Shown: piece after piece, positions 1 through 64,000 of the stretch
Layout of the letters: each line of letters begins with the position of its first letter
Position numbering within the stretch: the stretch's first letter is position 1
Assembly (NCBI RefSeq): GCF_002214585.1
Contig: NZ_CP014862.1
Span: 682,001 to 746,000 of the forward strand
From: Thermococcus profundus
GTDB taxonomy: Archaea; Methanobacteriota_B; Thermococci; Thermococcales; Thermococcaceae
Reading direction: 5' to 3'
DNA: 64,000 bases
Notes under the pieces: generated by a model
The model's database searches: none
Seen by the model: only the letters and a program-made list of their open reading frames with translations
What the model was told of the DNA's origin: nothing
Position numbers and translations under genes: made by a program

Positions 1-2
1 AC

Positions 3-794
3 GAGAGGAACATCGGGATAGTCTTCCAAGACTACGCACTCTTCCCCCACATGACGGTATTTGAAAACGTTGCCTTCGGGCTCAGGTTGAAGAGGCTCCC
101 GAAGAGCGAGATAGAAAGACGGGTGAGGGATGTCCTTGAACTCGTTGGATTAACCGGAATGGAGAACAGATATCCGGAACAGCTGAGCGGCGGCCAGCAG
201 CAGAGGGTCGCCCTGGCAAGGGCGCTTGTGATAGAACCGAAGGTTCTCCTCCTCGATGAGCCCCTAAGCAACCTCGACGCTAAGATCAGGGAGAGGCTCA
301 GGGGGGAGATAAAGAGGATCCAGCGGGAGACTGGCACTACAACCATCTACGTTACCCACGATCAGGAGGAGGCCATGGCAATAAGCGACAGAATAGCAGT
401 GATGAAAGACGGGAGGATCCTCCAAGTTGGGGAGCCCCTTGAGCTGTACTACCACCCGAAGACCGAGTTCGTTGCGAGGTTCCTCGGAACCGCCAATATA
501 CTCGAACTTGAGGCGGAAGGAGGCAAAGCTTCTCTTGGAAACCTGTGCTTCAGCCTGGGAGACGTTAGCGGAAGGGTGAAGGTGTTCTTCAGACCGGAGA
601 GCGTGATGATAAGTGAGGGGGAGGACGCTGAGGTGGTTGGCTATGAGGTCCTTCCCGGGAGGATGAGGATGACCCTTGAGATTGAAGGCCAAAAAATAAC
701 CGCCGAGAGACCCCTTCCGGAGCTCCCGTTCAGTCATAAAAAAGTGCCAAAAAAAGTGGGGGTAAAGATCCTGGAGTACTCAACTCTTCCTTGA
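3..794 (+). CDS. ABC transporter ATP-binding protein (5' end outside window)
   Basis: Nucleotide-binding subunit of an ABC importer; 263 residues are visible and the Walker A region lies before the window. Visible are the Q-loop [10 protein letters not shown], the signature LSGGQQQR at about residue 60, Walker B LLLDEP near 83, and the H-loop [12 protein letters not shown] near 117, followed by a short TOBE-like tail. The sequence is of the iron/thiamine/spermidine (CUT1-like) type. It converges with the thiamine-type binding protein gene and overlaps its end by 15 nt, so the two probably serve one importer, with the permease likely upstream. The substrate assignment rests on that neighbour and is inference. 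Confidence 0.9.
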
Positions 795-1961
795 GGAGAT
801 TATTTCCTCGGGACTCTTGTCCTGGATCATCAGCGCAGTCCACTCCCTTATCCAGCGGTTGAAGTTCTGCCTGACGTACTCCGGATCAAGGCTGACGGGT
901 TTTATCTCGTCAGGGGAGACGGCGTACTTGTAAACCTCCGGAAGCTTGACGTTCGGGTTGACCGGGTACATCCACTGGTTCGTGGGCACTTCGCTCTGGA
1001 AGTCCTCGGTGAGAAGCCACTCTATGAACTTCTCGGCCAGCTCCTTCTTCTTCGTCCCCTTGATTATCCCTGCCCCCTCAACCTGGAGGTAGTTGCCCTC
1101 TGTGAAGGCGACTGCCCTGACGTTGGTGTTGTTGTCGTAGTAGACGGTTGCAGCCGGGGAAGTTGAGTAGCTGAGGACGAGCGGATAACCCTCCTGCATG
1201 AACTTTCCGTACCAGGCATCGCTCCAGCCCTCGGTTATGACGACGCCGTTCTCCTTGAGCTTCTGCCAGTAGTTAAGATAGCCGTCGTCGCCGTAAACCG
1301 CTATCGTCCAGAGGAGGAAAGCGGCTCCGGGTGAGCTCGTCCTGGGATCTTCTATAACAAGCTTGTCCTTCCACTCGGGCTTGGTGAAGTCTTCGAGGCT
1401 CTTCGGCGGCTCACTCACCTTGTCGAGGCGGTAGTTTATGGCGATGTAGCCGTAGTCGTAGGGTATCAAGTGGTAGGTCGGGTCGAGCTTGTCGATCAGC
1501 CACTTTGGAACGATGTCTATGTTCTTTGGCTTGTAGGGCTCTAGTATTCCCGCCTCTATTGCCCTAGCGGCGAGACTGTTGTCTATTCCAATGACAACGT
1601 CCGCTTGGGGGCTGTCCTTCTCAAGGATGAGCCTGTTCAGGAGCTGGCCAGCATCTCCAACCGTTACCAGCTTTACCTTTACCCCGTACTTCTGCTCGAA
1701 CTTTGGAAACGCGGCCTTGGCGACGTACTCAAAGCTCTCGTAGGAGTAGACAACGAGGGTCTGGGGCTTTAAGGCTGTAGTTGAAGTGGTAGTTGTCGAT
1801 GAGCTGGATGAGCTTGGGGAGCTGCTGGTCACGTGGGATGAAGCAGTAGTTTGCGGAGCGCTGGTGGTTGTGGTGGTGGTTTTGTCCTGGCCGCCCCCGA
1901 TGCAGCCCAAGGCGAAGGCGACCATCATAATCAACAGCAACCCAACGGCTTTAGACTTCAT
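780..1961 (-). CDS. thiB: Thiamine-type ABC transporter substrate-binding lipoprotein
   Basis: Extracytoplasmic binding protein of 393 residues. It has a lipoprotein signal peptide (lipobox ALGC, Cys20), then a Thr/Ser-rich linker to about residue 65 typical of Thermococcales binding proteins, then the binding domain. Signature stretches resemble E. coli TbpA/ThiB from memory: [64 protein letters not shown] and NQWMYPVN. These segments form the thiamine site in ThiB, so thiamine or a phosphate ester is the likely ligand. A TATA-like box lies about 55 nt upstream of the start. Family membership is well supported; the ligand is inferred. Confidence 0.85.
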
Positions 1962-2013
1962 ACCCTCACCCCTACAACCTGGTTGTTGTTTTCGATAACC
2001 CCTTCAAGACCCG

Positions 2014-2022
2014 GTTAATAAG
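2014..2022 (-). promoter_or_regulatory. TATA box of the thiamine-binding protein gene
   Basis: On the minus strand the sequence reads AAAACTTATTAACC, an A-rich BRE followed by a TATA-like box. It sits 53-61 nt upstream of the ATG, which would give a leader of roughly 30 nt. No riboswitch-like structure is obvious in the short leader. Confidence 0.45.
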
Positions 2023-2165
2023 TTTTGCTGGGCATAACCGGGTAATCCGCAGTTATCCGAAGCAGTGGTCTGAAAGTTGCAATCTGGGATTTTTTCCGAA
2101 GATGTTCGAATGTGGTATCAATTTGTCAAAATTTAGGCGAAGATTGTGATGGGCCTCCGAAAGGA

Positions 2166-2253
2166 TTTTAAAGATGTCTGCCATAGAGATCCAATGTCCT
2201 ATCTTGTCCCCGTGTGCATTTGTTTTCTTGGGGAAGCCCAAATAAGGGGGTGA
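2166..2253 (+). promoter_or_regulatory. TATA box and hairpin leader of the NSS transporter gene
   Basis: A TATA-like TTTTAAAG lies at 2166-2173, preceded by an A/G-rich BRE. The predicted transcript starts near 2195 with a leader of about 60 nt. Within it, TCCCC (2207-2211) can pair with GGGGA (2230-2234), extended by CTT/AAG around a bulge. It is followed by the ribosome binding site GGGGGTGA at 2246-2253. The intergenic stretch 1962-2259 (about 300 nt) otherwise holds only the divergent TATA box of the thiamine-binding gene. Confidence 0.4.
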
Positions 2254-2259
2254 ATGGAA

Positions 2260-3951
2260 TTGGAGCAACAGAGGGATCAATGGGCAACTAAGATTGGTTT
2301 GATTTTGGCCATGGCCGGCAACGCCGTTGGCCTTGGTAACTTCGTCAGGTTCCCAACGCAGGTCGCCCAAAACGGTGGCGGCGCCTTTATGGTGCCGTAC
2401 TTCATAGCACTGTTCTTCCTTGGTATTCCAGTGATGTGGGTCGAGTGGGTTGCCGGTCGCTACGGTGGCAAGTATGGTCACGGTACCCTCGGCCCAACGT
2501 ACTACCTGATGTCCAGGGAGAGCCTTAAACCAAGAACCGCCCTGTGGTTTGGTGTCTTTGCAGGGATGCTGGCGTTTGCGCTGACGGTCCTCCTGAACAG
2601 CTACTACCTCCACCTTATCGGATGGTCAGCGGCTTACACCTACTTCAGCGCAGCAGGATCGTACTTTGGCCAGAACACCGGTGAATTCTTCGGCAACTAC
2701 CTGAGCAACCACGGTGAAGTGATGCTCTTCTGGGGCATAACCGTGATTCTCCTTGCCATAGCGGTTGGCCAGGGTGTCAGCAAGGGTATCGAGAGATGGG
2801 TCAAGGTAATGATGCCGCTCCTGTACATCTTCGCTATCCTTATGGTTGGCTACATCTTCGTCCTTGGCTCACCGGTTGATCCCAACTGGAGCACTATAGA
2901 TGGCTTCAAGTTCATCTGGAGCCCGAACTGGAGCTACCTCGGCGACCACCTCTGGGACGTCATGCTTGCGGCAACTGGACAGATATTCTTCACGCTCTCG
3001 CTCGGTATGGGTATCATCCAGAACTACGCTTCCTACTTGGGTCCGAAGGATGACGTTGCCCTCTCTGGAATAGCCACCGTTTCACTCAACGAGTTTGCGG
3101 AGGTCGTTCTTGGCGGTTCAATAGCCATCCCGCTCGCTACCGCCTACTTCACTAGGATCGTCGATGCGGACCTTATCATGAAGGCCTTTGGTAGCGACCC
3201 CAAGACTCTGATGACCCTGGGAGTGCCTCAGAACGTTGCCAATAGCGGCAACACAACGATGATTTCCAACTACCTCAGTGCGCACTGGAGTTCAATATTA
3301 TCTGCCCTATCACAGCACAAGGACATAGGTCTCGGGGCAATAGGAAAGACCTTTGGCCTTGGGTTCTCCTACGTCAACCTGCCCAACGCCTTCGTCAGTA
3401 TGGGAGAAGCTGGAAGGTTCTTTGGTGCACTGTGGTTCCTCCTCCTGTGGTTCGCTGGCTTCACTTCCGCCATAGCAATGTACAACTACCTCGTTGCCCT
3501 GCTTGAGGAAGACCTCAACATCAAGAGGAGCACCGGTACATGGATAGTCTTCATACTCTACTTCCTCATGGGTCTGCCTGTCGTCTACATCAGCGGCTAC
3601 ATGGACCAGGTCGACTCGTGGGTCAGCTTCCAGCTCACGCTGCTGGCGCTTGTGGACATCATAGTCGCGGTGTACCTCTTCAAGCCCGACAACTTCTGGA
3701 AGGAGCTCCACGAGGGTGCATGGATGAAAGTGCCTGAGTGGTACAAGTGGGTTACCCTCTACATCGCGCCCATACTGCTGCTCCTGCCGCTGATTGGAAC
3801 CTTCAAGAGCTTCGTAAGCGGAAGGATTGGAGTAGCGCCGTGGACGGCAATACTGTCAATGTTCCTCATCGGTGCCATCGAGAGCTACTATGCCATCAAG
3901 AAGAAGTACGGCGAAGAGCTGGAGAAGAACGAGGTAATCATAAAGGTCTGA
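2260..3951 (+). CDS. LeuT-like sodium-dependent amino-acid symporter (NSS/SNF family)
   Basis: A 563-residue inner-membrane secondary transporter with 11-12 hydrophobic helices. The unwound helix 1 motif AGNAVGLGNFVRFP and helix 6 motif FFTLSLGMG are nearly identical to LeuT, including the Na+/substrate residues Asn27, Phe253, Thr254 and Ser256. LeuT Phe259 of the leucine pocket is Met here. Compared with LeuT the loop between GGSIAIP and GRFFGALW is about 58 residues longer (extracellular loop 4). TTG at 2260 is preferred over ATG at 2254: it aligns with the LeuT N-terminus (MExxRxxWAT) and puts GGGGGTGA 6-7 nt upstream. Followed by a 36-residue partner gene. The amino-acid specificity is unknown. 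Confidence 0.92.
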   Translation: MEQQRDQWATKIGLILAMAGNAVGLGNFVRFPTQVAQNGGGAFMVPYFIALFFLGIPVMWVEWVAGRYGGKYGHGTLGPTYYLMSRESLKPRTALWFGVFAGMLAFALTVLLNSYYLHLIGWSAAYTYFSAAGSYFGQNTGEFFGNYLSNHGEVMLFWGITVILLAIAVGQGVSKGIERWVKVMMPLLYIFAILMVGYIFVLGSPVDPNWSTIDGFKFIWSPNWSYLGDHLWDVMLAATGQIFFTLSLGMGIIQNYASYLGPKDDVALSGIATVSLNEFAEVVLGGSIAIPLATAYFTRIVDADLIMKAFGSDPKTLMTLGVPQNVANSGNTTMISNYLSAHWSSILSALSQHKDIGLGAIGKTFGLGFSYVNLPNAFVSMGEAGRFFGALWFLLLWFAGFTSAIAMYNYLVALLEEDLNIKRSTGTWIVFILYFLMGLPVVYISGYMDQVDSWVSFQLTLLALVDIIVAVYLFKPDNFWKELHEGAWMKVPEWYKWVTLYIAPILLLLPLIGTFKSFVSGRIGVAPWTAILSMFLIGAIESYYAIKKKYGEELEKNEVIIKV

Positions 3952-3961
3952 GGTGATGGCA

Positions 3962-4072
3962 ATGGGAAGCTGGGCAATCTACATGCTGACCGCTTGGATC
4001 ATCATCCTAGGGATGGTCTACTGGAGCGTTACAAAGCTCATGAAGTCGGAGAAGGAAGCGCAAGGGTCTTAA
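3962..4072 (+). CDS. MetS-like small subunit of the NSS transporter (36 aa)
   Basis: A short gene beginning 10 nt after the symporter stop, with GAGGTG at 3951-3955 correctly spaced before ATG 3962 (an in-frame ATG at 3956 overlaps the site). The product is one transmembrane helix (about residues 5-23, AIYMLTAWIIILGMVYW) followed by a basic/acidic Lys-Glu tail. Position, length and topology match the small partner peptides of NSS transporters typified by corynebacterial MetS, which is required with MetP for methionine uptake. Cotranscription is certain from spacing; the subunit role is inferred from family knowledge. Confidence 0.8.
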   Translation: MGSWAIYMLTAWIIILGMVYWSVTKLMKSEKEAQGS

Positions 4073-4106
4073 GCCCCCTCTTCTTTTATATTTTGGAGGT
4101 GTTCTC

Positions 4107-4841
4107 GTGAAGAGTAAGGAAGTTCTTCTTGAGACAGCCGAGGTTCTGGAGTCAGCTCTGGATAGAATCGACAGGCTCAAGGTCCTCTCTCAGAAGGAGA
4201 AAGAAACCGTCAGGAGGAAGATAGAAAACGCGGCTTCGAACTTTAGGAAGGTGGCGGAAGAAGCCGAGAAGGAAAACGAGGAGCTTGCGGAGTTCTTCTT
4301 CAAGAAGGCGAAGGAGTTCAAGCTTAACAGCACCGATAAGAAAATCGAGGAGATGGGAAAGAAGAACTACATGAAGCTGGCGAGCAGGATCGAGCTCTAC
4401 TCCCTCTCCGCGGAGTACGACTTTAAACCGGAGAAGCTCAAGGAGCTCAAAAAGGAGTACAGGAAGTACCTGTTCGGGATGACATCGTTCTTCGTCCTAA
4501 CGGGCATTTATCTAAACCAATTCCTGGCTATAACCGCCTTAATCCTGGCGATACCCATAATCCTCTCGATGCTCTCCCTTCAGCGGAGGGGATACCTGGG
4601 TCTTCTCCTCGCGTACTCGGCCATTCCAATACCTGTGATAGTAGGGGCCATGGCCCTGAGCTATGGAATGAGAACCCTAAACGACCCGGCGAAGATTGCC
4701 AAAATAGCCCAGCACCTCGGCAAGAGCACGGCATTTGCGAAGGGCTACCTCGTGGTCATTGTACTGCTGGCCGCTGTTGAGCTCTACCTGGTTCTGAGTT
4801 CCGCGGTGGGCCTCTACAGACACAGGCACGCTTTCCTCTGA
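4107..4841 (+). CDS. Hypothetical membrane protein with N-terminal helical domain
   Basis: A 244-residue protein started by GTG after a strong GGAGGTG at 4095-4101. Residues 1-110 are charged and helical (Lys/Glu-rich, coiled-coil-like). Residues about 120-240 hold four to five hydrophobic helices, and the protein ends RHRHAFL. I do not recognise the family. It follows the NSS transporter by 34 nt with a T-rich stretch between, so it may be a separate unit. No catalytic motif is visible. Confidence 0.75.
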   Translation: MKSKEVLLETAEVLESALDRIDRLKVLSQKEKETVRRKIENAASNFRKVAEEAEKENEELAEFFFKKAKEFKLNSTDKKIEEMGKKNYMKLASRIELYSLSAEYDFKPEKLKELKKEYRKYLFGMTSFFVLTGIYLNQFLAITALILAIPIILSMLSLQRRGYLGLLLAYSAIPIPVIVGAMALSYGMRTLNDPAKIAKIAQHLGKSTAFAKGYLVVIVLLAAVELYLVLSSAVGLYRHRHAFL

Positions 4842-4854
4842 AAAATAGAAGCCC

Positions 4855-5223
<369 letters not shown>

Positions 5224-7212
5224 TCATTGAACCTGCTCGATGAACTTCCTGATCCTCTTTGCTGATATCTTCGTCTTTCTTGCGATCTCCTCTGGATCTG
5301 CGTTCTTCAGATCCTCAACGGTTTGAATCCCCGCCCTTTTGAGCTTCGCAAGCGTTTTCGGCCCTATTCCCTTTATGGAGAGGAGATCGGTTTTTTCTGT
5401 TTTTCCGGATTTTGCTCTTTCCTTCCGGGTTTTGGAAACCTTCTTGGTTTTGGAAGCCCTTACTGCTCTTTTCTTCTTCCTCTTCGCTTTTACAGCCTCC
5501 ACGGCTATCTCAGTGGAGTAGGCCCTCTCCTCAGCTGGCTTCTCCGGTTCCTCGGTTTTCTCTGGAGGGACCTCTGGAGGCTCAACGTAGTCCTCAAGTT
5601 CGGGGGCGTTTTCCGAGATGTAGTGCTCAACGATCACCGGCTTGAATGCACTGTCGCGTTCCTCAAGCTCCTCAAGCACCTTTTCATCGAATTCGCCGGT
5701 TTTAACGTATCTAATCAGCTCGTTGGCCAATCTGTGGAAGTCCCTGCTGTGGACAAGAACCCTTCTCCTTCCGTACTCCTTGGCCTGTCCCGTCGTTATG
5801 AGGAACTGCCAGTCGCTCGCCTCCAGTATCAACAGCTCCCGGGCCAGCTGCTCGATTGCCCTGTTGGTCAGCTCGTCCCTCCCGTAGAACCTGCTGGCTA
5901 CTGCGACCATCCTGTCCTCCGCGCGGTATACGTGCTCCCACGTCCACTCCGTCTCCTCGTTCCACCAGGTCGAGTGGTCTGCGTTGGCACCCCACGAACC
6001 CTCTGGCAGTTCTATCTCGTGCCTTTCACCCGAATAGCTATCGAGGAACTTCGAGAGGGTCGTCGTCTCTATTCCCCTGCTCGCCATCAGCTCCAGCACC
6101 CTCCCGAGCCACCTCACTCCCTCAAACCACCAGTGGCCGAAGAGCTCGGTGTCGTAGGGGGACACTATGATGCCTTTCTCTCCGAACTTCTCCTCGTGTT
6201 CCCTCAGGAGGCCCTCAACGAGGGAAACAAAGTGCCGGGCGTGCTCCTCAACCCTCTCCATGGCCTTCTCCGGGTCGTAGAACTCCTTCTCGCCTATGTC
6301 GACGTCCTTGCTCGTTATCCTCCAGTACTGCCCGCCGCTCTCCGGTGCCTTCTTGTGGAACTCGCGGTAGTGGAAGTCCCCGGGGTAGCCGAAGTGGGCG
6401 CTCCATACCTGATGCCCCGTCTCCCTGTTGCGGGCGAATACCGCAACCCTGGAACCTTTGATCCAGTACGGCCTCAGGGTGGTCTTTTCGGCATCGGCCA
6501 GAAGAACCTCCCCATAGACCTTACTAGCCGGGCCTTCATCGATGAGCTTGCTCTCGACGAAGAAGTATTCCAGTCCGAACTCTTCCAAAAAGCGCTCTAT
6601 CCCCTGTCTCCTTATTTTTCTCCCCCCTGAAAGCTCCCACTCGCCTTCCGGACGATAGGCGCACTCGGGAAGCCATATTCCCTTTGGTCTCCTGCCAAAG
6701 TGCTTCTCGTAGGTGGCAACGCCGTTCGCGATCTGGGCCCTTATCGCCTCGTCCCTTCCGAGGAGTGGAAGGTAGCCGTGCGTTGCAGCTGATGTTATGA
6801 TCTCTAAGTAGCCGGCGTCCTGGAGCTCCCTGAGCTTTCCTATGATGTCCCCGTTTATTGCCCTCCAGTAGTCGTACACCCTTCTGAAGTAGTTCAGCAT
6901 GAACGATACTGCTTTCTCATCGTACTTCCCGGACTCCAGGTCTTTTTCCATGGCCTTCAGCTTCCTATCCATGTACTTTTCGAACTCTCCCTTGATGTAT
7001 TCATCCGTCAGCTGCTCCGCCAGAACGGGCGTGACGTTTATGACTATGTTGAACTTCACGCCGCTTTCCCTGAGCCTCTCGAACTCCATCAGGAGGGGAA
7101 GGTAGGTTTCGCTGATGGCTTCGTATATCCATTCCTCGCCGAAGGGCCACCTTCCGTGCTTCTTGACGTAGGGAATGTGGGTGTGAAGGACGAAGGTGAA
7201 GTAGCCTCTCAT
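5224..7212 (-). CDS. GH57 1,4-alpha-glucan branching enzyme with HhH tail
   Basis: A 662-residue cytoplasmic enzyme that makes alpha-1,6 branches in alpha-glucans. It matches from memory the characterised T. kodakarensis TK1436 protein. The GH57 barrel starts FTFVLHTHIPY; the nucleophile Glu is in GIWLPECAYRP and the acid/base Asp in SPYDTELFGHWW. DUF1957-type helical domains follow. After a charged linker (about 530-610) the C-terminus carries two helix-hairpin-helix motifs (LLSIKGIGPKTLAKLKRAG), as in TK1436. ATG 7212 is chosen over GTG 7221 because GGTGATA directly precedes it and the family starts MRGYF. Confidence 0.95.
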   Translation of the reverse strand: MRGYFTFVLHTHIPYVKKHGRWPFGEEWIYEAISETYLPLLMEFERLRESGVKFNIVINVTPVLAEQLTDEYIKGEFEKYMDRKLKAMEKDLESGKYDEKAVSFMLNYFRRVYDYWRAINGDIIGKLRELQDAGYLEIITSAATHGYLPLLGRDEAIRAQIANGVATYEKHFGRRPKGIWLPECAYRPEGEWELSGGRKIRRQGIERFLEEFGLEYFFVESKLIDEGPASKVYGEVLLADAEKTTLRPYWIKGSRVAVFARNRETGHQVWSAHFGYPGDFHYREFHKKAPESGGQYWRITSKDVDIGEKEFYDPEKAMERVEEHARHFVSLVEGLLREHEEKFGEKGIIVSPYDTELFGHWWFEGVRWLGRVLELMASRGIETTTLSKFLDSYSGERHEIELPEGSWGANADHSTWWNEETEWTWEHVYRAEDRMVAVASRFYGRDELTNRAIEQLARELLILEASDWQFLITTGQAKEYGRRRVLVHSRDFHRLANELIRYVKTGEFDEKVLEELEERDSAFKPVIVEHYISENAPELEDYVEPPEVPPEKTEEPEKPAEERAYSTEIAVEAVKAKRKKKRAVRASKTKKVSKTRKERAKSGKTEKTDLLSIKGIGPKTLAKLKRAGIQTVEDLKNADPEEIARKTKISAKRIRKFIEQVQ

Positions 7213-7352
7213 GTGTATCACCGGGAGTGTTTACACTTTGCAGTATTTAACGTTAGTGTGTCCCCTTCTGGCGGCCGATCCATATGGATACATTGGTTCA
7301 TCCCAACCGAAAGACTATTTAGTTCGAGAACCGAAATCCCCCGGGTGGTACC
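7213..7352. promoter_or_regulatory. Divergent promoter region, branching enzyme / small membrane protein
   Basis: On the minus strand a TATA-like CGTTAAATAC (about 7236-7245) lies 25-30 nt before the branching-enzyme start. On the plus strand ACTATTTAGTT (about 7313-7323) lies about 30 nt before ATG 7353. Leaders are short. No clear operator was seen; a TATCAC half-site here coincides with the ribosome binding site. Confidence 0.4.
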
Positions 7353-7619
7353 ATGATCCCCGAGGAAGTGGAGAGCGGATTGATAGCGGGTTCCATAGGG
7401 ATACTCCTTTTGGGGGCCATCATAGCTGTACTCGGCAGTTCGGTGAACGGGGTCACAAAAGGGGGATGGATCGTATACGACATCGGCGTTGCGGGAATCT
7501 CCTGGGTGTTCCTGGACAAGGCCTTCGATGAGAAAACCTCCGAGAACCTCAGGGTAGCCCTTGTTATAGCCGCGGCGATTATAATCGCGTTCGGCTTCAG
7601 AATCCTGGCCGGGTTCTGA
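7353..7619 (+). CDS. Small hypothetical membrane protein
   Basis: An 88-residue protein with hydrophobic segments at about 10-30, 40-54 and 66-88, so two or three membrane helices. A GGTGG ribosome binding site precedes the ATG. Followed by a T-rich stretch (7620-7641) that could end transcription of this gene and of the convergent mptE. I do not recognise the family. Confidence 0.6.
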   Translation: MIPEEVESGLIAGSIGILLLGAIIAVLGSSVNGVTKGGWIVYDIGVAGISWVFLDKAFDEKTSENLRVALVIAAAIIIAFGFRILAGF

Positions 7620-7648
7620 TCTCCTTTTCGTTTATTTTTTAATGAATG

Positions 7649-8350
7649 CTACGGGCTTAGGCGTTTAAGCTCTGCCCGATCGTTCTTCTCCAGCCACTCC
7701 AGAAGCTCCTTCGCGAACTCGAACTTCTTCCTCTTGCTCTCCCATATGGGGGAATGATCCCTAAGGCCCGGCTTGCTCCATTTGCCCACCAGTGATCCAA
7801 AATCGAAGCCCACGAGGGTTATCTCCCTGACCCCAAGCTCCTCAGCCAAGAAAACTGCCCTGTCGCCGTCGGTGAAGCCTCCGAAGTTGTAGACAATGTC
7901 GAGCGGCTCTGTCTGGGTAGTCCCAAGTATTCTGGAGAACATGGGGACGTAAACGGTTAGCTTATCAACGTTGTCACCGTGGGCATGAATGACCATAAAA
8001 GCTCCTCTGTCGTTGGCTATCTTGAGATCCGGGATTCTGCCGTCGAGATCGGTAACGATAATGTCCGGCACGATGCCGTTCTCAAGGAGGGCTGACGTTG
8101 CTCCATCCGCCGCTATCAGCGTCCCGTCCGAGAAATCGAACTTCTCCAAGGCCTTCTCAAGGCTCGGGCCGGCACCGAAGACATAAGCTTTTCTTCCTAC
8201 AACAGCCCCCAGCTCTTCCTTCAGAATGTATTTGTCCCCCTCCAGGAGAAGCGCGCGGAGTATCTGGGCGGCTTTTCTGTCCTCTTCAATCGAGTACCCC
8301 ATCTCGCGGACTATGCGGAGGTAGAAGGGTTCCCAATCTTCCCATCTCAT
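7649..8350 (-). CDS. mptE: 6-hydroxymethyl-7,8-dihydropterin pyrophosphokinase (MptE type)
   Basis: A 233-residue enzyme of the DUF115/MptE family, which pyrophosphorylates 6-hydroxymethyldihydropterin in archaeal pterin synthesis. Characteristic segments are MRWEDWEPFYLRIVREMGY at the start, the glycine-rich VFGAGPSLE, AADGATSALLENG, VTDLDG, VIHAHGDN and FGGFTDGDRAVFLA. ATG 8350 is chosen because GGAGGGGGT directly precedes it; an upstream in-frame extension is not protein-like. It diverges from the ABC importer operon, with a TATA-like GGTTAATAAG about 20 nt upstream. Confidence 0.9.
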   Translation of the reverse strand: MRWEDWEPFYLRIVREMGYSIEEDRKAAQILRALLLEGDKYILKEELGAVVGRKAYVFGAGPSLEKALEKFDFSDGTLIAADGATSALLENGIVPDIIVTDLDGRIPDLKIANDRGAFMVIHAHGDNVDKLTVYVPMFSRILGTTQTEPLDIVYNFGGFTDGDRAVFLAEELGVREITLVGFDFGSLVGKWSKPGLRDHSPIWESKRKKFEFAKELLEWLEKNDRAELKRLSP

Positions 8351-8449
8351 ACCCCCTCCTCCGATGGGCCGCTTATTAACCTTTGCCGCTGTCATTAGAT
8401 TTGCATTGTAGGAAACTAAGGGACATTGACAATTGTACAAAGACAACTA

Positions 8450-8464
8450 CGAAAGATTTAAAAC
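8450..8464 (+). promoter_or_regulatory. BRE/TATA of the peptide/oligosaccharide importer operon
   Basis: CGAAA (BRE) followed by GATTTAAAAC lies 34-48 nt before ATG 8498, predicting a transcript start near 8485 and a very short leader. This is the only clear promoter for the five-gene cluster. Confidence 0.6.
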
Positions 8465-8497
8465 GTTGGTGGTCATAAAAGATCATTGGTGAAATCC

Positions 8498-10138
8498 ATG
8501 AAGAAAACCAAGATTGCAGTTTTGGTTGTTTTTTTGGTTGTTTTTTCTGTAGTTGCCAGCGGCTGTATTGGAGGCGGCGGTAGCAACACCACGAGTTCGA
8601 GCCAGTCCACTACCCAGAGTCAGGGCACCTCAAGCTCTGGTCAGTCCCAGACGACGTCGAGTTCCAGCGCTGGAGTTGCGGAACAGCTCGTTATTGGAGT
8701 TACCGACAAGGTTACTGACCTCGATCCAGCGAACGCCTACGACTTCTATACCTGGGAGGTTCTCAACAACGTCATGGAGGGCCTCGTGAAGTACAAACCT
8801 GGAACCCTGGAGATAGAGCCCGGCCTCGCCGAGAAGTGGGAGGTAAACAACGACTCAACCGTCTGGACATTCCACCTGAGGAAGGGTCTTAAGTTTGACG
8901 ACGGAAGCCCGTTCACGGCCCAAGATGTGGTCAGGAGCATAAACAGGATCATGACCATAAAGGGAGATCCCTCTTGGCTCGTAACCAGCTTCGTTGACCA
9001 CGTCGAGGCCAAAGATGACTACACCGTCGTCTTCTACCTCAAGCACCCGACTGCCTACTTCCTGGCCCTGCTCACGACCCCACCGTACTTCCCGGTGAGC
9101 CCGAAGTACGACAACGACAAGATCGACAGCGACGCCACCTTTGGCGGAATCGGCCCGTACAAGATAACCAAGTGGGTCCGCGACCAGGAGCTCGTCCTTG
9201 AGGCGAACCCCAACTACTACGGCGACCAGCCCAAGACCAAGAAGATAATCATCAGGTTCTACAACGACGCCTCGACAATGAGGCTCGCCCTCCAGAACGG
9301 TGAGATAGATATAGCCTGGAGAACCCTGAGGCCGACCGACATAAAGAGCCTCAAGAAGAACAGCAAGGTCAGCGTTATAGAGGTTCCCGGAGCGTTCATA
9401 AGGTACGTATGTCTGAACACCAAGATCGACCCCACTAAGGAAGTTAAGGTGAGGCAGGCCCTTGCGGCCGCGATCAACAGGCAGGAGATATCGAACGTCG
9501 TCTTCCAGGGAACCGTTGAGCCTCTCTACAGCCTTATCCCGAACGGAATGTGGAGCCACAAGGACGTCTTCAAGGATGCTTACGGAGACGCCAACCTCGA
9601 CAAGGCTAAGCAGCTCCTCCAGGAAGCCGGCTACTCCAAGGACAACCCGCTCAAGATAACGCTCTGGTACACACCGACTCACTACGGTGACACCGAGGCT
9701 TCCCTGGCCCAGGTTCTCAAGAGCGAGTGGGAGAAGACGGGCATGATCAAGGTCGATATAAAGAGCGCCGAGTGGAACACCTACACCGACTACGCTAGGA
9801 AGGGCCAGATGCAGGTTTATCTCCTCGGCTGGTACCCGGACTACCTCGACCCAGATGACTACACCACTCCGTTCCTCGACGGAGACGCCAACGGCTGGGC
9901 TGGAACAGGCTACAACAACACCCAGATGAACACCATACTCAGGAAGGCCCAGACCATAACCGACCAGAACCAGAGGGCTAAGCTGTACGAGCAGGCCCAG
10001 GACATCCTGGCCCAGGACGTTCCGTACATACCGCTTATACAGGGCAAGCTCTTCGTCGTGACCCAGAAGAGCGTTAAGGGCGTCACCATCGGTCCGGACA
10101 TGATATTCCACTACAGCACCGTCTACAAGACGGGCTGA
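8498..10138 (+). CDS. ABC transporter substrate-binding lipoprotein, family 5 (peptide/oligosaccharide)
   Basis: A 546-residue extracytoplasmic binding protein. Lipoprotein signal (VVASGC, Cys at about 24), Ser/Gln/Thr-rich linker to about residue 65, then the SBP_bac_5 fold: LVIGVTDKVTDLDPANAYD, AEKWEVNNDSTVWTFHLRKGLKFDDGSPFTAQDV, GPYKITKWV and VRQALAAAINRQEI. ATG 8498 is chosen because GGTGA lies 5 nt upstream; TTG 8486 overlaps that site. First gene of the operon that continues with two permeases and two ATPases. In Thermococcales such systems import peptides or oligosaccharides such as cellobiose, and sequence alone does not decide which. Confidence 0.9.
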   Translation: MKKTKIAVLVVFLVVFSVVASGCIGGGGSNTTSSSQSTTQSQGTSSSGQSQTTSSSSAGVAEQLVIGVTDKVTDLDPANAYDFYTWEVLNNVMEGLVKYKPGTLEIEPGLAEKWEVNNDSTVWTFHLRKGLKFDDGSPFTAQDVVRSINRIMTIKGDPSWLVTSFVDHVEAKDDYTVVFYLKHPTAYFLALLTTPPYFPVSPKYDNDKIDSDATFGGIGPYKITKWVRDQELVLEANPNYYGDQPKTKKIIIRFYNDASTMRLALQNGEIDIAWRTLRPTDIKSLKKNSKVSVIEVPGAFIRYVCLNTKIDPTKEVKVRQALAAAINRQEISNVVFQGTVEPLYSLIPNGMWSHKDVFKDAYGDANLDKAKQLLQEAGYSKDNPLKITLWYTPTHYGDTEASLAQVLKSEWEKTGMIKVDIKSAEWNTYTDYARKGQMQVYLLGWYPDYLDPDDYTTPFLDGDANGWAGTGYNNTQMNTILRKAQTITDQNQRAKLYEQAQDILAQDVPYIPLIQGKLFVVTQKSVKGVTIGPDMIFHYSTVYKTG

Positions 10139-10170
10139 TCTCTCTTTTGTTTTCTTTTTGTCTGTTTGTA
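10139..10170 (+). terminator. T-rich attenuating terminator after the binding-protein gene
   Basis: Three T-tracts (CTCTTTTGTTTTCTTTTTG) follow the stop codon before the first permease. T-tracts are the archaeal intrinsic termination signal. Partial readthrough here would give the excess of binding protein over membrane subunits usual for these importers (inference). Confidence 0.5.
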
Positions 10171-10193
10171 TTGAAGTAAAGGGGTGATCAACG

Positions 10194-11213
10194 TTGGCTC
10201 GGGGACTTGGCAGGTACATCTTAATCCGGGCGTTGATGATAATCCCCATGATACTCATCCTGTACACGATCGTTTTCCTGTTCCTGAGAATTCTTCCCGG
10301 CAACCCCATTCTCGCGGTTGTGGGAACGAAAAATATCCCGCCTGAGCAGCTTCACCACCTAGAGCACCTTGCCGGTTTGGACAAGCCGCCTTACGTCCAG
10401 TACTTTGACTACCTCTGGAAGATGCTCCGCGGTGATCTTGGCGTGACCCTCGCGTCCCCGATGGGAAAATCGGTCGCCAGCTACATAAAGCTCCGCCTTC
10501 CAGCTACGGTTGAACTCACGATCTTCGCCTTCACGGTCAGCGTTCTCCTTGGGCTGGCCACCGGTGTTCTGGGCGCCGTTAAGAAGGGGACGAAGGTTGA
10601 TACCGGGATGAGGGTCTACAGCATAATCGCTTACACCCTGTTCATACCATGGTTCGGCATGATGCTCCAGTACCTCTTCGGCGTCAGGCTCCACTGGCTC
10701 CCAACCTCCGGGAGGATCGATCCGGGGATAAACTTCCATTCAATAACAGGCTTCTACGTTCTCGACGCCCTCTTTCAGGGCAACTGGGCGGCTTTGAAGA
10801 GTGTTTTAGCGCACCTGGTTCTGCCCAGCATAACCCTTGGAATAGTCCTCAGCGGCGCCTACACGCGTCTGGTCAGGAACAACATGGTCGATGTCCTCAG
10901 CCAGGACTTCATAAGGGCGTACCTCGCCAGGGGTGTTCCCGAGAGGAAAGTCCTCTGGTATGCCCTCAAGAACGCCTTCATCCCCGTGGTAACGCTGATG
11001 GGACTCCAGTTCGCGATACTCCTCGGGGGTGCGGTTTTGACGGAGACGACCTTCAACTGGCCTGGCATGGGAACGTTCATCATGGAGAGGATAAACTACC
11101 GCGACTACAACTCGATCCAGGGTGCTGTGATAGTCTTCGCGCTCTTCGTCGGCCTGATCAGCCTGATAGTGGACGTCATCTACGCCCTCCTCGATCCGAG
11201 GGTGGAGTACTAA
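10194..11213 (+). CDS. ABC transporter permease (DppB/OppB type)
   Basis: A 339-residue integral membrane subunit. It has an N-terminal helix followed by a large extracytoplasmic loop (LRILPGNPI..HLAGLDKPPYVQYFDYLWKMLRGDLG), then five more helices. The EAA-like coupling loop reads QDFIRAYLARGVPERKVLWYALKNAFIP, which docks on the ATPase. The start is TTG 10194, 4 nt after GGGGTGATC. It lies between the binding protein and the second permease (12-nt gap). Confidence 0.92.
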   Translation: MARGLGRYILIRALMIIPMILILYTIVFLFLRILPGNPILAVVGTKNIPPEQLHHLEHLAGLDKPPYVQYFDYLWKMLRGDLGVTLASPMGKSVASYIKLRLPATVELTIFAFTVSVLLGLATGVLGAVKKGTKVDTGMRVYSIIAYTLFIPWFGMMLQYLFGVRLHWLPTSGRIDPGINFHSITGFYVLDALFQGNWAALKSVLAHLVLPSITLGIVLSGAYTRLVRNNMVDVLSQDFIRAYLARGVPERKVLWYALKNAFIPVVTLMGLQFAILLGGAVLTETTFNWPGMGTFIMERINYRDYNSIQGAVIVFALFVGLISLIVDVIYALLDPRVEY

Positions 11214-11225
11214 GGGGGGAGGAGA

Positions 11226-12074
11226 ATGAGGGTGATAGACTATCTGGTAAAGCCCCTCCGTGAGAGGAGGCCTGGTAGGGGACTCATGATCTTTGGGCTG
11301 TCGGTGGTTTTAGTCGTTCTCTTCATGGCCCTGCTGGCCCCGTGGATCTCCCCTTACGACCCGACTGAAATAGGTCCGGACATATTCTCTCCCCCCAGCT
11401 GGAAGCACCCGATGGGGACCAACAGCCTCGGACAGGACGTTTTCTCAAGGATAATCTGGGGATCGCGGATAATCCTCTACGTGGTTGCCATCGCCACAAC
11501 CCTCTCTATAGTAATAGGAGTCCCCCTTGGCCTGCTCTCTGGGTACCACGGCGGCAAGACTGACAGAACCCTGAGCATGATAATGGACAGCGTCTACTCC
11601 TTTCCGTCCCTCATACTGGCCATAGTCATAGCCGTCGTTCTGGGCCCCAGTCCCATCAACACAGCCGTGGCAATAAGCTTCGTCTACGTGCCCACCTACT
11701 TCAGGATGGTGCGCGGCCAGACCCTCAGCCTCAAGGGACAGCTCTTCGTCGAGGCGGCGATGGCCATGGGCGTTAAGGACAGGGAGATCATGCGCAAGTA
11801 CATACTGCCGAACGTTCTGCCCACCGTTTTGGTGGTGTTCACGCTGAGCGTTGCCGATGCCATCCTGACGGAGGCGGGTCTGAGCTTCCTGGGACTGTCC
11901 GTTACGCCGCCAACTCCCGACTGGGGCTACGACCTCCATGTTGGACAGCCCTTCCTGCTGGACGGCTACTGGTGGCTGGCCTTCTTCCCGGGAATAATGA
12001 TCATGCTCCTGGCAATGGGCTTCGCCATGATAGGCGAGGCAATAAACGAGAGGTTTTCCCTTGGAACGAGGTGA
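11226..12074 (+). CDS. ABC transporter permease (DppC/OppC type)
   Basis: A 282-residue membrane subunit pairing with the preceding permease. OppC features are visible: the N-terminal helix, then APWISPYDPTEI, HPMGTNSLGQDVFSRIIWGSR, and the coupling loop GQLFVEAAMAMGVKDREIMRKYILPNVLP. GGGGAGGAG precedes the ATG. The stop overlaps the next gene's first possible start (TGATG), indicating translational coupling. Confidence 0.93.
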   Translation: MRVIDYLVKPLRERRPGRGLMIFGLSVVLVVLFMALLAPWISPYDPTEIGPDIFSPPSWKHPMGTNSLGQDVFSRIIWGSRIILYVVAIATTLSIVIGVPLGLLSGYHGGKTDRTLSMIMDSVYSFPSLILAIVIAVVLGPSPINTAVAISFVYVPTYFRMVRGQTLSLKGQLFVEAAMAMGVKDREIMRKYILPNVLPTVLVVFTLSVADAILTEAGLSFLGLSVTPPTPDWGYDLHVGQPFLLDGYWWLAFFPGIMIMLLAMGFAMIGEAINERFSLGTR

Positions 12075-12079
12075 TGATG

Positions 12080-13036
12080 ATGCTCCTTGAAGTCAAAAAC
12101 CTCAGTGTGTACTACTACACGCTCTCGGGGGTTGTCAAAGGTGCGGAAAACGTGTCCTTCTCCCTGGAGGAGGGGGAGTGGATAACCTTCGTCGGAGAAA
12201 GCGGGAGTGGAAAGTCAACCGTGGCCCAGGCCGTCATGAACCTCGTTCCGTCCCCCGGGAGGATAGTCTCGGGTGAAGTTCTTTTCAGGGGCAGGGATCT
12301 GGTGAAGATGAAGCCGGAGGAACTGAGATCCATACGGGGAAAGGAGATAACAATGGTCTTCCAGGATCCGATGACCAGCCTCGATCCCCTTAGAAAGGTT
12401 GGAGACCAGATAGTCGAGGCAATGGTCGTTCACGGTGTTCCTGAGGATGAAGCCAGGGAGAGGGCCAAGGATCTCTTTGAAAAGGTCAATCTCCCGGCGG
12501 ACAGGCTGGACTACTACCCCCACCAGCTCTCGGGTGGACAGAGGCAGAGGGTCAGCATAGCCATAGCAATGGCCTTCAACCCGAAGCTCCTGATAGCCGA
12601 CGAACCGACGACCGCCCTCGACGTCATAGTCCAGGACGCCATCATGGATCTCCTCGACAACATGAAGTCCGAGGGGACTACGATCTACTTCGTCACCCAC
12701 GATATCTCCCTGGCAGCTGAGAGGAGCGACAGGATAGCCGTCATGTACGCCGGAAAGCTCGTCGAACTCGGAACTGTGGAGCAGATAGTTGAGAGCCCGC
12801 TCCACCCGTACACCAAGGCCCTTCTAGAAGCCGTCCCGGATCTGTGGAAGGAGGGAGAAGTTAAGGCCATCCCCGGTTACCCGCCCGACCTGAGAAACCC
12901 GCCGAGGGGCTGCCGCTTCCACCCGCGCTGTCCCCTTGCGAGGGCAGGGGTGTGCGACAGTGAAGAACCGGAGCTCAGGGAAGTTGAGAAGGGACACCTC
13001 GTTGCCTGCCACTTCCCAGGGGGGTGGAAGGAATGA
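12080..13036 (+). CDS. ABC transporter ATP-binding protein (DppD/OppD type)
   Basis: A 318-residue cytoplasmic ATPase. Walker A GESGSGKS, Q-loop MVFQDPMTSLDP, signature LSGGQRQR, Walker B LLIADEPTTALD, and H-loop FVTHD. The C-terminal oligopeptide/dipeptide-transporter domain has GCRFHPRCPLARAGVC, the cysteine cluster seen in this family. Three consecutive ATGs (12074, 12077, 12080) follow GAGGTG; the last is best spaced. It overlaps the next ATPase by 4 nt. Confidence 0.93.
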   Translation: MLLEVKNLSVYYYTLSGVVKGAENVSFSLEEGEWITFVGESGSGKSTVAQAVMNLVPSPGRIVSGEVLFRGRDLVKMKPEELRSIRGKEITMVFQDPMTSLDPLRKVGDQIVEAMVVHGVPEDEARERAKDLFEKVNLPADRLDYYPHQLSGGQRQRVSIAIAMAFNPKLLIADEPTTALDVIVQDAIMDLLDNMKSEGTTIYFVTHDISLAAERSDRIAVMYAGKLVELGTVEQIVESPLHPYTKALLEAVPDLWKEGEVKAIPGYPPDLRNPPRGCRFHPRCPLARAGVCDSEEPELREVEKGHLVACHFPGGWKE

Positions 13037-14022
13037 GCGAGCCCCTCCTCAGGGTCGAGAACCTCAGGAAGTACTTCCCAATAAAGAGGAGCGTAATGGA
13101 AGCCCTCAGAAAAGTGCCACCGAGGTACGTAAAGGCCGTTGACGGCATAAGCTTCGAGATAGAGAGGGGTGAGGTTCTGGCCCTCATAGGCGAAAGCGGC
13201 TGCGGAAAGACGACCGCCGGAAGAACGGTCCTGCGGCTGATAGAGCCGACCGACGGGAGGATAATCTTCGATGGAACGGACATAACAAAGCTCTCGAAGG
13301 ATGAACTGAGGCCCTTCAGGAGGAGGATGCAGATAATCTTCCAGGATCCTTACTCCAGTTTAAGCCCGAGGATGAAAATCGGGGATGCCATAGCTCACCC
13401 CCTCCTCGTTCACGGACTTGCCGACAAGGAGGAGGCCAGGGAAATCGTCCTGAAGATGCTCAAGCGCGTCGGATTGACCCCCGAGGACGAGTTCTACGAC
13501 CGCTATCCCCACCACCTCAGCGGTGGCCAGAGGCAGAGGGTCGTTATAGCCAGGGCGATGGTGCTGAAGCCAGAGTTCGTGGTTGCTGACGAGGCTGTCT
13601 CAATGATAGACGTCTCCATGCGCGCCTCCATACTTGATCTCCTCGAGAGCTTCGAAAGGGAGTACAACCTCAGCCAGCTCTTCATAACCCACGACATAGC
13701 CGTCGGAAAGCTCATAGCGGACAGGATAGCGGTGATGTACCTCGGAAAGATAGTCGAGATAGGCCCCACTGAGGAAGTCCTCAAGAACCCCGCTCACCCC
13801 TACACAATGGCCCTCATCCAGGCCGTCCCCTCCATAGCCGTCAGGAAGAAGGAGAGGAAGTTTAAGATAGCCGGCGAGGTTCCAAACGCCGCGAACATAC
13901 CGCCTGGCTGTCGCTTCCACCCAAGGTGCCCCTTCGCGGACGAGAAGTGCAGGAGCGAGGAGCCGAAGCTGATCGAGGTGAGCCACAACCACTTCGTCGC
14001 CTGCCACCACCCGCTCGGGTGA
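13033..14022 (+). CDS. ABC transporter ATP-binding protein (DppF/OppF type)
   Basis: A 329-residue ATPase, last gene of the importer operon, overlapping the previous gene by ATGA. Walker A GESGCGKT, signature LSGGQRQR and the C-terminal PPGCRFHPRCPFADEKC cluster are intact. Walker B reads VVADEAVSMIDVS, with the usual Pro after the catalytic Glu replaced by Ala; the Glu is kept, so activity is expected. A T-rich stretch follows the stop. Confidence 0.93.
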   Translation: MSEPLLRVENLRKYFPIKRSVMEALRKVPPRYVKAVDGISFEIERGEVLALIGESGCGKTTAGRTVLRLIEPTDGRIIFDGTDITKLSKDELRPFRRRMQIIFQDPYSSLSPRMKIGDAIAHPLLVHGLADKEEAREIVLKMLKRVGLTPEDEFYDRYPHHLSGGQRQRVVIARAMVLKPEFVVADEAVSMIDVSMRASILDLLESFEREYNLSQLFITHDIAVGKLIADRIAVMYLGKIVEIGPTEEVLKNPAHPYTMALIQAVPSIAVRKKERKFKIAGEVPNAANIPPGCRFHPRCPFADEKCRSEEPKLIEVSHNHFVACHHPLG

Positions 14023-14034
14023 GGCCCTTTCTTT

Positions 14035-14514
14035 TTAATCCTCCTCCTTTGATTTCCCCAGCCTGAGCTTTCTATCAATCTTAAGCATCTCCCTCCACTG
14101 CCTCCCGGGCCAGTAGATCTGGCCACAGTCCTTACACACGTAGAACTCTTCGTATTTTTCATAAACGCTTTCCGGTACTCTGCCCTTTACTTCTTCCTTC
14201 GGAACCCTCTCTATCGGCCCATTGCACTTTGGACAGCGGGCGTTCGCCGGGAAGAGCTCCCTGAACTCGACGCCAAATCTCCTCAGCTCCTCGACCTGTC
14301 CCTCCAGGGAGTTGGAGGAGAGGAGAAAGACTTCTACCCCCGCCGCATTAGCCTTCTCCGCAAGCCCCTCATCGCGGGTTATAATTACCCTGCCCCCCTC
14401 AAGGGCTCTCTTAATGATGTCATCATCGTCAACTATCCCGTAGAGGGTATTGTAGCCGTACAGCCTAAGCCATCTCGCCAATCTTCCAAGCATCATGTCG
14501 GCGATGAACTTCAT
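14035..14514 (-). CDS. Mut7-C (DUF82) PIN-like RNase domain protein with zinc ribbon
   Basis: A 159-residue protein of the Mut7-C family, a PIN-like fold expected to be an RNase. The N-terminus MKFIADMMLGRLARWLRLYGY and DDDIIKRALEGGRVIITRDEGLA carry the conserved acidic residues. A C-terminal zinc ribbon has CPKC and CKDC pairs. A longer in-frame start at 14604 would cross the divergent promoter and is rejected. The biological substrate is unknown. Confidence 0.85.
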   Translation of the reverse strand: MKFIADMMLGRLARWLRLYGYNTLYGIVDDDDIIKRALEGGRVIITRDEGLAEKANAAGVEVFLLSSNSLEGQVEELRRFGVEFRELFPANARCPKCNGPIERVPKEEVKGRVPESVYEKYEEFYVCKDCGQIYWPGRQWREMLKIDRKLRLGKSKEED

Positions 14515-14624
14515 GGCTATCGCTGGGATTTTGGTAATTAAGTTAAAGTGCCTTCCGGTGGGAACGCTTATAAATCGGTCCTGTATTTTACAGTTATAAA
14601 ACACCTTGATGCCAGGTGGTGAAA

Positions 14625-15374
14625 ATGCTCGTCTACTTCATCGGCACCGGCGGAAGCGAGGGAATTCCAGCACATCTATGCACCTGCTCCTCATGCAATC
14701 AAGCCAGAAGATTCGGTTTCGCCCAGAGAAGACCCTCGACGCTCGCGGTGATCACTGAAAACCAGAAGGCAGTCCTCTTCGACGTTGGCACTGACATAAG
14801 GGACTTCCTCAACGTTCCGCTTGAAGCTATCTTCCTGACCCACTGGCACCACGATCACATCTACGGCCTCTACAAGCTCCGCTGGATGGCAAAGGAGACT
14901 GAACTCTACGCCCCAAAAGGACACGCCGATGCCCTCATCCTCAACGACCCCAAAAACCTGAGGCCGAAGACGCTTAAACCCGGCGATACTCTGAAAGTTG
15001 ATACGCTTAAAATAACGGCCATAAAGCTCAACCATGACGTTGAAACCCTCGGCTACCTCATCGAAGAGGACGGGAAGAGCGTGGCTATTCTCTACGACAC
15101 CAAAGGCCTCTCCGAAGAAACCTGGGAGTTCCTGAAGGAGAGAGCACCGCTGAGGCTCGCTATTGTGGACGCGACCTACCCGCCGGGAACCGACGATCCT
15201 AATCACAACAACGTGGATGAAGCCGCGGAAATTGGCCTCCAACTGGCGGAGAGAACCGTTTTAAGCCACATTTCCCATAAAAACCTTCCCTTCTTGGAAC
15301 TGGTGGAGTACGTTAGAAAGAGATGGGGAACAAAGGTTCTTGTCGCCTACGACGGGATGGTGTTCTACGTCTGA
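14625..15374 (+). CDS. MBL-fold metallo-hydrolase (PhnP-like)
   Basis: A 249-residue metallo-beta-lactamase-fold hydrolase. The N-terminus FIGTGGSEGIPAHLCTCSSC has the glycine-rich strand and cysteine pair of PhnP-like enzymes. The metal motif is THWHHDH, with later ligands in LNHD and LSHISHKN. PhnP is a 1,2-cyclic phosphate phosphodiesterase, so a phosphodiester substrate is plausible but unproven. ATG 14625 follows AGGTGGTGA. A TATA-like CTTATAAATCGG lies near 14568, in the region shared with the divergent Mut7-C gene. Overlaps the convergent gene by 10 nt. Confidence 0.85.
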   Translation: MLVYFIGTGGSEGIPAHLCTCSSCNQARRFGFAQRRPSTLAVITENQKAVLFDVGTDIRDFLNVPLEAIFLTHWHHDHIYGLYKLRWMAKETELYAPKGHADALILNDPKNLRPKTLKPGDTLKVDTLKITAIKLNHDVETLGYLIEEDGKSVAILYDTKGLSEETWEFLKERAPLRLAIVDATYPPGTDDPNHNNVDEAAEIGLQLAERTVLSHISHKNLPFLELVEYVRKRWGTKVLVAYDGMVFYV

Positions 15375-16234
15375 ACTTTTCCATAGATCTTCTCTGAATA
15401 ATCTGAGTAGAGGGCGAGAACGACCATGGAAGTCGTTTCCGTGTTCGTGTCGCCTACGGGGGTTATTTTCCCGTTTTCCAGTTGGTAGCCTGTGATTATT
15501 CCTCCATTCCGCGCTTGGAGGTTGGAAATTGCCCCGATGCATCTCTCATAAACCTTCTGGCCGCTGGAGGGCTTTCCCAGCATTCTATAAAGATAGACGA
15601 AGAGGGCGCACTTGTAGGTCTGATAAACGCCGCCGAAGGCTTTATCCCGGAAGCCGTTTCCATCCCACATCGCGAGGAGCGAACGGTAGAACCGCATCGC
15701 GCCGGTTCTGTTTCCACTTAAGGTCTCGTTGATGGCCGCATAGGCAAGCAGGTCTGCGTAGTCATCCCAATCGCTCATTTGACAGGAGGGGTTCGCCCGC
15801 TCACGTTTTACGGTGAACTCCGCTTGGAACTTCCGGGAGTAGACTTTTCCCATTATATCTGTCTCCGAGCAGAAAAATCCCTCTATCGGCCGTCCAAGGA
15901 GAACATCGACCTTCCCGCTTCGGCCGCTCGAGTAGTTCTCGTTGAGGTTTTTCTGGATCCGTTCCCCAAGCGGCGAGCCGAGGAGGATCAGCGCTCTCGC
16001 CGCCAGCAGGTTGTCGTTTGCCACGTAGATGGTCTCGTTGTCGGGATAGGCCGTTACCGCCGCCCTCAGCAGTCCCGCCTCCGGAACGTACTGGGACTCC
16101 AGGAAAGAGCGGAGGGCTGATTCGTTTAGTTCTGTGGCATTTCTGGTTTTAGGCCTCTCCTCAAGTCGGTGGAGCCCGAGGAAGGACGCCCCAACCAGCA
16201 GTAACACGACCAGAGCGGCTATATGTTTCTTCAT
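15365..16234 (-). CDS. Hypothetical secreted or membrane-anchored protein, alpha-helical
   Basis: A 289-residue protein with an N-terminal hydrophobic anchor (about 5-24) and no lipobox. The rest is helical, with several short Ala/Leu repeats (AANDNLLAARALILL, DYADLLAYAAIN, ALFVYLYRML), suggestive of an alpha/alpha toroid, and four scattered cysteines that could form disulfides outside the cell. I do not recognise the family; the fold is a guess. Confidence 0.7.
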   Translation of the reverse strand: MKKHIAALVVLLLVGASFLGLHRLEERPKTRNATELNESALRSFLESQYVPEAGLLRAAVTAYPDNETIYVANDNLLAARALILLGSPLGERIQKNLNENYSSGRSGKVDVLLGRPIEGFFCSETDIMGKVYSRKFQAEFTVKRERANPSCQMSDWDDYADLLAYAAINETLSGNRTGAMRFYRSLLAMWDGNGFRDKAFGGVYQTYKCALFVYLYRMLGKPSSGQKVYERCIGAISNLQARNGGIITGYQLENGKITPVGDTNTETTSMVVLALYSDYSEKIYGKVQT

Positions 16235-16300
16235 TGGTAAAACCTTTTGCTTGCCCCATAAAGCTTTTTTGCAGAACGTCCAAAGGGCAACGGTGGTGGG

Positions 16301-16864
16301 ATGCGCGTCCTTGAGCTCGCTAAGAGGAGGAAGACCATCAGGCAGTTCCTCCCGGACAGGCCCCCAAAGGAGGAGGTAATGAAGGCGATAAAGGCTGCGA
16401 AGGAAGCTCCTTCCGGGATGAACGCCCAGCCATGGAAGTTCGTCGTTGTTGACGACGACTGGCTGAAGGCTAAAATCCGCGAAGTCTGTGAGAGGGAAGA
16501 GGAGAAGTTCTACTCAAAAACCAAGGGCGATCTGATGGCCTGGCTGAACGCGAAGGGCTTCAAGCCGGAGAAGCCGTTCCTGAGTGAAGTGCCTTACCTG
16601 ATCCTTGTCTTCGGCCACACGAAGGCACCGTACTGGCTCCAGTCAACGTGGATCGCCGTCGGCTACCTCCTGCTGGCGCTTGAGGAACTCGGCCTCGGAA
16701 CCGTGACCTACACCCCACCGAACCCCAAACCCGTGGAGGAACTGCTGAACGCCCCGAAGGATTACAAGCTCCAGACGATACTGCCCGTCGGATACCCGGC
16801 GGATCCAAAGCCGAAATACGAGAGGAAAAAGCTGGAAGACGTGGTGAGCTTCAACGGCTTCTGA
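16301..16864 (+). CDS. Nitroreductase family protein
   Basis: A 187-residue FMN-dependent oxidoreductase-like protein. It starts MRVLELAKRRKTIRQFLP, the typical flavin-phosphate binding Arg-rich start. KEAPSGMNAQPWKFVVV, STWIAVGYLLLALEELGLGTV and LPVGYPADPKPKYERKKLEDV are family hallmarks. GGTGGTGGG precedes the ATG. The natural substrate is not predictable. Overlaps the convergent phosphatase by 14 nt. Confidence 0.9.
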   Translation: MRVLELAKRRKTIRQFLPDRPPKEEVMKAIKAAKEAPSGMNAQPWKFVVVDDDWLKAKIREVCEREEEKFYSKTKGDLMAWLNAKGFKPEKPFLSEVPYLILVFGHTKAPYWLQSTWIAVGYLLLALEELGLGTVTYTPPNPKPVEELLNAPKDYKLQTILPVGYPADPKPKYERKKLEDVVSFNGF

Positions 16865-17303
16865 GGTGTCTTTCCAGCTCTTTCAAAATTCCCATCTGCT
16901 CCCAAGTCTCAACCGCTCCCGGACGGAGCGAGCGGACTCTCATCAGTGCCGTTCTCAAAGGAAGATCCTTGGAGTACATGAGCCAAGCTACCGCCACCGT
17001 TCCGCTCCTTCCCAGGCCGCCGATGCAGTGTATAAGGACTCTCTTTCCTTCCTTAACCCGCTTTTCAATCCAGCGGAGAATTCCGAGGAGCTGGTCAAGG
17101 TTTGGGGCCGTGAAGTCCGCTATCGGGCTGTGGAGAATCTCAACTCCTCTTTTCTTCCATTCTTCGAGGGAGTAGGGGACTTCGTGCTCCTCAACGAGAA
17201 CCACTACGGCATCAAACTCCTCTGCCACTTCATCGATCTCCTTCTCCGTCGGCATTCGGGAGAAAGCCACATTCTCATCGATGAACTTTGCAGAGGGCCA
17301 CAT
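16851..17303 (-). CDS. Dual-specificity protein phosphatase (archaeal Tk-PTP type)
   Basis: A 150-residue cysteine phosphatase. The P-loop HCIGGLGRSGT (HCx5R) is at about residues 92-102, with the general-acid Asp in the preceding SPIADFTAP loop. It resembles the characterised Thermococcus kodakarensis Tk-PTP of about 147 residues. It follows the tRNA-binding protein by 4 nt and is probably cotranscribed. Confidence 0.9.
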   Translation of the reverse strand: MWPSAKFIDENVAFSRMPTEKEIDEVAEEFDAVVVLVEEHEVPYSLEEWKKRGVEILHSPIADFTAPNLDQLLGILRWIEKRVKEGKRVLIHCIGGLGRSGTVAVAWLMYSKDLPLRTALMRVRSLRPGAVETWEQMGILKELERHLRSR

Positions 17304-17307
17304 CGTC

Positions 17308-17637
17308 TCACCACACCCTCGTCCCGACGGGCACTTCCTCTGGAACGGGGAGGAGGTAGACTTTTCCCTCCTCGGTCTCAGCGACGATCAACATCCCCTG
17401 GCTCTCGACACCGCTCAGCTTCTTCGGCTTGAGGTTGAGAACGAAAACAAACTTCTTCCCTTCCAGCTCCTCCGGAGAGTATTGGTCGGCTATGCCCGTT
17501 ATTATTGTTCTCTCCTCGCTGCCGAAGTCCACTTCGAGCTTAATGAGCTTCTTCGTGCGCTTCAGCTTCTCGGCTTTCTTAACCATACCGACGCGGAGGT
17601 CGAACTTCCAGAACTCATCAACGTCGTAGAGCTCCAT
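17308..17637 (-). CDS. tRNA-binding (EMAP/CsaA-like) domain protein
   Basis: A 109-residue single OB-fold tRNA-binding domain, equivalent to the C-terminal dimerisation domain of archaeal/bacterial MetRS. Motifs are FWKFDLRVGMV, VDFGSEERTIITGIADQY, LNLKPKKLSGVESQGMLI and VPVGTRVW. In Thermococcales this domain is often a separate beta subunit of methionyl-tRNA synthetase. ATG 17637 follows GGTGAAGTCC, and a TATA-like CCTAAAATATG lies about 33 nt upstream. Confidence 0.9.
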   Translation of the reverse strand: MELYDVDEFWKFDLRVGMVKKAEKLKRTKKLIKLEVDFGSEERTIITGIADQYSPEELEGKKFVFVLNLKPKKLSGVESQGMLIVAETEEGKVYLLPVPEEVPVGTRVW

Positions 17638-17671
17638 GGACTTCACCGAAGATAATGAGGCGGAGCATATT

Positions 17672-18343
17672 TTAGGGTTGCCCTTCCCATAGGAGGATTT
17701 CATCTCCCATGCTCTCGGCAATTAGCCTTCCATCCCTCTCAAAAACCCACGCGCCGCCGGGAGGATGGCTGTTCACGATGAAAGCCTTAACGCCGAGTAG
17801 CCTAACGCGCTCCGACATGGCTCTGACGTCTTCCTCGTTGGGCTCCCCGTAGTCGGGCGAGTATTCCATGGGCACGAAGAGGAGGTCTGGCTTTTTCCTC
17901 CTCACCCATTTGGCTATGCGCTTGTTGTAGAAGTCGCCGCAGATGATAATGGCAACCTTCCCGAACTCGGTTCTGGCAGTTTTCACCGTGTTGCCGGTGC
18001 AGAACTTGTGGGGTTCTTGGAACTTGTGGTGCTTGAGGAGGACTTCGCCGTTCCGCCCAATGAGCAAGGCCGAGTTGTAAATGCAGTGCTTGTATGGCTC
18101 AAGCAGGCCGAATACGATGTAGACGCCGTTCTCCCTTGCGAGGTTGCTCACCCTCCTGAAAATCTCATCGTAAAGCCCCGCCCCTGAAAAGTCCCACTCT
18201 CTAAAGCCCGTCAGGCAGTACTCGGGAAAAACGAGAAAGTCTGGATCCTGCTCTAAGGCCTCGCTAAAACGTCTTTTGAACTCCCTCCAGTTGGCCTCGA
18301 AGTTTCCATCTTCAACGCGCATTGGAATTAGAGCAACTCTCAT
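17672..18343 (-). CDS. Carbon-nitrogen hydrolase (nitrilase superfamily)
   Basis: A 223-residue hydrolase with the complete catalytic set: Glu in VFPEYCLTG (about residue 41), Lys in KHHKFQEP (about 105), Cys in IIICGDFYN (about 136). Likely an amidase; the substrate is unknown. It starts 4 nt inside the upstream membrane-anchored gene (ATGA overlap), so the two are coupled. Confidence 0.88.
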   Translation of the reverse strand: MRVALIPMRVEDGNFEANWREFKRRFSEALEQDPDFLVFPEYCLTGFREWDFSGAGLYDEIFRRVSNLARENGVYIVFGLLEPYKHCIYNSALLIGRNGEVLLKHHKFQEPHKFCTGNTVKTARTEFGKVAIIICGDFYNKRIAKWVRRKKPDLLFVPMEYSPDYGEPNEEDVRAMSERVRLLGVKAFIVNSHPPGGAWVFERDGRLIAESMGDEILLWEGQP

Positions 18344-18855
18344 CTCAGCTCCCTCGAAGCGTTTAGGAGCTCTTCTGCCAAGCTTTCGGGAATCTCTTCC
18401 GGTTTTTGATACTTTGAAAGCTCTTTAAAGAGCTCTTGAAGCCGTTTGAGGGCCTCAAGGTTGTCCTTTACTCTTGTCCTCATCTTTTCGGGCTCATCGT
18501 TTGAAACGTCGGTAAGAAAGCCATCTACGCTGGACAGGGCTTCAGAAAGAGTTGAATATTTTCTCTCACCTGTCAAGTCGTATAGCTCCGAGAAGACGTT
18601 CCCAAGGGATAACACGTTTTCTTCATAGCGAATCAGCTGAAGCCGTAGGTAGGCATCTGAGGCGTTATGCTCAATGGAGTGTTCAAGAAAGTCGGCCATA
18701 TCGGAGAGCACCAGCCTGGAGCGGAGGGAGTCGAGGTAGACGCTCTCTACAAGCCTTTCGTTCTTTTTCCTGCACCCTGCCCACGCGTAGGTGGCGGCGA
18801 GGAGAGCAATGGCCAGCAGGAGTGCGATTATCTTGAGGGTGCGCTTTTTCTTCAT
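18340..18855 (-). CDS. Hypothetical membrane-anchored helical protein
   Basis: A 171-residue protein with a basic N-terminus (MKKKRTLK), one membrane helix (about 8-26) ending near a cysteine (AGCRKK), then a charged helical domain. A classical lipobox is not evident. Its stop overlaps the start of the nitrilase-family gene. A TATA-like AGTTTTAAAG lies near 18890, shared with the divergent gene. Function unknown. Confidence 0.65.
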   Translation of the reverse strand: MKKKRTLKIIALLLAIALLAATYAWAGCRKKNERLVESVYLDSLRSRLVLSDMADFLEHSIEHNASDAYLRLQLIRYEENVLSLGNVFSELYDLTGERKYSTLSEALSSVDGFLTDVSNDEPEKMRTRVKDNLEALKRLQELFKELSKYQKPEEIPESLAEELLNASRELR

Positions 18856-18938
18856 CCTAAATCACCTACTTACCACTAACCTGCAAAAACTTTAAAACTT
18901 TTTGTCCACAAAAATGCTTAGCTCTAGGGGGTCCTGAA

Positions 18939-19874
18939 ATGAGAACGTATTCCTTTGGAGTCGAGACGGTTCCGGCCGCTTTAGCGGGTGATCTGCTTAT
19001 TGGAAGCGTTCACAACGGGAGGAACTACAGGATCATGCTGGCGAGGGCTAGAGGGGAAGAAATACTCGAAACGCGCTTTCTAGGTGAGAGAAACGACTGG
19101 GAAGGACACGCTATAGCGCGAATTGAAGACGGCTACGTAATAGGGGGAGCCGTTGAGGGAAAGGCAACGCCTGATGGAGGAGAAGGATGGAAGGCCTACA
19201 TCGCAAGACTCGATGAGAGCTTAAACCCCCTCTGGGAGCGGGAGATTGAAATTAGGGGCAACGAATGCGTTTACTCAATTTTGCCGGCTGGCGGTTCAAT
19301 CTTCATAGCCGGCGAGACGGGAAGGCCCAGAAACAAGGGGTTCTTTGTTGGAAAGCTCTCTATGGAAGGAGAACTGGATTGGCTGAAGGATTTTGGCAAT
19401 TGGGAGGACGTTGTGACGGCATCCCTTCTTCCAGGGGAAAGGCCGAGGTTAGTCGGGAACGTTAAAGATGAAGGCTGGAAGGTCATCACCTTTGATTTCG
19501 CTCCTAACGGGAACTTCTTAGGCCAGGAACTCCTCGCGGAAGATGGGATAGCGCTCACCGCGGCACTTTGGAACGGCAAGCTCATCCTGGCCGGTTATGA
19601 TGGAGACGACCTCTGGGTCTGGGGTGGGGGATGGGAGGTAACCATTCCAAACGGCTCCGCAACATCTCTCCTCCCACTTGAGAGCCGCCTCCTCGTTGGG
19701 GGAGAAATTGAAGGTAGGGCCATCGTTATGGAGTTTGGCTCCAATGGGGAAATCCTCTGGAAGAAGCCCCTCTGGGAGCGCGGCTGGGTTGAGGTTCTGG
19801 CTCGTGAGATTGCGGCAGGGGTGAAGGAAGAAGGCGAAAGGACCGTCATGGCCCTCGAAGCGATAGGGAGATAA
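18939..19874 (+). CDS. Hypothetical beta-propeller-like protein
   Basis: A 311-residue cytoplasmic protein without a signal peptide. It consists of repeated short strands with Gly/Trp: GDLLIGSV, DGYVIGGAVEG, GSIFIAGETG, GKLILAGYDGDDLWVWGGGW and SRLLVGGEIEGRAIVMEF. This spacing resembles a beta-propeller. TATA-like ACTTTAAAAC lies near 18890 and GGGGGTCC precedes the start. I do not recognise a specific family. Confidence 0.65.
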   Translation: MRTYSFGVETVPAALAGDLLIGSVHNGRNYRIMLARARGEEILETRFLGERNDWEGHAIARIEDGYVIGGAVEGKATPDGGEGWKAYIARLDESLNPLWEREIEIRGNECVYSILPAGGSIFIAGETGRPRNKGFFVGKLSMEGELDWLKDFGNWEDVVTASLLPGERPRLVGNVKDEGWKVITFDFAPNGNFLGQELLAEDGIALTAALWNGKLILAGYDGDDLWVWGGGWEVTIPNGSATSLLPLESRLLVGGEIEGRAIVMEFGSNGEILWKKPLWERGWVEVLAREIAAGVKEEGERTVMALEAIGR

Positions 19875-19907
19875 ACCCCGTTCCCTAAAACGTTGGGGGG
19901 GTTCAAC

Positions 19908-21119
19908 ATGGATCTAATCAGGAAGTTCAAGCTCCTGATGGCCCTGATAAGCACGGGCTTCCTTGGGAACCTGCTCGTTATCTACTTCCTCTCCAGGGGC
20001 TTCAGCTACGCCCAGATAGGCCTTGAGACCTCTATAGGTGTCCTTGGGGCTTTCCTCTTTGAGGTTCCAACTGGAGTCGTGGGCGACAAAATCAGCAGAA
20101 AGCTGAGCGTCCTCATGGGATTTAGTATTCACGCCCTCGGGAGTGTTATTCTCCTCTTCCTCCGCAACTTTCCCATGCTCCTGCTCTACGCCCTCATCTC
20201 CTCCCTCGGTGCCTCATTCGTCAGCGGAAGCTTTGAGGCGTGGCTCTTCGACGACCTGAAGCACATCGGGAGGGAGAAGGAATACAGAAAAGTCATGAGG
20301 GACGCTAAAAGCATAACCATTCCGCTCTCAGCAACAGCGCTGATAATCGGAGGCTTTCTGGCGCAGTTCTACGGCTTCATCCTTCCCATAATCCTGAGCC
20401 TCGTCGTTGAGCTTTCGGCGATAGTCCTTATACTCTCAATTCCTGAGTACGAGTTCAAGAAAACTGAGAGAGACTATCTGGGCCACACATTGTCCTCTTT
20501 AAGGGAGCTCTTCCAGCCGAGGCTCTTCTGGTTGATCCTCCTCTCCATAGTCGTGAGCATGCAGGCCAACCAGTTCAGAAAGTTCTTTGAGCCCTACCTT
20601 GGAGATATACTAGCAAGAAGCCTCGGAACAACCCTCATGGGCACTCTAGGACTCCTTGGTGTTGTCGAGGTCACGGTTAGGACGGTTCCGAGGCTGGTCG
20701 GAGTCCGCCTCCGCGACTCCTGGAGCAGAAAAGCCTACTCCCTCGCCCCCATCCTGATTCCAGTGTTCACGGTTCTCTCCGTGGTCTACCCCAACCCCCT
20801 CTGGATAGTCACCCTTGGGATAGTCCTCACAATCCTAACGGCGGCATTCAGCTTCAACCTCAGCGTGGAGTTCCAGCACAGGATACCAAGCGAGAAGAGG
20901 GCCACCCTGCTCTCCCTTGACAGGATGATCGCGGGATTGATGATGGCCCTTTTCTATGCCGTTTATGGCTTCGCTGTGGACAAACTGGGCCTGGCTGAGG
21001 CGAGGCTAATGTTTGCCGTGATTCTGCTGGTAGTTGGGGCAAGTTTCAAGGTCGGGGAAGTTCTGGGATTCCTTGGGGAACACCTGAGGTTGAGCCACCT
21101 TGAGGGAAGCGGGAACTGA
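19908..21119 (+). CDS. MFS transporter
   Basis: A 403-residue permease with about 12 hydrophobic helices. The helix 2-3 loop VGDKISRKLSVLMGF fits the MFS signature GxxxDxxGRR, and SGSFEAWLFDDL in helix 5 is typical of the drug-efflux-like archaeal group. ATG 19908 follows GGGGGGGTTCAAC. Substrate unknown. It stands alone between a propeller-like gene and a convergent CPBP protease gene. Confidence 0.85.
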   Translation: MDLIRKFKLLMALISTGFLGNLLVIYFLSRGFSYAQIGLETSIGVLGAFLFEVPTGVVGDKISRKLSVLMGFSIHALGSVILLFLRNFPMLLLYALISSLGASFVSGSFEAWLFDDLKHIGREKEYRKVMRDAKSITIPLSATALIIGGFLAQFYGFILPIILSLVVELSAIVLILSIPEYEFKKTERDYLGHTLSSLRELFQPRLFWLILLSIVVSMQANQFRKFFEPYLGDILARSLGTTLMGTLGLLGVVEVTVRTVPRLVGVRLRDSWSRKAYSLAPILIPVFTVLSVVYPNPLWIVTLGIVLTILTAAFSFNLSVEFQHRIPSEKRATLLSLDRMIAGLMMALFYAVYGFAVDKLGLAEARLMFAVILLVVGASFKVGEVLGFLGEHLRLSHLEGSGN

Positions 21120-21120
21120 A

Positions 21121-21969
21121 TCATGCCTTGCTTCCCCTCCTTTTCAGCATTGAAAGTTCAGCGTAAACGATCCCCAGCATGGAGAATCCCACAAAAGTTC
21201 CCCAGAGCAGACCGCCGGTGGAGTATACGCCGCTGAGATAATCAGCGGCCTTAATTAGCTCGTTCCTGAAGATCACTGGGAGCAAGACTGCAAAGAGAGC
21301 CGCAGTTCCCAGGATCACCTTTCTGGCGCTTTCATACTTTACATATGCCCAGGGGAGCATATTCCCAAGCCAGTGAATCCCCATCACCAGAAGGAGACTG
21401 CCAGTGTAGAGGTAGGCCCAGCCGAGGACAAACCCGATGAGGATGTTGAAGAGGAGCGTACTCCAGCGTCTGGTGGGATGCGAGAACTTGTGAGAGATTC
21501 CGAAGAAGATGGAAATCCCAACGAGGCCAGCCAACGGATTCCAGAGCGATAGAAGACCTAGGAAAACGTAGCGGTAGGTCAACTCCTCAGGCAGAGCGGC
21601 GCTTATAACCTGGATAACGGCTGCCTGAGCGAAGGTAAGGCTTTTCACGAGCTCCAGCTCTTTCCTTTCTTCCTCGCTTTTAGGGTGAAAAAAATCCCGG
21701 AATTCTGGGATGGCTGGGATGGAGCTCAAAAGTGCCAGCGAGAAGAAGGGCAGAAAATCCTTTAGGGGGAAATCCCAGCGGACGAAGTAAATCCCTGGAC
21801 AGAGGAGGGTCACAAAGATCGCAAGGAAAACCGTGAAGAGTGATGTGAAGAGCCAGTAGCCGGCTATCTCCCCAAATTTTCTTTGAAACGCCTTTACAAG
21901 GGGCTTGGTATACAAACCCTTTGTTACGAAGAGGAGAAACGCTAGGATGAATACAATCAGTGGGTTCAT
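21121..21969 (-). CDS. CPBP (CAAX protease/bacteriocin-processing) family membrane metalloprotease
   Basis: A 282-residue membrane protein with about 8 helices. The CPBP motifs are visible: EELTYR (EExxxR) at about residue 124, then FFGISHKFSH with the metal-binding histidines. Members are Rce1-like glutamyl proteases. The target is unknown. A TATA-like AAATACC precedes the gene near 22005. Confidence 0.8.
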   Translation of the reverse strand: MNPLIVFILAFLLFVTKGLYTKPLVKAFQRKFGEIAGYWLFTSLFTVFLAIFVTLLCPGIYFVRWDFPLKDFLPFFSLALLSSIPAIPEFRDFFHPKSEEERKELELVKSLTFAQAAVIQVISAALPEELTYRYVFLGLLSLWNPLAGLVGISIFFGISHKFSHPTRRWSTLLFNILIGFVLGWAYLYTGSLLLVMGIHWLGNMLPWAYVKYESARKVILGTAALFAVLLPVIFRNELIKAADYLSGVYSTGGLLWGTFVGFSMLGIVYAELSMLKRRGSKA

Positions 21970-22038
21970 GGCATCACCATTCTAGTTTGAGGTGGTATTT
22001 TAAAAATCTTTTCATAATAGTAATGATTGTTTCCATAG

Positions 22039-22530
22039 TTAAAACAACGAATCTCTCCCGGACTTTCTTTCTGCCAAAAACCTCCTCAGCATCTCTGCCT
22101 TCTCGATCCTTCCAAGCTTCAGGTAGGCCTGATACTCGTACTCTAAGTCGAGAACGGGTATTTTCATGCCCTCAACTTCCACGAAGCGCCTGTACCTGTT
22201 TACGTCCACAGGCTCCTCCCACTCATCGTTGACCCTCTTCTGAATGTCGCCCATTATTTCGACTTTGATCCCATCGATCATCAGAGCCCCAAAGTGCGAG
22301 CGGATTCTCTCGCTCTCCTTAAATTTGACAGGTTCGATTACAAACTCAGAAAAGAGGCGTTCGATTTCATAAGCTCCCTCTCTGTCCGTTTGGATATCAA
22401 TATCATGGGGCTCAACAGGGATACCTTGGAGGGCAAAGCCGAGGCTACCGGTAACCGCCCAGGTGACGTCGCTTTTGCTCAGCCTTTCATAGATCCTTCG
22501 GAGGACTTTGAGATGTTTCTGAGGAATCAT
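22039..22530 (-). CDS. Nucleotidyltransferase-fold protein
   Basis: A 163-residue protein of the pol-beta-like nucleotidyltransferase superfamily. The motif is WAVTGSLGFALQGIPVEPHDIDIQTD: GS followed by DxD, with the third acidic residue in VEIMGD. It resembles stand-alone aminoglycoside-adenylyltransferase-like or MNT proteins. No HEPN partner is adjacent. A TATA-like GCTATAAATCG lies about 20-27 nt upstream (22548-22557). Confidence 0.8.
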   Translation of the reverse strand: MIPQKHLKVLRRIYERLSKSDVTWAVTGSLGFALQGIPVEPHDIDIQTDREGAYEIERLFSEFVIEPVKFKESERIRSHFGALMIDGIKVEIMGDIQKRVNDEWEEPVDVNRYRRFVEVEGMKIPVLDLEYEYQAYLKLGRIEKAEMLRRFLAERKSGRDSLF

Positions 22531-22753
22531 CGTTTGTACACCTCGTCGATTTATAGCTCAAACAGGATAAAAACCTTGGGAACTCTGACAGTCACGAATT
22601 TTCGTCACAGCTCCTCAACAACCACCAAAACGCCCCTCGTAGGTCGCTATGGATCTCTGCACAGTCAGCATGGTGCTATGAATGCCTCGCTTTTGAAATC
22701 TCGGAAACATCATCCGCTAATATCGAGAGGAGAGCTCCGGCAAGGGGAACATA

Positions 22754-22776
22754 GTGATGATACCCCACCAACCTGA
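22754..22776 (+). ncRNA. Candidate C/D-box sRNA 5' half (16S-directed guide)
   Basis: A perfect C box GTGATGA (22754-22760), a 12-nt spacer TACCCCACCAAC, and a perfect CTGA (22773-22776) have the standard archaeal C-to-D' geometry. The spacer is antisense to GUUGGUGGGGUA, a segment I recall as conserved in 16S rRNA near E. coli 250-265. A TATA-like CTAATATCG lies about 30 nt upstream. I cannot find a convincing C'/D half; the next CTGA (22823) is too far and a repeat, GTGCTATGAA, intervenes. It may be truncated or inactive. Confidence 0.4.
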
Positions 22777-22799
22777 AAGTCTGGGGTTTAGTGCTATGA

Positions 22800-22991
22800 A
22801 CACGCGCCCTGGCGGCTAAAAAGCTGACCAAAAGGGCCTTTGCAGTACTTAATGAGGAGGGCAAACTCATTGGGACAGTCATCTTGAGCGGAATAGAGTT
22901 CAGGAACGGAACGGCGGAAATAGGGTATGTTGTAGGAAAGAATACTGAAATCAGGCTACGCAAGTGGGCACTGACCTCCTCCCCGTCCTAA
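22800..22991 (+). pseudogene. Truncated GNAT acetyltransferase remnant
   Basis: An open frame of 63 codons without a plausible start reads KRAFAVLNEEGKLIGTVIL, then EFRNGTAEIGYVVGK. This is the central part of a RimJ-type GNAT domain (beta4/beta5, just before the acetyl-CoA loop). After GYVVGK the frame runs into unrelated sequence at the probable IS end and stops. The N-terminal part is missing. It is a decayed copy, not an active enzyme. Confidence 0.6.
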
Positions 22992-23003
22992 AGAGCGAGG
23001 CTT
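22974..23003 (+). mobile_element. Probable IS200/IS605-family end remnant
   Basis: CCTCCCCGTCCTAAAGAGCG followed by AGGCTT is an imperfect hairpin (CCTC...GAGG). It resembles, from memory, the CCTCCCCGCCCTAAAGGGCG-type right ends of IS200/IS605 elements common in Thermococcales. It interrupts the acetyltransferase remnant. No TnpA or TnpB coding sequence is nearby, so only a scar remains. Confidence 0.4.
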
Positions 23004-23083
23004 TCATAAGAAAAGGTAACAAATCCTAAGCGTGTACAAAAACATTTTATACTTCTGATACTAAGTGAAAACTGGTGATTATC

Positions 23084-24094
23084 ATGAGAAAAATTGTGGG
23101 AATTCTCGTGGTAGTTATGGTTCTTGCTTCGGGGTGCCTTGGGAACGATGGGGTGAAAACGAAAACACCCGGGACATCACAAACGGAATCCCCCAAAACC
23201 ACCGTTTCTCCTGGAGAAGGGAACCCCGACAACCCGTCCCTGGCTATCGAGAGAATCGCTCCCTCTGATCCTCTCTGCGGTTTGGACCCGAGTGAAGCTA
23301 TCTCGCAGTTTATTGGGGCTCTTCAAGATGACTACTCGCTTAAACCTACCGAGCCTGATTTTCCGGTTCCAGAGGGAAGCCTTGCCAGCGAGGTCTTCGA
23401 GGTTTCTGAGGTCTCGGGAGCTTACGTTGCAGTTTTTGCTTATCCCGACTATTACTCAGCCTCCAGCGCCTTGGAAGACCTTAGAGAAAAGCTTAACATC
23501 AAAGCAAACACCACAGACGGATTCCAGTGGGAGGGAAAAGGCAAGGATGCACTTTACTCGGCCTTTTCAATGTATTTCGGAGGGTTCTATCTAGTTGTCT
23601 TGTTCAAAGTGCCATACAGCCAAGATCTGATTGACGAGGCTGAGTACACCCTCAAGGATCTTATGTTCCATACAATGTGGGTTGGTCCCTCTCCGGGGAA
23701 GATGCTGGGCTTCTTTATGCATACGAGAGTTCTCAACCAGACCTGGGGAAGTAATGCCTTCTCCGGCGATCTCCTATCGATCAGTGGACTAACTCCAGAG
23801 GGGGCAAGGATTGAGGCGGCCGTTTATAGAGAGGGATGCGGTTGGGAAGTCTATGATACACTGAAGGAAAAAATTGAAAAGCTGGGGTTCAGGGAAAAAG
23901 CTCTTCCACAGCTTAAATCTCACGATCCCGCTGGGGAGGTCGTCCAGAGGGCCTACTTTGAGGGGGATCTCGGAGTGTACATAGAGCTGTACCGGGGGCC
24001 GGGAATGGACAGAGTGATGCTCCTCTACGGGAACAAGAGTGCCGTAAAAACGGCGGTTTTGAACATGTGGTCGGAGGGTAGTTCTGCCGGCTGA
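23084..24094 (+). CDS. Hypothetical secreted lipoprotein
   Basis: A 336-residue protein with a lipoprotein signal (VLASGC, Cys about 19) and a Thr/Ser/Pro linker to about residue 45. The globular domain carries five further cysteines, including CGL near residue 65 and GCGW near 250. Two halves each look like an alpha/beta unit (YVAVFAYPDYYSASSALEDLREKL and a later AAVYREGCGWEVYDTLKEKI), possibly a duplication. I do not recognise it. ATG 23084 follows GGTGATT; a TATA-like ATTTTATACT lies about 32 nt upstream. The 165 nt that follow hold a start-less open frame only. Confidence 0.75.
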   Translation: MRKIVGILVVVMVLASGCLGNDGVKTKTPGTSQTESPKTTVSPGEGNPDNPSLAIERIAPSDPLCGLDPSEAISQFIGALQDDYSLKPTEPDFPVPEGSLASEVFEVSEVSGAYVAVFAYPDYYSASSALEDLREKLNIKANTTDGFQWEGKGKDALYSAFSMYFGGFYLVVLFKVPYSQDLIDEAEYTLKDLMFHTMWVGPSPGKMLGFFMHTRVLNQTWGSNAFSGDLLSISGLTPEGARIEAAVYREGCGWEVYDTLKEKIEKLGFREKALPQLKSHDPAGEVVQRAYFEGDLGVYIELYRGPGMDRVMLLYGNKSAVKTAVLNMWSEGSSAG

Positions 24095-24260
24095 TTTCAT
24101 TTTATTTAAAAGGCGTGTCTTTGAGAGGAGCGGGGAAATTCAGAGCCTGGCGGTTCTGGCATCTTCCATGGCGGTTGCCTCATCACTGTTCCTTCTGAAG
24201 ACCGTCAGGAAAGCAAAAGCATAAAATCCAACGGGCAGACTTACCAACAGGTGAAACATC

Positions 24261-25073
24261 ATGGAACCAAAGATTCGTGAAGCTAAACCCGAGGATAAAC
24301 CCTTCATTGAGGAGATAGCGAGGCTGACATGGGGCGGGGAGGATTATTTAGCGCGCGTCTTCGATGAGTGGGTTGAAGACGGGAACTTCTACGTGCTTGA
24401 ACTTGAGGGAAAGGTAATCGGAACCGTCAAGCTGACGTTCCTTCCAGGAAAGGTCGGCTGGCTGGAAGGGCTGAGAGTTCATCCTGATTATCGCGGCAGG
24501 GGCTATGGAAAGCTCCTCCATGACTTTATCCTGTGGAAGGGCGAAGAACTTGTGGAAGAGGGAAAGATCGAAGCCCTGGAATTTGCGACTTACTTCCTCA
24601 ACAGGGAGAGCATAGAGATGGCAAGAGGAAGCGGGTTTATAGTTAAAGCGCGGTTCTTCGCGGCGGGCGCGAGGGTTGGCGATTTTGAACCCGAAGAGCC
24701 TACGATGATAGAACCAACGATGGAAGACTTAACGCTGGGCCTCATTCCAGTCGGCTGGCGTTTCGTGAAGCGGAGCGAAGAGACCCTTGAGTGGATACGA
24801 AAGAACGCTGAGCTCTATGACTACAACGGCCTCCGCTTCATAGGGCCAAAGGATGGAACAACGTTCACCCCCCTCGACCCGGGCCCTGCTGTCCTGAGGG
24901 CTCTCCTGCCGGCGATGGCGTGGGTGGCGAAGGAAAGGGATAAAGAGCAGTTCGACCTTATGTTGCTCAGTGCGATAAAGCCTGTTCTCCCAGGCTTTAA
25001 AAGGGCAGGGATTTGGATATGGGACGGTTCAGAGGAGCCGAACGTTCTTGTTTTCAGGAAGAAGCTGGTTTAG
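24261..25073 (+). CDS. GNAT family N-acetyltransferase (two-domain)
   Basis: A 270-residue protein. The N-terminal GNAT domain (1-150) has the acetyl-CoA loop RVHPDYRGRGYGKLLHDF (RxxGxG). Residues about 150-270 form a second, C-terminal domain present in a paralogue at 51695-52546. CAGGTGA precedes the ATG. The acetyl acceptor is unknown. Confidence 0.85.
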   Translation: MEPKIREAKPEDKPFIEEIARLTWGGEDYLARVFDEWVEDGNFYVLELEGKVIGTVKLTFLPGKVGWLEGLRVHPDYRGRGYGKLLHDFILWKGEELVEEGKIEALEFATYFLNRESIEMARGSGFIVKARFFAAGARVGDFEPEEPTMIEPTMEDLTLGLIPVGWRFVKRSEETLEWIRKNAELYDYNGLRFIGPKDGTTFTPLDPGPAVLRALLPAMAWVAKERDKEQFDLMLLSAIKPVLPGFKRAGIWIWDGSEEPNVLVFRKKLV

Positions 25074-25291
25074 TTCCTTTCCTTCTTAAAAACCAGCTCC
25101 CTCCAGTTGATATCAACAAAAAACTCCCTCGTTAGGACATTCGCGATTTCCTCTGGGAGGCCTTCCTTCTTAAGGGCTCTTTTGAAAGCCCTCCTTCCCC
25201 GGCGGACAACCCTGGTTAACCCTGCGATTTGAAATAACAGCCTTGGAATATGCAAAAATAGAAGCTTGAGAAGAGAACGAACTAAATTCAC
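25070..25291 (-). CDS. Small basic hypothetical protein
   Basis: A 73-residue protein, hydrophobic/basic at the N-terminus (MNLVRSLLKLLFLHIPRLL) and Arg/Lys-rich in the middle (RVVRRGRRAFKRALKK). Its start overlaps the stop of the acidic coiled-coil gene by 4 nt, so they are translationally coupled and may interact by charge. Function unknown. Confidence 0.6.
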   Translation of the reverse strand: MNLVRSLLKLLFLHIPRLLFQIAGLTRVVRRGRRAFKRALKKEGLPEEIANVLTREFFVDINWRELVFKKERN

Positions 25292-25779
25292 TCCTCTTTC
25301 TCCTCCTCTTCAATCTCGACTTCTTTGACTTTTCTCGGCTTGGTGGGGATGTTTATGCTGACGTTACCGCCTTTCTGCTTTATCATGTTCACGAGGGCTT
25401 CGGTGAGTGTCTTAGCGACGTTTATGCTGGCCATGTACTCCTTCGTCAGCTCGAGGGCGGCCTCTTTATCCATCCCGGCCTCCACGAGGTTCTTGTAGAA
25501 GTCAGCCACGCTTTTGCCCATGGCGGCCATCTTCTCCGGGTCGTAGAGCTCCCTGAGGAGCTCCTTTATCGGCCCCATAATGCCCTCCATCAGGGTTCCG
25601 ACCCGGTCCATCATCATGGCTACCTTGTCGAGATCCCTGTCGCCTTCGACGGCATCTATCAGGTCTTCAAGCATGTCCACCTTCCGCTCGAGGGCCTCAA
25701 GCTCCTCTGGTGTCTTTGCGTTCTTCATCTCCTCGGCAATTTCTTCAATCAGTTTCTCAATCTTCTCCGTGCCCACCAT
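25288..25779 (-). CDS. Acidic helical (coiled-coil) protein
   Basis: A 163-residue, strongly acidic helical protein. The first 60 residues form a heptad-like Glu/Lys coiled coil (EKIEKLIEEIAEEMKNAKT), and the tail is KEVEIEEEEKEE. ATG 25779 follows GAGGTGGTTGAT; an upstream in-frame start lacks a site. It is the middle gene between an HTH regulator (10-nt gap) and a small basic protein. I do not recognise the family. Confidence 0.65.
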   Translation of the reverse strand: MVGTEKIEKLIEEIAEEMKNAKTPEELEALERKVDMLEDLIDAVEGDRDLDKVAMMMDRVGTLMEGIMGPIKELLRELYDPEKMAAMGKSVADFYKNLVEAGMDKEAALELTKEYMASINVAKTLTEALVNMIKQKGGNVSINIPTKPRKVKEVEIEEEEKEE

Positions 25780-25789
25780 ATCAACCACC

Positions 25790-26236
25790 TCAATAATCAT
25801 TAGTCTGCTCAAACCTAATCGGCATTCCGATCAGCTCTAACCACCTCTTGACCACGTCGCGGGAGAGGACGTAAACTCGGCCCTTGGAGCTCTCAGAAGA
25901 AACCTCCTTCACAACGCCCAGTTTTTTCAGCTCCTCAAGCTTCGCCCTTACAGTGTTCCGTGAAGCCTTTCCGCGCCTCCCCTTAAGTTCCCGGGCTATC
26001 TGGCTAACGTTGGCTCTCCTGAGATCGAAGAGAATCTTCACAATTTCCCTGGCTATTGGATCGTGCTTTATCTCGGGGATAACAACGTCTATGCTCAGCC
26101 CGCCGTATTCGGCATAGAGGTTGAGGAGCCTGAGGTAAGACTGGGCCAGCTGGGAGACTATCTCGAAGCTCTTTCTGAGGGCATCAAGAGCCTCCCTGAG
26201 CTCCTGGACTTCCCTGGCCAAGTCTTCATCGGGCAT
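25790..26236 (-). CDS. Winged-helix transcriptional regulator with N-terminal coiled coil
   Basis: A 148-residue DNA-binding protein. Residues 1-45 form a coiled coil (QELREALDALRKSFEIV). Residues about 70-130 are a winged helix (PIAREIVKILFDLRRANVSQIARELKG, TVRAKLEELKKLGVVKEV, wing RVYVLS). It leads a three-gene set with the acidic and basic proteins, which it may regulate. The start is uncertain: TTG 26257 is in frame but has no better ribosome binding site. Confidence 0.75.
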   Translation of the reverse strand: MPDEDLAREVQELREALDALRKSFEIVSQLAQSYLRLLNLYAEYGGLSIDVVIPEIKHDPIAREIVKILFDLRRANVSQIARELKGRRGKASRNTVRAKLEELKKLGVVKEVSSESSKGRVYVLSRDVVKRWLELIGMPIRFEQTNDY

Positions 26237-26261
26237 GTTCGTTATTTGGATGCTCAATCAT

Positions 26262-26924
26262 TTAGGGATTGTGGTCAGAGATGAGCAGTTTTTGTGCTTT
26301 CCCAGATAAGTCCGACTTCCCCTTTTCCGTTCCCACAACAAATCCAGCCAGGTTCGCCGCTGAGTGGAAGGTGAAGGCCGTTAGGAGCGAGCGCGTTACT
26401 GCAAAGAGGTAGCCAGCGGAGAGTCCAACCAGGAATGCTCCCAAGAGGGTCAAAATCTTTCCGACGAGATTTCCCTCGAAGGCCATCCAGTGGGGAAGGG
26501 CGAAGAGGATCGCTGAAAAAACGACCGCACCCCAGAACGCCCCAGAGCCTAAAAGGTAGCTCTCCAGGAGTTCCCTGTAAAGGCTCTCCTCCCCAAGGGG
26601 AGCGAGGACGAGGAGAAGAAACCACAACTCAACTTTTCTCTCGGGAAGCTCCGGCGGGGTAATCTCCACTCCGAGCCGCTTTTGGACTAAGTTAAGCACC
26701 AGCGAGAGTAAGAAGCCGCCCAACAACGCCTCTGGAAGGTCTGATAAGCTTGAATTCATAGGAATCCCGAGGAGAATGATCAAAATAAGTGAAAAGGCTA
26801 GAAAAGAGGCCTGGATAACGAATCCTGTCGCCTGCTTATGCTTTCGGGCAACGAAGAAAGAAACCAGGGAAGATGAGACGAAAACGATGAGCCAGAGCAG
26901 GAGCGCGATAAGGTACTCAATCAC
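26262..26924 (-). CDS. CPBP family intramembrane metalloprotease
   Basis: A 220-residue membrane protein with six to seven helices and the CPBP motifs EESLYRELL (EExxxR) and FALPHWMAF (FxxxH). GTG 26924 after GAGGTGGTTGGGG is the likely start, overlapping the ArsR-type regulator by 8 nt. The operon order, membrane protein then regulator then protease, suggests the protease acts in the same stress or envelope circuit (inference). Confidence 0.8.
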   Translation of the reverse strand: MIEYLIALLLWLIVFVSSSLVSFFVARKHKQATGFVIQASFLAFSLILIILLGIPMNSSLSDLPEALLGGFLLSLVLNLVQKRLGVEITPPELPERKVELWFLLLVLAPLGEESLYRELLESYLLGSGAFWGAVVFSAILFALPHWMAFEGNLVGKILTLLGAFLVGLSAGYLFAVTRSLLTAFTFHSAANLAGFVVGTEKGKSDLSGKAQKLLISDHNP

Positions 26925-27216
26925 CCCCAACCACCTCGCGGAGGATTTTAAGGGCCTTCTCAAGCTCTTCAATTCCTTCCTCAGTAAGCTCCACGAACTT
27001 CCTTGGTCGCTTCCCGAAGCCGTAGTAAGTCCTTACAATTCCAGCTTTTTCGAGGGCTTTCAGGTGAAACTCGACGTTCCCCGGCGTCATCTTGAGCGCC
27101 TTAGCTATCTCTATGAAGGTGCTTCTCTCCCTCGAGAGGAGGTAGAGGGCTATGGCAAGCCTCGTCGGGTTGCCGAGTGGCGAAGTGGAGAGTTTTCTAA
27201 GCTTTTCCGCCCTCAT
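26917..27216 (-). CDS. ArsR-like winged-helix regulator
   Basis: A 99-residue regulator. The HTH reads LGNPTRLAIALYLLSRERSTFIEIAKALKMTPGNVEFHLKALEKAG, with the wing RTYYGFGKRPRKFVELTEEG. This is the common archaeal HTH_20/ArsR type. It lies between a membrane protein (1-nt gap) and a CPBP protease (8-nt overlap), a tight three-gene operon which it probably autoregulates. Confidence 0.85.
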   Translation of the reverse strand: MRAEKLRKLSTSPLGNPTRLAIALYLLSRERSTFIEIAKALKMTPGNVEFHLKALEKAGIVRTYYGFGKRPRKFVELTEEGIEELEKALKILREVVGGD

Positions 27217-27217
27217 C

Positions 27218-27808
27218 TCACTCCCTCATGGCTTTTCTGATGTAGAGGAAGGCGACGAATGCGAAGGCCATTGAAATAACCATCACCGCGAGAGCGAGCC
27301 TGGGAAGGGGGAGCTTTCCTACTAATGATATTGACGAAAGGATTATCAGACCGCCGAGAAGCACCTCCCATTCAGCCCTTTTCACGAAGACGAAGTCCAC
27401 AGCGGCCATAAGGAGAAGCGCGAGGCCAACAAATGCTAACATCCACTCTCCCTCGGAGGTGTAAGCTAAGCTGGCAACTAGTGCCGAGATAATCCATGCT
27501 GAGATCTGAGCGACTAGGTAGGCCTTTTTTTTCTCCCTTTTCATTCCAAGAACCCGCTCTATAGCCTCGACTTTCTTGAAAACCCTCTCGTTTTCAACAA
27601 TGAACCAGGCCACCACCAGTATGGAAAGGATTGACGAAGCCCAGTCCCAACTAATTCCCGCGTAGGAGTTAAGGATGAGCGTCAGCAGGTAGAGCAGGGG
27701 AAGCACAGCCGCCCAGAAGAGGAAGGGAAACGCCAAATACACCCTCTTCGCCAGGTTGAGTTCCTCCTCCACAGCCTTTAACGCCTCAGCGAGTTCTTTC
27801 TCCTCCAT
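27218..27808 (-). CDS. Hypothetical membrane protein in an ArsR/CPBP operon
   Basis: A 196-residue protein with a short charged N-terminus (MEEKELAEALKAVEEELNLAKR) and five to six membrane helices in pairs. ATG 27808 follows GGTGATGGGG; earlier in-frame codons are upstream of the TATA-like TATTTATAACC at about 27839-27849. This arrangement resembles membrane proteins paired with archaeal ArsR regulators as sensor or target. Function unknown. Confidence 0.7.
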   Translation of the reverse strand: MEEKELAEALKAVEEELNLAKRVYLAFPFLFWAAVLPLLYLLTLILNSYAGISWDWASSILSILVVAWFIVENERVFKKVEAIERVLGMKREKKKAYLVAQISAWIISALVASLAYTSEGEWMLAFVGLALLLMAAVDFVFVKRAEWEVLLGGLIILSSISLVGKLPLPRLALAVMVISMAFAFVAFLYIRKAMRE

Positions 27809-27946
27809 CCCCATCACCGGATAAAATTGGTATCTCCACCTATTTATAACCGGCCGAAAGTTTGGGGAACAAAGCCAAAGCGCGATCATACACGGGGACA
27901 ATCGAAGGCCTTTTAACTTCCTCCGGCGGAAACACTGGGATGAGGG

Positions 27947-28573
27947 ATGAGTATGGAAATCCTCCGCGTTTCTAGAGATAACCTAAGCGATTTTCAGGCT
28001 ATGTACGTCGAGTTCTTTAAGGAACTCAGGGGAAAGCAGGGATGGAGCGCGGGCGATGAAGAGGAGTACCGGAAGGAAGCCGAGGAATACTTCAATAGAG
28101 GGGATATAATCTTCCTCGCATTTGACAAAGCTCCCGCGGGGTTCATCAGGATTTCGAGCAGGGACGGGAGCTTCTGGATCGAGGAACTATACGTTAGGCC
28201 GGAATTCCGTGGAAGGGGGATCGGAAGGGCGCTCGTCGAGCGGGCGGAGAAGGAGGTTCTCAAGCACGATGCTTTTCTCTACCTCCTCGTCCTCCCCCAG
28301 GACAAGAACGCGATAGGTTTCTGGAAGAGGATGGGCTACACAACGATAAACACGATAGAGCTCGTCAAGGAACTTAAACCTGGAGAGAAGGGGTTCCACA
28401 CGGTTGAAATCCTTGGAGAAGGCTTCAGGATCTTTAAGTGGAGGGACGAGAAGTTCAGCGATGGGGAGATCCGCTTCATGGAGTTGCTGGAGGAGTTCTA
28501 CTCGAAGGGCGGAACGAAGGAGGAGTTCCTCAAGCTGGTGAACAGGGCCCTTGAGGGGTGGCTTAAGAAATGA
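27947..28573 (+). CDS. GNAT family N-acetyltransferase with C-terminal extension
   Basis: A 208-residue protein. The GNAT core (1-150) has IEELYVRPEFRGRGIGRALVERAEKEV with the acetyl-CoA loop RGRGIG and a typical YLLVLPQDKNAIGFWKRMGY. Residues about 150-208 are an extra helical tail. ATG 27953 is an alternative start. Substrate unknown. Confidence 0.85.
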   Translation: MSMEILRVSRDNLSDFQAMYVEFFKELRGKQGWSAGDEEEYRKEAEEYFNRGDIIFLAFDKAPAGFIRISSRDGSFWIEELYVRPEFRGRGIGRALVERAEKEVLKHDAFLYLLVLPQDKNAIGFWKRMGYTTINTIELVKELKPGEKGFHTVEILGEGFRIFKWRDEKFSDGEIRFMELLEEFYSKGGTKEEFLKLVNRALEGWLKK

Positions 28574-28693
28574 TTAAGCCAGCCAGTCAAAACGAAAAGA
28601 ACGGCTTCGGGAGTGTTGCCAGTGGGACGAGAAGCGCTGATCTACGTGAAGGCCTCCACAAAGGTTAAGGCCTGGTGATCTCTCCTTTTCCTT

Positions 28694-29854
28694 ATGCGCT
28701 GGAGCGAGATCCCGAGAGATGCCAAGGCCTACATGATCTACCATACTCTAATAGCGCCCGGGCTAATAACCTGGACGCTCTTCCCGCTCTACCTCATGAT
28801 GACGGGCTATTCGATCCTGGAAGTCGGGGCGTTCTTTACGGTAGTTAACATAGCCTCAATCCCGCTCACCTACATATTCGGCAGGCTCTTCAACCGCTGG
28901 GACATCAAAAAGGGCCTGATAGCGATAGACATCCTCGACGGGATAGCCTACGTCATGTACGGCCTTGCAAAAGGAGCGATAGCGCCGCTGATGCTCTTTG
29001 GCGGTAAGCTGATCGACAAGCTCTCCACTCTCTTGTATCCTCTCTACCAGGCCTACGAGCAGGTGATCTATCCAGAGGACAAGTACGAGGAGATATTCGC
29101 TTGGCATCTAAGGTTGCCCGAGATAGCAACTTTAGTGAGCTTTCCGATAATGGGCTACCTCCTCGGCTATGTTTACAACAAACCGAAGCACTACCGCTTA
29201 ACCTTCCTCTTCTTCGGCCTATTCTCGGTTGTTACCGTTACTTATCTCTGGCTCTTTCTGCCTTCGGTGGGAAAGGAGGAGAGGATAAGCCCTGAGGGCT
29301 TCACTTTCAAGGCTGGGGAGTTCAAGCGTTTGATCGCGTTTGAAACGCTCCTAGCTCTAGCCTGGGGATTGGCTCCTGAGTTCATCCTCATAAACTATGT
29401 TGTCTTCGTCCTCCATAAAACGGTCTTCGAGCTAACGCTCATAGCCGTTGCCTGCAGTCTGATGAGAATAACCGGAACTTACGCCAGCGAGAGAGTCCCT
29501 AAGGGCAGGGGCTTCCACGCGATAGCCGTAGGAATGTTCCTCAACGCCTTCTACGCCTTGGTGATGGCCTTTGCACCACCCTTCTGGCTGGCATTAGTAG
29601 TCTACGCCATCGGGGACTTCGGAAATGCGCTCTGGTTCCCCTTCTACCGCTCGTGGCTCTTCAAGCTCATCCCGAAAGAGAAGACAACCGAGTTCCACGC
29701 GGCGATATCGAGCTATCGGAGGGTTCTCGGGCTGATAACACCGCTCCTGGCCGGCTTTCTTGCGAGCCTACATCCAACACTGCCCTACGGCGCTAGCCTT
29801 GGTGGATTTATAGCGGCAGGACTTTTCCTCCTGTGGATCGCAAAGAGAAAGTAA
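28694..29854 (+). CDS. MFS transporter
   Basis: A 386-residue permease with about 12 helices. FGRLFNRWDIKKGLIAID fits the MFS helix 2-3 loop, and the second half has GDFGNALWFPFYRSWLF. No good ribosome binding site is adjacent: the nearest GGTGAT is 15 nt upstream and separated by a T-tract, so the message may be leaderless or the start misplaced. The preceding 120 nt contain only a weak 32-codon frame. Substrate unknown. Confidence 0.8.
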   Translation: MRWSEIPRDAKAYMIYHTLIAPGLITWTLFPLYLMMTGYSILEVGAFFTVVNIASIPLTYIFGRLFNRWDIKKGLIAIDILDGIAYVMYGLAKGAIAPLMLFGGKLIDKLSTLLYPLYQAYEQVIYPEDKYEEIFAWHLRLPEIATLVSFPIMGYLLGYVYNKPKHYRLTFLFFGLFSVVTVTYLWLFLPSVGKEERISPEGFTFKAGEFKRLIAFETLLALAWGLAPEFILINYVVFVLHKTVFELTLIAVACSLMRITGTYASERVPKGRGFHAIAVGMFLNAFYALVMAFAPPFWLALVVYAIGDFGNALWFPFYRSWLFKLIPKEKTTEFHAAISSYRRVLGLITPLLAGFLASLHPTLPYGASLGGFIAAGLFLLWIAKRK

Positions 29855-29859
29855 CGGAC

Positions 29860-31596
29860 TCACGCCCTTCCCATCTGAGAGGTGTAGAGCCTGTAGAAGT
29901 AGCCTTTCCTCGCGAGCAGTTCCTCCGGAGATCCTTCCTCCACTATTCTCCCATCATCAACTACTACGACCTTGTCAGCGAAGCGCGTTATCCCGAGGCG
30001 GTGAGCGATTATTATGCTCGTCCTTCCCTCCATCAGCCTGAGCATGGCATCCTGCACCAGCCTTTCGGTCTTCGGGTCAACGCTTGAGAGCGCCTCGTCG
30101 AGGATGACTATGTCGGGATCCTTTAGAAGTGCCCTCGCGAGCGATATGAGTTGCCTTTCCCCAACGGAGAGGAGCTTTCCGGCCTCCCCCGCGGAGGTGT
30201 TGTAGCCCTGCGGGAGCCTTTCTATGAATTCGTGGACGCCGAGCCCTTTGCAGACCCTTATCACGTCCTCCTCACTCGCCTCCGGGTTCGCCATGAGGAT
30301 GTTCTCCATTATCGTTCCCGGGAAGAGGTAGGTCTCCTGCGGGACGTAGCCTATTCTCTTCCTCAGGCTCTTCCTGCTTATCTCCTTCCCGTCGAGGCCA
30401 TCGTAGCGAAGCTTCCCGCTCGTAGGATCGTAGAAGCGCATTATTAAGCTCGCCATCGTGGTTTTTCCAGCGCCAGTCTTTCCAACAACGGCCACCTTTG
30501 TAGCGGGAGGAATGTGGAGGTCTATCCCCTTGAGAACAGGGATGCCATCCTCGTACTCGAACCAGACGTCCTCGAACGTGAGCTCGCCCTTCAACCTCTC
30601 GACGTCCCTTCCCGAGTAGTCCTCGACGTTTCCATCCTCTAATACCTCGTATATCCTCTCCAGCGCGGCCAGAGCTGACTGTAGGCTGTCGTACATGCTT
30701 ACGACGTTGTTTATGGGCCCGCGGAATCGCTGGGCGTACTGGATGAAGGCAACCACAACGCCGACGCTAACCGCGCCCTGGTGGACAAGGTAGCCGCCGT
30801 AGGCTATGACTACTATGACCGAAATCAGGCTTGTTATATTCATGAGCGGCCAGAAGATGCCCATGTATACAGCCACCCGGAGGTATGCCTTTATCGTCTC
30901 CCTTGAGGCCTTGGAAAACTCCCTTTCTGCTTCACCCTCCCTGCCGAAGGCTCTTATCGTCTCAATACCCGCGACGCTTTCTTCCACGACGCTTGAGATC
31001 CTCGCTATCTTCTGCCTCGTCTCCCTGTAGGCCCTCCTCATCTTCCCCCCGAAGTAATAAGCGACAAGGACCATCAGCGGGACGCTCGTTAGCGTTACGA
31101 GGGTCAGCTTAACGTCGAGGAGGAGCATGGCGATGATTATGCCTGTGAGGCTGAGCAGACTCCCAAGGCCCCCCAGAAGGCCCGAAACGAGGACGTCGTT
31201 CACTATTCCCGTGTCGTTCACTATCCTCGACACGAGGTCCCCGGTTGATTTGTCCTTGAAGAAGTTCAGACTCGAGCGAAGAACCTTCTCGTGTAGCCTC
31301 GCCCTTAAATCACGGAGGACTTTCTGACCGAAGACCTCGATGTAGAAGGTTTGAAGCGTCGCGAAGAACCACTGAGCCACGAGAGAGGCAAGGTAGAGCA
31401 GGCCTATGACCCAGAAGCGGGAATAGTTGTTCACCAAAATGTAGCGGTCAATCGCTATACTCAGGATGTACGGGGGAGCGAGCGTGGCCAGGGCGGAGCC
31501 CACTATGCTCGCAACGACTATCGCGAGGGTTTTCCTGTGGGAGAGGGCTTCACCTATGAACCTCCTGAGGAGCGAGAGGGACGACTTACCTTCCAT
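29860..31596 (-). CDS. ABC exporter half-transporter (catalytically competent Walker B)
   Basis: A 578-residue fused membrane-ATPase subunit. Six helices (1-310) precede the NBD: Walker A GKTGAGKT, Q-loop YVPQETYLFPG, Walker B VILDEALSSVD with the catalytic Glu, H-loop IAHRL. The signature is degenerate (LLSVGERQL instead of LSGGQ). ATG 31596 is inside the end of the upstream half-transporter gene (11-nt overlap), so the two form a heterodimer. Drug or lipid export is the usual role; the substrate is unknown. Confidence 0.92.
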   Translation of the reverse strand: MEGKSSLSLLRRFIGEALSHRKTLAIVVASIVGSALATLAPPYILSIAIDRYILVNNYSRFWVIGLLYLASLVAQWFFATLQTFYIEVFGQKVLRDLRARLHEKVLRSSLNFFKDKSTGDLVSRIVNDTGIVNDVLVSGLLGGLGSLLSLTGIIIAMLLLDVKLTLVTLTSVPLMVLVAYYFGGKMRRAYRETRQKIARISSVVEESVAGIETIRAFGREGEAEREFSKASRETIKAYLRVAVYMGIFWPLMNITSLISVIVVIAYGGYLVHQGAVSVGVVVAFIQYAQRFRGPINNVVSMYDSLQSALAALERIYEVLEDGNVEDYSGRDVERLKGELTFEDVWFEYEDGIPVLKGIDLHIPPATKVAVVGKTGAGKTTMASLIMRFYDPTSGKLRYDGLDGKEISRKSLRKRIGYVPQETYLFPGTIMENILMANPEASEEDVIRVCKGLGVHEFIERLPQGYNTSAGEAGKLLSVGERQLISLARALLKDPDIVILDEALSSVDPKTERLVQDAMLRLMEGRTSIIIAHRLGITRFADKVVVVDDGRIVEEGSPEELLARKGYFYRLYTSQMGRA

Positions 31597-33325
31597 TCCA
31601 CCCACCCCTTCCGAGCATCTCGCTGAAGAGTCCCCCCGCCTTTGCGAGCTCCTCTGGGCTTCCGTCCTCGACAGCCTTACCGTCCACCATAACGATAACC
31701 CTGTCGGCGAGCCTGGCCATTGAGAGCCTCTGGGAGACGATTACTGCAGTCCTGCCCTTGAGGATGTCCCTAAGATCCCCAATCAGGCTCTCCTCTGTCT
31801 TTGCGTCGAGGTTCGAGACCGGGTCATCAAGGAGGATTATCTTGGGCTCGAGGAGGAGTGCCCTCGCCAGAGCGATTCTCTGCCTCTGGCCTCCGGAGAG
31901 GGTTACGCCCTTCTCGCCGACAACAGTGTCGTAACCCTCTGGAAGCGAGGAGATGAAGTCGTGGATCTTCGCTATTTTGGCCGCTCTGATGATCTCTTCA
32001 AGGCTCGCGTCGGGCTTCGCTAAAGCTATGTTCTCCCTTATGCTCCTGTTGAATATGAAGGGCTCCTGCGGGACGTATGCCACTATCTTCCTCAGGCTGG
32101 AGGTCTTTATTTTCCCCACGTCCACGCCGTCAATCAAGACTTCGCCCTTGTCCGGCTCGTAGAAGCGCGCTATGAGCTTCAGCAGGGTGCTCTTCCCGGA
32201 ACCGGGCGGGCCGGTTATTAGGACTCTCTCGCCCGGCCGGATTTTAAGGTTAAGTCCTTTGAGGACCGTCTTCCCGGTGTGGTAGGTTAGGTAAACGTCC
32301 CTGAACTCTATTTCCCCGCGCGGGCTGGTGAGCTCTACAGCGTCAGGCGGGTCTATATGTTTCGGAGCGGAATCAATCACCTCAAAGAGCCTTGAGGCAG
32401 CGGCAAGACTCCTCTGGATGTCGCCTATCGTGAAGCCCAAAGCCCTCAGCGGCCACGTCATGGTGAGCATGTAGGTCAGAAAGGCGGTAAGCTCGCCAAC
32501 GGTCAGGTTTTGGGCCATTATGGCCCTCCCGCCATAGTAGAGCATGGCACTCATCGCAATTCCCATTATCAGGAAGGGCGCGTTTCCGTAGAGGGCGGTT
32601 ATCTTGGTCGCCTCGACGTTGAGGGAATAGAGCTTCTCGTTCTCTTCCTGGAACTTTCCCTGGATTTCTTCCTCCACCGAGAGGGCCTTTATCGTCTTAA
32701 CCCCCGCTATGCTGCCCGTTGAGACCGAGGCTATGACTCCGGTCTGGTGCCTCACTTCATCGTATATAGGTCTCACCTTTTTCGCGTACGTGGTGTTTAA
32801 AGCAACCACTAGGGCTATCGTGATGAGGGCAACACCCGTAAGGGCAGTGTTCATTCTTGCCATGTAGTAGAGCGAGATTATGATGAGGAAGACTGAGTAG
32901 ACGAACATCCTGATGCGGAACGATAAAAAGCGCGTTATCCTCTCGGTATCGTTGGTTATCCTGCTTATGAGCTGGCCCGAGTAGGTCTTATCGAAGAACT
33001 CCATCCTCTGCCTCTGGATGGCCTTGAATGCCTCCATGCGGAGGTGGTAGACAGCGTGCTGGGCCGCCCTTACGAGGAGATAGCGACCGCTGAAGCTGAA
33101 TGCCCCGTTGAGAACAGCGACGAGGAGGACGAGGAGAGCGTAGCGGATAGCTACGCGGTACTCTCCGGTGGTTATTCCCCCGTCTATCGCCCCCCTTATT
33201 AGGACGGGGATTACTCCGTTGGTGTAGGACATCAGGAGGACCAGGGATAGGCCCGCGATGAAGTGAAACTTGTGCTCCCTTAGATAGCCCAGCAGCCTTT
33301 TGAGTTGCCGCACCGAGTCGCCCAT
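31586..33325 (-). CDS. ABC exporter half-transporter (degenerate Walker B)
   Basis: A 579-residue partner of the downstream subunit. Six helices, then Walker A GPPGSGKS, canonical signature LSGGQRQR, but Walker B ILLDDPVSNLD with Asp in place of the catalytic Glu, and a Gln (SQRL) in place of the H-loop His. Together the pair therefore has one consensus and one degenerate ATP site, as in TM287/288-type exporters. A TATA-like AAATATTTATAG lies about 20-30 nt upstream; the leader is short. Confidence 0.92.
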   Translation of the reverse strand: MGDSVRQLKRLLGYLREHKFHFIAGLSLVLLMSYTNGVIPVLIRGAIDGGITTGEYRVAIRYALLVLLVAVLNGAFSFSGRYLLVRAAQHAVYHLRMEAFKAIQRQRMEFFDKTYSGQLISRITNDTERITRFLSFRIRMFVYSVFLIIISLYYMARMNTALTGVALITIALVVALNTTYAKKVRPIYDEVRHQTGVIASVSTGSIAGVKTIKALSVEEEIQGKFQEENEKLYSLNVEATKITALYGNAPFLIMGIAMSAMLYYGGRAIMAQNLTVGELTAFLTYMLTMTWPLRALGFTIGDIQRSLAAASRLFEVIDSAPKHIDPPDAVELTSPRGEIEFRDVYLTYHTGKTVLKGLNLKIRPGERVLITGPPGSGKSTLLKLIARFYEPDKGEVLIDGVDVGKIKTSSLRKIVAYVPQEPFIFNRSIRENIALAKPDASLEEIIRAAKIAKIHDFISSLPEGYDTVVGEKGVTLSGGQRQRIALARALLLEPKIILLDDPVSNLDAKTEESLIGDLRDILKGRTAVIVSQRLSMARLADRVIVMVDGKAVEDGSPEELAKAGGLFSEMLGRGGWNGR

Positions 33326-33389
33326 ATTGGAAACGTTGCGTCCGCTACTATAAATATTTGCCGGTTAAGACGTCCATCTGATAATGCCT

Positions 33390-33536
33390 TCAGCACGCCC
33401 AGGGCTTGACCATTAGTGCCGATGTGGTTAAAAACCACGTGAAGACCACCAGAGCGAGCTCGTGAAGCTGTTTTTCGTAGTATTCGTGCTGAAGGAGATA
33501 CGACAGGCCGGTTGCGAGGGAGAGAAAGTAGAGCAT
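33390..33536 (-). CDS. Small membrane protein or frameshifted 3' half of the preceding gene
   Basis: A 48-residue frame starting at ATG 33536, two bases after the stop of the 102-residue membrane gene. It has two hydrophobic segments (YFLSLATGLSYLL and ELALVVFTWFLTTSALMV). One extra G in the GGGG run at 33547-33550 would join it in frame to the upstream gene as KTGGFVTMLYF. There is no good ribosome binding site of its own. It is therefore either translationally coupled or the displaced C-terminus of one protein of about 150 residues. Confidence 0.5.
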   Translation of the reverse strand: MLYFLSLATGLSYLLQHEYYEKQLHELALVVFTWFLTTSALMVKPWAC

Positions 33537-33538
33537 CG

Positions 33539-33847
33539 TTACAAAGCCCCAGTCTTGCAGAGGCCAACCGGGACGAGGAGAAGACCGAAGAGTAAGTGGC
33601 TCTTCGCGTGCTCCCTTATGGCCTCATAGCGCTCAAGGAGAAGGTAGCTGAGGAGCAAGGGGGCTATCAAAATAGCTAGAGCAAGAATCCAAGTGGAGGT
33701 AACGCAGTAAAACTTAACACAGGGGATCCCGCCAACCCTTTGGGTAGTCCGGTAGAGGTCGGCGACCTTCCTGTGGATTCCGAGGGATGCCTCAACTAGA
33801 AAGACGAAAAGGGAATACGCCACTGACGGGGCTGGCCTTCCCCTCAT
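33539..33847 (-). CDS. Hypothetical membrane protein, possibly truncated by frameshift
   Basis: A 102-residue protein with an N-terminal hydrophobic segment (VAYSLFVFLVEASLGI), a central cytosolic or outside loop with two cysteines (GIPCVKFYC), and two further helices (ILALAILIAPLLLSYLLL; LLFGLLLVPVGL). It ends abruptly in the third helix region as KTGAL, just where a frameshift would extend it. GAGGAGAGGAG precedes the ATG. Family not recognised. Confidence 0.6.
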   Translation of the reverse strand: MRGRPAPSVAYSLFVFLVEASLGIHRKVADLYRTTQRVGGIPCVKFYCVTSTWILALAILIAPLLLSYLLLERYEAIREHAKSHLLFGLLLVPVGLCKTGAL

Positions 33848-33857
33848 TCTCCTCTCC

Positions 33858-34424
33858 TCAGAACTCTGGAATCCTTATAGGTGCCTGGAGCTCCTTCTCG
33901 TTCTTCTCAAGGTTAGTCGCGAGCATCCGTATTCTCTCACAGCCTTTGATTTCCCTGATGAACTCTGCAACGCTTTTGGGGACGAGCTCCTCCCAGGGTT
34001 CCCCCTCAACCATGCGCCTCCTTATCTCGGTAGCAGATAGAATGTCCTTCCTGAACATCGGCTGGACGATAACTTCGTAACCCTTCTCGCGGAAGAGCTG
34101 AGCCACCAGGGAATTTCCGGTAAAGACCACGTCGAAGCGCGGAACCATGCTCACCACGTAGGTCGCCCAGATGGCGTTGAAGTTTATGTCTGGCAGAGGG
34201 ATGAGGTAGTATCTCTTCTCCGTTAAGCCTGCCTCGTCGAGCGCCCTTATGAGCATCTCCATCCTTTCGCTCGTCGTGAATGGGTTTTTAAGCGTGTGAC
34301 TTGCCTGTGCGCTTCCAACTCCTATTATCACTTCATCAACCTGCGAAAAAACGAATTCGAGCGCCTTTATGTGTCCGTTGTGGACGGGCTGAAAGCGGCC
34401 GACGAAGAGGCCTCGCTTAACCAT
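33858..34424 (-). CDS. nadM: Nicotinamide-nucleotide adenylyltransferase
   Basis: A 188-residue enzyme making NAD+ from NMN and ATP. The nucleotidyltransferase start GLFVGRFQPVHNGH carries the HxGH motif; later ISSTEIR-type SATEIRRRM completes the active site. IIGVGSAQASHTLKNPFTTSERMEM is a hallmark of archaeal NadM. ATG 34424 follows GGAGGTGAAAGCA. It lies 5 nt after a VapC gene on the same strand. Confidence 0.95.
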   Translation of the reverse strand: MVKRGLFVGRFQPVHNGHIKALEFVFSQVDEVIIGVGSAQASHTLKNPFTTSERMEMLIRALDEAGLTEKRYYLIPLPDINFNAIWATYVVSMVPRFDVVFTGNSLVAQLFREKGYEVIVQPMFRKDILSATEIRRRMVEGEPWEELVPKSVAEFIREIKGCERIRMLATNLEKNEKELQAPIRIPEF

Positions 34425-34429
34425 TGCTT

Positions 34430-34885
34430 TCACCTCCCCTGTTGTCTAACATTACAAACGCATTCAATTCCCTCGGCAGTTGATGCCCCCTCAAAATCGG
34501 AGTCCATGGAGACCAGTGAAAGCTCATAAAATTTGGCGGTTGCGAGGATTATCGCATCGTTTGGCAGGAGGCCGTATTTCTTCAGGAAACCGAAGGCCAT
34601 ATCAGTGATCTCTTCGGTAACCGGCAGTTCCACGAAGTTATCTCTCAAGAATAGATAGAGCTTCTCGATTTTATCCTCGTGTGCTTTTATCTCCTCAGTG
34701 TTATTTCTAAGGGTCAAGTAGCTCTTCCCGGTTACCTGTTTAAGGAACACAAAGAGAACTTCGCTGAAGATCACAGGATTTATGAACTTTGGATCGTTTT
34801 CTACTGACTTCAACAGCTCCTTCGCCCGGGAGTTCCCCCTGAGAGCCTCCAGGATGACCGAGGAATCAACCAAATATCTCCTCAT
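34430..34885 (-). CDS. PIN-domain toxin (VapC-like)
   Basis: A 151-residue PIN RNase. Acidic residues are visible in YLVDSSVILEAL, VIFSEVLF, PNDAIILATA and SMDSDFEG, the four-Asp/Glu active site. It overlaps the antitoxin gene by 20 nt and is followed 5 nt later by nadM. The target RNA is unknown; for most VapC proteins it is tRNA or rRNA. Confidence 0.88.
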   Translation of the reverse strand: MRRYLVDSSVILEALRGNSRAKELLKSVENDPKFINPVIFSEVLFVFLKQVTGKSYLTLRNNTEEIKAHEDKIEKLYLFLRDNFVELPVTEEITDMAFGFLKKYGLLPNDAIILATAKFYELSLVSMDSDFEGASTAEGIECVCNVRQQGR

Positions 34886-35066
34886 AGAGCTCCATCCTCA
34901 GCTCTTTTGCTGACTTCTCCGAGGGCATCATTCCGAATACGTCATCAATCTTCACTCTCTGCTTTTTCTTGGCCTTCCAGAGGGACTCAAGAATCGCTGA
35001 GAGCTCCCTCTTGAAAATTTCCTCCATTCCGTCTGGAACCATAACCCGGACCTTTACTTCTCCCAT
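34866..35066 (-). CDS. VapB-like antitoxin
   Basis: A 66-residue partner of the PIN toxin. An N-terminal strand (VKVRVMVPDGMEEIF) then a Lys-rich helical region (LWKAKKKQRVKIDDVFGMM) and an acidic tail. It is of the archaeal DUF-type antitoxins without an obvious AbrB fold. GGTGAGAAA precedes the ATG. Overlap with the toxin gene supports the pairing. Confidence 0.8.
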   Translation of the reverse strand: MGEVKVRVMVPDGMEEIFKRELSAILESLWKAKKKQRVKIDDVFGMMPSEKSAKELRMELYEEIFG

Positions 35067-35110
35067 TTTCTCACCACTTCTTTATTTTCCCCAAAGCTGA
35101 TAACGTTTTC

Positions 35111-35533
35111 TCATAACAGCTTTTCAGCTACTCCTATAAACTCCCCCATCTTTGGAAGGATATCCACAATCTCATCCGGGTCTGGAGGGAAACCCACGTC
35201 ATACTGGGTCTGGTGTCTTAAGTTTCTAACGTAGTCCAGATACCTCACCCATTTAACGTCGAGAAGGCCGGGCTTTACGTAGAACTCCCTGAGGTAGGCT
35301 GAAATGCAAGTGTGGCTCTTCTCCCTCCATCCATCTTTGAGAAGCAAAGCCCTGGCGGCGTGAAACAGTGCAAGGTACGCCATCACGAGCGCACCGTCGT
35401 ATATTCCCATCTCAAGGTTTCTTCGCGAGGACTCCAAAAAGGAGCGTGCTTTGTGGATGCTGAGGCGGGCAAGCTCTGGCTGGGGCTCCATTCTTCTCAG
35501 ATAGCCCCTTTCCACACATTCTTCAAACCTCAT
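35111..35533 (-). CDS. HEPN domain protein (MNT partner)
   Basis: A 140-residue all-helical protein, likely an RNase toxin or its partner. ARSFLESSRRNLEMGIYDGALVMAYLALFHAARALL is the HEPN core and RNLRHQTQYD carries the Arg...His motif (spacing three). ATG 35533 follows GGTGATCTTG. It overlaps the nucleotidyltransferase gene by 11 nt, forming an MNT-HEPN toxin-antitoxin pair. Confidence 0.88.
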   Translation of the reverse strand: MRFEECVERGYLRRMEPQPELARLSIHKARSFLESSRRNLEMGIYDGALVMAYLALFHAARALLLKDGWREKSHTCISAYLREFYVKPGLLDVKWVRYLDYVRNLRHQTQYDVGFPPDPDEIVDILPKMGEFIGVAEKLL

Positions 35534-36062
35534 CAAGATCACCCCACAGCACGATGGAGGACAGTTTGATACTCCAGTACAGGTAGGGGTTTTCCTCCTT
35601 CAGGCGGGCAAGTTTTTCCTTCGTAAGCACCAGGAGATCAACTTCTCTGCCAGTAACGGTCTCGAGCTTTTCTTGTAGCTCCATAATCCTGAGTGGATCA
35701 TTTTCCTTGGTTAATACCCAGACGTCGAGATCACTCTCAGGCCGGTTTTCACCGCGGGCAAAACTGCCATAAACACCGAGGGCAAGCATCCACTCTTCTC
35801 TGAGTGGGAGAATTTTATCCCTGAGGGTCCAGAAGTTGAGGAAGCGCTTTGTTTCCCTGAGCTCTACTCCAGACCTTAAGAAGAACTTCCTCCCCTTCTT
35901 CTCCAGCAACCCAAGCTCAAGTAATTCTTTGAGGTAAAGAGAAACCAGCCCCTTGCTGATCCCCAGTGCATAACTTACGTCTTCAACCCCAAACTCCCCC
36001 TTTTCCAGTATGTATTCAAGTATCTTCTCCCGCTTCTCCGTCGATGCAATTCTGTGGATCAT
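35523..36062 (-). CDS. HTH-fused minimal nucleotidyltransferase (MNT antitoxin type)
   Basis: A 179-residue protein. Residues 1-65 are a winged helix (KREKILEYILEKGEFGVEDVSYALGISKGLVSLYLKELLE). Residues about 85-179 are the nucleotidyltransferase with GSFARGENRPESDLDVWVL (GS-x-DxD) and VDLLVL as third acidic residue. In MNT-HEPN systems the MNT AMPylates the HEPN toxin. The HTH implies self-regulation: a tandem palindrome lies 14 nt before the start. Confidence 0.88.
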   Translation of the reverse strand: MIHRIASTEKREKILEYILEKGEFGVEDVSYALGISKGLVSLYLKELLELGLLEKKGRKFFLRSGVELRETKRFLNFWTLRDKILPLREEWMLALGVYGSFARGENRPESDLDVWVLTKENDPLRIMELQEKLETVTGREVDLLVLTKEKLARLKEENPYLYWSIKLSSIVLWGDLDEV

Positions 36063-36075
36063 GGTAGAGACTCTC

Positions 36076-36912
<837 letters not shown>

Positions 36913-36936
36913 TTAAGAGGTTGCCGGAGGGAGAGC

Positions 36937-37473
36937 ATGATAGCGGTGCTCAGGCTCGGACACAGACCGGAGAGGGACAAGAGGATAACGACCCACGTGG
37001 CTTTAACCGCGAGGGCCTTCGGTGCCGAAAAGATAATCATAGCGGCCGAGGAGGACGAACACGTCAGGGAGAGCGTTGAGGACGTCGTGAGACGCTGGGG
37101 AGGGCCGTTTCAGATAGAGTTCAACCCGAGCTGGAAGAAGATCCTCCGCGAGTGGAGGGAATCGGGAGGGGTTATAGTTCACCTCACGATGTATGGAATA
37201 CACATCGACGACGCCATTCCGAGGGTCAGGGAGGAGCTGAAGGCTGGAAAAGACGTCCTAGTGGTGGTTGGGGCAGAGAAGGTGCCGAGAGATGTTTACG
37301 AGATAGCCCACTACAACGTGGCCGTTGGGAACCAGCCCCACAGTGAGGTCGCGGCTTTGGCGGTCTTCCTCGACAGACTGCTGGAAGGTAAAGGCCTCAG
37401 GAGGGAGTTCGAGGGGGCAAAGCTTAAGATAATTCCCCAGGAGAGGGGGAAGAAGGTCATCGAGCTGGAGTGA
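36937..37473 (+). CDS. tRNA (cytidine(56)-2'-O)-methyltransferase
   Basis: A 178-residue SPOUT methyltransferase (aTrm56) that 2'-O-methylates C56 in the T-loop of archaeal tRNAs. [37 protein letters not shown] and [18 protein letters not shown], the trefoil-knot motifs, are present. GGAGGGAGAGC precedes the ATG. Its stop overlaps possible starts of the next gene, so the pair is coupled. Confidence 0.93.
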
Positions 37474-37478
37474 TGGGC

Positions 37479-38051
37479 ATGGTGCTCAACAACTACCGGG
37501 ATAACGTTAGGGGCTACCTTGAGGCCATCGTTAGGCCGCTGGCTAAGATGGGAGTTACTCCGAACACTATAACCTTTGTTGGTCTTCTAATAAGCCTCCT
37601 CGGAGCTTACCTTTTCTACATTCGGAGCCCGAGGCTGGCGGCATTGGTCCTGCTGATTGGATCCGCGATAGACGCCCTCGACGGAACATTGGCGAGGATG
37701 ACTGGGAAGGTGAGCCGCTTTGGGGCGTTCCTCGATTCCACCTTCGACAGGATCAGCGACGGGGCAGTTCTGTTCGGCATAGCCCTCGGGAACCTTGCGG
37801 ACTGGCGCTGGACCTTCCTGACGTTCATAGGTGCCTACCTGGTCAGCTATGAGCGCTGTCGGGCCGAGCTTGCCGGCTCGGGAAAGCTGGCAGTGGGAAT
37901 AGCGGAGAGGGCCGAGAGACTGCTAATCTTGATAGCCTTCTCCCTCGCGGGTATCGATTACGTGAAGTGGGGAGTTTACCTCGTTGGAATCCTGGCATGG
38001 ATAACGGTCTTCCAGAGGATGTGGGCCGCTTACAGAAGGCTCAAGGAGTAA
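37479..38051 (+). CDS. Archaetidylinositol phosphate synthase (CDP-alcohol phosphatidyltransferase)
   Basis: A 190-residue membrane enzyme with five to six helices, transferring archaetidyl groups from CDP-archaeol to inositol 1-phosphate. The complete CDP-alcohol phosphatidyltransferase motif is present: DALDGTLARMTGKVSRFGAF then DSTFDR (DxxDGxxAR...GxxxDxxxD). ATG 37479 follows GGAGTGAT; GTG 37470 and ATG 37473 are alternatives. The specific acceptor is inferred from the archaeal branch. Confidence 0.88.
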   Translation: MVLNNYRDNVRGYLEAIVRPLAKMGVTPNTITFVGLLISLLGAYLFYIRSPRLAALVLLIGSAIDALDGTLARMTGKVSRFGAFLDSTFDRISDGAVLFGIALGNLADWRWTFLTFIGAYLVSYERCRAELAGSGKLAVGIAERAERLLILIAFSLAGIDYVKWGVYLVGILAWITVFQRMWAAYRRLKE

Positions 38052-38117
38052 TGGGCAAGAACGGGGGATGACGAGAATTTCGCTAGGCGAGCCTTACGGC
38101 GATGAAGAGCCCTGCCG

Positions 38118-38774
38118 TTACCGACCCATCTTTTTCTCTTTCCTGAGGAGAAGTTCGGCGGTGAGGGCTCCCTGGAGCTTTCTCATGCAGGAAGAACAAT
38201 ACGCGGGAGGTCTTCTGTCCCAGTCATCTATGTCGCTGGGGGGATTCATAACGCACTCATTGGGACAGTGTTCAAGCTCGAAGCTGTGGCCGAGCTCGTG
38301 GAGGACGCCCTTGAAGATGCGGGACTTCATAAGCTCCTTGTCTTCGCTCTCGAAGGGCTTCATCGACAGAACCATTATCTTCATCCCGAGGATATCCTGC
38401 TGGAAACCAAGAAACTTCTCGTATATGTGGAAGTACTGGTTGCGCGAAACCAGGGGAAAGGTAGTCAGGCCGAAGATACGCCTCATCTGGAAGCTCTCAT
38501 CCTTGTGGATCTCCTGGAGAAGCCTCGCGTAGAGGGCCTCAATGAGTGCCTCTAGGGGGTACCCCTTAACCTGCTTGTCCCCAACCGGGATGTTGATCAG
38601 ATATCCAGGGCCAACTTCCAGTTTTCCAAGGTACAGGAACCTGATCGGGAGGTCGTTCTGGGCTAGATATCGGTTGGCCTCGTCGAAGACTTCGAATATG
38701 AGGTTTTTGTCCGTGAAGTTCCCGATGTAGGTGGCGCCTATGTAGCTCAGTCGTCGGTCCCTTGGATACTGCAT
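38118..38774 (-). CDS. amzA: Archaemetzincin zinc metalloprotease
   Basis: A 218-residue protease. The metzincin motif HELGHSFELEHC is followed by a cysteine zinc finger (HCPNECVMNP ... YCSSC), the archaemetzincin signature. GGAGGTTCCCCCACT precedes the ATG and a TATA-like AACTTAATAAC lies at about 38794-38804. The in vivo substrate is unknown. Its promoter is divergent to that of the H/ACA RNA gene. Confidence 0.92.
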   Translation of the reverse strand: MQYPRDRRLSYIGATYIGNFTDKNLIFEVFDEANRYLAQNDLPIRFLYLGKLEVGPGYLINIPVGDKQVKGYPLEALIEALYARLLQEIHKDESFQMRRIFGLTTFPLVSRNQYFHIYEKFLGFQQDILGMKIMVLSMKPFESEDKELMKSRIFKGVLHELGHSFELEHCPNECVMNPPSDIDDWDRRPPAYCSSCMRKLQGALTAELLLRKEKKMGR

Positions 38775-38812
38775 AGTGGGGGAACCTCCTGGAAGTTATT
38801 AAGTTTTATGGG

Positions 38813-38826
38813 CAAACGCTTTAAGG
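38813..38826 (+). promoter_or_regulatory. BRE/TATA of the H/ACA guide RNA gene
   Basis: CAAACG (BRE) followed by CTTTAAGG (TATA) lies about 24-27 nt before the first paired base of the H/ACA hairpin (38847), the normal archaeal TATA-to-start distance. Confidence 0.6.
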
Positions 38827-38845
38827 TCTCTTTGAGATTTCCTAA

Positions 38846-38914
38846 TGCCCCCGGGAAACCGCGGGGAGCGAGCGCTCGGCGAGCCGTGAGTTCCCTTCGC
38901 TCCCCGGGGGCACA
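38846..38914 (+). ncRNA. H/ACA box guide RNA (Pf9-type)
   Basis: A 9-bp lower stem pairs GCCCCCGGG (38847-38855) with CCCGGGGGC (38903-38911), followed directly by ACA (38912-38914). The guide elements flank the pocket: AAACCG (38856-38861) and CGCTC (38898-38902). An upper stem GGGGA/TTCCC carries a GTGA-containing K-turn-like element. The guides would pair with GAGCG-U-G-CGGUUU, a 16S rRNA segment near E. coli U950. The pocket U lies 14 nt from ACA, the rule for H/ACA RNAs. From memory this matches P. furiosus Pf9. The RNA should act with Cbf5, Nop10, Gar1 and L7Ae. Confidence 0.85.
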
Positions 38915-38917
38915 GCT

Positions 38918-41338
38918 TCATTCTTCCTCAACGTAGGGAGCTGTAATGACCTTCCTTATCTCCCTCGCCTTCTTCGGGCCTATGCCTTCAACTTCCTTCA
39001 GCTCCTCCTCTGTGGCGGTGAAGACCCTCTCAACGCTGCCAAAGTGCCTTAAAAGCCTCTTTGCAAGGGTAGCCGAGACGTTTGGAAGGCCCTCGACTAT
39101 GAGCCGCTGCCTCTCGGCAAGTGTTAGTGCCTTCTTCTCGCTCCTCACCCTTACTTCCTTCTTCCTCTCCTCCTGTTCGCGCTTTGCCAGGAGGTAGATG
39201 AACTGTGCCGTCTCCTCCGGCCCGGAGGAGAAGAGTATCGGAACCCCCCAGTCGAGGGTCACCGCCGCTATCGCACCCCTTATGGCGTTGGGGTGGACGT
39301 TCCTTATGCCGTAGAGGTTGCCCTCGATGATTATGACTGGCTTCTCGTAGGCCCTCTTCAGCCTGTCAACCTGGTCGAAGAGGCGACCGTCTATTATGGA
39401 CTGGATGAAGTCGTTGGCGCTCTTCCTCTCTATCCCAACGTCCTCGCTCACAACGTAGTCTGCAACATCGAGGGTTCTAACCTCAACCTCCGCTCCAAGT
39501 TCCCTCAGATGCTTAGGAACTCCGCTCCTCAGCTCGCGGTTGTCCACGTAAACAACTATCCCCTTCGGCTTTCTCACAAAGATGGGCTTTATCGGAAGAT
39601 CCTCGGCGGTTTCTTTCGGCTTCTCGCTGGATTTTTCTTTCGAGGCCGCGGAAACGGCCCCCTCAACTCCGTCAGCATTTATGGCCTCGGCCTTTTCAGG
39701 TTTCTTCGGCTTCAGAAAAGCGTCCAGCGGGGTTATCTTACCCTTAGCCATCTCGGCACTCCCCTTGGGTTCGTTCTCACCTGATTTCACAACCTCATCT
39801 GCCCCTGCATAGGAGCGAACCTTCCCGGACTTTTCCAGCTCCCTCGCTATCTTCTTTATCGCGCTGAACATTCCCCTCTCCTTCCTTTTAGAGGCCCAGT
39901 AGTAGGCTTCATCTCTCGTTCCCTTCGCCATCAATATTACGACCTTCCCTGGCCTGTGTCTTCCCGTTCTTCCCCTCCTTTGTATGCTCCTTATGGCTGA
40001 TGGTACGGGCTCGTAGAATACCACCAAATCCACTTCGGGAACGTCGAGGCCCTCTTCACCCACGCTTGTGGCAACCAGAACGTTGAACTCCCCCCTGGAG
40101 AAGCGCTCCAACGTTTCCTTCTGCTCCCTCTGGCTCATGCCTTTATCCTTTCCCCTGCTGGCCTGCCCTATGAACCTCTCAGCAGAGATTCCCATCGAAG
40201 TGAGCTCCTCGACGATTTTCTTTCCCGTATCGCGGTAGTTCGTGAAGACGATTATCTTGGAGTTCGGTTTTCTCTCCAGTTGCCTTTTGACGAGCTCCTT
40301 CAGCTTCTCCATCTTGGGGTGGTCTACTCCGCTCTCCTTCGCCTGGACGAGGAGGTAGATGACCTTTCTCATGCGCGGGTCTTCCATGAGCTCCCTGCTC
40401 GACTTCGTCCTCCTGTCCTCGCGGAGCTTTCTCAAATATGAGCTCAGGGCTGTGAGGCCCTGGGTTTCTAGGAGTTCAATCGCGTGGAGGAGCTTTACGG
40501 CCTTCGCCTGATGCATTCTGAGCCGTCCTATCTCGTAGTTTCCTCTTGCAACTTCCTGGTTTATCTTTGAGCCCGCCTGGAGGACTTCCCTCTTTGATAT
40601 GTCAGGAGAATAAGTAGAAACGAGCTTGAAGTGGGCGAGGGGCTTGAGGGTCTCCTTAAGCATCTCGCGGAGGAGCGAGCGAACCTCCTTGTATATCCCG
40701 GGGAGATCCACTTTAACCCACTCGAACGCTATCCTCTGAACGTAGGGCTTAACGTCGGGCGAGCTTTCGGTTCTGATCTCGATCCTCTGGATTCCGAGGT
40801 TCTGGATTATCTCCCTTATCTTTTCCTCGTCGCTTCCTGGAGATGCGGTTAATCCAAGAACAAGCGGGTGTTTTGCTGTCTTGAGGTATTCCTTCGCGAT
40901 GAAGACGTAGGAGTAGTTCCCGACCGCGCGGTGAGCCTCGTCTATGACGAGCAGAACAACATCCTCGAGGGAGATCTTTCCTGTGAGAATGTCGTTCTCG
41001 ATGGTTTGGGGGGTTGCGGTGATGACAACGCTGTTCTCCCATACTTCTTTCCTCTTCTCCGGGGAGAGCTCACCGGTGAGGACGTTTATTTTATCTGGCT
41101 GAAGGCTGAACAGCCTTTTGAAGCTCTCGGCGTGCTGGACAGCTAGAGGTTTGGTAGGGGCGAGCATTAGAACCTTCCCGCCGTACTTTGAGAGCCTGTA
41201 GTCGGCTATGAGCATGGCTATCAGGGTTTTTCCAAGGCCCGTCGGGAGGACAACGAGGCAGTTCCACTCTTTACAGTGGGCGTATATAACCTCCTGGTAA
41301 ACGCGCGGTTCTATTAGATCCCTTCTGAGGTACCCCAT
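38918..41338 (-). CDS. hef: Hef helicase-nuclease (XPF/FANCM-like)
   Basis: An 806-residue fork-processing enzyme. The N-terminal SF2 helicase has Walker A PTGLGKT (about 32-38), DEAH in VIDEAHRAV (about 134) and motif VI QRRGRTGR (about 460). The C-terminal XPF nuclease has VYVDNRELRSG and GIERKSANDF (about 600-660). A tandem helix-hairpin-helix follows (GLPNVSATLAKRLL, GIGPKKAREI). It cuts splayed and stalled replication forks. Both activities appear intact. It ends 4 nt from the 3' end of the opposing H/ACA RNA gene. Confidence 0.96.
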   Translation of the reverse strand: MGYLRRDLIEPRVYQEVIYAHCKEWNCLVVLPTGLGKTLIAMLIADYRLSKYGGKVLMLAPTKPLAVQHAESFKRLFSLQPDKINVLTGELSPEKRKEVWENSVVITATPQTIENDILTGKISLEDVVLLVIDEAHRAVGNYSYVFIAKEYLKTAKHPLVLGLTASPGSDEEKIREIIQNLGIQRIEIRTESSPDVKPYVQRIAFEWVKVDLPGIYKEVRSLLREMLKETLKPLAHFKLVSTYSPDISKREVLQAGSKINQEVARGNYEIGRLRMHQAKAVKLLHAIELLETQGLTALSSYLRKLREDRRTKSSRELMEDPRMRKVIYLLVQAKESGVDHPKMEKLKELVKRQLERKPNSKIIVFTNYRDTGKKIVEELTSMGISAERFIGQASRGKDKGMSQREQKETLERFSRGEFNVLVATSVGEEGLDVPEVDLVVFYEPVPSAIRSIQRRGRTGRHRPGKVVILMAKGTRDEAYYWASKRKERGMFSAIKKIARELEKSGKVRSYAGADEVVKSGENEPKGSAEMAKGKITPLDAFLKPKKPEKAEAINADGVEGAVSAASKEKSSEKPKETAEDLPIKPIFVRKPKGIVVYVDNRELRSGVPKHLRELGAEVEVRTLDVADYVVSEDVGIERKSANDFIQSIIDGRLFDQVDRLKRAYEKPVIIIEGNLYGIRNVHPNAIRGAIAAVTLDWGVPILFSSGPEETAQFIYLLAKREQEERKKEVRVRSEKKALTLAERQRLIVEGLPNVSATLAKRLLRHFGSVERVFTATEEELKEVEGIGPKKAREIRKVITAPYVEEE

Positions 41339-41372
41339 ATTCTTGGGGACGGTGGGGAGGATAAAAAGCTTC

Positions 41373-41735
41373 TCATGGGATACTGAACAGCAAGCCCGTT
41401 GTCGTCAGGGCGAGCTGGAGCGGGGACGTCCCCGTGAGGAGAAACGCGTTGTTGACAACCGGCAGGGCTTTTAACAGGACGAAGAACGGGGGAAAGTATC
41501 CCGCGGCAGGCACCCTCTCCGCTAGCTTGATGGAGAGGAGTATGAGGGCGATTCCGAGGATCGTGAAGAGGGCGAAGCTTCCAAAGAACAGGGTCGGATT
41601 GGAGATCCGGGAGGCTATAACTGGGTTCCCCTCAGCGAATCCCCTTCTCACGCCTGCCCACGTTGTAAGGGCGTCGAGCACTGAGAAAACTGAGAAGGCC
41701 AGTGCGTATTTCAGCCCCTCAGTTTTAACCCCCAT
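41373..41735 (-). CDS. Small membrane protein (DUF5658-like)
   Basis: A 120-residue protein with four hydrophobic helices. The N-terminal motif VLDALTTWAGVRRGFAEGNPV resembles DUF5658 (LDAxTTxxGxxxGxxExNP). Function unknown. A TATA-like GTATTTAAGG lies about 30-38 nt upstream, with the 22-bp palindrome beyond it. Confidence 0.7.
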   Translation of the reverse strand: MGVKTEGLKYALAFSVFSVLDALTTWAGVRRGFAEGNPVIASRISNPTLFFGSFALFTILGIALILLSIKLAERVPAAGYFPPFFVLLKALPVVNNAFLLTGTSPLQLALTTTGLLFSIP

Positions 41736-41792
41736 TTTGATCGTACTTTTTACGCTCCCATTCCTTAAATACTTTGTGCATTAGTCAGAACC

Positions 41793-41814
41793 TACATGTG
41801 TAGGTACACATGTA
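41793..41814. promoter_or_regulatory. 22-bp palindromic operator between divergent genes
   Basis: Perfect 10-bp arms TACATGTGTA and TACACATGTA are separated by GG. The site lies between the two divergent TATA boxes (about 41765-41774 minus, 41824-41833 plus), immediately upstream of each. It could serve one dimeric regulator acting on both the DUF5658-like gene and the 141-residue gene. The cognate regulator is unknown. Confidence 0.6.
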
Positions 41815-41854
41815 TGCTGGCAAACGTTTTAACTCCCCCATCTAAGTGGGCAAC

Positions 41855-42280
41855 ATGCTCCTCACTAGGCACGCGAGGGAGAGGCTCATCAAGAGGCTCG
41901 CAAAGAGGAGAAGCTCCGAGAGGGTTTACCGGGCCCTGTGGGACTTCCTAGATCGCTCGAAAAAGCTCATGATTAACGACGAGGTCGTGATCTTCACCGA
42001 CGGGAGGAAGAGCCTCGTCTGCGTTAAGCTACCCTGCGAAAGGCTTCCACTTGAGGAAATTCGGACGAGGGTAAGGGGAATAAGCGAACCCTACGAGTGC
42101 GTTTTTCCAGACGGAAAGCTGGGGAAGACGACAGTTCCCTCTAAATTCCTCGAGATGATACCCGACGGAATCTACTGCTTCTACCTCAACCGCGAGAAAA
42201 GGTCGCTCTACGTTGGAAGTGAAAGCCCGCTCCTGGCCGTAACCCTGAGGCCAGCCAAGAGATGGGAGAGGGACTCGTGA
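41855..42280 (+). CDS. Hypothetical protein (DUF4258-like N-terminus)
   Basis: A 141-residue protein. The start [18 protein letters not shown] resembles the DUF4258-type xTxHAxxRLxxR start, followed by small beta strands ([15 protein letters not shown]) and a second half with [22 protein letters not shown]-like ACGTTTTAAC precedes it closely, so the leader is very short. Function unknown. Confidence 0.65.
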
Positions 42281-42323
42281 GAAAAGCTCTTATCCCGTCG
42301 TTCTAATTTAATCCGGTGAGATC

Positions 42324-42770
42324 ATGGATGTGAAAAAGCTCGTTAAAGCCCGCGATCGTGTGGTTCTTTGGAAGCTAAAGATAACGAGGGCGGCCAGCTA
42401 CCTCAGCATCGCGAACAGCTTTATGATCCTATTCGTCTTCGCTAAGGAACTCTACTCAATTCCCTGGATAGCGGAGAACTTCAGCTTCCGGGAGTTCGTG
42501 CTCCTGGCCTACGGTCTGGCCGTTGTCGGCTTCATAGCCCTTGCGGAGATCGACTGGCACTTCATGTACAAGAGGGAGCAGAGCTACGCCCTAACGCGGA
42601 ACCCCCTCCTCCCCGCCCAGTGCTTCACCGCGGAATACCTCCTTGAAAAGGCCGCTGAGGAGGGCAGGATAACGGAGGAAGAAGCGGAAAAAATAATGGC
42701 ATCCCTCAGGCTGGCTGGCTGTCCTCAAGGGGGACGACGGTTATCTCGCCGAAGGGCTCCTCCTGAATGA
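42324..42770 (+). CDS. Hypothetical membrane protein overlapping the 3' end of scpA
   Basis: A 148-residue protein. Two hydrophobic segments (about 25-42 and 58-75) are followed by a helical acidic region (EKAAEEGRITEEEAEKIMASL). The last 20 residues (GGRRLSRRRAPPE) are encoded antisense to the end of scpA, a 65-nt overlap, and look like readthrough past a lost stop. ATG follows GGTGAGATC. Family not recognised. Confidence 0.65.
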   Translation: MDVKKLVKARDRVVLWKLKITRAASYLSIANSFMILFVFAKELYSIPWIAENFSFREFVLLAYGLAVVGFIALAEIDWHFMYKREQSYALTRNPLLPAQCFTAEYLLEKAAEEGRITEEEAEKIMASLRLAGCPQGGRRLSRRRAPPE

Positions 42771-43374
42771 GGTCCACCTTCCCCATGTTGGAGAGGAAGA
42801 GCAGGTACAGGAACGTCCTCGCTACTATCTTCGGACTCGGGTCGAAAACCAGCTCCCAGAATTTTATCGGTTCCCCTTTTTCTCTGTAGAGCTTGACCAC
42901 AATATTGTGGAGCCGGTAAACGTGCTTCTCGATGTCAACGCGGAAGTCGTCGACCACGAACACCTGCTCCTCTATGTTATCCTTCTTCCGCCTGCGCGGC
43001 TTCCTCTTTTCTGCCTCCTCAAGCGCGTCCATCAGGGCCTCAAGAAGATCATCGAAGGTGTAGTAACGTTCGCTCCGCCTTATTGGGGGAGCCAGAGGTT
43101 CGACTTCAACTCGTATGCGTTCCTCCGGTTTTTCTTCCTCCTCGCCGTCTTCTTCGTTGAGCAAAGCCTCGGTCTTCATCCTAACAAGAATTGAAGCGGC
43201 TAAAATTGCCCTCGCCGAGATGCGTAAATCCAGCTCCCTCATCTCGCGGAGCATCTTTATGTACTTCTCCGTTAGGTCAACGATGTCTATGTTCCAGGGG
43301 TCAACTTTACCCATCTTGACGAGCTGGAGGAGGATGTCAACGGGAGTTACCTCAGGTTCGAATCGGGATTCCAT
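42706..43374 (-). CDS. scpA: Segregation and condensation protein A (kleisin)
   Basis: A 222-residue kleisin that bridges the SMC dimer. EVTPVDILLQLVKMGKVDPWNIDIVDLTEKY and the LRISARAILAASILVRMKTEALL helix are the conserved SMC-neck-binding domain. The C-terminus (FWELVFDPSPKIVARTFLYLLFLSNMGKVDLIQEE) is the winged helix that binds the SMC head. GGTGATACC precedes the ATG. It is the last gene of the smc operon, after the HEPN and nucleotidyltransferase genes. Confidence 0.92.
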   Translation of the reverse strand: MESRFEPEVTPVDILLQLVKMGKVDPWNIDIVDLTEKYIKMLREMRELDLRISARAILAASILVRMKTEALLNEEDGEEEEKPEERIRVEVEPLAPPIRRSERYYTFDDLLEALMDALEEAEKRKPRRRKKDNIEEQVFVVDDFRVDIEKHVYRLHNIVVKLYREKGEPIKFWELVFDPSPKIVARTFLYLLFLSNMGKVDLIQEEPFGEITVVPLEDSQPA

Positions 43375-43378
43375 GGTA

Positions 43379-43798
43379 TCACCCCACCTTTATCCAACCT
43401 CTCTCAAAACGCTTGAACTTTCTCTTTGCCCTATTGAAGGCTCTCTTAACCTCCTCAACATAAGCCTTCTCGCCGTAGAGAACCACGCCGTCGCTTAGGG
43501 CGTCCATTATAAGGGGATGTCCCTTAGCGAGCATCCTTCTGACCTCACCTGGCGTGTAGCCTTTTACATCGAGAGGGGCCCGGGTTTTATCGAGATCGTA
43601 GAGGAGTTTAAGCCTCTCGACTGGGTTGCTTGGGAGGTCGTCTGCTACAACAAGAACGTCAACGTCGCTTCCCAGACCAAATGAACCCTTGGCCGTCGAG
43701 CCGTAAAGGATAACCAGACGGACTTTGAGGGCCCGCTTGAGGCTTTCAACGTACTCCTGAACATCACTGAGGTAGGGGATGTCACCGGGCTTCATCAT
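43379..43798 (-). CDS. Minimal nucleotidyltransferase (MNT antitoxin type)
   Basis: A 139-residue nucleotidyltransferase. The motif LVILYGSTAKGSFGLGSDVDVLVV holds the GS and DxD. A third acidic residue is in PLDVKGYT. It overlaps the HEPN gene by 17 nt and precedes scpA by 4 nt, so this toxin-antitoxin pair is inside the smc-scpA operon. ATG 43798 or 43795 follows GGAGGGTTG. Confidence 0.88.
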   Translation of the reverse strand: MMKPGDIPYLSDVQEYVESLKRALKVRLVILYGSTAKGSFGLGSDVDVLVVADDLPSNPVERLKLLYDLDKTRAPLDVKGYTPGEVRRMLAKGHPLIMDALSDGVVLYGEKAYVEEVKRAFNRAKRKFKRFERGWIKVG

Positions 43799-44186
43799 CA
43801 ACCCTCCCCACGAACTCAATAACTCTCTTGGCGGCGTTTATAGCTTCCAAGGCGTCGTTCTTTCCGTAGTACTCGTGGGGGGCACCTTCAACGTATGCAT
43901 CCGGATAGCGGGGAGGGATGTAATGCCTGTCCAGAAGCCTTGCAACGTCAAAGAGCTCTTCCGGAACATCAACCCTCTGCGATAGTACGTCCAAGAGCTT
44001 CTTTATCGAATGTCCGTATGCCATGATTCCAAAGCCAAAGAGGGCCGCTTTTACGGCGTACTCTGCCGCCTGCTGGGCTTTAAAGCACGCCCATGAGTAA
44101 AAGCCCCCCCTAATGTCATTCTCGGCACTTTTTAACGTGTAAAGGGCCTGGTCGAGCCACCTCTCGTACTCCTCGCGGTCAAACAT
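43782..44186 (-). CDS. HEPN domain protein
   Basis: A 134-residue helical protein with DQALYTLKSAENDIRGGFYSWACFKAQQAAEYAVKAALF, the HEPN core. The RLLDRHYIPPRYPDAY segment contains the Rx4H motif of catalytic HEPN RNases. It starts 2 nt after the smc stop and overlaps the MNT gene, so it is cotranscribed with smc. It probably forms a toxin-antitoxin complex with the MNT protein. Confidence 0.88.
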   Translation of the reverse strand: MFDREEYERWLDQALYTLKSAENDIRGGFYSWACFKAQQAAEYAVKAALFGFGIMAYGHSIKKLLDVLSQRVDVPEELFDVARLLDRHYIPPRYPDAYVEGAPHEYYGKNDALEAINAAKRVIEFVGRVDDEAR

Positions 44187-44188
44187 CC

Positions 44189-47100
44189 TCAGACCCCCAA
44201 ATGGCCGAACATCTCCGCGTGCTCGGCCTCGCTCTTTTTCCTCGCCTCCTCGAGGATCTTCATGGCCTTCTCAAGGCTCAAGGCGACGACCCTGCTTATG
44301 CCGTTCCTCATGCTCACCCCGATGATCTTGTCGGCGTTGGCCATCATGACGTCGCGGAGGGTTATCACTATGAACTGGCTTGACTGGGAGGATTCCTTTA
44401 TGAGATCGGCGACGCGCTTGACGTTTGCATCGTCGAGGTGGGCGTCTATCTCGTCGAAGAGGTAGAACGGGGCCGGCTTGTAGCGCTGTATGGCGAAGAC
44501 AAATGCCAAAGCAGTCAGAGCCTTCTCGCCGCCGCTCATCGCTTCGATCCTCTTGACGTCCTTTCCTGCAGGTTTGGCCTCTATTTCAAGACCTCCCGCG
44601 AAGGGATCCTCTGGATTCTCAAGGATGAGCTTCGCGCTTCCCCCAGGTGAGAGCTTGGCGAAGAGCTCCGAGAAGTTCTTCGCTATCTCGTTGAGCGTCC
44701 TCATGAAGACCTCCCTCTTCTGTCCCTCGATCTCGGCTATGAAGTCCTCTATGCTCTCCTTCTCAGCCAAGACCTGCTCGCGCCTGCTGCTGAGCTCCAT
44801 GTACCTCCTCTCAACGACCTCGAAGTCCTCTATGGCCTTCATGTTAACGGGCTCGAGGGAGCGTATTTCCTCTTCCATTTTCTCTATCTCTCCCTTGAGC
44901 TCCTCAAGCTCCTCCGGCTCCGGGATCTCATCTGGCTTTATCGACTTCACCAGCTTTTGATCGAAGTGCTTAAGCTCGGCCTGCCTCTCCTTCAGCTCGT
45001 TCTCGTACTGGGCGAGCTTTATTTTCAGTGTGTTCGCCTCTATCCTGAGCTCCTGGATCCTGTTGGAGAGCTCGTCCTTCCTCTCGCGGAGCTCTACTAT
45101 CTCGTTCCTCAGGCTCTCGCGCCTCTCGCGGAGCTCCTTGAGCTCGTCCTTGACGTTCTCCTCGGCCTTCTTCAGCTCTTCAAGCTCCGCCTCGAACTTC
45201 TTTATTGCCTCCTCATTCTCGGTTATGTTGGCTTTGAGGGCGTTTATCCTGTTGATCAGGCCCTCTATCTCCTCCTCAAGGTCGGCCTTTCTCGGCAGGA
45301 GCTCGTCGTTTATCCTGCTCTCCAGGCTTTCGAGCTTGCTTTCGACCCTGCTCAGCTCTTCCCTGAGCTTGGCGATCTCGCCCTCGACCTCCCTGATCTT
45401 TGCGTTCAGCTCCCTTGCCTCTGGGTTTTCGAGGGCCTTCTTGAGCTTCTCCCTCTTCTTCTCAAGCCTCTCTATTCTTCCACGGAGCTTCGCCATCTCG
45501 CCAGTGTACTCGTGTATCCTCTCGTTGAGCTTCTCTATCATCCTCTCGATTTCGGCTATCTCCTCCGCCAGGGCCTTGTCTTCCTTTAGGAGCCTCTCCA
45601 TGTCCCTCTGGGACACCTGAAGGTCCTTGCTCAGCTCGCTCTTTTTCATGCGCAGGTTGAAGAGTTCGTTTTCAAGCCCCCTTATCTCGAGCTTGAGGGC
45701 GTTGACGGCAGACTCCAAGCTCTCTTTCTCGCGCTCCAGCCTCTCGACCCTCTTCTTTATCTCGTCAGTGTTAATTCCAAGCCTTCCGCGCGGACGGTAG
45801 TGGCCGCCGGTTATGGCGCCGCTCTTTTCTAGGAGCTCCCCTCCAAGGGTGACCATCCTGACCTTTCCGATTCCAACGGTTCTTGCCTCGTCCATGTCCT
45901 CGACTATGAGCGTGTCGCCCAGGGCGTAGGCCACGGCGTTCTTAAAGCGCGGGTCGTACTGGACGACGTCGAGGGCGGGAACCCCCAGAGGGGGCCTGGA
46001 TTTCATGGAGCGGGGCTTTATCTTGTTGAGGGGGAGAAAAGTCAGCCTCCCGAGCTTCTTCTCCTTGAGGAGTCTTATTGCCTCCTCGGCGACGCGGTCG
46101 TCCTCAACAACAACGTTGTCGTAGTTGCCGCCGAGGGCCACTTCAACCGCTAAAGCGTACCTTTCGTCCGAGACCTTTATGAGCTCTCCGAGCGTGCCGT
46201 AGAGGCCTGGGATATTCTGCTTTTTGAGGAACTCTGCCGCCCTGTTGCCCCGAACTTCCCTCTGGGCCTCGGCTTTGATCAGCTCTTCCTTGGCCTTGGC
46301 GAGATCGGATTCAACCTTTTTGAGCTTCTTTGCCTTCTCTTCAAGCTCCTTCTCCGCCTTCCTGAGTCTGCCCTCGGCTTTGTTCATCTTGCCCTCTATC
46401 TCGACGAGCTCGGAGCGCTTCCCCTCAAGCTCTTCCTTCGCCTTGGCTATCTCCTCCTTGAGGGCGTTCCTCTTCAACTTCGCCTGGGTTATTCTCGTTT
46501 TCCCCCTCTCGATTTCCTCTTCGAACTTCTTTACCTCCGCCTCCCTGGTGTAGAGCTCCTTCTTGGCCTCTTCGAGTTCGTTTACAACCTTGTCGAACTC
46601 CTCCCTGGCAACCGCGTAGCTCCTGTCTATCTCACCCAGCCTGACGACGAGTTCGTTCCTGGCCGTTTCCTTCTCCTTTATCTCGACGAGGAGCTTCTCC
46701 CGTCTCTTGCTCCAGCGCGTTATTGCCCCCTTGCTCTTCTCAATCTCGTCGGAGACCTTTTTCAGCTCCTCCTTGGCCTTGGCGAGCCTTCTCTGATCCT
46801 CTTCAATCTCCTTCCTCGCGTTCTCGATGTTCCTCTTGGCCATCTCTATCTTGGATTTTACCTCGCTTATCTTCCTCGTGACCTCAAGAATACCGTCCTC
46901 GCTCTTCTCCTCCAGCTCCCTCTCAACTTCGTTCAGCTCCCTCTCCTTGGCTATTATCTCCTTAACTAAAGCTTTCAGCTCCTCTTCCACGGAGCTCGTT
47001 TCCTTCTCGATGAGCGTGTCTCTTTCCTCGCTATCAGCTATTAGGGATTCGAGCCTCTTGATCTCCCCGAGGAGGAGGGCAACCTTGGCGCGCTCAACCT

Positions 47101-47767
47101 TCTCCTTGAGATCCAGATATCTGAGGGCGTCGTTCCTCTCCTTCTCAAGCTTGTCTAACTGCTTCTTCACTTCTTTGATGAGGAGATCGACTCTGGCTAG
47201 GTTCTCTTCGGCCTGCTTGAGCTCTTCGATGGCCTTCTCCTTTTTGGCGTCGTATTCCGCTATTCCGGATATCTCGTCGATGATGAGCCTCCTTTCGGTT
47301 GGGGACATCTTGATGAACTTGGTTATATCCCCCTGGAGAACGAGGTTGTATCCCTCGGGCGAGATCATCGCCGCACTCAGAAGATCGAGTATCTCGCTCC
47401 TCGTTGCCCTCTTTCCGTTCAGCCAGTAGTTGCTCCTTCCGTCGGGATAGACGCGCCTCTTAATGACTACCTCGTCCTCATCGATGGGGAAGCCTCTGTC
47501 CTCGTTGTTGAAGTACATGGCAACCTCCGCATACTTCGCCGCTGGTTCTGCCTTGTTCCCGGCGAAAATAAGATCGCTGATCCTCGTTGCGCGCATGGCC
47601 TTAGCGGAGAGACCACCGAGGACGAAGAGAACGGCATCGCCGATGTTGCTCTTTCCAGAACCGTTGGCTCCAACTATCGCCGTGAAGCCCTTTGAGAGCG
47701 GAACAACGACTTTTTTGTTACCGTAAGATTTGAATCCCTTCATTTCAATCTTCTCAATGTACGGCAT
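44189..47767 (-). CDS. smc: Chromosome segregation ATPase SMC
   Basis: A 1192-residue SMC protein with a typical layout. The head N-terminus has Walker A GANGSGKS (about 32-39). Long coiled coils flank a hinge (about 515-650, GLYGTLGELIKV ... GGNYDNVVVEDD). The C-terminal head has the signature MSGGEKALTALAF and Walker B LFDEIDAHLDD. ATG 47767 follows AGGTG. It condenses and organises the chromosome together with ScpA at the end of the same operon. Confidence 0.97.
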   Translation of the reverse strand: MPYIEKIEMKGFKSYGNKKVVVPLSKGFTAIVGANGSGKSNIGDAVLFVLGGLSAKAMRATRISDLIFAGNKAEPAAKYAEVAMYFNNEDRGFPIDEDEVVIKRRVYPDGRSNYWLNGKRATRSEILDLLSAAMISPEGYNLVLQGDITKFIKMSPTERRLIIDEISGIAEYDAKKEKAIEELKQAEENLARVDLLIKEVKKQLDKLEKERNDALRYLDLKEKVERAKVALLLGEIKRLESLIADSEERDTLIEKETSSVEEELKALVKEIIAKERELNEVERELEEKSEDGILEVTRKISEVKSKIEMAKRNIENARKEIEEDQRRLAKAKEELKKVSDEIEKSKGAITRWSKRREKLLVEIKEKETARNELVVRLGEIDRSYAVAREEFDKVVNELEEAKKELYTREAEVKKFEEEIERGKTRITQAKLKRNALKEEIAKAKEELEGKRSELVEIEGKMNKAEGRLRKAEKELEEKAKKLKKVESDLAKAKEELIKAEAQREVRGNRAAEFLKKQNIPGLYGTLGELIKVSDERYALAVEVALGGNYDNVVVEDDRVAEEAIRLLKEKKLGRLTFLPLNKIKPRSMKSRPPLGVPALDVVQYDPRFKNAVAYALGDTLIVEDMDEARTVGIGKVRMVTLGGELLEKSGAITGGHYRPRGRLGINTDEIKKRVERLEREKESLESAVNALKLEIRGLENELFNLRMKKSELSKDLQVSQRDMERLLKEDKALAEEIAEIERMIEKLNERIHEYTGEMAKLRGRIERLEKKREKLKKALENPEARELNAKIREVEGEIAKLREELSRVESKLESLESRINDELLPRKADLEEEIEGLINRINALKANITENEEAIKKFEAELEELKKAEENVKDELKELRERRESLRNEIVELRERKDELSNRIQELRIEANTLKIKLAQYENELKERQAELKHFDQKLVKSIKPDEIPEPEELEELKGEIEKMEEEIRSLEPVNMKAIEDFEVVERRYMELSSRREQVLAEKESIEDFIAEIEGQKREVFMRTLNEIAKNFSELFAKLSPGGSAKLILENPEDPFAGGLEIEAKPAGKDVKRIEAMSGGEKALTALAFVFAIQRYKPAPFYLFDEIDAHLDDANVKRVADLIKESSQSSQFIVITLRDVMMANADKIIGVSMRNGISRVVALSLEKAMKILEEARKKSEAEHAEMFGHLGV

Positions 47768-47800
47768 ATTCGACACCTAAGAGCGTGAATGGCATCAGGG

Positions 47801-47810
47801 CTTATATAAG
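47801..47810 (-). promoter_or_regulatory. TATA box of the smc operon
   Basis: CTTATATAAG, preceded on the minus strand by GGCAAA (BRE-like), lies 34-43 nt before the smc ATG. This is the best TATA match in the region, so the four-gene operon is expected to be well expressed. Confidence 0.6.
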
Positions 47811-47928
47811 TTTGCCGCGGCCTGTGGGTGCCTATAACTGTCGGGAATACCCCCGGCTCGGATAAATTACCATGGCGAATGAAAAAGGTTTTATATGTCT
47901 TTGTTCAGAGAATAGAGTGGTGAGATGC

Positions 47929-48168
47929 ATGCAGATCGTAGAACTCGATATTAAACTGCCCTACGAAGGAAGGGGAAAAATTCTAGGCCGTCTGTACGGC
48001 AAGGTTAGGGGCAGGATCAGGGATATACATTTCTTCCCGCCCGACGTGAGGGGCATCAGCGAGATCAGGATGGAGGTAATCGAGGAGGATGCTTCAAAAC
48101 TCCTCTCCGAGCTCAAAAAGATAGTTGGGAACGGAAAGGTGACCTCAAAGGTTCTCTCCGAGGCCTGA
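47929..48168 (+). CDS. Small hypothetical protein
   Basis: A 79-residue alpha/beta protein (MQIVELDIKLPYEGRGKILGRLYG ... VIEEDASKLLSELKKIVG). A TATA box TTTTATATG at about 47890-47897 requires a start downstream of it, which rules out the longer frame from 47872. GTGGTGAG precedes the ATG. I do not recognise the family; the ending helix resembles small ACT/ferredoxin-like folds only loosely. Confidence 0.65.
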   Translation: MQIVELDIKLPYEGRGKILGRLYGKVRGRIRDIHFFPPDVRGISEIRMEVIEEDASKLLSELKKIVGNGKVTSKVLSEA

Positions 48169-48171
48169 GCC

Positions 48172-48930
48172 TCACCCTTTTATTCCTCTGTTCAGCTCTA
48201 TCAGCTTTTCTCTGGCCTTCTCGATCGAGCCGGCCTTCTCTATAGCGGTCCCCGTGACTATTATGTCGGCACCTGCCTTCACGGCTGCCCTCGCCTGTTC
48301 TTCGGTTCTTATTCCACCACCGACTATGAGCGGAACTTCTATAACGCGCTTCACCAGCGCTATCATCTCCGGCGGAACCGGCTGTGGCGCGCCGCTTCCG
48401 GCTTCAAGGTATACCAATCTCATTCCAAGGTACTGGCCGGCAAGGGCGTAAGCTGCCGCTATCTTCGGCTTGTGCCTTGGGAGTGGCTTTGCATCCCCAA
48501 CCCAGCCGACGGTTTCGCCGGGCTCGACGATGAGGTACGCCATCGGGATCGGCTCTATTCCATAGCGCTTCACCTGAAAGGCCCCAAGAGCCTGGGCCCC
48601 GGTTATGAAGAACGGGTTCCGCGAGTTGAGGAGGCTCATGAAGAAGATTGCATCGGCGTATTTGCTTATTCCCCCATGGGAGCCGGGGAAGAGTATCACA
48701 GGGAGGTTCGAGTTCTCCTTTATTCCCTTCACAACGCCGTCAAGAACCTCTCCTTCGGCTCCAGTAGAGCCTCCCACCATTATGGCATCGACGCCTATTT
48801 CTTCGCTCATCCTCGCGAGCTCTCCCGCAACTTCGGGTGAGACGTCGTCCGGATCGAGGAGGACGAAGTGGAGCTTTTCCCTCTCAAGCTTTTCGCGAAT
48901 GTAGGTTTCGACTTTTCCAAGTTTAATCAT
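48172..48930 (-). CDS. Geranylgeranylglyceryl phosphate synthase
   Basis: A 252-residue TIM-barrel enzyme (GGGPS) making the first ether bond of archaeal membrane lipids from G-1-P and GGPP. HFVLLDPDDVSPE, AIMVGGSTGAEG, LFPGSHGGISKYADAIFFMSLLNSRN, YLEAGSGAPQPVP and IVGGGIRTEEQA are diagnostic. ATG 48930 lies 5 nt after GGAGGTG, and 48933 is an alternative. It follows a PIN toxin gene on the same strand with the stop and start overlapping. Confidence 0.95.
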   Translation of the reverse strand: MIKLGKVETYIREKLEREKLHFVLLDPDDVSPEVAGELARMSEEIGVDAIMVGGSTGAEGEVLDGVVKGIKENSNLPVILFPGSHGGISKYADAIFFMSLLNSRNPFFITGAQALGAFQVKRYGIEPIPMAYLIVEPGETVGWVGDAKPLPRHKPKIAAAYALAGQYLGMRLVYLEAGSGAPQPVPPEMIALVKRVIEVPLIVGGGIRTEEQARAAVKAGADIIVTGTAIEKAGSIEKAREKLIELNRGIKG

Positions 48931-48932
48931 CA

Positions 48933-49415
48933 TCACACCTCCATAAACTTTCTAATATCGTCTTCACTGATGGATTCATCGATCAAGAGACAGTCAACAT
49001 CAAGTCGATGGGCATGCGCGCACATAGGCCGGTCCCGAGTTATGAGCGAATAACCCTTCTCAATGGCGAGGGCAAGGAAGTAAGTGTCGAATCCTGAGGG
49101 AGATTCAATGGCCGCAATGCCCTTAGCGGTACTGTATAGCTCCTCTTCCCTCACCACTTCAAATGAGTTCTCGACGGCGTTACCAAGCCTTACTGCAAGT
49201 TTCTGATCGCCGCTTAGCCTCTTGGCAACGCTGATAACCTCGACTATCGCCACACGGGGAACTGCAATCTTCTTTCCCCTTGAAAGTGACAGTACAAGGC
49301 GGCACTTGTCAAGGATACCCCGCTTCTGTTTTAACTGAGGGTGAGTGGAGTTGTAAAAAAACGCCCCTATAATGACGTTTGTATCAATAACGAACCCTTT
49401 TTCTGCCCCTGACAT
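48933..49415 (-). CDS. PIN-domain toxin with AF2212-type antitoxin
   Basis: A 160-residue PIN protein. Acidic residues in GFVIDTNVIIGAF, RVAIVEVISVAKRL, GFDTYFLALAIEKGYSLITRD form the RNase site. The start (49415) is inside the antitoxin gene. Its 3' end overlaps the ribosome binding region of the GGGP synthase gene, so expression of this essential gene is linked to the toxin gene. Confidence 0.82.
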   Translation of the reverse strand: MSGAEKGFVIDTNVIIGAFFYNSTHPQLKQKRGILDKCRLVLSLSRGKKIAVPRVAIVEVISVAKRLSGDQKLAVRLGNAVENSFEVVREEELYSTAKGIAAIESPSGFDTYFLALAIEKGYSLITRDRPMCAHAHRLDVDCLLIDESISEDDIRKFMEV

Positions 49416-49587
49416 CTTCCAGCACTTCCTCAATACTGGCGTTAACGGGGATTCCATTTATTTCCTCCAGCATGTCCCAGATCGTCTCACCAACGATGAT
49501 CTTAACCTTTGCTCCCTTGGGCAGGTTAACCCTTTTGAGGGGCCTGAAACTCTCACCATCGTAAACAGCCTCAATGACCGTCCCCAT
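49384..49587 (-). CDS. AF2212/DUF104-type antitoxin
   Basis: A 67-residue protein starting MGTVIEAVYDGESFRPLKRVNLPKGAKVKIIV, the classic AF2212-like (DUF104) fold: two strands carrying VYENGVxxPL- and LPEGxxVxI-like motifs. Such proteins pair with PIN toxins, here overlapping by 32 nt. ATG 49587 replaces an earlier, non-homologous in-frame start. Confidence 0.85.
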   Translation of the reverse strand: MGTVIEAVYDGESFRPLKRVNLPKGAKVKIIVGETIWDMLEEINGIPVNASIEEVLEDVRGRKRVRY

Positions 49588-50026
49588 AATCCCACCGTAT
49601 TCTTGATACTTCCTCCCCACTTTTAACGGTTTTCCAGCGAAGGCTCATGCCCTCAAGAATTCTGACCAAGACCTTGTCCGGCTCTTCATCAAAGCGATAG
49701 AGGTTCGTGCTCACCTTCACATCCCCGGCCCCAAAGCCTTCAACTGGCTCCCCAAACTTCGAAACCTCCACTGAGAGCTTTTCTTCCAGCCTTTCTTCGC
49801 TGGGGATTAAGTAAGCCCTCAGAAGTTCTGCCTCCTTCAAGAGGTAGTCGATGTGCCAGTGGAGCTTCTTTTTTCTTGAAAAGTGCCTTGCAACGCGCTT
49901 TTCAAGCGAGTTCATGGCGGAACCAACGTAGACGTAGTAACCGGCCTTCAGAGAGAACTCCCTAGCCTTCGTGTGCACCGTTTTATCCCTGTCAAGCCTG
50001 ATGACAAGTAGGTAGGATCCCTTCAT
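49571..50026 (-). CDS. GIY-YIG (DUF123) family nuclease-like protein
   Basis: A 151-residue protein of the archaeal DUF123 group, related to GIY-YIG endonucleases. The GIY-YIG pair appears as AGYYVYVGSAMNSL; HWHIDYLLKEAEL and a late GFGAGD motif are also family hallmarks. The biological role is unknown. It overlaps the antitoxin gene by 17 nt. Confidence 0.85.
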   Translation of the reverse strand: MKGSYLLVIRLDRDKTVHTKAREFSLKAGYYVYVGSAMNSLEKRVARHFSRKKKLHWHIDYLLKEAELLRAYLIPSEERLEEKLSVEVSKFGEPVEGFGAGDVKVSTNLYRFDEEPDKVLVRILEGMSLRWKTVKSGEEVSRIRWDYGDGH

Positions 50027-50088
50027 GGGCTCGACTTTCCGGCAGGGTTTATAAATGGTTCCGCCGACTCAGCTTAAAGGTGTTCGAC

Positions 50089-50490
50089 ATGGACGAAAAG
50101 GAAGGAAAAAGAAAGCGCCCGGTGGACGACTTCGCCTGGCAGGAGTACGACAGGGAAGAGTTCAAGCGAACCTTTCCCGCCCTTGCAAGGGAGCTTGAAG
50201 AAGATGCGGAACTTCAGATAACCGCCTACAGGACGTCGGAAGAAGCGGCGCTGAAGGATGAGGAGGTCGAGCTCCAGGACTTCTCTGGCTACAACCCCAC
50301 GGTAATCGACTTCCTGAGGAGATGCGAGACCGACGAAGAGGCCCTTGAGATAATCAACTGGATGGAGGAGAGGGGTGAGATAACCCCTGAGATGGCAAAG
50401 GATCTTAGAATAACCCTTACCAAGAAGGGTGTGAGGGCTTTTGGTCCCAAGAAGGAGTGGGGCTGGTACGAGAAACACGGCAGACATTGA
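50089..50490 (+). CDS. DUF2095 family protein
   Basis: A 133-residue acidic protein starting MDEKEGKRKRPVDDFAWQEYDREEFKRTFPALARELEED. The ordered helical C-terminus ends AFGPKKEWGWYEKHGRH. This pattern is the euryarchaeal DUF2095 family, of unknown function. ATG 50089 follows AGGTGTTCGAC and a TATA-like GGTTTATAAATGG lies about 35 nt upstream. Confidence 0.8.
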   Translation: MDEKEGKRKRPVDDFAWQEYDREEFKRTFPALARELEEDAELQITAYRTSEEAALKDEEVELQDFSGYNPTVIDFLRRCETDEEALEIINWMEERGEITPEMAKDLRITLTKKGVRAFGPKKEWGWYEKHGRH

Positions 50491-50546
50491 GATGCCCATC
50501 GAAAAGTTAATATCCCCCTCTTCCCTTAGATTTGTCGGTGGGCCTC

Positions 50547-51698
50547 ATGAACTTCGACCCCGTTTCTGAGGCTAAGAAGATTGAAGAGCGGATAATCTCC
50601 TGGAGAAGGGACTTCCATATGCATCCCGAACTCGGTTATGAAGAGGAGAGAACCTCAGAGATAGTCGAGGAACACCTCCGCGAGTGGGGATATTCAGTTA
50701 AACGCGTTGGAACCGGGATAATAGCTGACATGGGGAAAGGCGAGAGGACGATAGCTTTGAGGGCCGACATGGACGCCCTCCCGATTCATGAGGAGAACGA
50801 CGTCCCGTACAAGTCCAAAGTTCCAGGAAAGATGCACGCCTGCGGCCACGATGCCCACACGGCCATGCTCCTCGGGGCGGCCAGGATAATAGCGGAACAC
50901 AGGGATGAGCTGAACGGAAGGGTTAGGTTAATCTTTCAGCCGGCGGAAGAGGGTGGAAACGGAGCGGTCAAGATGATAGAAGGTGGTGCCCTCGAAGGCG
51001 TCGATGCCATCTTCGGCTTCCACGTCTGGATGGACCTTCCAAGTGGGCTTATCGGCATCAGGGAAGGGCCGTTCCTGGCTGGAGCGGGGATATTCAACGG
51101 GAAGATCATTGGAAAAGGCGGGCATGGTGCGTCTCCACATGAGACGATTGACCCGATTCCAATAGCGGCCGAGGCGGTTCTGGCGCTTCAAACGGTAGTC
51201 AGCAGAAACGTAGATCCAATTGAGACGGGAGTTGTCAGCGTTACATCCATTCACGGGGGAACCGCATTCAACGTCATCCCCGAGGAGGTCAAGTTCAAGG
51301 GAACCTTCCGCTTCTTCAAGCCGGAGATAGGCGAGCTCATTCAGAGGAGGATGGGGGAGATCCTCGATGGTGTTACAAAGGCTCACGGGGCAAAGTACGA
51401 GCTGAGCATAGAGGAGCTCACGCCGCCAACGATAAACTCCAAGGAGATGGCCGACTTCGCCAGAAAAGTGGCTGAAAAGTACGGCCTGAGGTACGGGGAG
51501 GTCAGGCCGACGATGGGAGCTGAAGATTTCGCCTTCTACCTGCAGAAAGTTCCGGGAGTGTTCCTTGCCCTTGGCATCAGAAACGAGGGGAAGGGGATAA
51601 TCTATCCCCACCACCATCCGAAGTTCGACGTTGATGAGGAAGTCCTCTACCTCGGAACCGCGATGGAAGTCGCTTTAGCCTTCGAGTTCCTCCGCTAA
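50547..51698 (+). CDS. M20 family amidohydrolase/carboxypeptidase
   Basis: A 383-residue zinc peptidase of the thermostable carboxypeptidase/amidohydrolase group. Metal ligands are in HACGHDAHTAMLLGA, QPAEEGGNGA, FGFHVW and HHHPKFDVDE; ALRADMDALPI and KGGHGASPHE are standard. It could release amino acids from N-acyl or dipeptide substrates. ATG 50547 follows GGTGGGCCTC. It overlaps the convergent acetyltransferase gene by 4 nt. Confidence 0.92.
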   Translation: MNFDPVSEAKKIEERIISWRRDFHMHPELGYEEERTSEIVEEHLREWGYSVKRVGTGIIADMGKGERTIALRADMDALPIHEENDVPYKSKVPGKMHACGHDAHTAMLLGAARIIAEHRDELNGRVRLIFQPAEEGGNGAVKMIEGGALEGVDAIFGFHVWMDLPSGLIGIREGPFLAGAGIFNGKIIGKGGHGASPHETIDPIPIAAEAVLALQTVVSRNVDPIETGVVSVTSIHGGTAFNVIPEEVKFKGTFRFFKPEIGELIQRRMGEILDGVTKAHGAKYELSIEELTPPTINSKEMADFARKVAEKYGLRYGEVRPTMGAEDFAFYLQKVPGVFLALGIRNEGKGIIYPHHHPKFDVDEEVLYLGTAMEVALAFEFLR

Positions 51699-52546
51699 AG
51701 CCGCTTCGCTATTATCGGCACCTTTCCCTTCTTTTCCGCTCCTAAAGCGTCGGCGGTTCCTTCGTCCAGAACGGTTAAAACGCTCTCAAATCCAAGCTCC
51801 CTTGCGCGGCCTATGGCTTTGGGGATATCTTCTAAATTCCCCCAGAGGAAGAGGCTCGCCTTTCCGGGTCTTCCAGGCAAGGGCTTGAGGACGTAGTGGG
51901 AATCTCCGATTTTTCCGGCCTCCGCGAGCTCGTGAACGCCTGCGAAGAGATCCCTGAAGCTTGAGAACCACATGTCGTAGGAACTCTGAAACCTGCCCGC
52001 TACAAACTCAAGGTCTTCCACGTCCTCCCAGGGGAAGAACTCCAAGGTTTTAACTTCTCCCGCGTTAAATCTAGAGGTCTCAACTTCCACTAGCCGGTTC
52101 TCGTAGAGAACTCTATCAAAACCCAGCTTCTTGTAAAAGCCAGCCGCTTCCTCGCTCGGCTGGGTCGTTAGGAGTTCCGCCCTATCCGCAAAATTTCGCT
52201 CAATGTACTCGATGAGCGCCCTTCCCACTCCCCTGCCCCTGAAGTCGGGGTGAACCTCTATGAGGTCGAGGTGGGCTATCCTCTTTATCTCGCCTTTTAT
52301 TGGCTCCTCCGAGAGAAATACTTCCGCTTCCCCGACTATTCTCCCGTCCAGCTCGGCCACTATCGGATACTGCCCATCGAGGAGGAGGGCGTTGATATGG
52401 ACTGAACAGGTCTCAACGCTCATCCAGGGGCCGCCGCGGAGGTATCTTTCACGAACGGAAAGGCCTGAAAGCTCCTCCCCTGCAGTGTGAACGTTGACGA
52501 TCCCTTTAACGTCGTCGAGGGTGGCCTTTCTGATCACGGGTTCCAT
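51695..52546 (-). CDS. GNAT family N-acetyltransferase (two-domain)
   Basis: A 283-residue protein. GNAT domain (1-155) with HLDLIEVHPDFRGRGVGRALIEYIE, then a C-terminal domain (about 160-283) similar in layout to the one at 24261-25073. ATG 52546 follows GGAGTGAGCTC and lies 5 nt after the phosphatase stop, so the two genes are cotranscribed. Acceptor unknown. Confidence 0.88.
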   Translation of the reverse strand: MEPVIRKATLDDVKGIVNVHTAGEELSGLSVRERYLRGGPWMSVETCSVHINALLLDGQYPIVAELDGRIVGEAEVFLSEEPIKGEIKRIAHLDLIEVHPDFRGRGVGRALIEYIERNFADRAELLTTQPSEEAAGFYKKLGFDRVLYENRLVEVETSRFNAGEVKTLEFFPWEDVEDLEFVAGRFQSSYDMWFSSFRDLFAGVHELAEAGKIGDSHYVLKPLPGRPGKASLFLWGNLEDIPKAIGRARELGFESVLTVLDEGTADALGAEKKGKVPIIAKRL

Positions 52547-52550
52547 GAGC

Positions 52551-53264
52551 TCACTCCTCCAGATAGCCAAACTTTCTGAGGATGTGCATCACTGCCTCCG
52601 CTCCACCGTCACCGTAGGGCTTCTGGGTGACGTAGTCTGCTTTCTCTTTCACACTCTCCGGGGCCTGGGCTATCGCGACGCGGTAGCCAACGACGCGGAA
52701 GGCGTCGAGGTCGTTCTCCCCGTCGCCAACGTGGGCGACCTCCTTTGGAGAGATGCCTAGGTACTCACAGGCCTTCTCTATTCCAGTCCCCTTGTTTATC
52801 CATGGCTTCTTCACGTGGATTGCAAAGCCCGAATCGACGGCAACCAGGTTGAGGCCGAGTTCCCTGATGATCTCCCTGACGGCCTCAACGGGGATTGTTC
52901 TCCTTATGACAAGGCCGGCTTTCCTCTCCATCGTTGAAAAGCTGAGCTCAGCTTTAGGATAGCGCTTCTTCAGCTCGCTCCAGAGGATCCACTCCTCGTC
53001 CATGTCGGTTAGAAAAACGCGCTTTCTCATCGTCCCTTTCCCTTTAAGCGAAAGGGCTCCTCCGTCCTCCGCTATGACCGGCCCGCTAGTGCCGATGAAG
53101 ATCGCCGCTGCCTCGGCGAAGGGAACGGAGTTTCCCGTTACGAGCATAACCGGAACGCCAAGGCTCTCGGCAAGTCTTATCGCTTTCAATGCCTCAATGC
53201 TCAGCCTTCTATCCCGATAGGTTATCGTGCCGTCTATGTCGAGAGAAATCGCCCTTACCTTCAT
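52551..53264 (-). CDS. Phosphoglycolate phosphatase (HAD superfamily, Cof-type)
   Basis: A 237-residue HAD phosphatase. Motif [12 protein letters not shown] (DxDGT), motif II LVTGNS, motif III Lys in [18 protein letters not shown], motif [14 protein letters not shown]. It resembles the archaeal T. acidophilum TA0175-type phosphoglycolate phosphatase. ATG 53264 follows GGTGAAGAGA; GTG 53273 is an alternative. It removes the DNA-repair-derived inhibitor 2-phosphoglycolate (family knowledge). Confidence 0.9.
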
Positions 53265-53297
53265 TCTCTTCACCAGAGAAAGGAGGAAAGAGGTGTA

Positions 53298-54293
53298 TTA
53301 AACCTTTCCGGCGAAGGTCAGGAATTCCCTACCAAGGGCCCTTACCGAGTAAGCCCTCAGCTTTCCATCGAGGAAGTCTTTTATCGCCTCAAGGGTCTTC
53401 TCGCGCCTCTTGAGTTCCTTTAGAGCTTCGTTAGGGGTTACTTCCTTAAACTGAACCTTTGTTCCGGGCCTGCTCTGGGCGAGACGGGATAGATCGGCGC
53501 TTATCACCGTCGCTATCTTAGCGTAGCCTCCAGTGGTTTGAGCGTCCTTCATCATAACTATCGGCTTCCCGTTGGCCGGCACCTGGACGCTTCCTGAGAT
53601 GAGGGGGCCGGTAACAATGTCAGCTCCCTTCTCCGAATGCTCAACACTCGGCCCGTCCAGACGGTAGCCCATCCTGTCGCTTTCGGGAGTTATGGTGTAG
53701 GCCGAGTTCAGGAAGGTCTCGATGCCCTTCTCCGTGAAGTGGTCCAAATCCGGGCCGAGGACGACGCGGACTTCCACCTTATCGCGTGAGTAGTTTGGCC
53801 TCAGCTTTGGGGGAAGAAAGCGACCCTCCCTGCCCGTTAAGAGGGCGTAACCAACACTAAGCCTGTCGCCGGTCTTCAGCGGCCTCCCAAGATCGGCACG
53901 GGGATAGGCCGAACAGCTTCCCAAAAGCCTCTCGCACTTTATCCCACCGGCGAGGGCTATGTAACCGTAGAGGCCGCTCCTCAAAGTTCCGACTTCGAGG
54001 ATGTCGCCTCTCTTCGCCCAGTAGCTCCGCCAGGCTTCAATGGGGACTCCGTTTAGCTTGACTTCAACGTCCCCAGCGACGGCGAAAACCACAGAGGCGT
54101 TAAACTTTATCTTTGGCCCCGCAAGGAGAAACTCGAGGAGAGGCGCATCACCGGGATTCCCTACTAGGTAGTTGGCTATCCTCGCAGAAAAGCCATCCAT
54201 GAAGCCAGAAACCGGAACACCGAGCCTTCGGTAGCCGGTCCTCCCCGCGTCCTGAACGGTTAAGAGCGATGGAACGCTGATGAGTTCAATCAT
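53298..54293 (-). CDS. pxpC: 5-oxoprolinase subunit C (PxpC, carboxyltransferase-like)
   Basis: A 331-residue KipA/AHS2-domain protein. LLTVQDAGRTGYRRLGVPVSGFMD is the conserved start; SDRMGYRLDGP and DAQTTGGYAKIATV are hallmarks. With PxpA and PxpB it forms the ATP-dependent 5-oxoprolinase that salvages pyroglutamate, which forms readily at high temperature. The start overlaps pxpB by one base (TAATG). Confidence 0.93.
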   Translation of the reverse strand: MIELISVPSLLTVQDAGRTGYRRLGVPVSGFMDGFSARIANYLVGNPGDAPLLEFLLAGPKIKFNASVVFAVAGDVEVKLNGVPIEAWRSYWAKRGDILEVGTLRSGLYGYIALAGGIKCERLLGSCSAYPRADLGRPLKTGDRLSVGYALLTGREGRFLPPKLRPNYSRDKVEVRVVLGPDLDHFTEKGIETFLNSAYTITPESDRMGYRLDGPSVEHSEKGADIVTGPLISGSVQVPANGKPIVMMKDAQTTGGYAKIATVISADLSRLAQSRPGTKVQFKEVTPNEALKELKRREKTLEAIKDFLDGKLRAYSVRALGREFLTFAGKV

Positions 54294-54976
54294 TACCCAT
54301 CCCCCCACTCGGCTTTGTGGATCTCCCAGAACTCCTTCTCGCCTATAGGCACAAAATTGACTTCATCCCCCGGCTGGAGTAACGTGGGTGGGTCTCTGCC
54401 TGGATCGAAAAGTCTCAGCGGGGTTCTCCCTATGAGCCGCCAGCCGCCGGGGCTTTCGATGGGATAGATGCCTGTCTGCCTTCCAGCTATCCCAACAGAA
54501 CCCGCTGGGACCTTCAGGCGGGGCTTTTCGAGCCTCGGAATGGTGATCCTCTCATCAACGGGGCTAAGGTAAGCAAACCCGGGCAGGAAGCCGAGGAAGT
54601 GGACACGGTATGTTTTTCCGGAATGTAACTCTATCACATCATCAACGCTCAGCCCGTTGTACTGGGCGACAAATTCGATGTCCGGCCCGTATTCGCCGCC
54701 GTATAGGACGGGTATCTCGATTCTCCTCCCCATAAAAGCCTCGGCACTCACACCGAGCAGTGGCTGGATGGCCTCTCTAACGTCTTCAAATGAAGCCCTC
54801 AGCGGGTCGAAGATAACCGCCAGGGAAGAGTAAGCGGGAACGGTCTCTACCAGCCAATCGAAGTCTTTTTTCTCAATGGCCCTTGCAACTGCGTGGACTC
54901 TCGCGTTTATGGAGTCGTCTATGACCTCACCGAAGGAGATGAGAATGGCCGAATCTCCAAGCGGCTTTATCTCCAT
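54293..54976 (-). CDS. pxpB: 5-oxoprolinase subunit B (PxpB)
   Basis: A 227-residue KipI/AHS1-domain protein. GDSAILISFGEVIDDSINARVHAVARAI, VHFLGFLPGFAYL and VPAGSVGIAGRQTGIYP are diagnostic. It lies between pxpA (4-nt gap) and pxpC in one operon. Confidence 0.93.
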   Translation of the reverse strand: MEIKPLGDSAILISFGEVIDDSINARVHAVARAIEKKDFDWLVETVPAYSSLAVIFDPLRASFEDVREAIQPLLGVSAEAFMGRRIEIPVLYGGEYGPDIEFVAQYNGLSVDDVIELHSGKTYRVHFLGFLPGFAYLSPVDERITIPRLEKPRLKVPAGSVGIAGRQTGIYPIESPGGWRLIGRTPLRLFDPGRDPPTLLQPGDEVNFVPIGEKEFWEIHKAEWGDG

Positions 54977-54980
54977 GCTC

Positions 54981-55748
54981 TCACCTAACCACTTCCCTCA
55001 TTGGAGCTACCTTAATCCCTTCCTCCTCAAGCACCTTCCTGATGTGAGCGGCTATCTCAACAGCTTTCGGGTTGTCCCCGTGGAGGCAGATAGTATCGAC
55101 CTTCAGCTCGATCCACTCGCCGTTTATCGCTTTGATGCCGCCGTCCTTGACCATCGAAATTACTCTTTCGGCTATCTCTTCCCTGTCCTCTATCACCGCC
55201 CCCGGCTTCGAGCGTGAGACGAGGGTTCCGTCGGGGTTGTAGGCCCTATCCGCGAAGACTTCATGGGCAACCTTAACCCCCATCTCCTCCGCGATCTCCG
55301 CCGGCCTTGAGCCGGAGAGTGTTACGAAGATCAGGTTTTTGTCGAAGTCGGCTATCCCCTCGATCACACCTCTCGCTAGTTCTTCCTCCGTCACAAGGGC
55401 GTTGTAGAGTGCTCCGTGGGGCTTGACGTGCTGAAGCTTAAGACCCTCAGCTCTGACAAAGGCGTAGAGCGCCCCAACCTGGTAGAGAATGTAGTTCCGC
55501 GCCTCTTCCTGAGAAAGCCTCATGTACCTCCTGCCGAAGCCGAGAAGGTCTGGATAGCCGGGATGGGCGCCAACCGCTACGCCTTTCTCCTTCGCCAGCT
55601 TTACCGTCTTTCTCATGACGAGCGGGTCTCCAGCGTGCCAGCCGGTCGCTACATTGGCGCTGGTGATGTAGTTCATCACCTCCTCGTCGAGGCCGAGCTT
55701 GTACCTCCCAAAGCTCTCGCCGAGGTCGGCGTTGAGGTCAACCTTCAT
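54981..55748 (-). CDS. pxpA: 5-oxoprolinase subunit A (PxpA, LamB/YcsF family)
   Basis: A 255-residue protein starting [19 protein letters not shown], the LamB/YcsF hallmark, with [35 protein letters not shown] and [17 protein letters not shown] 55748 after GGTGGGAGC is chosen over an upstream frame that would run through the divergent NOB1 promoter. First gene of the pxpABC operon, divergent from the NOB1 gene. Confidence 0.94.
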
Positions 55749-55806
55749 GCTCCCACCGAATCCGTTTCGACGCAAATCTAAAAAAGCCTTTCTCCAAGCT
55801 TTCCTC

Positions 55807-56334
55807 ATGGGCGATGAAAAGGAACGAACGAAAAAAGCCGTCATAGACTCGGCCTTCTTCATTCAGGGAGCGGATGTTGAAGGCTTAACTACTCCTGGCG
55901 TCGTTGAAGAGGTTAAAGACCCCGAATCGAGGCTCTTCCTAGAGGGTCTCATCAGCGCTGGAAAGGTGAAAGTAGTTCTCCCATCGAAGGAAAGCGTGGA
56001 GGCAGTAAAAGAAGCCGCTAAGAGGACGGGTGAACTTGAAGAGCTGAGTGAGGCCGATATTGAAGTCCTAGCGCTGGCCTACGAAATCAACGGAATCCTC
56101 CTCACCGACGACTACAACCTCCAGAACATCGCGAAAACCCTTGGAATAGAATTCAAAACCCTAAAGCGCGGGATAAAAAGGGTAATCCGGTGGAACTACG
56201 TCTGCATAGGCTGTGGAAAGAAGTTCGAGGAGATGCCACCGGGGGGTATATGCCCGGACTGCGGAAGTCCTGTAAGGCTGATACCGAAGAGGAAGCGGAA
56301 GAAGCGAAAGGGAAAAAGGAGGACTCAAGGATAG
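55807..56334 (+). CDS. nob1: rRNA maturation endonuclease NOB1
   Basis: A 175-residue PIN RNase with a zinc ribbon that cuts the 3' end of pre-16S rRNA. The PIN acidic residues are in [32 protein letters not shown] and [11 protein letters not shown]. The ribbon has CIGCGKKF and CPDCGSPV. The basic tail [12 protein letters not shown] favours RNA binding. A TATA-like TCTAAAAAAGC about 25 nt upstream implies a near-leaderless message. Overlaps the convergent amidase gene by 10 nt. Confidence 0.93.
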
Positions 56335-57296
56335 ATATCAACTACTATTCTGTCCGGGTTCGAGAGGGTGAAGTCCCTGTATGGAAGATACGGACTGTTG
56401 AGTTCTACCACGATGAAGGCCGTGTTCCCGCTCTGGGTTGCATAGATTATTGGGGCCGTGTTCGAACCAGTGTAGGAGTAATACCAGCCGTTGTAGGTTG
56501 CCCATCCTAGGTCGGCGAGCTGGGCATTGTCAACCTGGATAACGAGGTGGTAGCCGTTTGAGTAGGATGTGTAGTAGACGTGGTACCCAGTTAACTGGCT
56601 CAGGTCGAGGACAACGCGGAAGTAGCTTCCGTGGTCGGCAAAGCGGATTCTCGTTACAGTCGGTAGTGGGTCGTGGACGGGAACGCCGAAGTAGCGCTGG
56701 ACGCCGTGGAGAATGGCAGAGGCGTACTTCCACTGGTAGGTCTCGTCGCTTATTATCCCGGCATCGTAAGAGTTGGTCACAAAGCCGGTCTCGATTAGGA
56801 TGGCGGGCATTTTGGTGTACTTGATGACGTAGTAGCCGGCGCTCTTAACCCCCCTGTTCTTTAGGGGTATCAGCTTGGCAATCTCTTCGTCAACGTAGGT
56901 GGCAAGGACAGTTCCCTTGCTTGAGGTGTAGTAATGGTAGACCTCAAAGCCAGTGGCCGAGCTTGGACCGGAGTTGGCGTGGATGCTGATAAAGATGTCG
57001 CAGCCGGCGGAGTTGGCTATTTGAACCCTTCCCGAGAGGGTAACGAAATAATCGCCATCCCTTGTAAGCACAACGTTGGCCCCGTCCATCTCTAGAGCTT
57101 TGGCGACTTTCAGTGCTATGGCGAGGTTGACGTCCTTCTCCACGACGTAGCCGACGGCTCCAGGGTCTTTTCCGCCATGACCGGCGTCAACGCAGATTGT
57201 ATATCCGCTCAGATTGTATCCACTTGCTCCCACCTTTGGTGTCCAAAAAAGAACACCAACGATCAATATAGTCACTAATAGGGCCTTGAATTTCAT
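56325..57296 (-). CDS. N-acetylmuramoyl-L-alanine-amidase-like protein with AMIN domain
   Basis: A 323-residue secreted protein with a signal peptide (1-24). The Amidase_3 domain has all zinc/catalytic positions: [30 protein letters not shown] and [10 protein letters not shown]. It is followed by a C-terminal AMIN-like domain (about 215-323, [19 protein letters not shown] ... RIVVDIYP). Bacterial homologues cleave peptidoglycan, which this archaeon lacks, so the true substrate is probably an S-layer, glycan or imported wall fragment (inference). Confidence 0.88.
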
Positions 57297-57400
57297 TTAT
57301 TTCACCCCCAATGCATTAGTGTCCAAACATTTAGCGGTTGGAAATTATAAAATTTACGGAGAGATGTGGACGGAAGGCTAGATAAAAAGAACGACAGACA

Positions 57401-57934
57401 TCAAAGGCGCAAGTATGGAAGAACTTCGTCGTAAACCTTGCTCCAGTCCACGATACCGACCCTTTTCTTAACGCCCTTTCTTATGAGGTCGAGTATCTCC
57501 TCGACGACTTCTTCCGGCGTTTTTCCAGTGGTGTCAACCTCGATAACGTTCTCGTTCTCTTCAAGGGCCTCTACGAGGATTACATCCACAAGCTCGGCCT
57601 CGACGTTCTCCCCGAGCTTCTCCCTGCTGTACCCTCTCTCCTTCAGTCTCTCGGCTATCAGCTTGGGATTCGCCCTGAGGACGATAACAAGGTCCGCGTT
57701 GAGGAAGTGGCTTAGATGACCGTCGGCGACGACGTTTTTGCCCTTAAAGTCTCTCTCGAAGTTGTAAGCAAGTTCATCCACCTCTACCTCGAGTTCATCC
57801 CCCTTCATCTCTCCTATACCCCTTTCGACGGCGTAGTCCCTGAGGTTAACGTATTCGTAGCCGAGTCTCTCAGCTAAAAGCTTCGACACGGTCGTCTTTC
57901 CAACTCCAGGTGTTCCGGTTACCGCGATTATCAT
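57401..57934 (-). CDS. Adenylate kinase-like protein (AK6/Fap7 type)
   Basis: A 177-residue P-loop kinase. [25 protein letters not shown] contains Walker [23 protein letters not shown] and the lid [22 protein letters not shown] match the archaeal AK6/Fap7 group, which in eukaryotes and archaea takes part in small ribosomal subunit assembly. ATG 57934 follows GGAGGGTGGGATA. A TATA-like GATTTTAAAC lies about 40 nt upstream. Confidence 0.9.
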
Positions 57935-57984
57935 TATCCCACCCTCCGTATTTGTCCAAAATTGTCCGAGTGAGTTTAAAATCA

Positions 57985-58071
57985 CGTCCCGGACGGGCTC
58001 GGCGCTCATAGGGTACGTCATCGCCTGAACGGCTAAGCCCGTCTTGGATTCGTCACTGCCCGCCCGGGACG
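57985..58071. other. GC-rich nested inverted repeats (candidate structured RNA or hairpin)
   Basis: Two nested stems are visible: CGTCCCGG (57985-57992) with CCGGGACG (58064-58071), and GACGGGCT (57992-57999) with AGCCCGTC (58036-58043). Inside them GGCG/CGCC closes a loop which, on the minus strand, reads GATGA...ATGAG, like an L7Ae K-loop. There is no protein-like frame. It directly follows the C/D-box RNA on the minus strand. Not a convincing H/ACA RNA, as no ACA box is placed correctly. Confidence 0.45.
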
Positions 58072-58072
58072 G

Positions 58073-58123
58073 CGTCAGATGACGTTTCTCTTCACGGATC
58101 CGCGCAATTCGCTGTCATCATCC
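58073..58123 (-). ncRNA. C/D-box sRNA (2'-O-methylation guide)
   Basis: Read on the minus strand: C box ATGATGA (58121-58115), 12-nt guide CAGCGAATTGCG, D' box CGGA (58102-58099), 3-nt spacer, C' box GTGAAGA (58095-58089), 10-nt guide GAAACGTCAT, D box CTGA (58078-58075). Order and spacing are those of archaeal C/D RNAs; only D' departs from CTGA. A TATA-like CTTATATCC in the 3' end of the upstream gene, about 26-30 nt before, fits a promoter. Targets would be CGCAATTCGCTG and ATGACGTTTC; I cannot place them in rRNA from memory. Confidence 0.75.
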
Positions 58124-58131
58124 GCATGGGT

Positions 58132-58527
58132 TCATCTCATATAATAGGATATAAGCTTTCTCAGCTCGGGATCTCTCCTGAGCGGGAGCTTGAGGAAGCG
58201 CCTCAGCTGGTTGTTTTCAGCAATTAAACCCGAAAGCTCGATGGCCAGGATCTTGTTGTCCTCGCTCAGTCCGTAGGCTTTGAAGCGGAGCGGTGCGTAT
58301 TCCTTTTCCAGCTTCCAGACTTTTCCTTCGAGTTCCCCCACTTTCTTTTCAAGCTCTTCAAGATCTCCCTCCTGTTTTCTGAACTCGCCGGTAAGGGCAA
58401 TCTCAACAACCTTCTCAGCCGGAACTCCATAGCGTTCGCTAAGCCCCTTTATCTCGCTCCAGAGCTCGGCGGAAAGTTCTATCTCTATCTTCCCGAGGCC
58501 TTTCTGGGGTTTGATGGTGAGCTTCAT
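58132..58527 (-). CDS. RHH-like coiled-coil protein
   Basis: A 131-residue protein. The N-terminus (KIEIELSAELWSEIKGLSERYGVPAEKVVEIAL) has the strand-helix-helix spacing of a ribbon-helix-helix DNA-binding domain, followed by a coiled coil (EGDLEELEKKVGELEGKVWKLEKEY) and a helical tail. A tandem palindrome abuts its start, a common operator form for RHH proteins. I do not recognise the family; DNA binding is inferred. Confidence 0.65.
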   Translation of the reverse strand: MKLTIKPQKGLGKIEIELSAELWSEIKGLSERYGVPAEKVVEIALTGEFRKQEGDLEELEKKVGELEGKVWKLEKEYAPLRFKAYGLSEDNKILAIELSGLIAENNQLRRFLKLPLRRDPELRKLISYYMR

Positions 58528-58530
58528 TTC

Positions 58531-58569
58531 GTTCACGCTCCATGAACGATTCGTTCACGCTTTGTGAAC
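58531..58569. promoter_or_regulatory. Tandem GTTCA-N7-TGAAC operator (locus B)
   Basis: Palindromes at 58531-58547 and 58553-58569 have the arms GTTCA and TGAAC separated by seven bases and are offset by exactly 22 bp. They lie between two coiled-coil genes, and the distal copy includes the stop codon of the upstream gene at the same offset as at 36098-36114. There is no obvious TATA box inside, so the site may act on DNA as an operator or on RNA at the start codon. Confidence 0.65.
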
Positions 58570-58872
58570 TTTCCTCTTCTCCAGCTCCTCTCTCAGCCTC
58601 TCGTTCTCCTCTCTCAGCTCGCTTCTCACAGCCAAGAACCTTTCCTTATCCTTTTTTGCTTTCTCGTAGAACTCTCTCATCTCTTCCAGCTGGTTCTCCA
58701 TCTCGGATAGTTTTTTCTCAAGCTTCTTGAGCTTTTCACGTAGGTACTCTTCCCTTTCCGCCCTAAGGGTTTCCTCGGTTTTCTCGAGGTTATCCAGGAT
58801 AAGTTTCTCGACATCCAGTCCTTTCAGGGCTTTGAACTTCTCTTTGGGTAAAACCACAACTATCTCGCTCAT
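58555..58872 (-). CDS. Coiled-coil protein
   Basis: A 105-residue protein. MSEIVVVLPKEKFKALKGLDVEKLILDNLEK looks like a small folded start, and residues 35-105 form a continuous Glu/Lys/Leu coiled coil. It begins 4 nt inside the DNA glycosylase gene (ATGA-type overlap) and ends in the tandem palindrome. It probably partners the next coiled-coil protein. Family not recognised. Confidence 0.65.
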   Translation of the reverse strand: MSEIVVVLPKEKFKALKGLDVEKLILDNLEKTEETLRAEREEYLREKLKKLEKKLSEMENQLEEMREFYEKAKKDKERFLAVRSELREENERLREELEKRKVHKA

Positions 58873-59705
58873 TTTCTTCTCCTCTCCAGCTCGGTCTTCC
58901 TGTCGTAGCAGGTGATGTAAAAAGCCAGCAGGCCCTTCCATTTACCGTACGGCTCAAGGATCTCCCTAACGTTTTTCTCCTTGACTTCCTTCACGCTCTT
59001 TCCGAATATCTTGGCTATCCCCCTTCTCAGCCCCAAATCTCCAGCTGGGTAGGTGTTCTTCCTCAGACCGTAGGCAAGGAACAGCTCGGCCGTCCACTTT
59101 CCTATCCCATGAAAGCCAGTTAGATAATTTATAGCTTCTTTCTCGTCCAATTCCCACAGATCGAGCTTCAGCTCACCCTTCATGTAGAGTTCCGTAAGGT
59201 GCTTTATGTATTCCGCTCGATAACCGAGCTTGGCTTTTCTAAGCTCGTCGAGAGTTAGAGAGGCTATCCTTTCGGCCGCTGGAAAGGCGTAGATCTCATC
59301 GACTTTTTCACCGGCAATTTCCACGAGATTCCTTATCGTCCTCTGCGCGAAGTCGAAGTTTACCTGCTGTTGCGCTATCACCTCAACGAGGGCCTGATAT
59401 TGGGAAGGTGCGGCGGGAACCGTTAGACCCTTGAACTCCTCGGCGAGGAAAGAAAAGGGTGAATCACCTATCTCTGAGTAGAACGAATCAAGGTCGGTGT
59501 TAAGGCCGAGGATGAAAGAGATCTTTTCCCTTGCTTCTTTTCTCTCCCTCTTACTCCATGTCCCGGGGAAGAGAAAATCCCCGTTGTATGTTGCGACCCC
59601 GATTACACCGTTTTCCAATCTGAGGGCCTGATAGAATGTATCCCCTTCGAGCTTCCACGTGCCGTTCTTTATCATTTCGCTTGCGGTCTTCCTAAGGTCA
59701 ATCAC
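58869..59705 (-). CDS. HhH-GPD family DNA glycosylase (AlkA-like)
   Basis: A 278-residue base-excision glycosylase. The helix-hairpin-helix is LTGFHGIGKWTAELFLAYG and the catalytic Asp is in AGDLGLRRG. The N-terminal segment and PSQYQALVEVIAQQQVNFDFAQRTI match AlkA/3-methyladenine-type enzymes, so alkylated or deaminated bases are the likely substrate. GTG 59705 follows GGTGGAGGGA and overlaps the PP-loop gene stop. Confidence 0.9.
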   Translation of the reverse strand: MIDLRKTASEMIKNGTWKLEGDTFYQALRLENGVIGVATYNGDFLFPGTWSKRERKEAREKISFILGLNTDLDSFYSEIGDSPFSFLAEEFKGLTVPAAPSQYQALVEVIAQQQVNFDFAQRTIRNLVEIAGEKVDEIYAFPAAERIASLTLDELRKAKLGYRAEYIKHLTELYMKGELKLDLWELDEKEAINYLTGFHGIGKWTAELFLAYGLRKNTYPAGDLGLRRGIAKIFGKSVKEVKEKNVREILEPYGKWKGLLAFYITCYDRKTELERRRK

Positions 59706-60298
59706 TCCCTCCACCCCATCACCCTCGACTGGTAGTGCTGCTTTGGGAAGATTGTGAGTGGGTCGATCCCTTCCTTCCTCAAGAAATACCTCAACTCGAC
59801 CTCATAGTCGCTCTTCTCAAGCTCCTCGCTCTCGCGGATTTCAACCATGAAGAGCTTCTCGGTTAATTCCCTTATCGTCTTGTAACCGAGGCCAAGGAGG
59901 GGCCTTATGTAGGCGACGTTGAAGCGATCCTCGAGCGAGCGGGCTTTCGGAAGGTCAAGGAAAGGAACCCTGTCGTCCCTCCGCGTTCCGTCGCTTATCC
60001 TTTCGACTTCAGGAAGGGAGGCCAGGGCCTCAAGGGCCTTTTCGTGGATGAACTGGATGGCGTTGTTTGGGTGTCCGTCTTTCACTGCCATTTCCGCGGC
60101 TTTTTCTAAAATCTCCGTTGGCAGATAGAGCACCCTGTGCTCAAAGCCGAGTCTCTCAGCCGTCTCCCTCGCGTACTTCCAGCTGTCAAGGATGCCAAAG
60201 TTCACCGTGACGAGCTCGACATCGTAGCCCATTCTGGTTAGAATCCATGCGGCCAAGCTCGAGTCCTTGCCCCCGGAGTAGAAGTGGTGCACGATCAT
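59702..60298 (-). CDS. PP-loop (adenine nucleotide alpha-hydrolase) family protein
   Basis: A 198-residue ATP-pyrophosphatase-fold protein. The PP-loop is [15 protein letters not shown] near residue 8. ISDGTRRDDRVPFLDLPKARSLEDRFNVAYIRPLLGLGYKTIREL follows. It is related to thiolation and amidation enzymes of the N-type ATPase group, but no cysteine pairs or NTD domain are seen, so the reaction is unknown. It overlaps the glycosylase gene, hinting at a shared operon. Confidence 0.82.
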   Translation of the reverse strand: MIVHHFYSGGKDSSLAAWILTRMGYDVELVTVNFGILDSWKYARETAERLGFEHRVLYLPTEILEKAAEMAVKDGHPNNAIQFIHEKALEALASLPEVERISDGTRRDDRVPFLDLPKARSLEDRFNVAYIRPLLGLGYKTIRELTEKLFMVEIRESEELEKSDYEVELRYFLRKEGIDPLTIFPKQHYQSRVMGWRE

Positions 60299-60390
60299 GG
60301 TTTCACCGGAGGAGGTTTGTATGTCCCCTCTTAAATCCTCCCCCGAAAGGGTTATTAGGAAATCCGGGTAATACCATATTGGTGAATGTA

Positions 60391-60639
60391 ATGCCAGTTG
60401 TCACTAAGAAATACCAGGTTACGATCCCCAAGGAAGTTCGAGAGAGTCTGGGCATCAAAGCAGGGGATGAGGTGGTTTTTGTACGCAAGGGGGATTCATA
60501 TGTACTGATGAGGCTGGATGACCTTTTGAATGAGTTCACGGAGATCATGGAAGGGGTCGATGAGACTGTTGAGGAGAGCAGAAGGGGTATTGCACGAGGT
60601 ATCGAGAGAACCCTGAGGGAGCTGGAGGGAGAGGAGTGA
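60391..60639 (+). CDS. AbrB-type antitoxin (VapB)
   Basis: An 82-residue protein. The SpoVT/AbrB DNA-binding fold is seen in VTKKYQVTIPKEVRESLGIKAGDEVVFVRKGDSYVLM, followed by a helical toxin-binding tail. ATG 60391 follows TTGGTGAATGTA. It overlaps the following PIN toxin gene by 4 nt and will repress the operon together with it. Confidence 0.9.
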   Translation: MPVVTKKYQVTIPKEVRESLGIKAGDEVVFVRKGDSYVLMRLDDLLNEFTEIMEGVDETVEESRRGIARGIERTLRELEGEE

Positions 60640-61031
60640 AAGTTGTACTCGACACCAACGCTTTTAACGACAGAAAATTCCTTGAGTGGCTCATGGGATC
60701 CCCCTTCCAACCGGTGACGAGTTCTGTGGTCTACATGGAGGTTTTGTATAGGTATGCCAGGAGAAAGGGATTGCCTGAGGCCAGAAGCAAAGTGAAAGCA
60801 GTTTTCGAGTCCCTTTCCTTGGAGATCCTAGACTTCGATGAAGAATCCGCGGAAATAGTCGTTCAAAATGCCCTCGGCCGCTGGGACTTCTCCAAGAACG
60901 CGAGGGATTACATGATAGGTTCACTCGCGCTGAAGCTGAACGCCCCGCTCGTCACACACAACAAGAGGCACTTCGAGTGGCTCCCAGAGGTGTACACACC
61001 CGAGGAGTTCATGGAGAAGTTTGGATCTTGA
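60636..61031 (+). CDS. PIN-domain toxin (VapC)
   Basis: A 131-residue PIN RNase: VVLDTNAFNDRKF, SVVYMEVLYRYARRKG, KNARDYMIGSLALKLNAPLVTHNKRHF. Acidic residues at the expected positions support activity. The start is GTG, translated after the overlapping antitoxin gene. This is the third VapBC-type pair in the window. Confidence 0.9.
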   Translation: MKVVLDTNAFNDRKFLEWLMGSPFQPVTSSVVYMEVLYRYARRKGLPEARSKVKAVFESLSLEILDFDEESAEIVVQNALGRWDFSKNARDYMIGSLALKLNAPLVTHNKRHFEWLPEVYTPEEFMEKFGS

Positions 61032-61106
61032 GTGGGTACAACATCTTTAAAAGGCCAACCTTTATAAGGCCTTCAGCAAACCGCGAGAAGCTTAGAGGTG
61101 AGAGAT

Positions 61107-61523
61107 ATGGAAAAACGCTTACCCGGTAACGTGAGGAGGGCCATCCGTGCGAGATACTACGATATTCCCCCGCGAGCGTGGGTGGGGAAGAAGGGATTAG
61201 ATGACGGCGTGATCGAGGAGATAAACACCCAGCTTGAGAAGGACGGAGTCCTCAAAGTTGAGATAAGGAAAGGCGCGCTCATAAGCACAGGGCTTGATAG
61301 GAAACAGCTGGCTGAGAAGGTCGCGGAGCTCACCGACAGCGAGCTCATTGAGGTTCGCGGCAAAAGGTTTATATTGTTCAAGCCGAGGGAAGGCTGGGAA
61401 AAGTATTTAAGGAAGCTCCAGAGAAAGGAGCTTTCGAAGGAGAAGCGGGAGGAGAAGCCCGTTCGCAAGGTCAAGCTCGACATCGCTGGATTCAGGAAGA
61501 AATTCAGAAAAGGGAGGGATTGA
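61107..61523 (+). CDS. YhbY-like (CRM domain) RNA-binding protein
   Basis: A 138-residue protein. The N-terminal CRM/YhbY domain (GKKGLDDGVIEEINTQLEKDGVLKVEIRKGAL) is an RNA-binding fold associated with ribosome assembly in bacteria. The C-terminus is highly basic (KELSKEKREEKPVRKVKLDIAGFRKKFRKGRD). It precedes S19e by 3 nt and probably shares its promoter. TATA-like boxes occur at about 61046-61055 and 61068-61078. Confidence 0.85.
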   Translation: MEKRLPGNVRRAIRARYYDIPPRAWVGKKGLDDGVIEEINTQLEKDGVLKVEIRKGALISTGLDRKQLAEKVAELTDSELIEVRGKRFILFKPREGWEKYLRKLQRKELSKEKREEKPVRKVKLDIAGFRKKFRKGRD

Positions 61524-61526
61524 AGT

Positions 61527-61979
61527 ATGGCGACGGTTTATGACGTTCCCGGTGATTTGCTCGTTGAGAGGGTTGCCAAGGCCCTGAAGGAAGTGGAAGA
61601 GATAAAGCCGCCCGAGTGGGCCCCCTTCGTCAAGACCGGAAGGCACAAGGAGAGGCTTCCAGAGCAGGAGGACTGGTGGTACTACCGCGTTGCCAGCGTC
61701 TTCAGGAAGGTCTACGTTGACGGGCCCGTTGGTATTGAGAGGCTCAGGACCTGGTACGGGGGAAGAAAGAACCGCGGTCACGCTCCAGAGCACTTCTACA
61801 AGGCCGGCGGAAGCATTATAAGAAAGGCCCTCCAGCAGCTTGAGCAGGCTGGCTTCGTCCAGAAGGTTCCGGGCGAGGGAAGGGTTGTTACCCCAAAGGG
61901 CCAGAGCTTCCTCGACAAGATAGCCACCGAGCTCAAGAAGGAGCTCGAAGAGCAGATTCCGGAGCTCAAGAAGTACTGA
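61527..61979 (+). CDS. rps19e: 30S ribosomal protein S19e
   Basis: A 150-residue ribosomal protein, winged-helix type, near the usual family length. The start [73 protein letters not shown] and [13 protein letters not shown] are diagnostic of S19e. It is an archaeal/eukaryotic-specific protein of the small subunit. Confidence 0.97.
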
Positions 61980-62080
61980 GCTCCGTTCCCCAACTTTAAC
62001 TTCCCCTTTCTAACCTGGTTTCTCCCGCGAACCCAATACCTTTTTAACCGGGGGACCAACCTAAGCATGGAGGTGAGACC

Positions 62081-62419
62081 ATGGCCGAGGACATCGAGGA
62101 GATCAGGAAGAGGAAGCTCATGGAGCTCCAGAAGAAGTACCTCGAACAGCAGAAAGCTCAGGAGGAGGCCATAAAGCAGGAAATGGAGCTTGAAGCTCAG
62201 CTTGAGGCGATAATGCGGAAGATCCTCACCCCTGAGGCAAGGGAGAGGCTCGGTCGGGTTAAGCTCGTAAAGCCCGAACTTGCGAGGCAGGTCGAGCTCA
62301 TACTGGTTCAGCTCTACCAGGCGGGCCAGATCAGGGAACCGATAGGTGATGATAAACTCAAGAGAATACTGGCACAGATCGATGCCAGGACTAGAAAGGA
62401 GTTCCGTATCAAGTGGTAG
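62081..62419 (+). CDS. PDCD5-like DNA-binding protein (TFAR19 family)
   Basis: A 112-residue protein of the archaeal/eukaryal PDCD5 family. A Lys/Glu/Gln-rich N-terminal helix (EDIEEIRKRKLMELQKKYLEQQKAQEEAI) is followed by the three-helix core and the conserved tail LARQVELILVQLYQAGQIREPIGDDKLKRILAQI. It has its own TATA box (about 62038-62047), so it is distinct from the S19e transcript. The archaeal role is unknown, possibly DNA or chaperonin binding. Confidence 0.9.
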   Translation: MAEDIEEIRKRKLMELQKKYLEQQKAQEEAIKQEMELEAQLEAIMRKILTPEARERLGRVKLVKPELARQVELILVQLYQAGQIREPIGDDKLKRILAQIDARTRKEFRIKW

Positions 62420-62433
62420 CGGAAGGTGACCGG

Positions 62434-62736
62434 ATGGACGTCAAGAGGATCATAGAACTCCTCGATTCCAAAGGCGAGGTGAGCCTCGACACCTGGAAGG
62501 CCGTCTCGGTTAAGAACAACCGGGATGGGACAGTGGATATTCTCTATCGCAACCTCCACCTTGGAAGCGATGAAGATCCGGTCTTCCTCTGGATATACGC
62601 CAACCTAGTTGAAGACGGCGACGAAGACGTTAGGGTTCTCGAAAGGATAACCTTCAAGAGGGAGGATCTGGCGTGGATACTCCGCTACATCCCTGCCAAG
62701 AAGAACGGGAAGAGAAACCCTGAGGAAGGTTTATAA
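62434..62736 (+). CDS. Small hypothetical protein downstream of the PDCD5 gene
   Basis: A 100-residue acidic protein starting MDVKRIIELLDSKGEVSLDTWKAVSVKNNRDG, with strand-rich middle (TVDILYRNLHLG, PVFLWIYANLV) and a short basic tail. GAAGGTGACCGG precedes the ATG. It lies 14 nt after the PDCD5-like gene and is cotranscribed with it. Function unknown. Confidence 0.75.
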   Translation: MDVKRIIELLDSKGEVSLDTWKAVSVKNNRDGTVDILYRNLHLGSDEDPVFLWIYANLVEDGDEDVRVLERITFKREDLAWILRYIPAKKNGKRNPEEGL

Positions 62737-62773
62737 GGCCTATCCCGATAGGGCCGGCCGTGGGGGTGTTTGA

Positions 62774-63676
62774 GTGAGTAAGAAGAGGGTCTGTCCTGTT
62801 TGCGGCTCCACGGAGTTCATCTACGATCCAAGCAGGGGAGAGGTCGTCTGTAAGGTTTGCGGTTACGTTATTGAGGAGAACGTCGTTGATATGGGGCCCG
62901 AGTGGAGGGCCTTTGATGCGAGCCAGAGGGAGAAGAGGGCACGCGCGGGCGCCCCAGAGAGCATACTCCTTCACGATAAGGGCCTCTCCACGGATATAGG
63001 AATAGACCGTTCCCTTACCGGCTTGATGAGGGAGAAGATGTACCGCCTGAGGAAGTGGCAGAGCCGCCTGAGGGTCAGCGACGCCGCCGAGAGAAACCTG
63101 GCCTTCGCCCTGAGCGAGCTGGACAGGCTGGCCAGCAACCTGCGCCTTCCGAGGCACGTTGAGGAGGAGGCCGCCCGTTTGTACCGTGAGGCCGTTAGAA
63201 AGGGCCTGATAAGGGGCCGCTCCATTGAGAGCGTCATAGCGGCCTGTGTCTACGCCGCCTGCAGGCTTCTCAAGATCCCCCGAACCCTTGATGAAATAGC
63301 TGAAGTTTCTCGCGTCGACAAAAAGGAGATAGGCAGAAGCTTTCGCTTCATAGCGAGACACCTCAACCTCACCCCAAAGAAGCTCTTCGTTAAGCCGACA
63401 GATTACGTCAGCAAGTTTGCAGATGAGCTGGGATTAAGTGAGAAGGTTAGAAAGAAGGCCATAGAGCTCCTTGAGGAGGCATACTCCCGGGGTTTAACCA
63501 GCGGGAAGAGCCCGGCCGGCCTCGTTGCGGCGGCGCTCTACATAGCCGGCCTCATGGAGGGGGAAAAGAGAACCCAGAGGGAAGTGGCCGAGGTGGCGAG
63601 GGTCACGGAGGTCACAGTCAGGAACAGGTACAAGGAGCTCATAGAAAAACTAAACCTGAAGGTGCCGATGGGCTGA
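62774..63676 (+). CDS. tfb: Transcription initiation factor IIB (TFB)
   Basis: A 300-residue general factor. The N-terminal zinc ribbon has CPVCGS and CKVCGY pairs, followed by the B-finger/linker ([26 protein letters not shown]) and two cyclin-like repeats (about 110-200 and 205-300). GTG start after GGGGGTGTTTGA. It recruits RNA polymerase to TBP-bound promoters. It is adjacent to FEN-1 and resembles TFB1-type proteins (T. kodakarensis TK1280 neighbours FEN-1 TK1281, from memory). Confidence 0.96.
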
Positions 63677-64000
63677 TCAGCCGAACCAGCTTTCCAGTGT
63701 CTTCTGCTTCCCCGCTTTTACTGCTTTCTTCAGTCTTTCAAGACCGTTCTTCACCCTCTCCTCGCTGAAATCGTGCTCGTCGCACAGGAACTTGAGGATT
63801 CTTTCTTCATCGGGCTCTCGCCACTTGAGCTCGTATTCGTCGGTAACCGGGGGATTGAGGAAGAACTCCTTTATGGCGTAGAGGTCGACCTCGCTCTCCT
63901 TCTGGTACCTGGCGAGGGGGTCTTTACTCCTCTTGACTATCGTCAGGGCCTTCTTTGGCCCGATGCCCTTTATCCCGCCGGGGTTGTAGTCGGTTCCTAT
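63677..64000 (-). CDS. fen: Flap endonuclease 1 (C-terminal 107 residues; start outside window)
   Basis: The last part of FEN-1, running to the window edge. The helix-hairpin-helix [18 protein letters not shown] binds the duplex, and the C-terminus [10 protein letters not shown] is the PCNA-interacting (PIP) box. The middle [42 protein letters not shown] is typical. It processes Okazaki flaps. The stop lies directly after the TFB stop on the opposite strand. Confidence 0.95.

What the first reader, a model, noticed from the sequence alone, without database searches (positions are those of the whole stretch)
41793..41814. 22-bp palindrome between two divergent promoters
Perfect 10-bp arms with a 2-bp spacer sit between the TATA boxes of a DUF5658-like gene and an unknown 141-residue gene. 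The arm TACATGTGTA does not match Thermococcales operators I know (SurR, Phr, TGM). It probably marks an undescribed regulon.
Basis: seen in the sequence. Interest (0 to 1): 0.5.

Follow-up and report, generated by a model that had tools for sequence, protein, structure and literature searches.

The report
Motility-switch binding site, new target gene
The palindrome is most likely a docking site for EarA, the switch protein that turns on swimming in these heat-loving archaea, placed in front of a membrane-protein gene whose role is unknown.

Summary
The palindrome is real (41793-41814, perfect arms). As a palindrome it is not rare: simulations give 0.87 of this class per window. It matters because it is conserved. 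The same block lies before the DUF5658 TATA box in 22 of 30 DUF5658 loci read, own included. Upstream of the divergent 141-residue gene it is found in 21 of 27 genomes with DUF5658 and 0 of 50 without, so it belongs to DUF5658. A profile trained only on DUF5658 promoters next hits, in the own genome, the cheR/chemoreceptor promoter and the archaellin promoter beside a Pfam EarA gene. The site therefore looks like a pair of EarA boxes. The motif also precedes chemoreceptor, cheY and DUF835 genes, and resembles a 23-bp motif of unclear function published for T. kodakarensis in 2021. Two genomes keep the site without EarA. In one published strain TK1020 (DUF5658 by my identification) rises while archaellum genes fall, so the sign of control is open. 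Binding is not shown.

The parts
41793..41814 (.). 22-bp palindrome: two adjacent 10-bp dyads TACATGTGTA / TACACATGTA, 12-bp period; read as two EarA box slots
41782..41815 (-). whole conserved operator block as matched by profile R1 (repeat plus GGTTCTGACTA toward the DUF5658 promoter)
41765..41771 (-). TATA box of the DUF5658 gene (TATTTAA), at the same distance from the block in all 21 orthologous promoters scored, of 28 given
41373..41735 (-). DUF5658 membrane-protein gene (120 aa; helices 3-30, 47-72, 76-100, 105-117 in the predicted model); proposed EarA target
38918..41338 (-). hef (Hef nuclease), directly downstream of DUF5658 on the same strand; has a TATA-like sequence of its own by eye, so co-transcription is uncertain
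41827..41832 (+). TATA-like TTTTAA of the divergent 141-aa gene
   Evidence: by eye
41855..42280 (+). divergent 141-aa gene, no Pfam family above cut-off; found in 77 of 94 genomes, 50 of them without DUF5658 and without the block

Best explanation
The palindrome is an operator for EarA, the winged-helix archaellum regulator, in the promoter of the DUF5658 membrane-protein gene. Two box slots 12 bp apart, each a near-dyad TACATATGTA, sit just upstream of the BRE/TATA, where EarA bound at the archaellin promoter is thought to help TFB onto a weak BRE. DUF5658 would thus belong to a motility regulon together with archaellins, cheR/chemoreceptor genes, cheY-cheA, ODP-chemoreceptor pairs and a DUF835 gene. 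Shown: conservation, fixed promoter spacing, shared motif with archaellin and che promoters, an EarA gene beside the archaellin site. Inferred: that EarA binds here, and the sign of its effect. The boxes face the DUF5658 promoter in the inverted geometry also seen at ODP-chemoreceptor genes. I put activation somewhat ahead of repression.
For: Block before DUF5658 in 22 of 30 loci; upstream of the 141-aa gene in 21 of 27 genomes with DUF5658, 0 of 50 without. Same distance to TATA in all 21 promoters scored of 28 (18 if the score cut-off used for the other classes is applied). In G050 and G055 the 141-aa gene is not found, yet the block stays. Profile R1, built from DUF5658 promoters only, finds in the own genome cheR/MCP (E 5e-4), archaellin/earA (0.01), DUF835 (0.12) and an MCP (0.25). 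Of the 30 best earA loci, 24 hold a site above the best of 30 shuffled loci; the other 6 have an R1 hit 110 bp from an archaellin match. 28 of the 30 best cheR loci pass the same score. Pattern search in 94 genomes: 143 matches in 58 genomes (my sum) against 2 for the reversed control. The 111-aa gene beside the archaellins is Pfam EarA, 2e-33. The published EarA box and its place upstream of the BRE agree. DUF5658 co-occurs with earA: 29/2/16/14 in 61 same-genus genomes, p 0.0004, not corrected for phylogeny.
Against: G020 and G041 keep DUF5658 and the block but have no earA, archaellin or cheR match; weak EarA-profile matches there look like chance. G041 also keeps the DUF835 site. Of the 14 same-genus genomes without archaellin, 5 (G020, G035, G041, G049, G066) still have an R1 match at E<=0.1. 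So another regulator, or recent loss, is needed there. In G014, G033 and G044 DUF5658 lacks the block although EarA is present; G037 and G057 have only weak variants. TK1020, which I identify as the T. kodakarensis DUF5658 gene, rose 3.49-fold in histone mutant TS622 while archaellum and che genes fell: opposite to simple co-activation. I found no report of EarA binding here.
Confidence: 0.84

Rival explanations
1. The block is bound by a different regulator with a similar box, kept for DUF5658 and DUF835 independently of motility; EarA reads only the archaellin and che versions.
For: G041 keeps DUF5658 and DUF835 sites without a convincing EarA-family protein; DUF5658 in G041 versus the own genome has dN/dS 0.14; TK1020 moves opposite to archaellum genes; the DUF5658 block has an extra conserved GGTTCTGACTA not seen at archaellin promoters.
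Against: The 12-bp box pair is the same at DUF5658, archaellin and che promoters, enough that a DUF5658-only profile finds the others genome-wide. Of the 14 same-genus genomes without archaellin, 9 have no R1 match at E<=0.1 (G017, G027, G031, G038, G040, G048, G056, G060, G061), 5 do. In G020 the TATA has lost a base, as expected of decay.
Confidence: 0.12
2. The conserved block is a DNA-topology or chromatin-sensitive promoter element rather than a regulator's operator, as suggested for the 23-bp motif of T. kodakarensis.
For: Genes with the 23-bp motif respond to gyrase and to histone mutations; the authors suggest topology sensitivity, and the main text does not contain the word EarA (PMC8643681).
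Against: The motif resembles the EarA box array of the archaellin promoter that EarA is known to control. Sequence-specific 12-bp boxes at fixed distance from TATA fit a protein site.
Confidence: 0.03
3. Chance palindrome without function.
For: Palindromes of this class are expected 0.87 times per window.
Against: 21 of 27 against 0 of 50 genomes, the same spacing to TATA in all 21 promoters scored of 28, and 143 against 2 control matches.
Confidence: 0.01

Closest known systems
EarA boxes of the Thermococcales archaellin (arlB0) promoter (PMC10665913; abstract, whole Results and found passages read)
   Same: A(C/G)(C/G)TACA(T/C) boxes in adjacent repeats, just upstream of the BRE; own archaellin promoter has ACCTACATATGC-ACCTACATGTCC-ACCTACAC
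   Different: At DUF5658 the site is near-palindromic, the promoter-proximal box is inverted, and the array is offset by half a 12-bp period relative to archaellin, cheR and DUF835 promoters. The parts of the paper I read report the motif at arlB0 only.
23-bp motif TTTGTGTABSTGBTTATGTAGGT of T. kodakarensis fla, che, TK0156, TK2147, TK1139, TK1605 promoters (PMC8643681; section 17 part 1 and found passages read)
   Same: Its reverse complement is two EarA-type boxes 12 bp apart; best match 1 mismatch at the G024 che site, 2 at the archaellin site, 3 at the ODP-receptor site
   Different: The DUF5658 site has 5 mismatches, no better than the best of 200 shuffles in the own locus, and the paper reports no further high-scoring genome hit beyond its six; it gives no regulator in the parts read.
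EarA sites of Methanococcus maripaludis (PMC5512572; found passages read)
   Same: several short sites immediately upstream of the BRE
   Different: four 6-bp sites at the fla promoter in a methanogen; not compared base by base here

Membership tests
EarA operator | boxes A(C/G)(C/G)TACA(T/C), repeated adjacently | tested here: met
   ACCTACAC on the minus strand and ACCTACAT on the plus strand; 12-bp period; the other minus-strand slot reads GCATACAT, which departs from the published consensus
EarA operator | fixed position upstream of the BRE/TATA | tested here: met
   same distance to TATA in all 21 DUF5658 promoters scored of 28; about 9 nt by eye between the proximal, inverted box and the BRE-like stretch; but half a period off the archaellin register
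EarA operator | an EarA gene in the same genome | tested here: met
   own genome: PF07381 2e-33. Not met in G020 and G041, which keep the site
EarA operator | same motif as the genome's own archaellin promoter | tested here: met
   R1, trained without archaellin sites, hits 806159-806180 at E 0.01; R2 also hits it but was trained on it
EarA operator | bound by EarA; target expression depends on earA | not testable with these tools
   no binding or deletion data for this promoter found in the papers read
23-bp motif of PMC8643681 | good match to the published consensus | tested here: inconclusive
   5 mismatches of 23 at the own and the G024 DUF5658 site; best of 200 one-strand shuffles 5 and 6
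SurR operator | GTTnnnAAC (recalled) | tested here: not met
   by eye: the conserved flank is GGTTCTGAC, not GTTnnnAAC

The most novel reading that the evidence does not exclude
EarA is a two-way switch for a whole motility regulon: it activates archaella, chemotaxis and receptor genes, and at the inverted palindromic site it represses DUF5658, a membrane protein made when cells stop swimming. The unexplained supercoiling- and chromatin-responsive 23-bp motif of T. kodakarensis would then simply be the EarA regulon.
Probability: 0.27. Interest if true: 0.65.

Novelty: new member of a known kind. Interest (0 to 1): 0.5.

Why it matters
The EarA papers I saw report no target beyond the archaellum cluster, and one asks for experiments to find others. 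Here the same box array precedes chemotaxis, receptor and two unknown-function genes across a family. That gives a concrete regulon to test, offers a reader for a published motif of unclear function, and gives a functional lead for DUF5658 (a word held by 0 papers of the library).

Tried and rejected
Palindrome as evidence by itself: rejected, chance level. Joint regulation of the 141-aa gene: not favoured, because the block is absent upstream of it in 50 of 50 genomes without DUF5658 and stays in G050/G055, where that gene is not found. The half-period offset at DUF5658 as a reason for repression: weakened, because ODP-chemoreceptor promoters have the same inverted geometry (7 nt from box to TTAA, by eye, in 6 ODP loci and in 2 loci with a 409-aa gene at that place), and TK1605-TK1606 fall together with the archaellum genes in TS620. 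Relic earA genes in G020 and G041: the weak profile matches gained no support by tblastn (best E 0.24, elsewhere in the stretch). Structure of DUF5658: helical membrane model, mean pLDDT 86, no PDB fold match at E<=0.001; no PDB sequence relative at E<=1, none for EarA at E<=0.1. Extra pattern sites judged chance or unclear: L244 (inside a coding region), L245 and L250.

Rows dropped and limits of counts: A1 used 19 of the 22 block-bearing DUF5658 loci; L041, L044 and L058 were left out as near-duplicates. A2 used 26 chosen cores (6 DUF5658, 20 archaellin/cheR), so R2 is not independent of those promoters; R1 is. The earA and cheR loci are the 30 best of the matches in 72 and 34 genomes. Shuffles were one per earA locus; none were made of cheR loci. 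The DUF835 loci came in through the site itself, so their count is not a test. The 18 places were picked by me from 143. In one search the score cut-off was 0 for DUF5658 and 10 for the rest. DUF5658 was found in 31 genomes; 30 loci were read, 1 (G063) had no locus.

Full report
What is there. The window is 682001-746000 of the main contig of a 2.04-Mb genome. The palindrome TACATGTGTA-GG-TACACATGTA is at 41793-41814, between the TATA box of a DUF5658 gene (minus strand, 41373-41735; PF18902, 1.7e-8) and that of a 141-aa gene (plus strand, 41855-42280). hef (Hef nuclease) follows DUF5658 on the same strand. As a palindrome it is unremarkable: 2 perfect palindromes with 10-bp arms and 0-10 bp spacer in the window, 0.87 expected. 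It has no second copy in the genome at up to 3 mismatches, and its arm TACATRTGTA occurs nowhere else in the genome.

Conservation. In 94 Thermococcaceae genomes the 141-aa gene is found in 77 and DUF5658 in 31, all 31 in the window's own genus. I read the upstream region of all 77 copies of the 141-aa gene and the promoters of 30 DUF5658 genes. Of the 30, 22 have the block and a TATA box at the expected place (one, L035, with a base lost), 3 (L053, L056, L059) have variant boxes without the usual TATA, 3 (L042, L043, L045) have no block, and 2 (L060, L061) are distant homologues elsewhere without it. In 21 promoters aligned on TATA the consensus is taCatatGta..Taca.aTG.AgGTT.TGACta....a.AAAGTAtTTAA; mean majority frequency is 0.68 in the block, 0.43 further upstream and 0.49 downstream. 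Upstream of the 141-aa gene the block scores above 8.1 in 21 of 27 genomes that have DUF5658 and in 0 of 50 that do not (highest 1.8); the six exceptions are G014, G033, G044, G037, G057 and G052. The profile was trained on 19 of these promoters, so the 21 are partly built in; the 0 of 50 are not. In L057 and L058 (G055, G050) the 141-aa gene is not found and the block is kept. So the site belongs to DUF5658.

What else carries it. Profile R1 was built only from 19 DUF5658 promoters. In the own genome its next hits are 1160135-1160162 (E 5e-4) between cheR-cheY-cheB and a chemoreceptor-cheW pair, 806159-806180 (0.01) between archaellin genes and a 111-aa gene, 85116-85134 (0.12) before a DUF835 gene and 1034538-1034556 (0.25) before a 751-aa chemoreceptor. 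CheR, archaellin, chemoreceptor and DUF835 were confirmed by Pfam and the 111-aa gene is Pfam EarA, 2e-33, the archaellum regulator; cheY, cheB and cheW are named by eye. Calibration of the profile is shortened, so E-values are rough.

Across the family, 24 of the 30 best earA loci hold a site scoring above the best of 30 shuffled loci (8.1), and 28 of the 30 best cheR loci pass the same score (L180 and L181 do not). The 6 remaining earA loci (G023, G025, G039, G042, G043, G062) have an R1 hit 110 bp from an archaellin match further off. At E<=0.1, R1 matches 77 of 94 genomes. Seven DUF835 loci share the site, but they were fetched by it; an eighth is L257. The pattern CCTACAYRNGYRCCTACAY at up to 1 mismatch gives 143 matches in 58 of 94 genomes (my addition of the columns) against 2 for the reversed control; G017 and G049, which lack earA and archaellin, have 1 and 2 of the 143. 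I read 18 chosen places: 13 precede motility-type genes: ODP beta-lactamase plus chemoreceptor pairs (6: L242, L247, L248, L254, L255, L259), chemoreceptors or receptor-like proteins (5: L243, L246, L249, L253, L258), cheY next to cheA (L256), and DUF835 (L257, counted here because of the shared promoter); 2 (L251, L252) precede an unclassified 409-aa gene, 1 is inside a coding region (L244), 2 are unclear (L245, L250). Pfam was run for L243, L246, L248, L249 and L256, the others are by likeness. The own genome also has boxes before cheY-cheA.

Anatomy. Boxes repeat every 12 bp. From the end of the 26-bp two-box core to the TATA, archaellin promoters have 25 bp in 21 of 24 scored (others 13, 13, 37; 30 given), cheR promoters 11-12 in 26 of 27 scored (30 given), DUF835 13 in 7 of 7, DUF5658 18 in 21 of 21 scored (28 given; three of these score below 10). 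These are about multiples of 12 plus one, except DUF5658, which is half a period off. By eye the promoter-proximal box at DUF5658 is inverted (ATGTAGGT), as at ODP-chemoreceptor genes, where 7 nt separate it from TTAA. So there are two geometries, direct and inverted.

What is known. PMC10665913 (abstract, whole Results and found passages) shows EarA is required for archaella in P. [quoted passage not shown] PMC5512572 (passages) describes four EarA sites upstream of the BRE in M. maripaludis. [quoted passage not shown] PMC8643681 (section 17 part 1 and passages) reports a 23-bp motif in six T. kodakarensis intergenic sequences (fla, che, TK0156, TK2147, TK1139, TK1605 by its text) whose genes respond to gyrase and oppositely to histone mutations, calls its function unclear, and does not contain the word EarA in its main text. 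Its reverse complement is two EarA-type boxes 12 bp apart; best match 1 mismatch at the G024 che site, 2 at the archaellin site. I found no paper joining the two: searches for EarA with Thermococcus and chemotaxis (2 papers), EarA with supercoiling and archaell (2 papers), EarA/archaellum/regulon terms (51 papers, 10 listed), DUF5658 (0), TK1020/TK1021 (4) and TK1020/TK1605/TK1606 (3). PMC5517150 and PMC12713403 were seen only in listings, so a remark in them is possible.

Expression. PMC8155482 (section 19 whole, passages elsewhere) reports in histone-mutant strains strong falls of TK0038-TK0049 and TK0629-TK0639 (TS620 and TS622); TK1605 -4.09 and TK1606 -4.11 are in its TS620 list, and TK1020, a hypothetical membrane protein, is up 3.49-fold in its TS622 list; TK1020 is in neither top-30 list of TS620. 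TK1021 is hef (PMC4471258, passages), and in G024, which I take for T. kodakarensis, DUF5658 lies directly upstream of hef; so TK1020 is most likely DUF5658. This is one strain in one study and may act through chromatin, but it runs against plain co-activation.

Against. G020 and G041 have DUF5658 and the block but no earA, archaellin or cheR match. G020's TATA has lost a base; G041's promoter is intact and it also keeps the DUF835 site. Of 14 same-genus genomes without archaellin, 9 have no R1 match at E<=0.1 and 5 do. Recent loss of motility or a second regulator could explain this. Co-occurrence in the own genus is 29 with both DUF5658 and earA, 2 DUF5658 only, 16 earA only, 14 neither (p 0.0004; p 0.03 in the 49 better genomes), without correction for shared descent.

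Verdict. An EarA operator at a new target gene: a new member of a known kind, in a regulon only partly described.

Noticed in passing
G024 loci L144, L189, L248: The 23-bp motif of unclear function in PMC8643681 reads as an EarA box array (best matches 2, 1 and 3 mismatches at archaellin, che and ODP-receptor sites).
   Followed up: partly
window 38918-41735: DUF5658 lies next to hef in 28 of 30 loci; whether a motility promoter also feeds a DNA-repair gene is untested.
   Followed up: partly
G041 (L033, L218) and G020 (L035, L230): EarA-type sites kept at DUF5658 and DUF835 genes in genomes without EarA, archaellin or cheR matches.
   Followed up: partly
own genome 85116-85139 (L119, L224): DUF835 gene with an EarA-type promoter shared by several relatives; function unknown.
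   Followed up: partly
own genome 162731-162749 (L242): ODP-type beta-lactamase plus chemoreceptor-like pair behind an inverted EarA-type site: possible oxygen-sensing taxis unit.
   Followed up: partly
window 41855-42280: 141-aa protein found in 77 of 94 genomes, no Pfam family above cut-off and no NCBIfam family.
   Followed up: no
window 39211-39231: Second perfect 10-bp-arm palindrome (1-bp spacer), inside hef.
   Followed up: no
window 41576-41589 and 42363-42376: 14-nt perfect inverted repeat, 773 nt apart, between DUF5658 and the 148-aa ORF.
   Followed up: no
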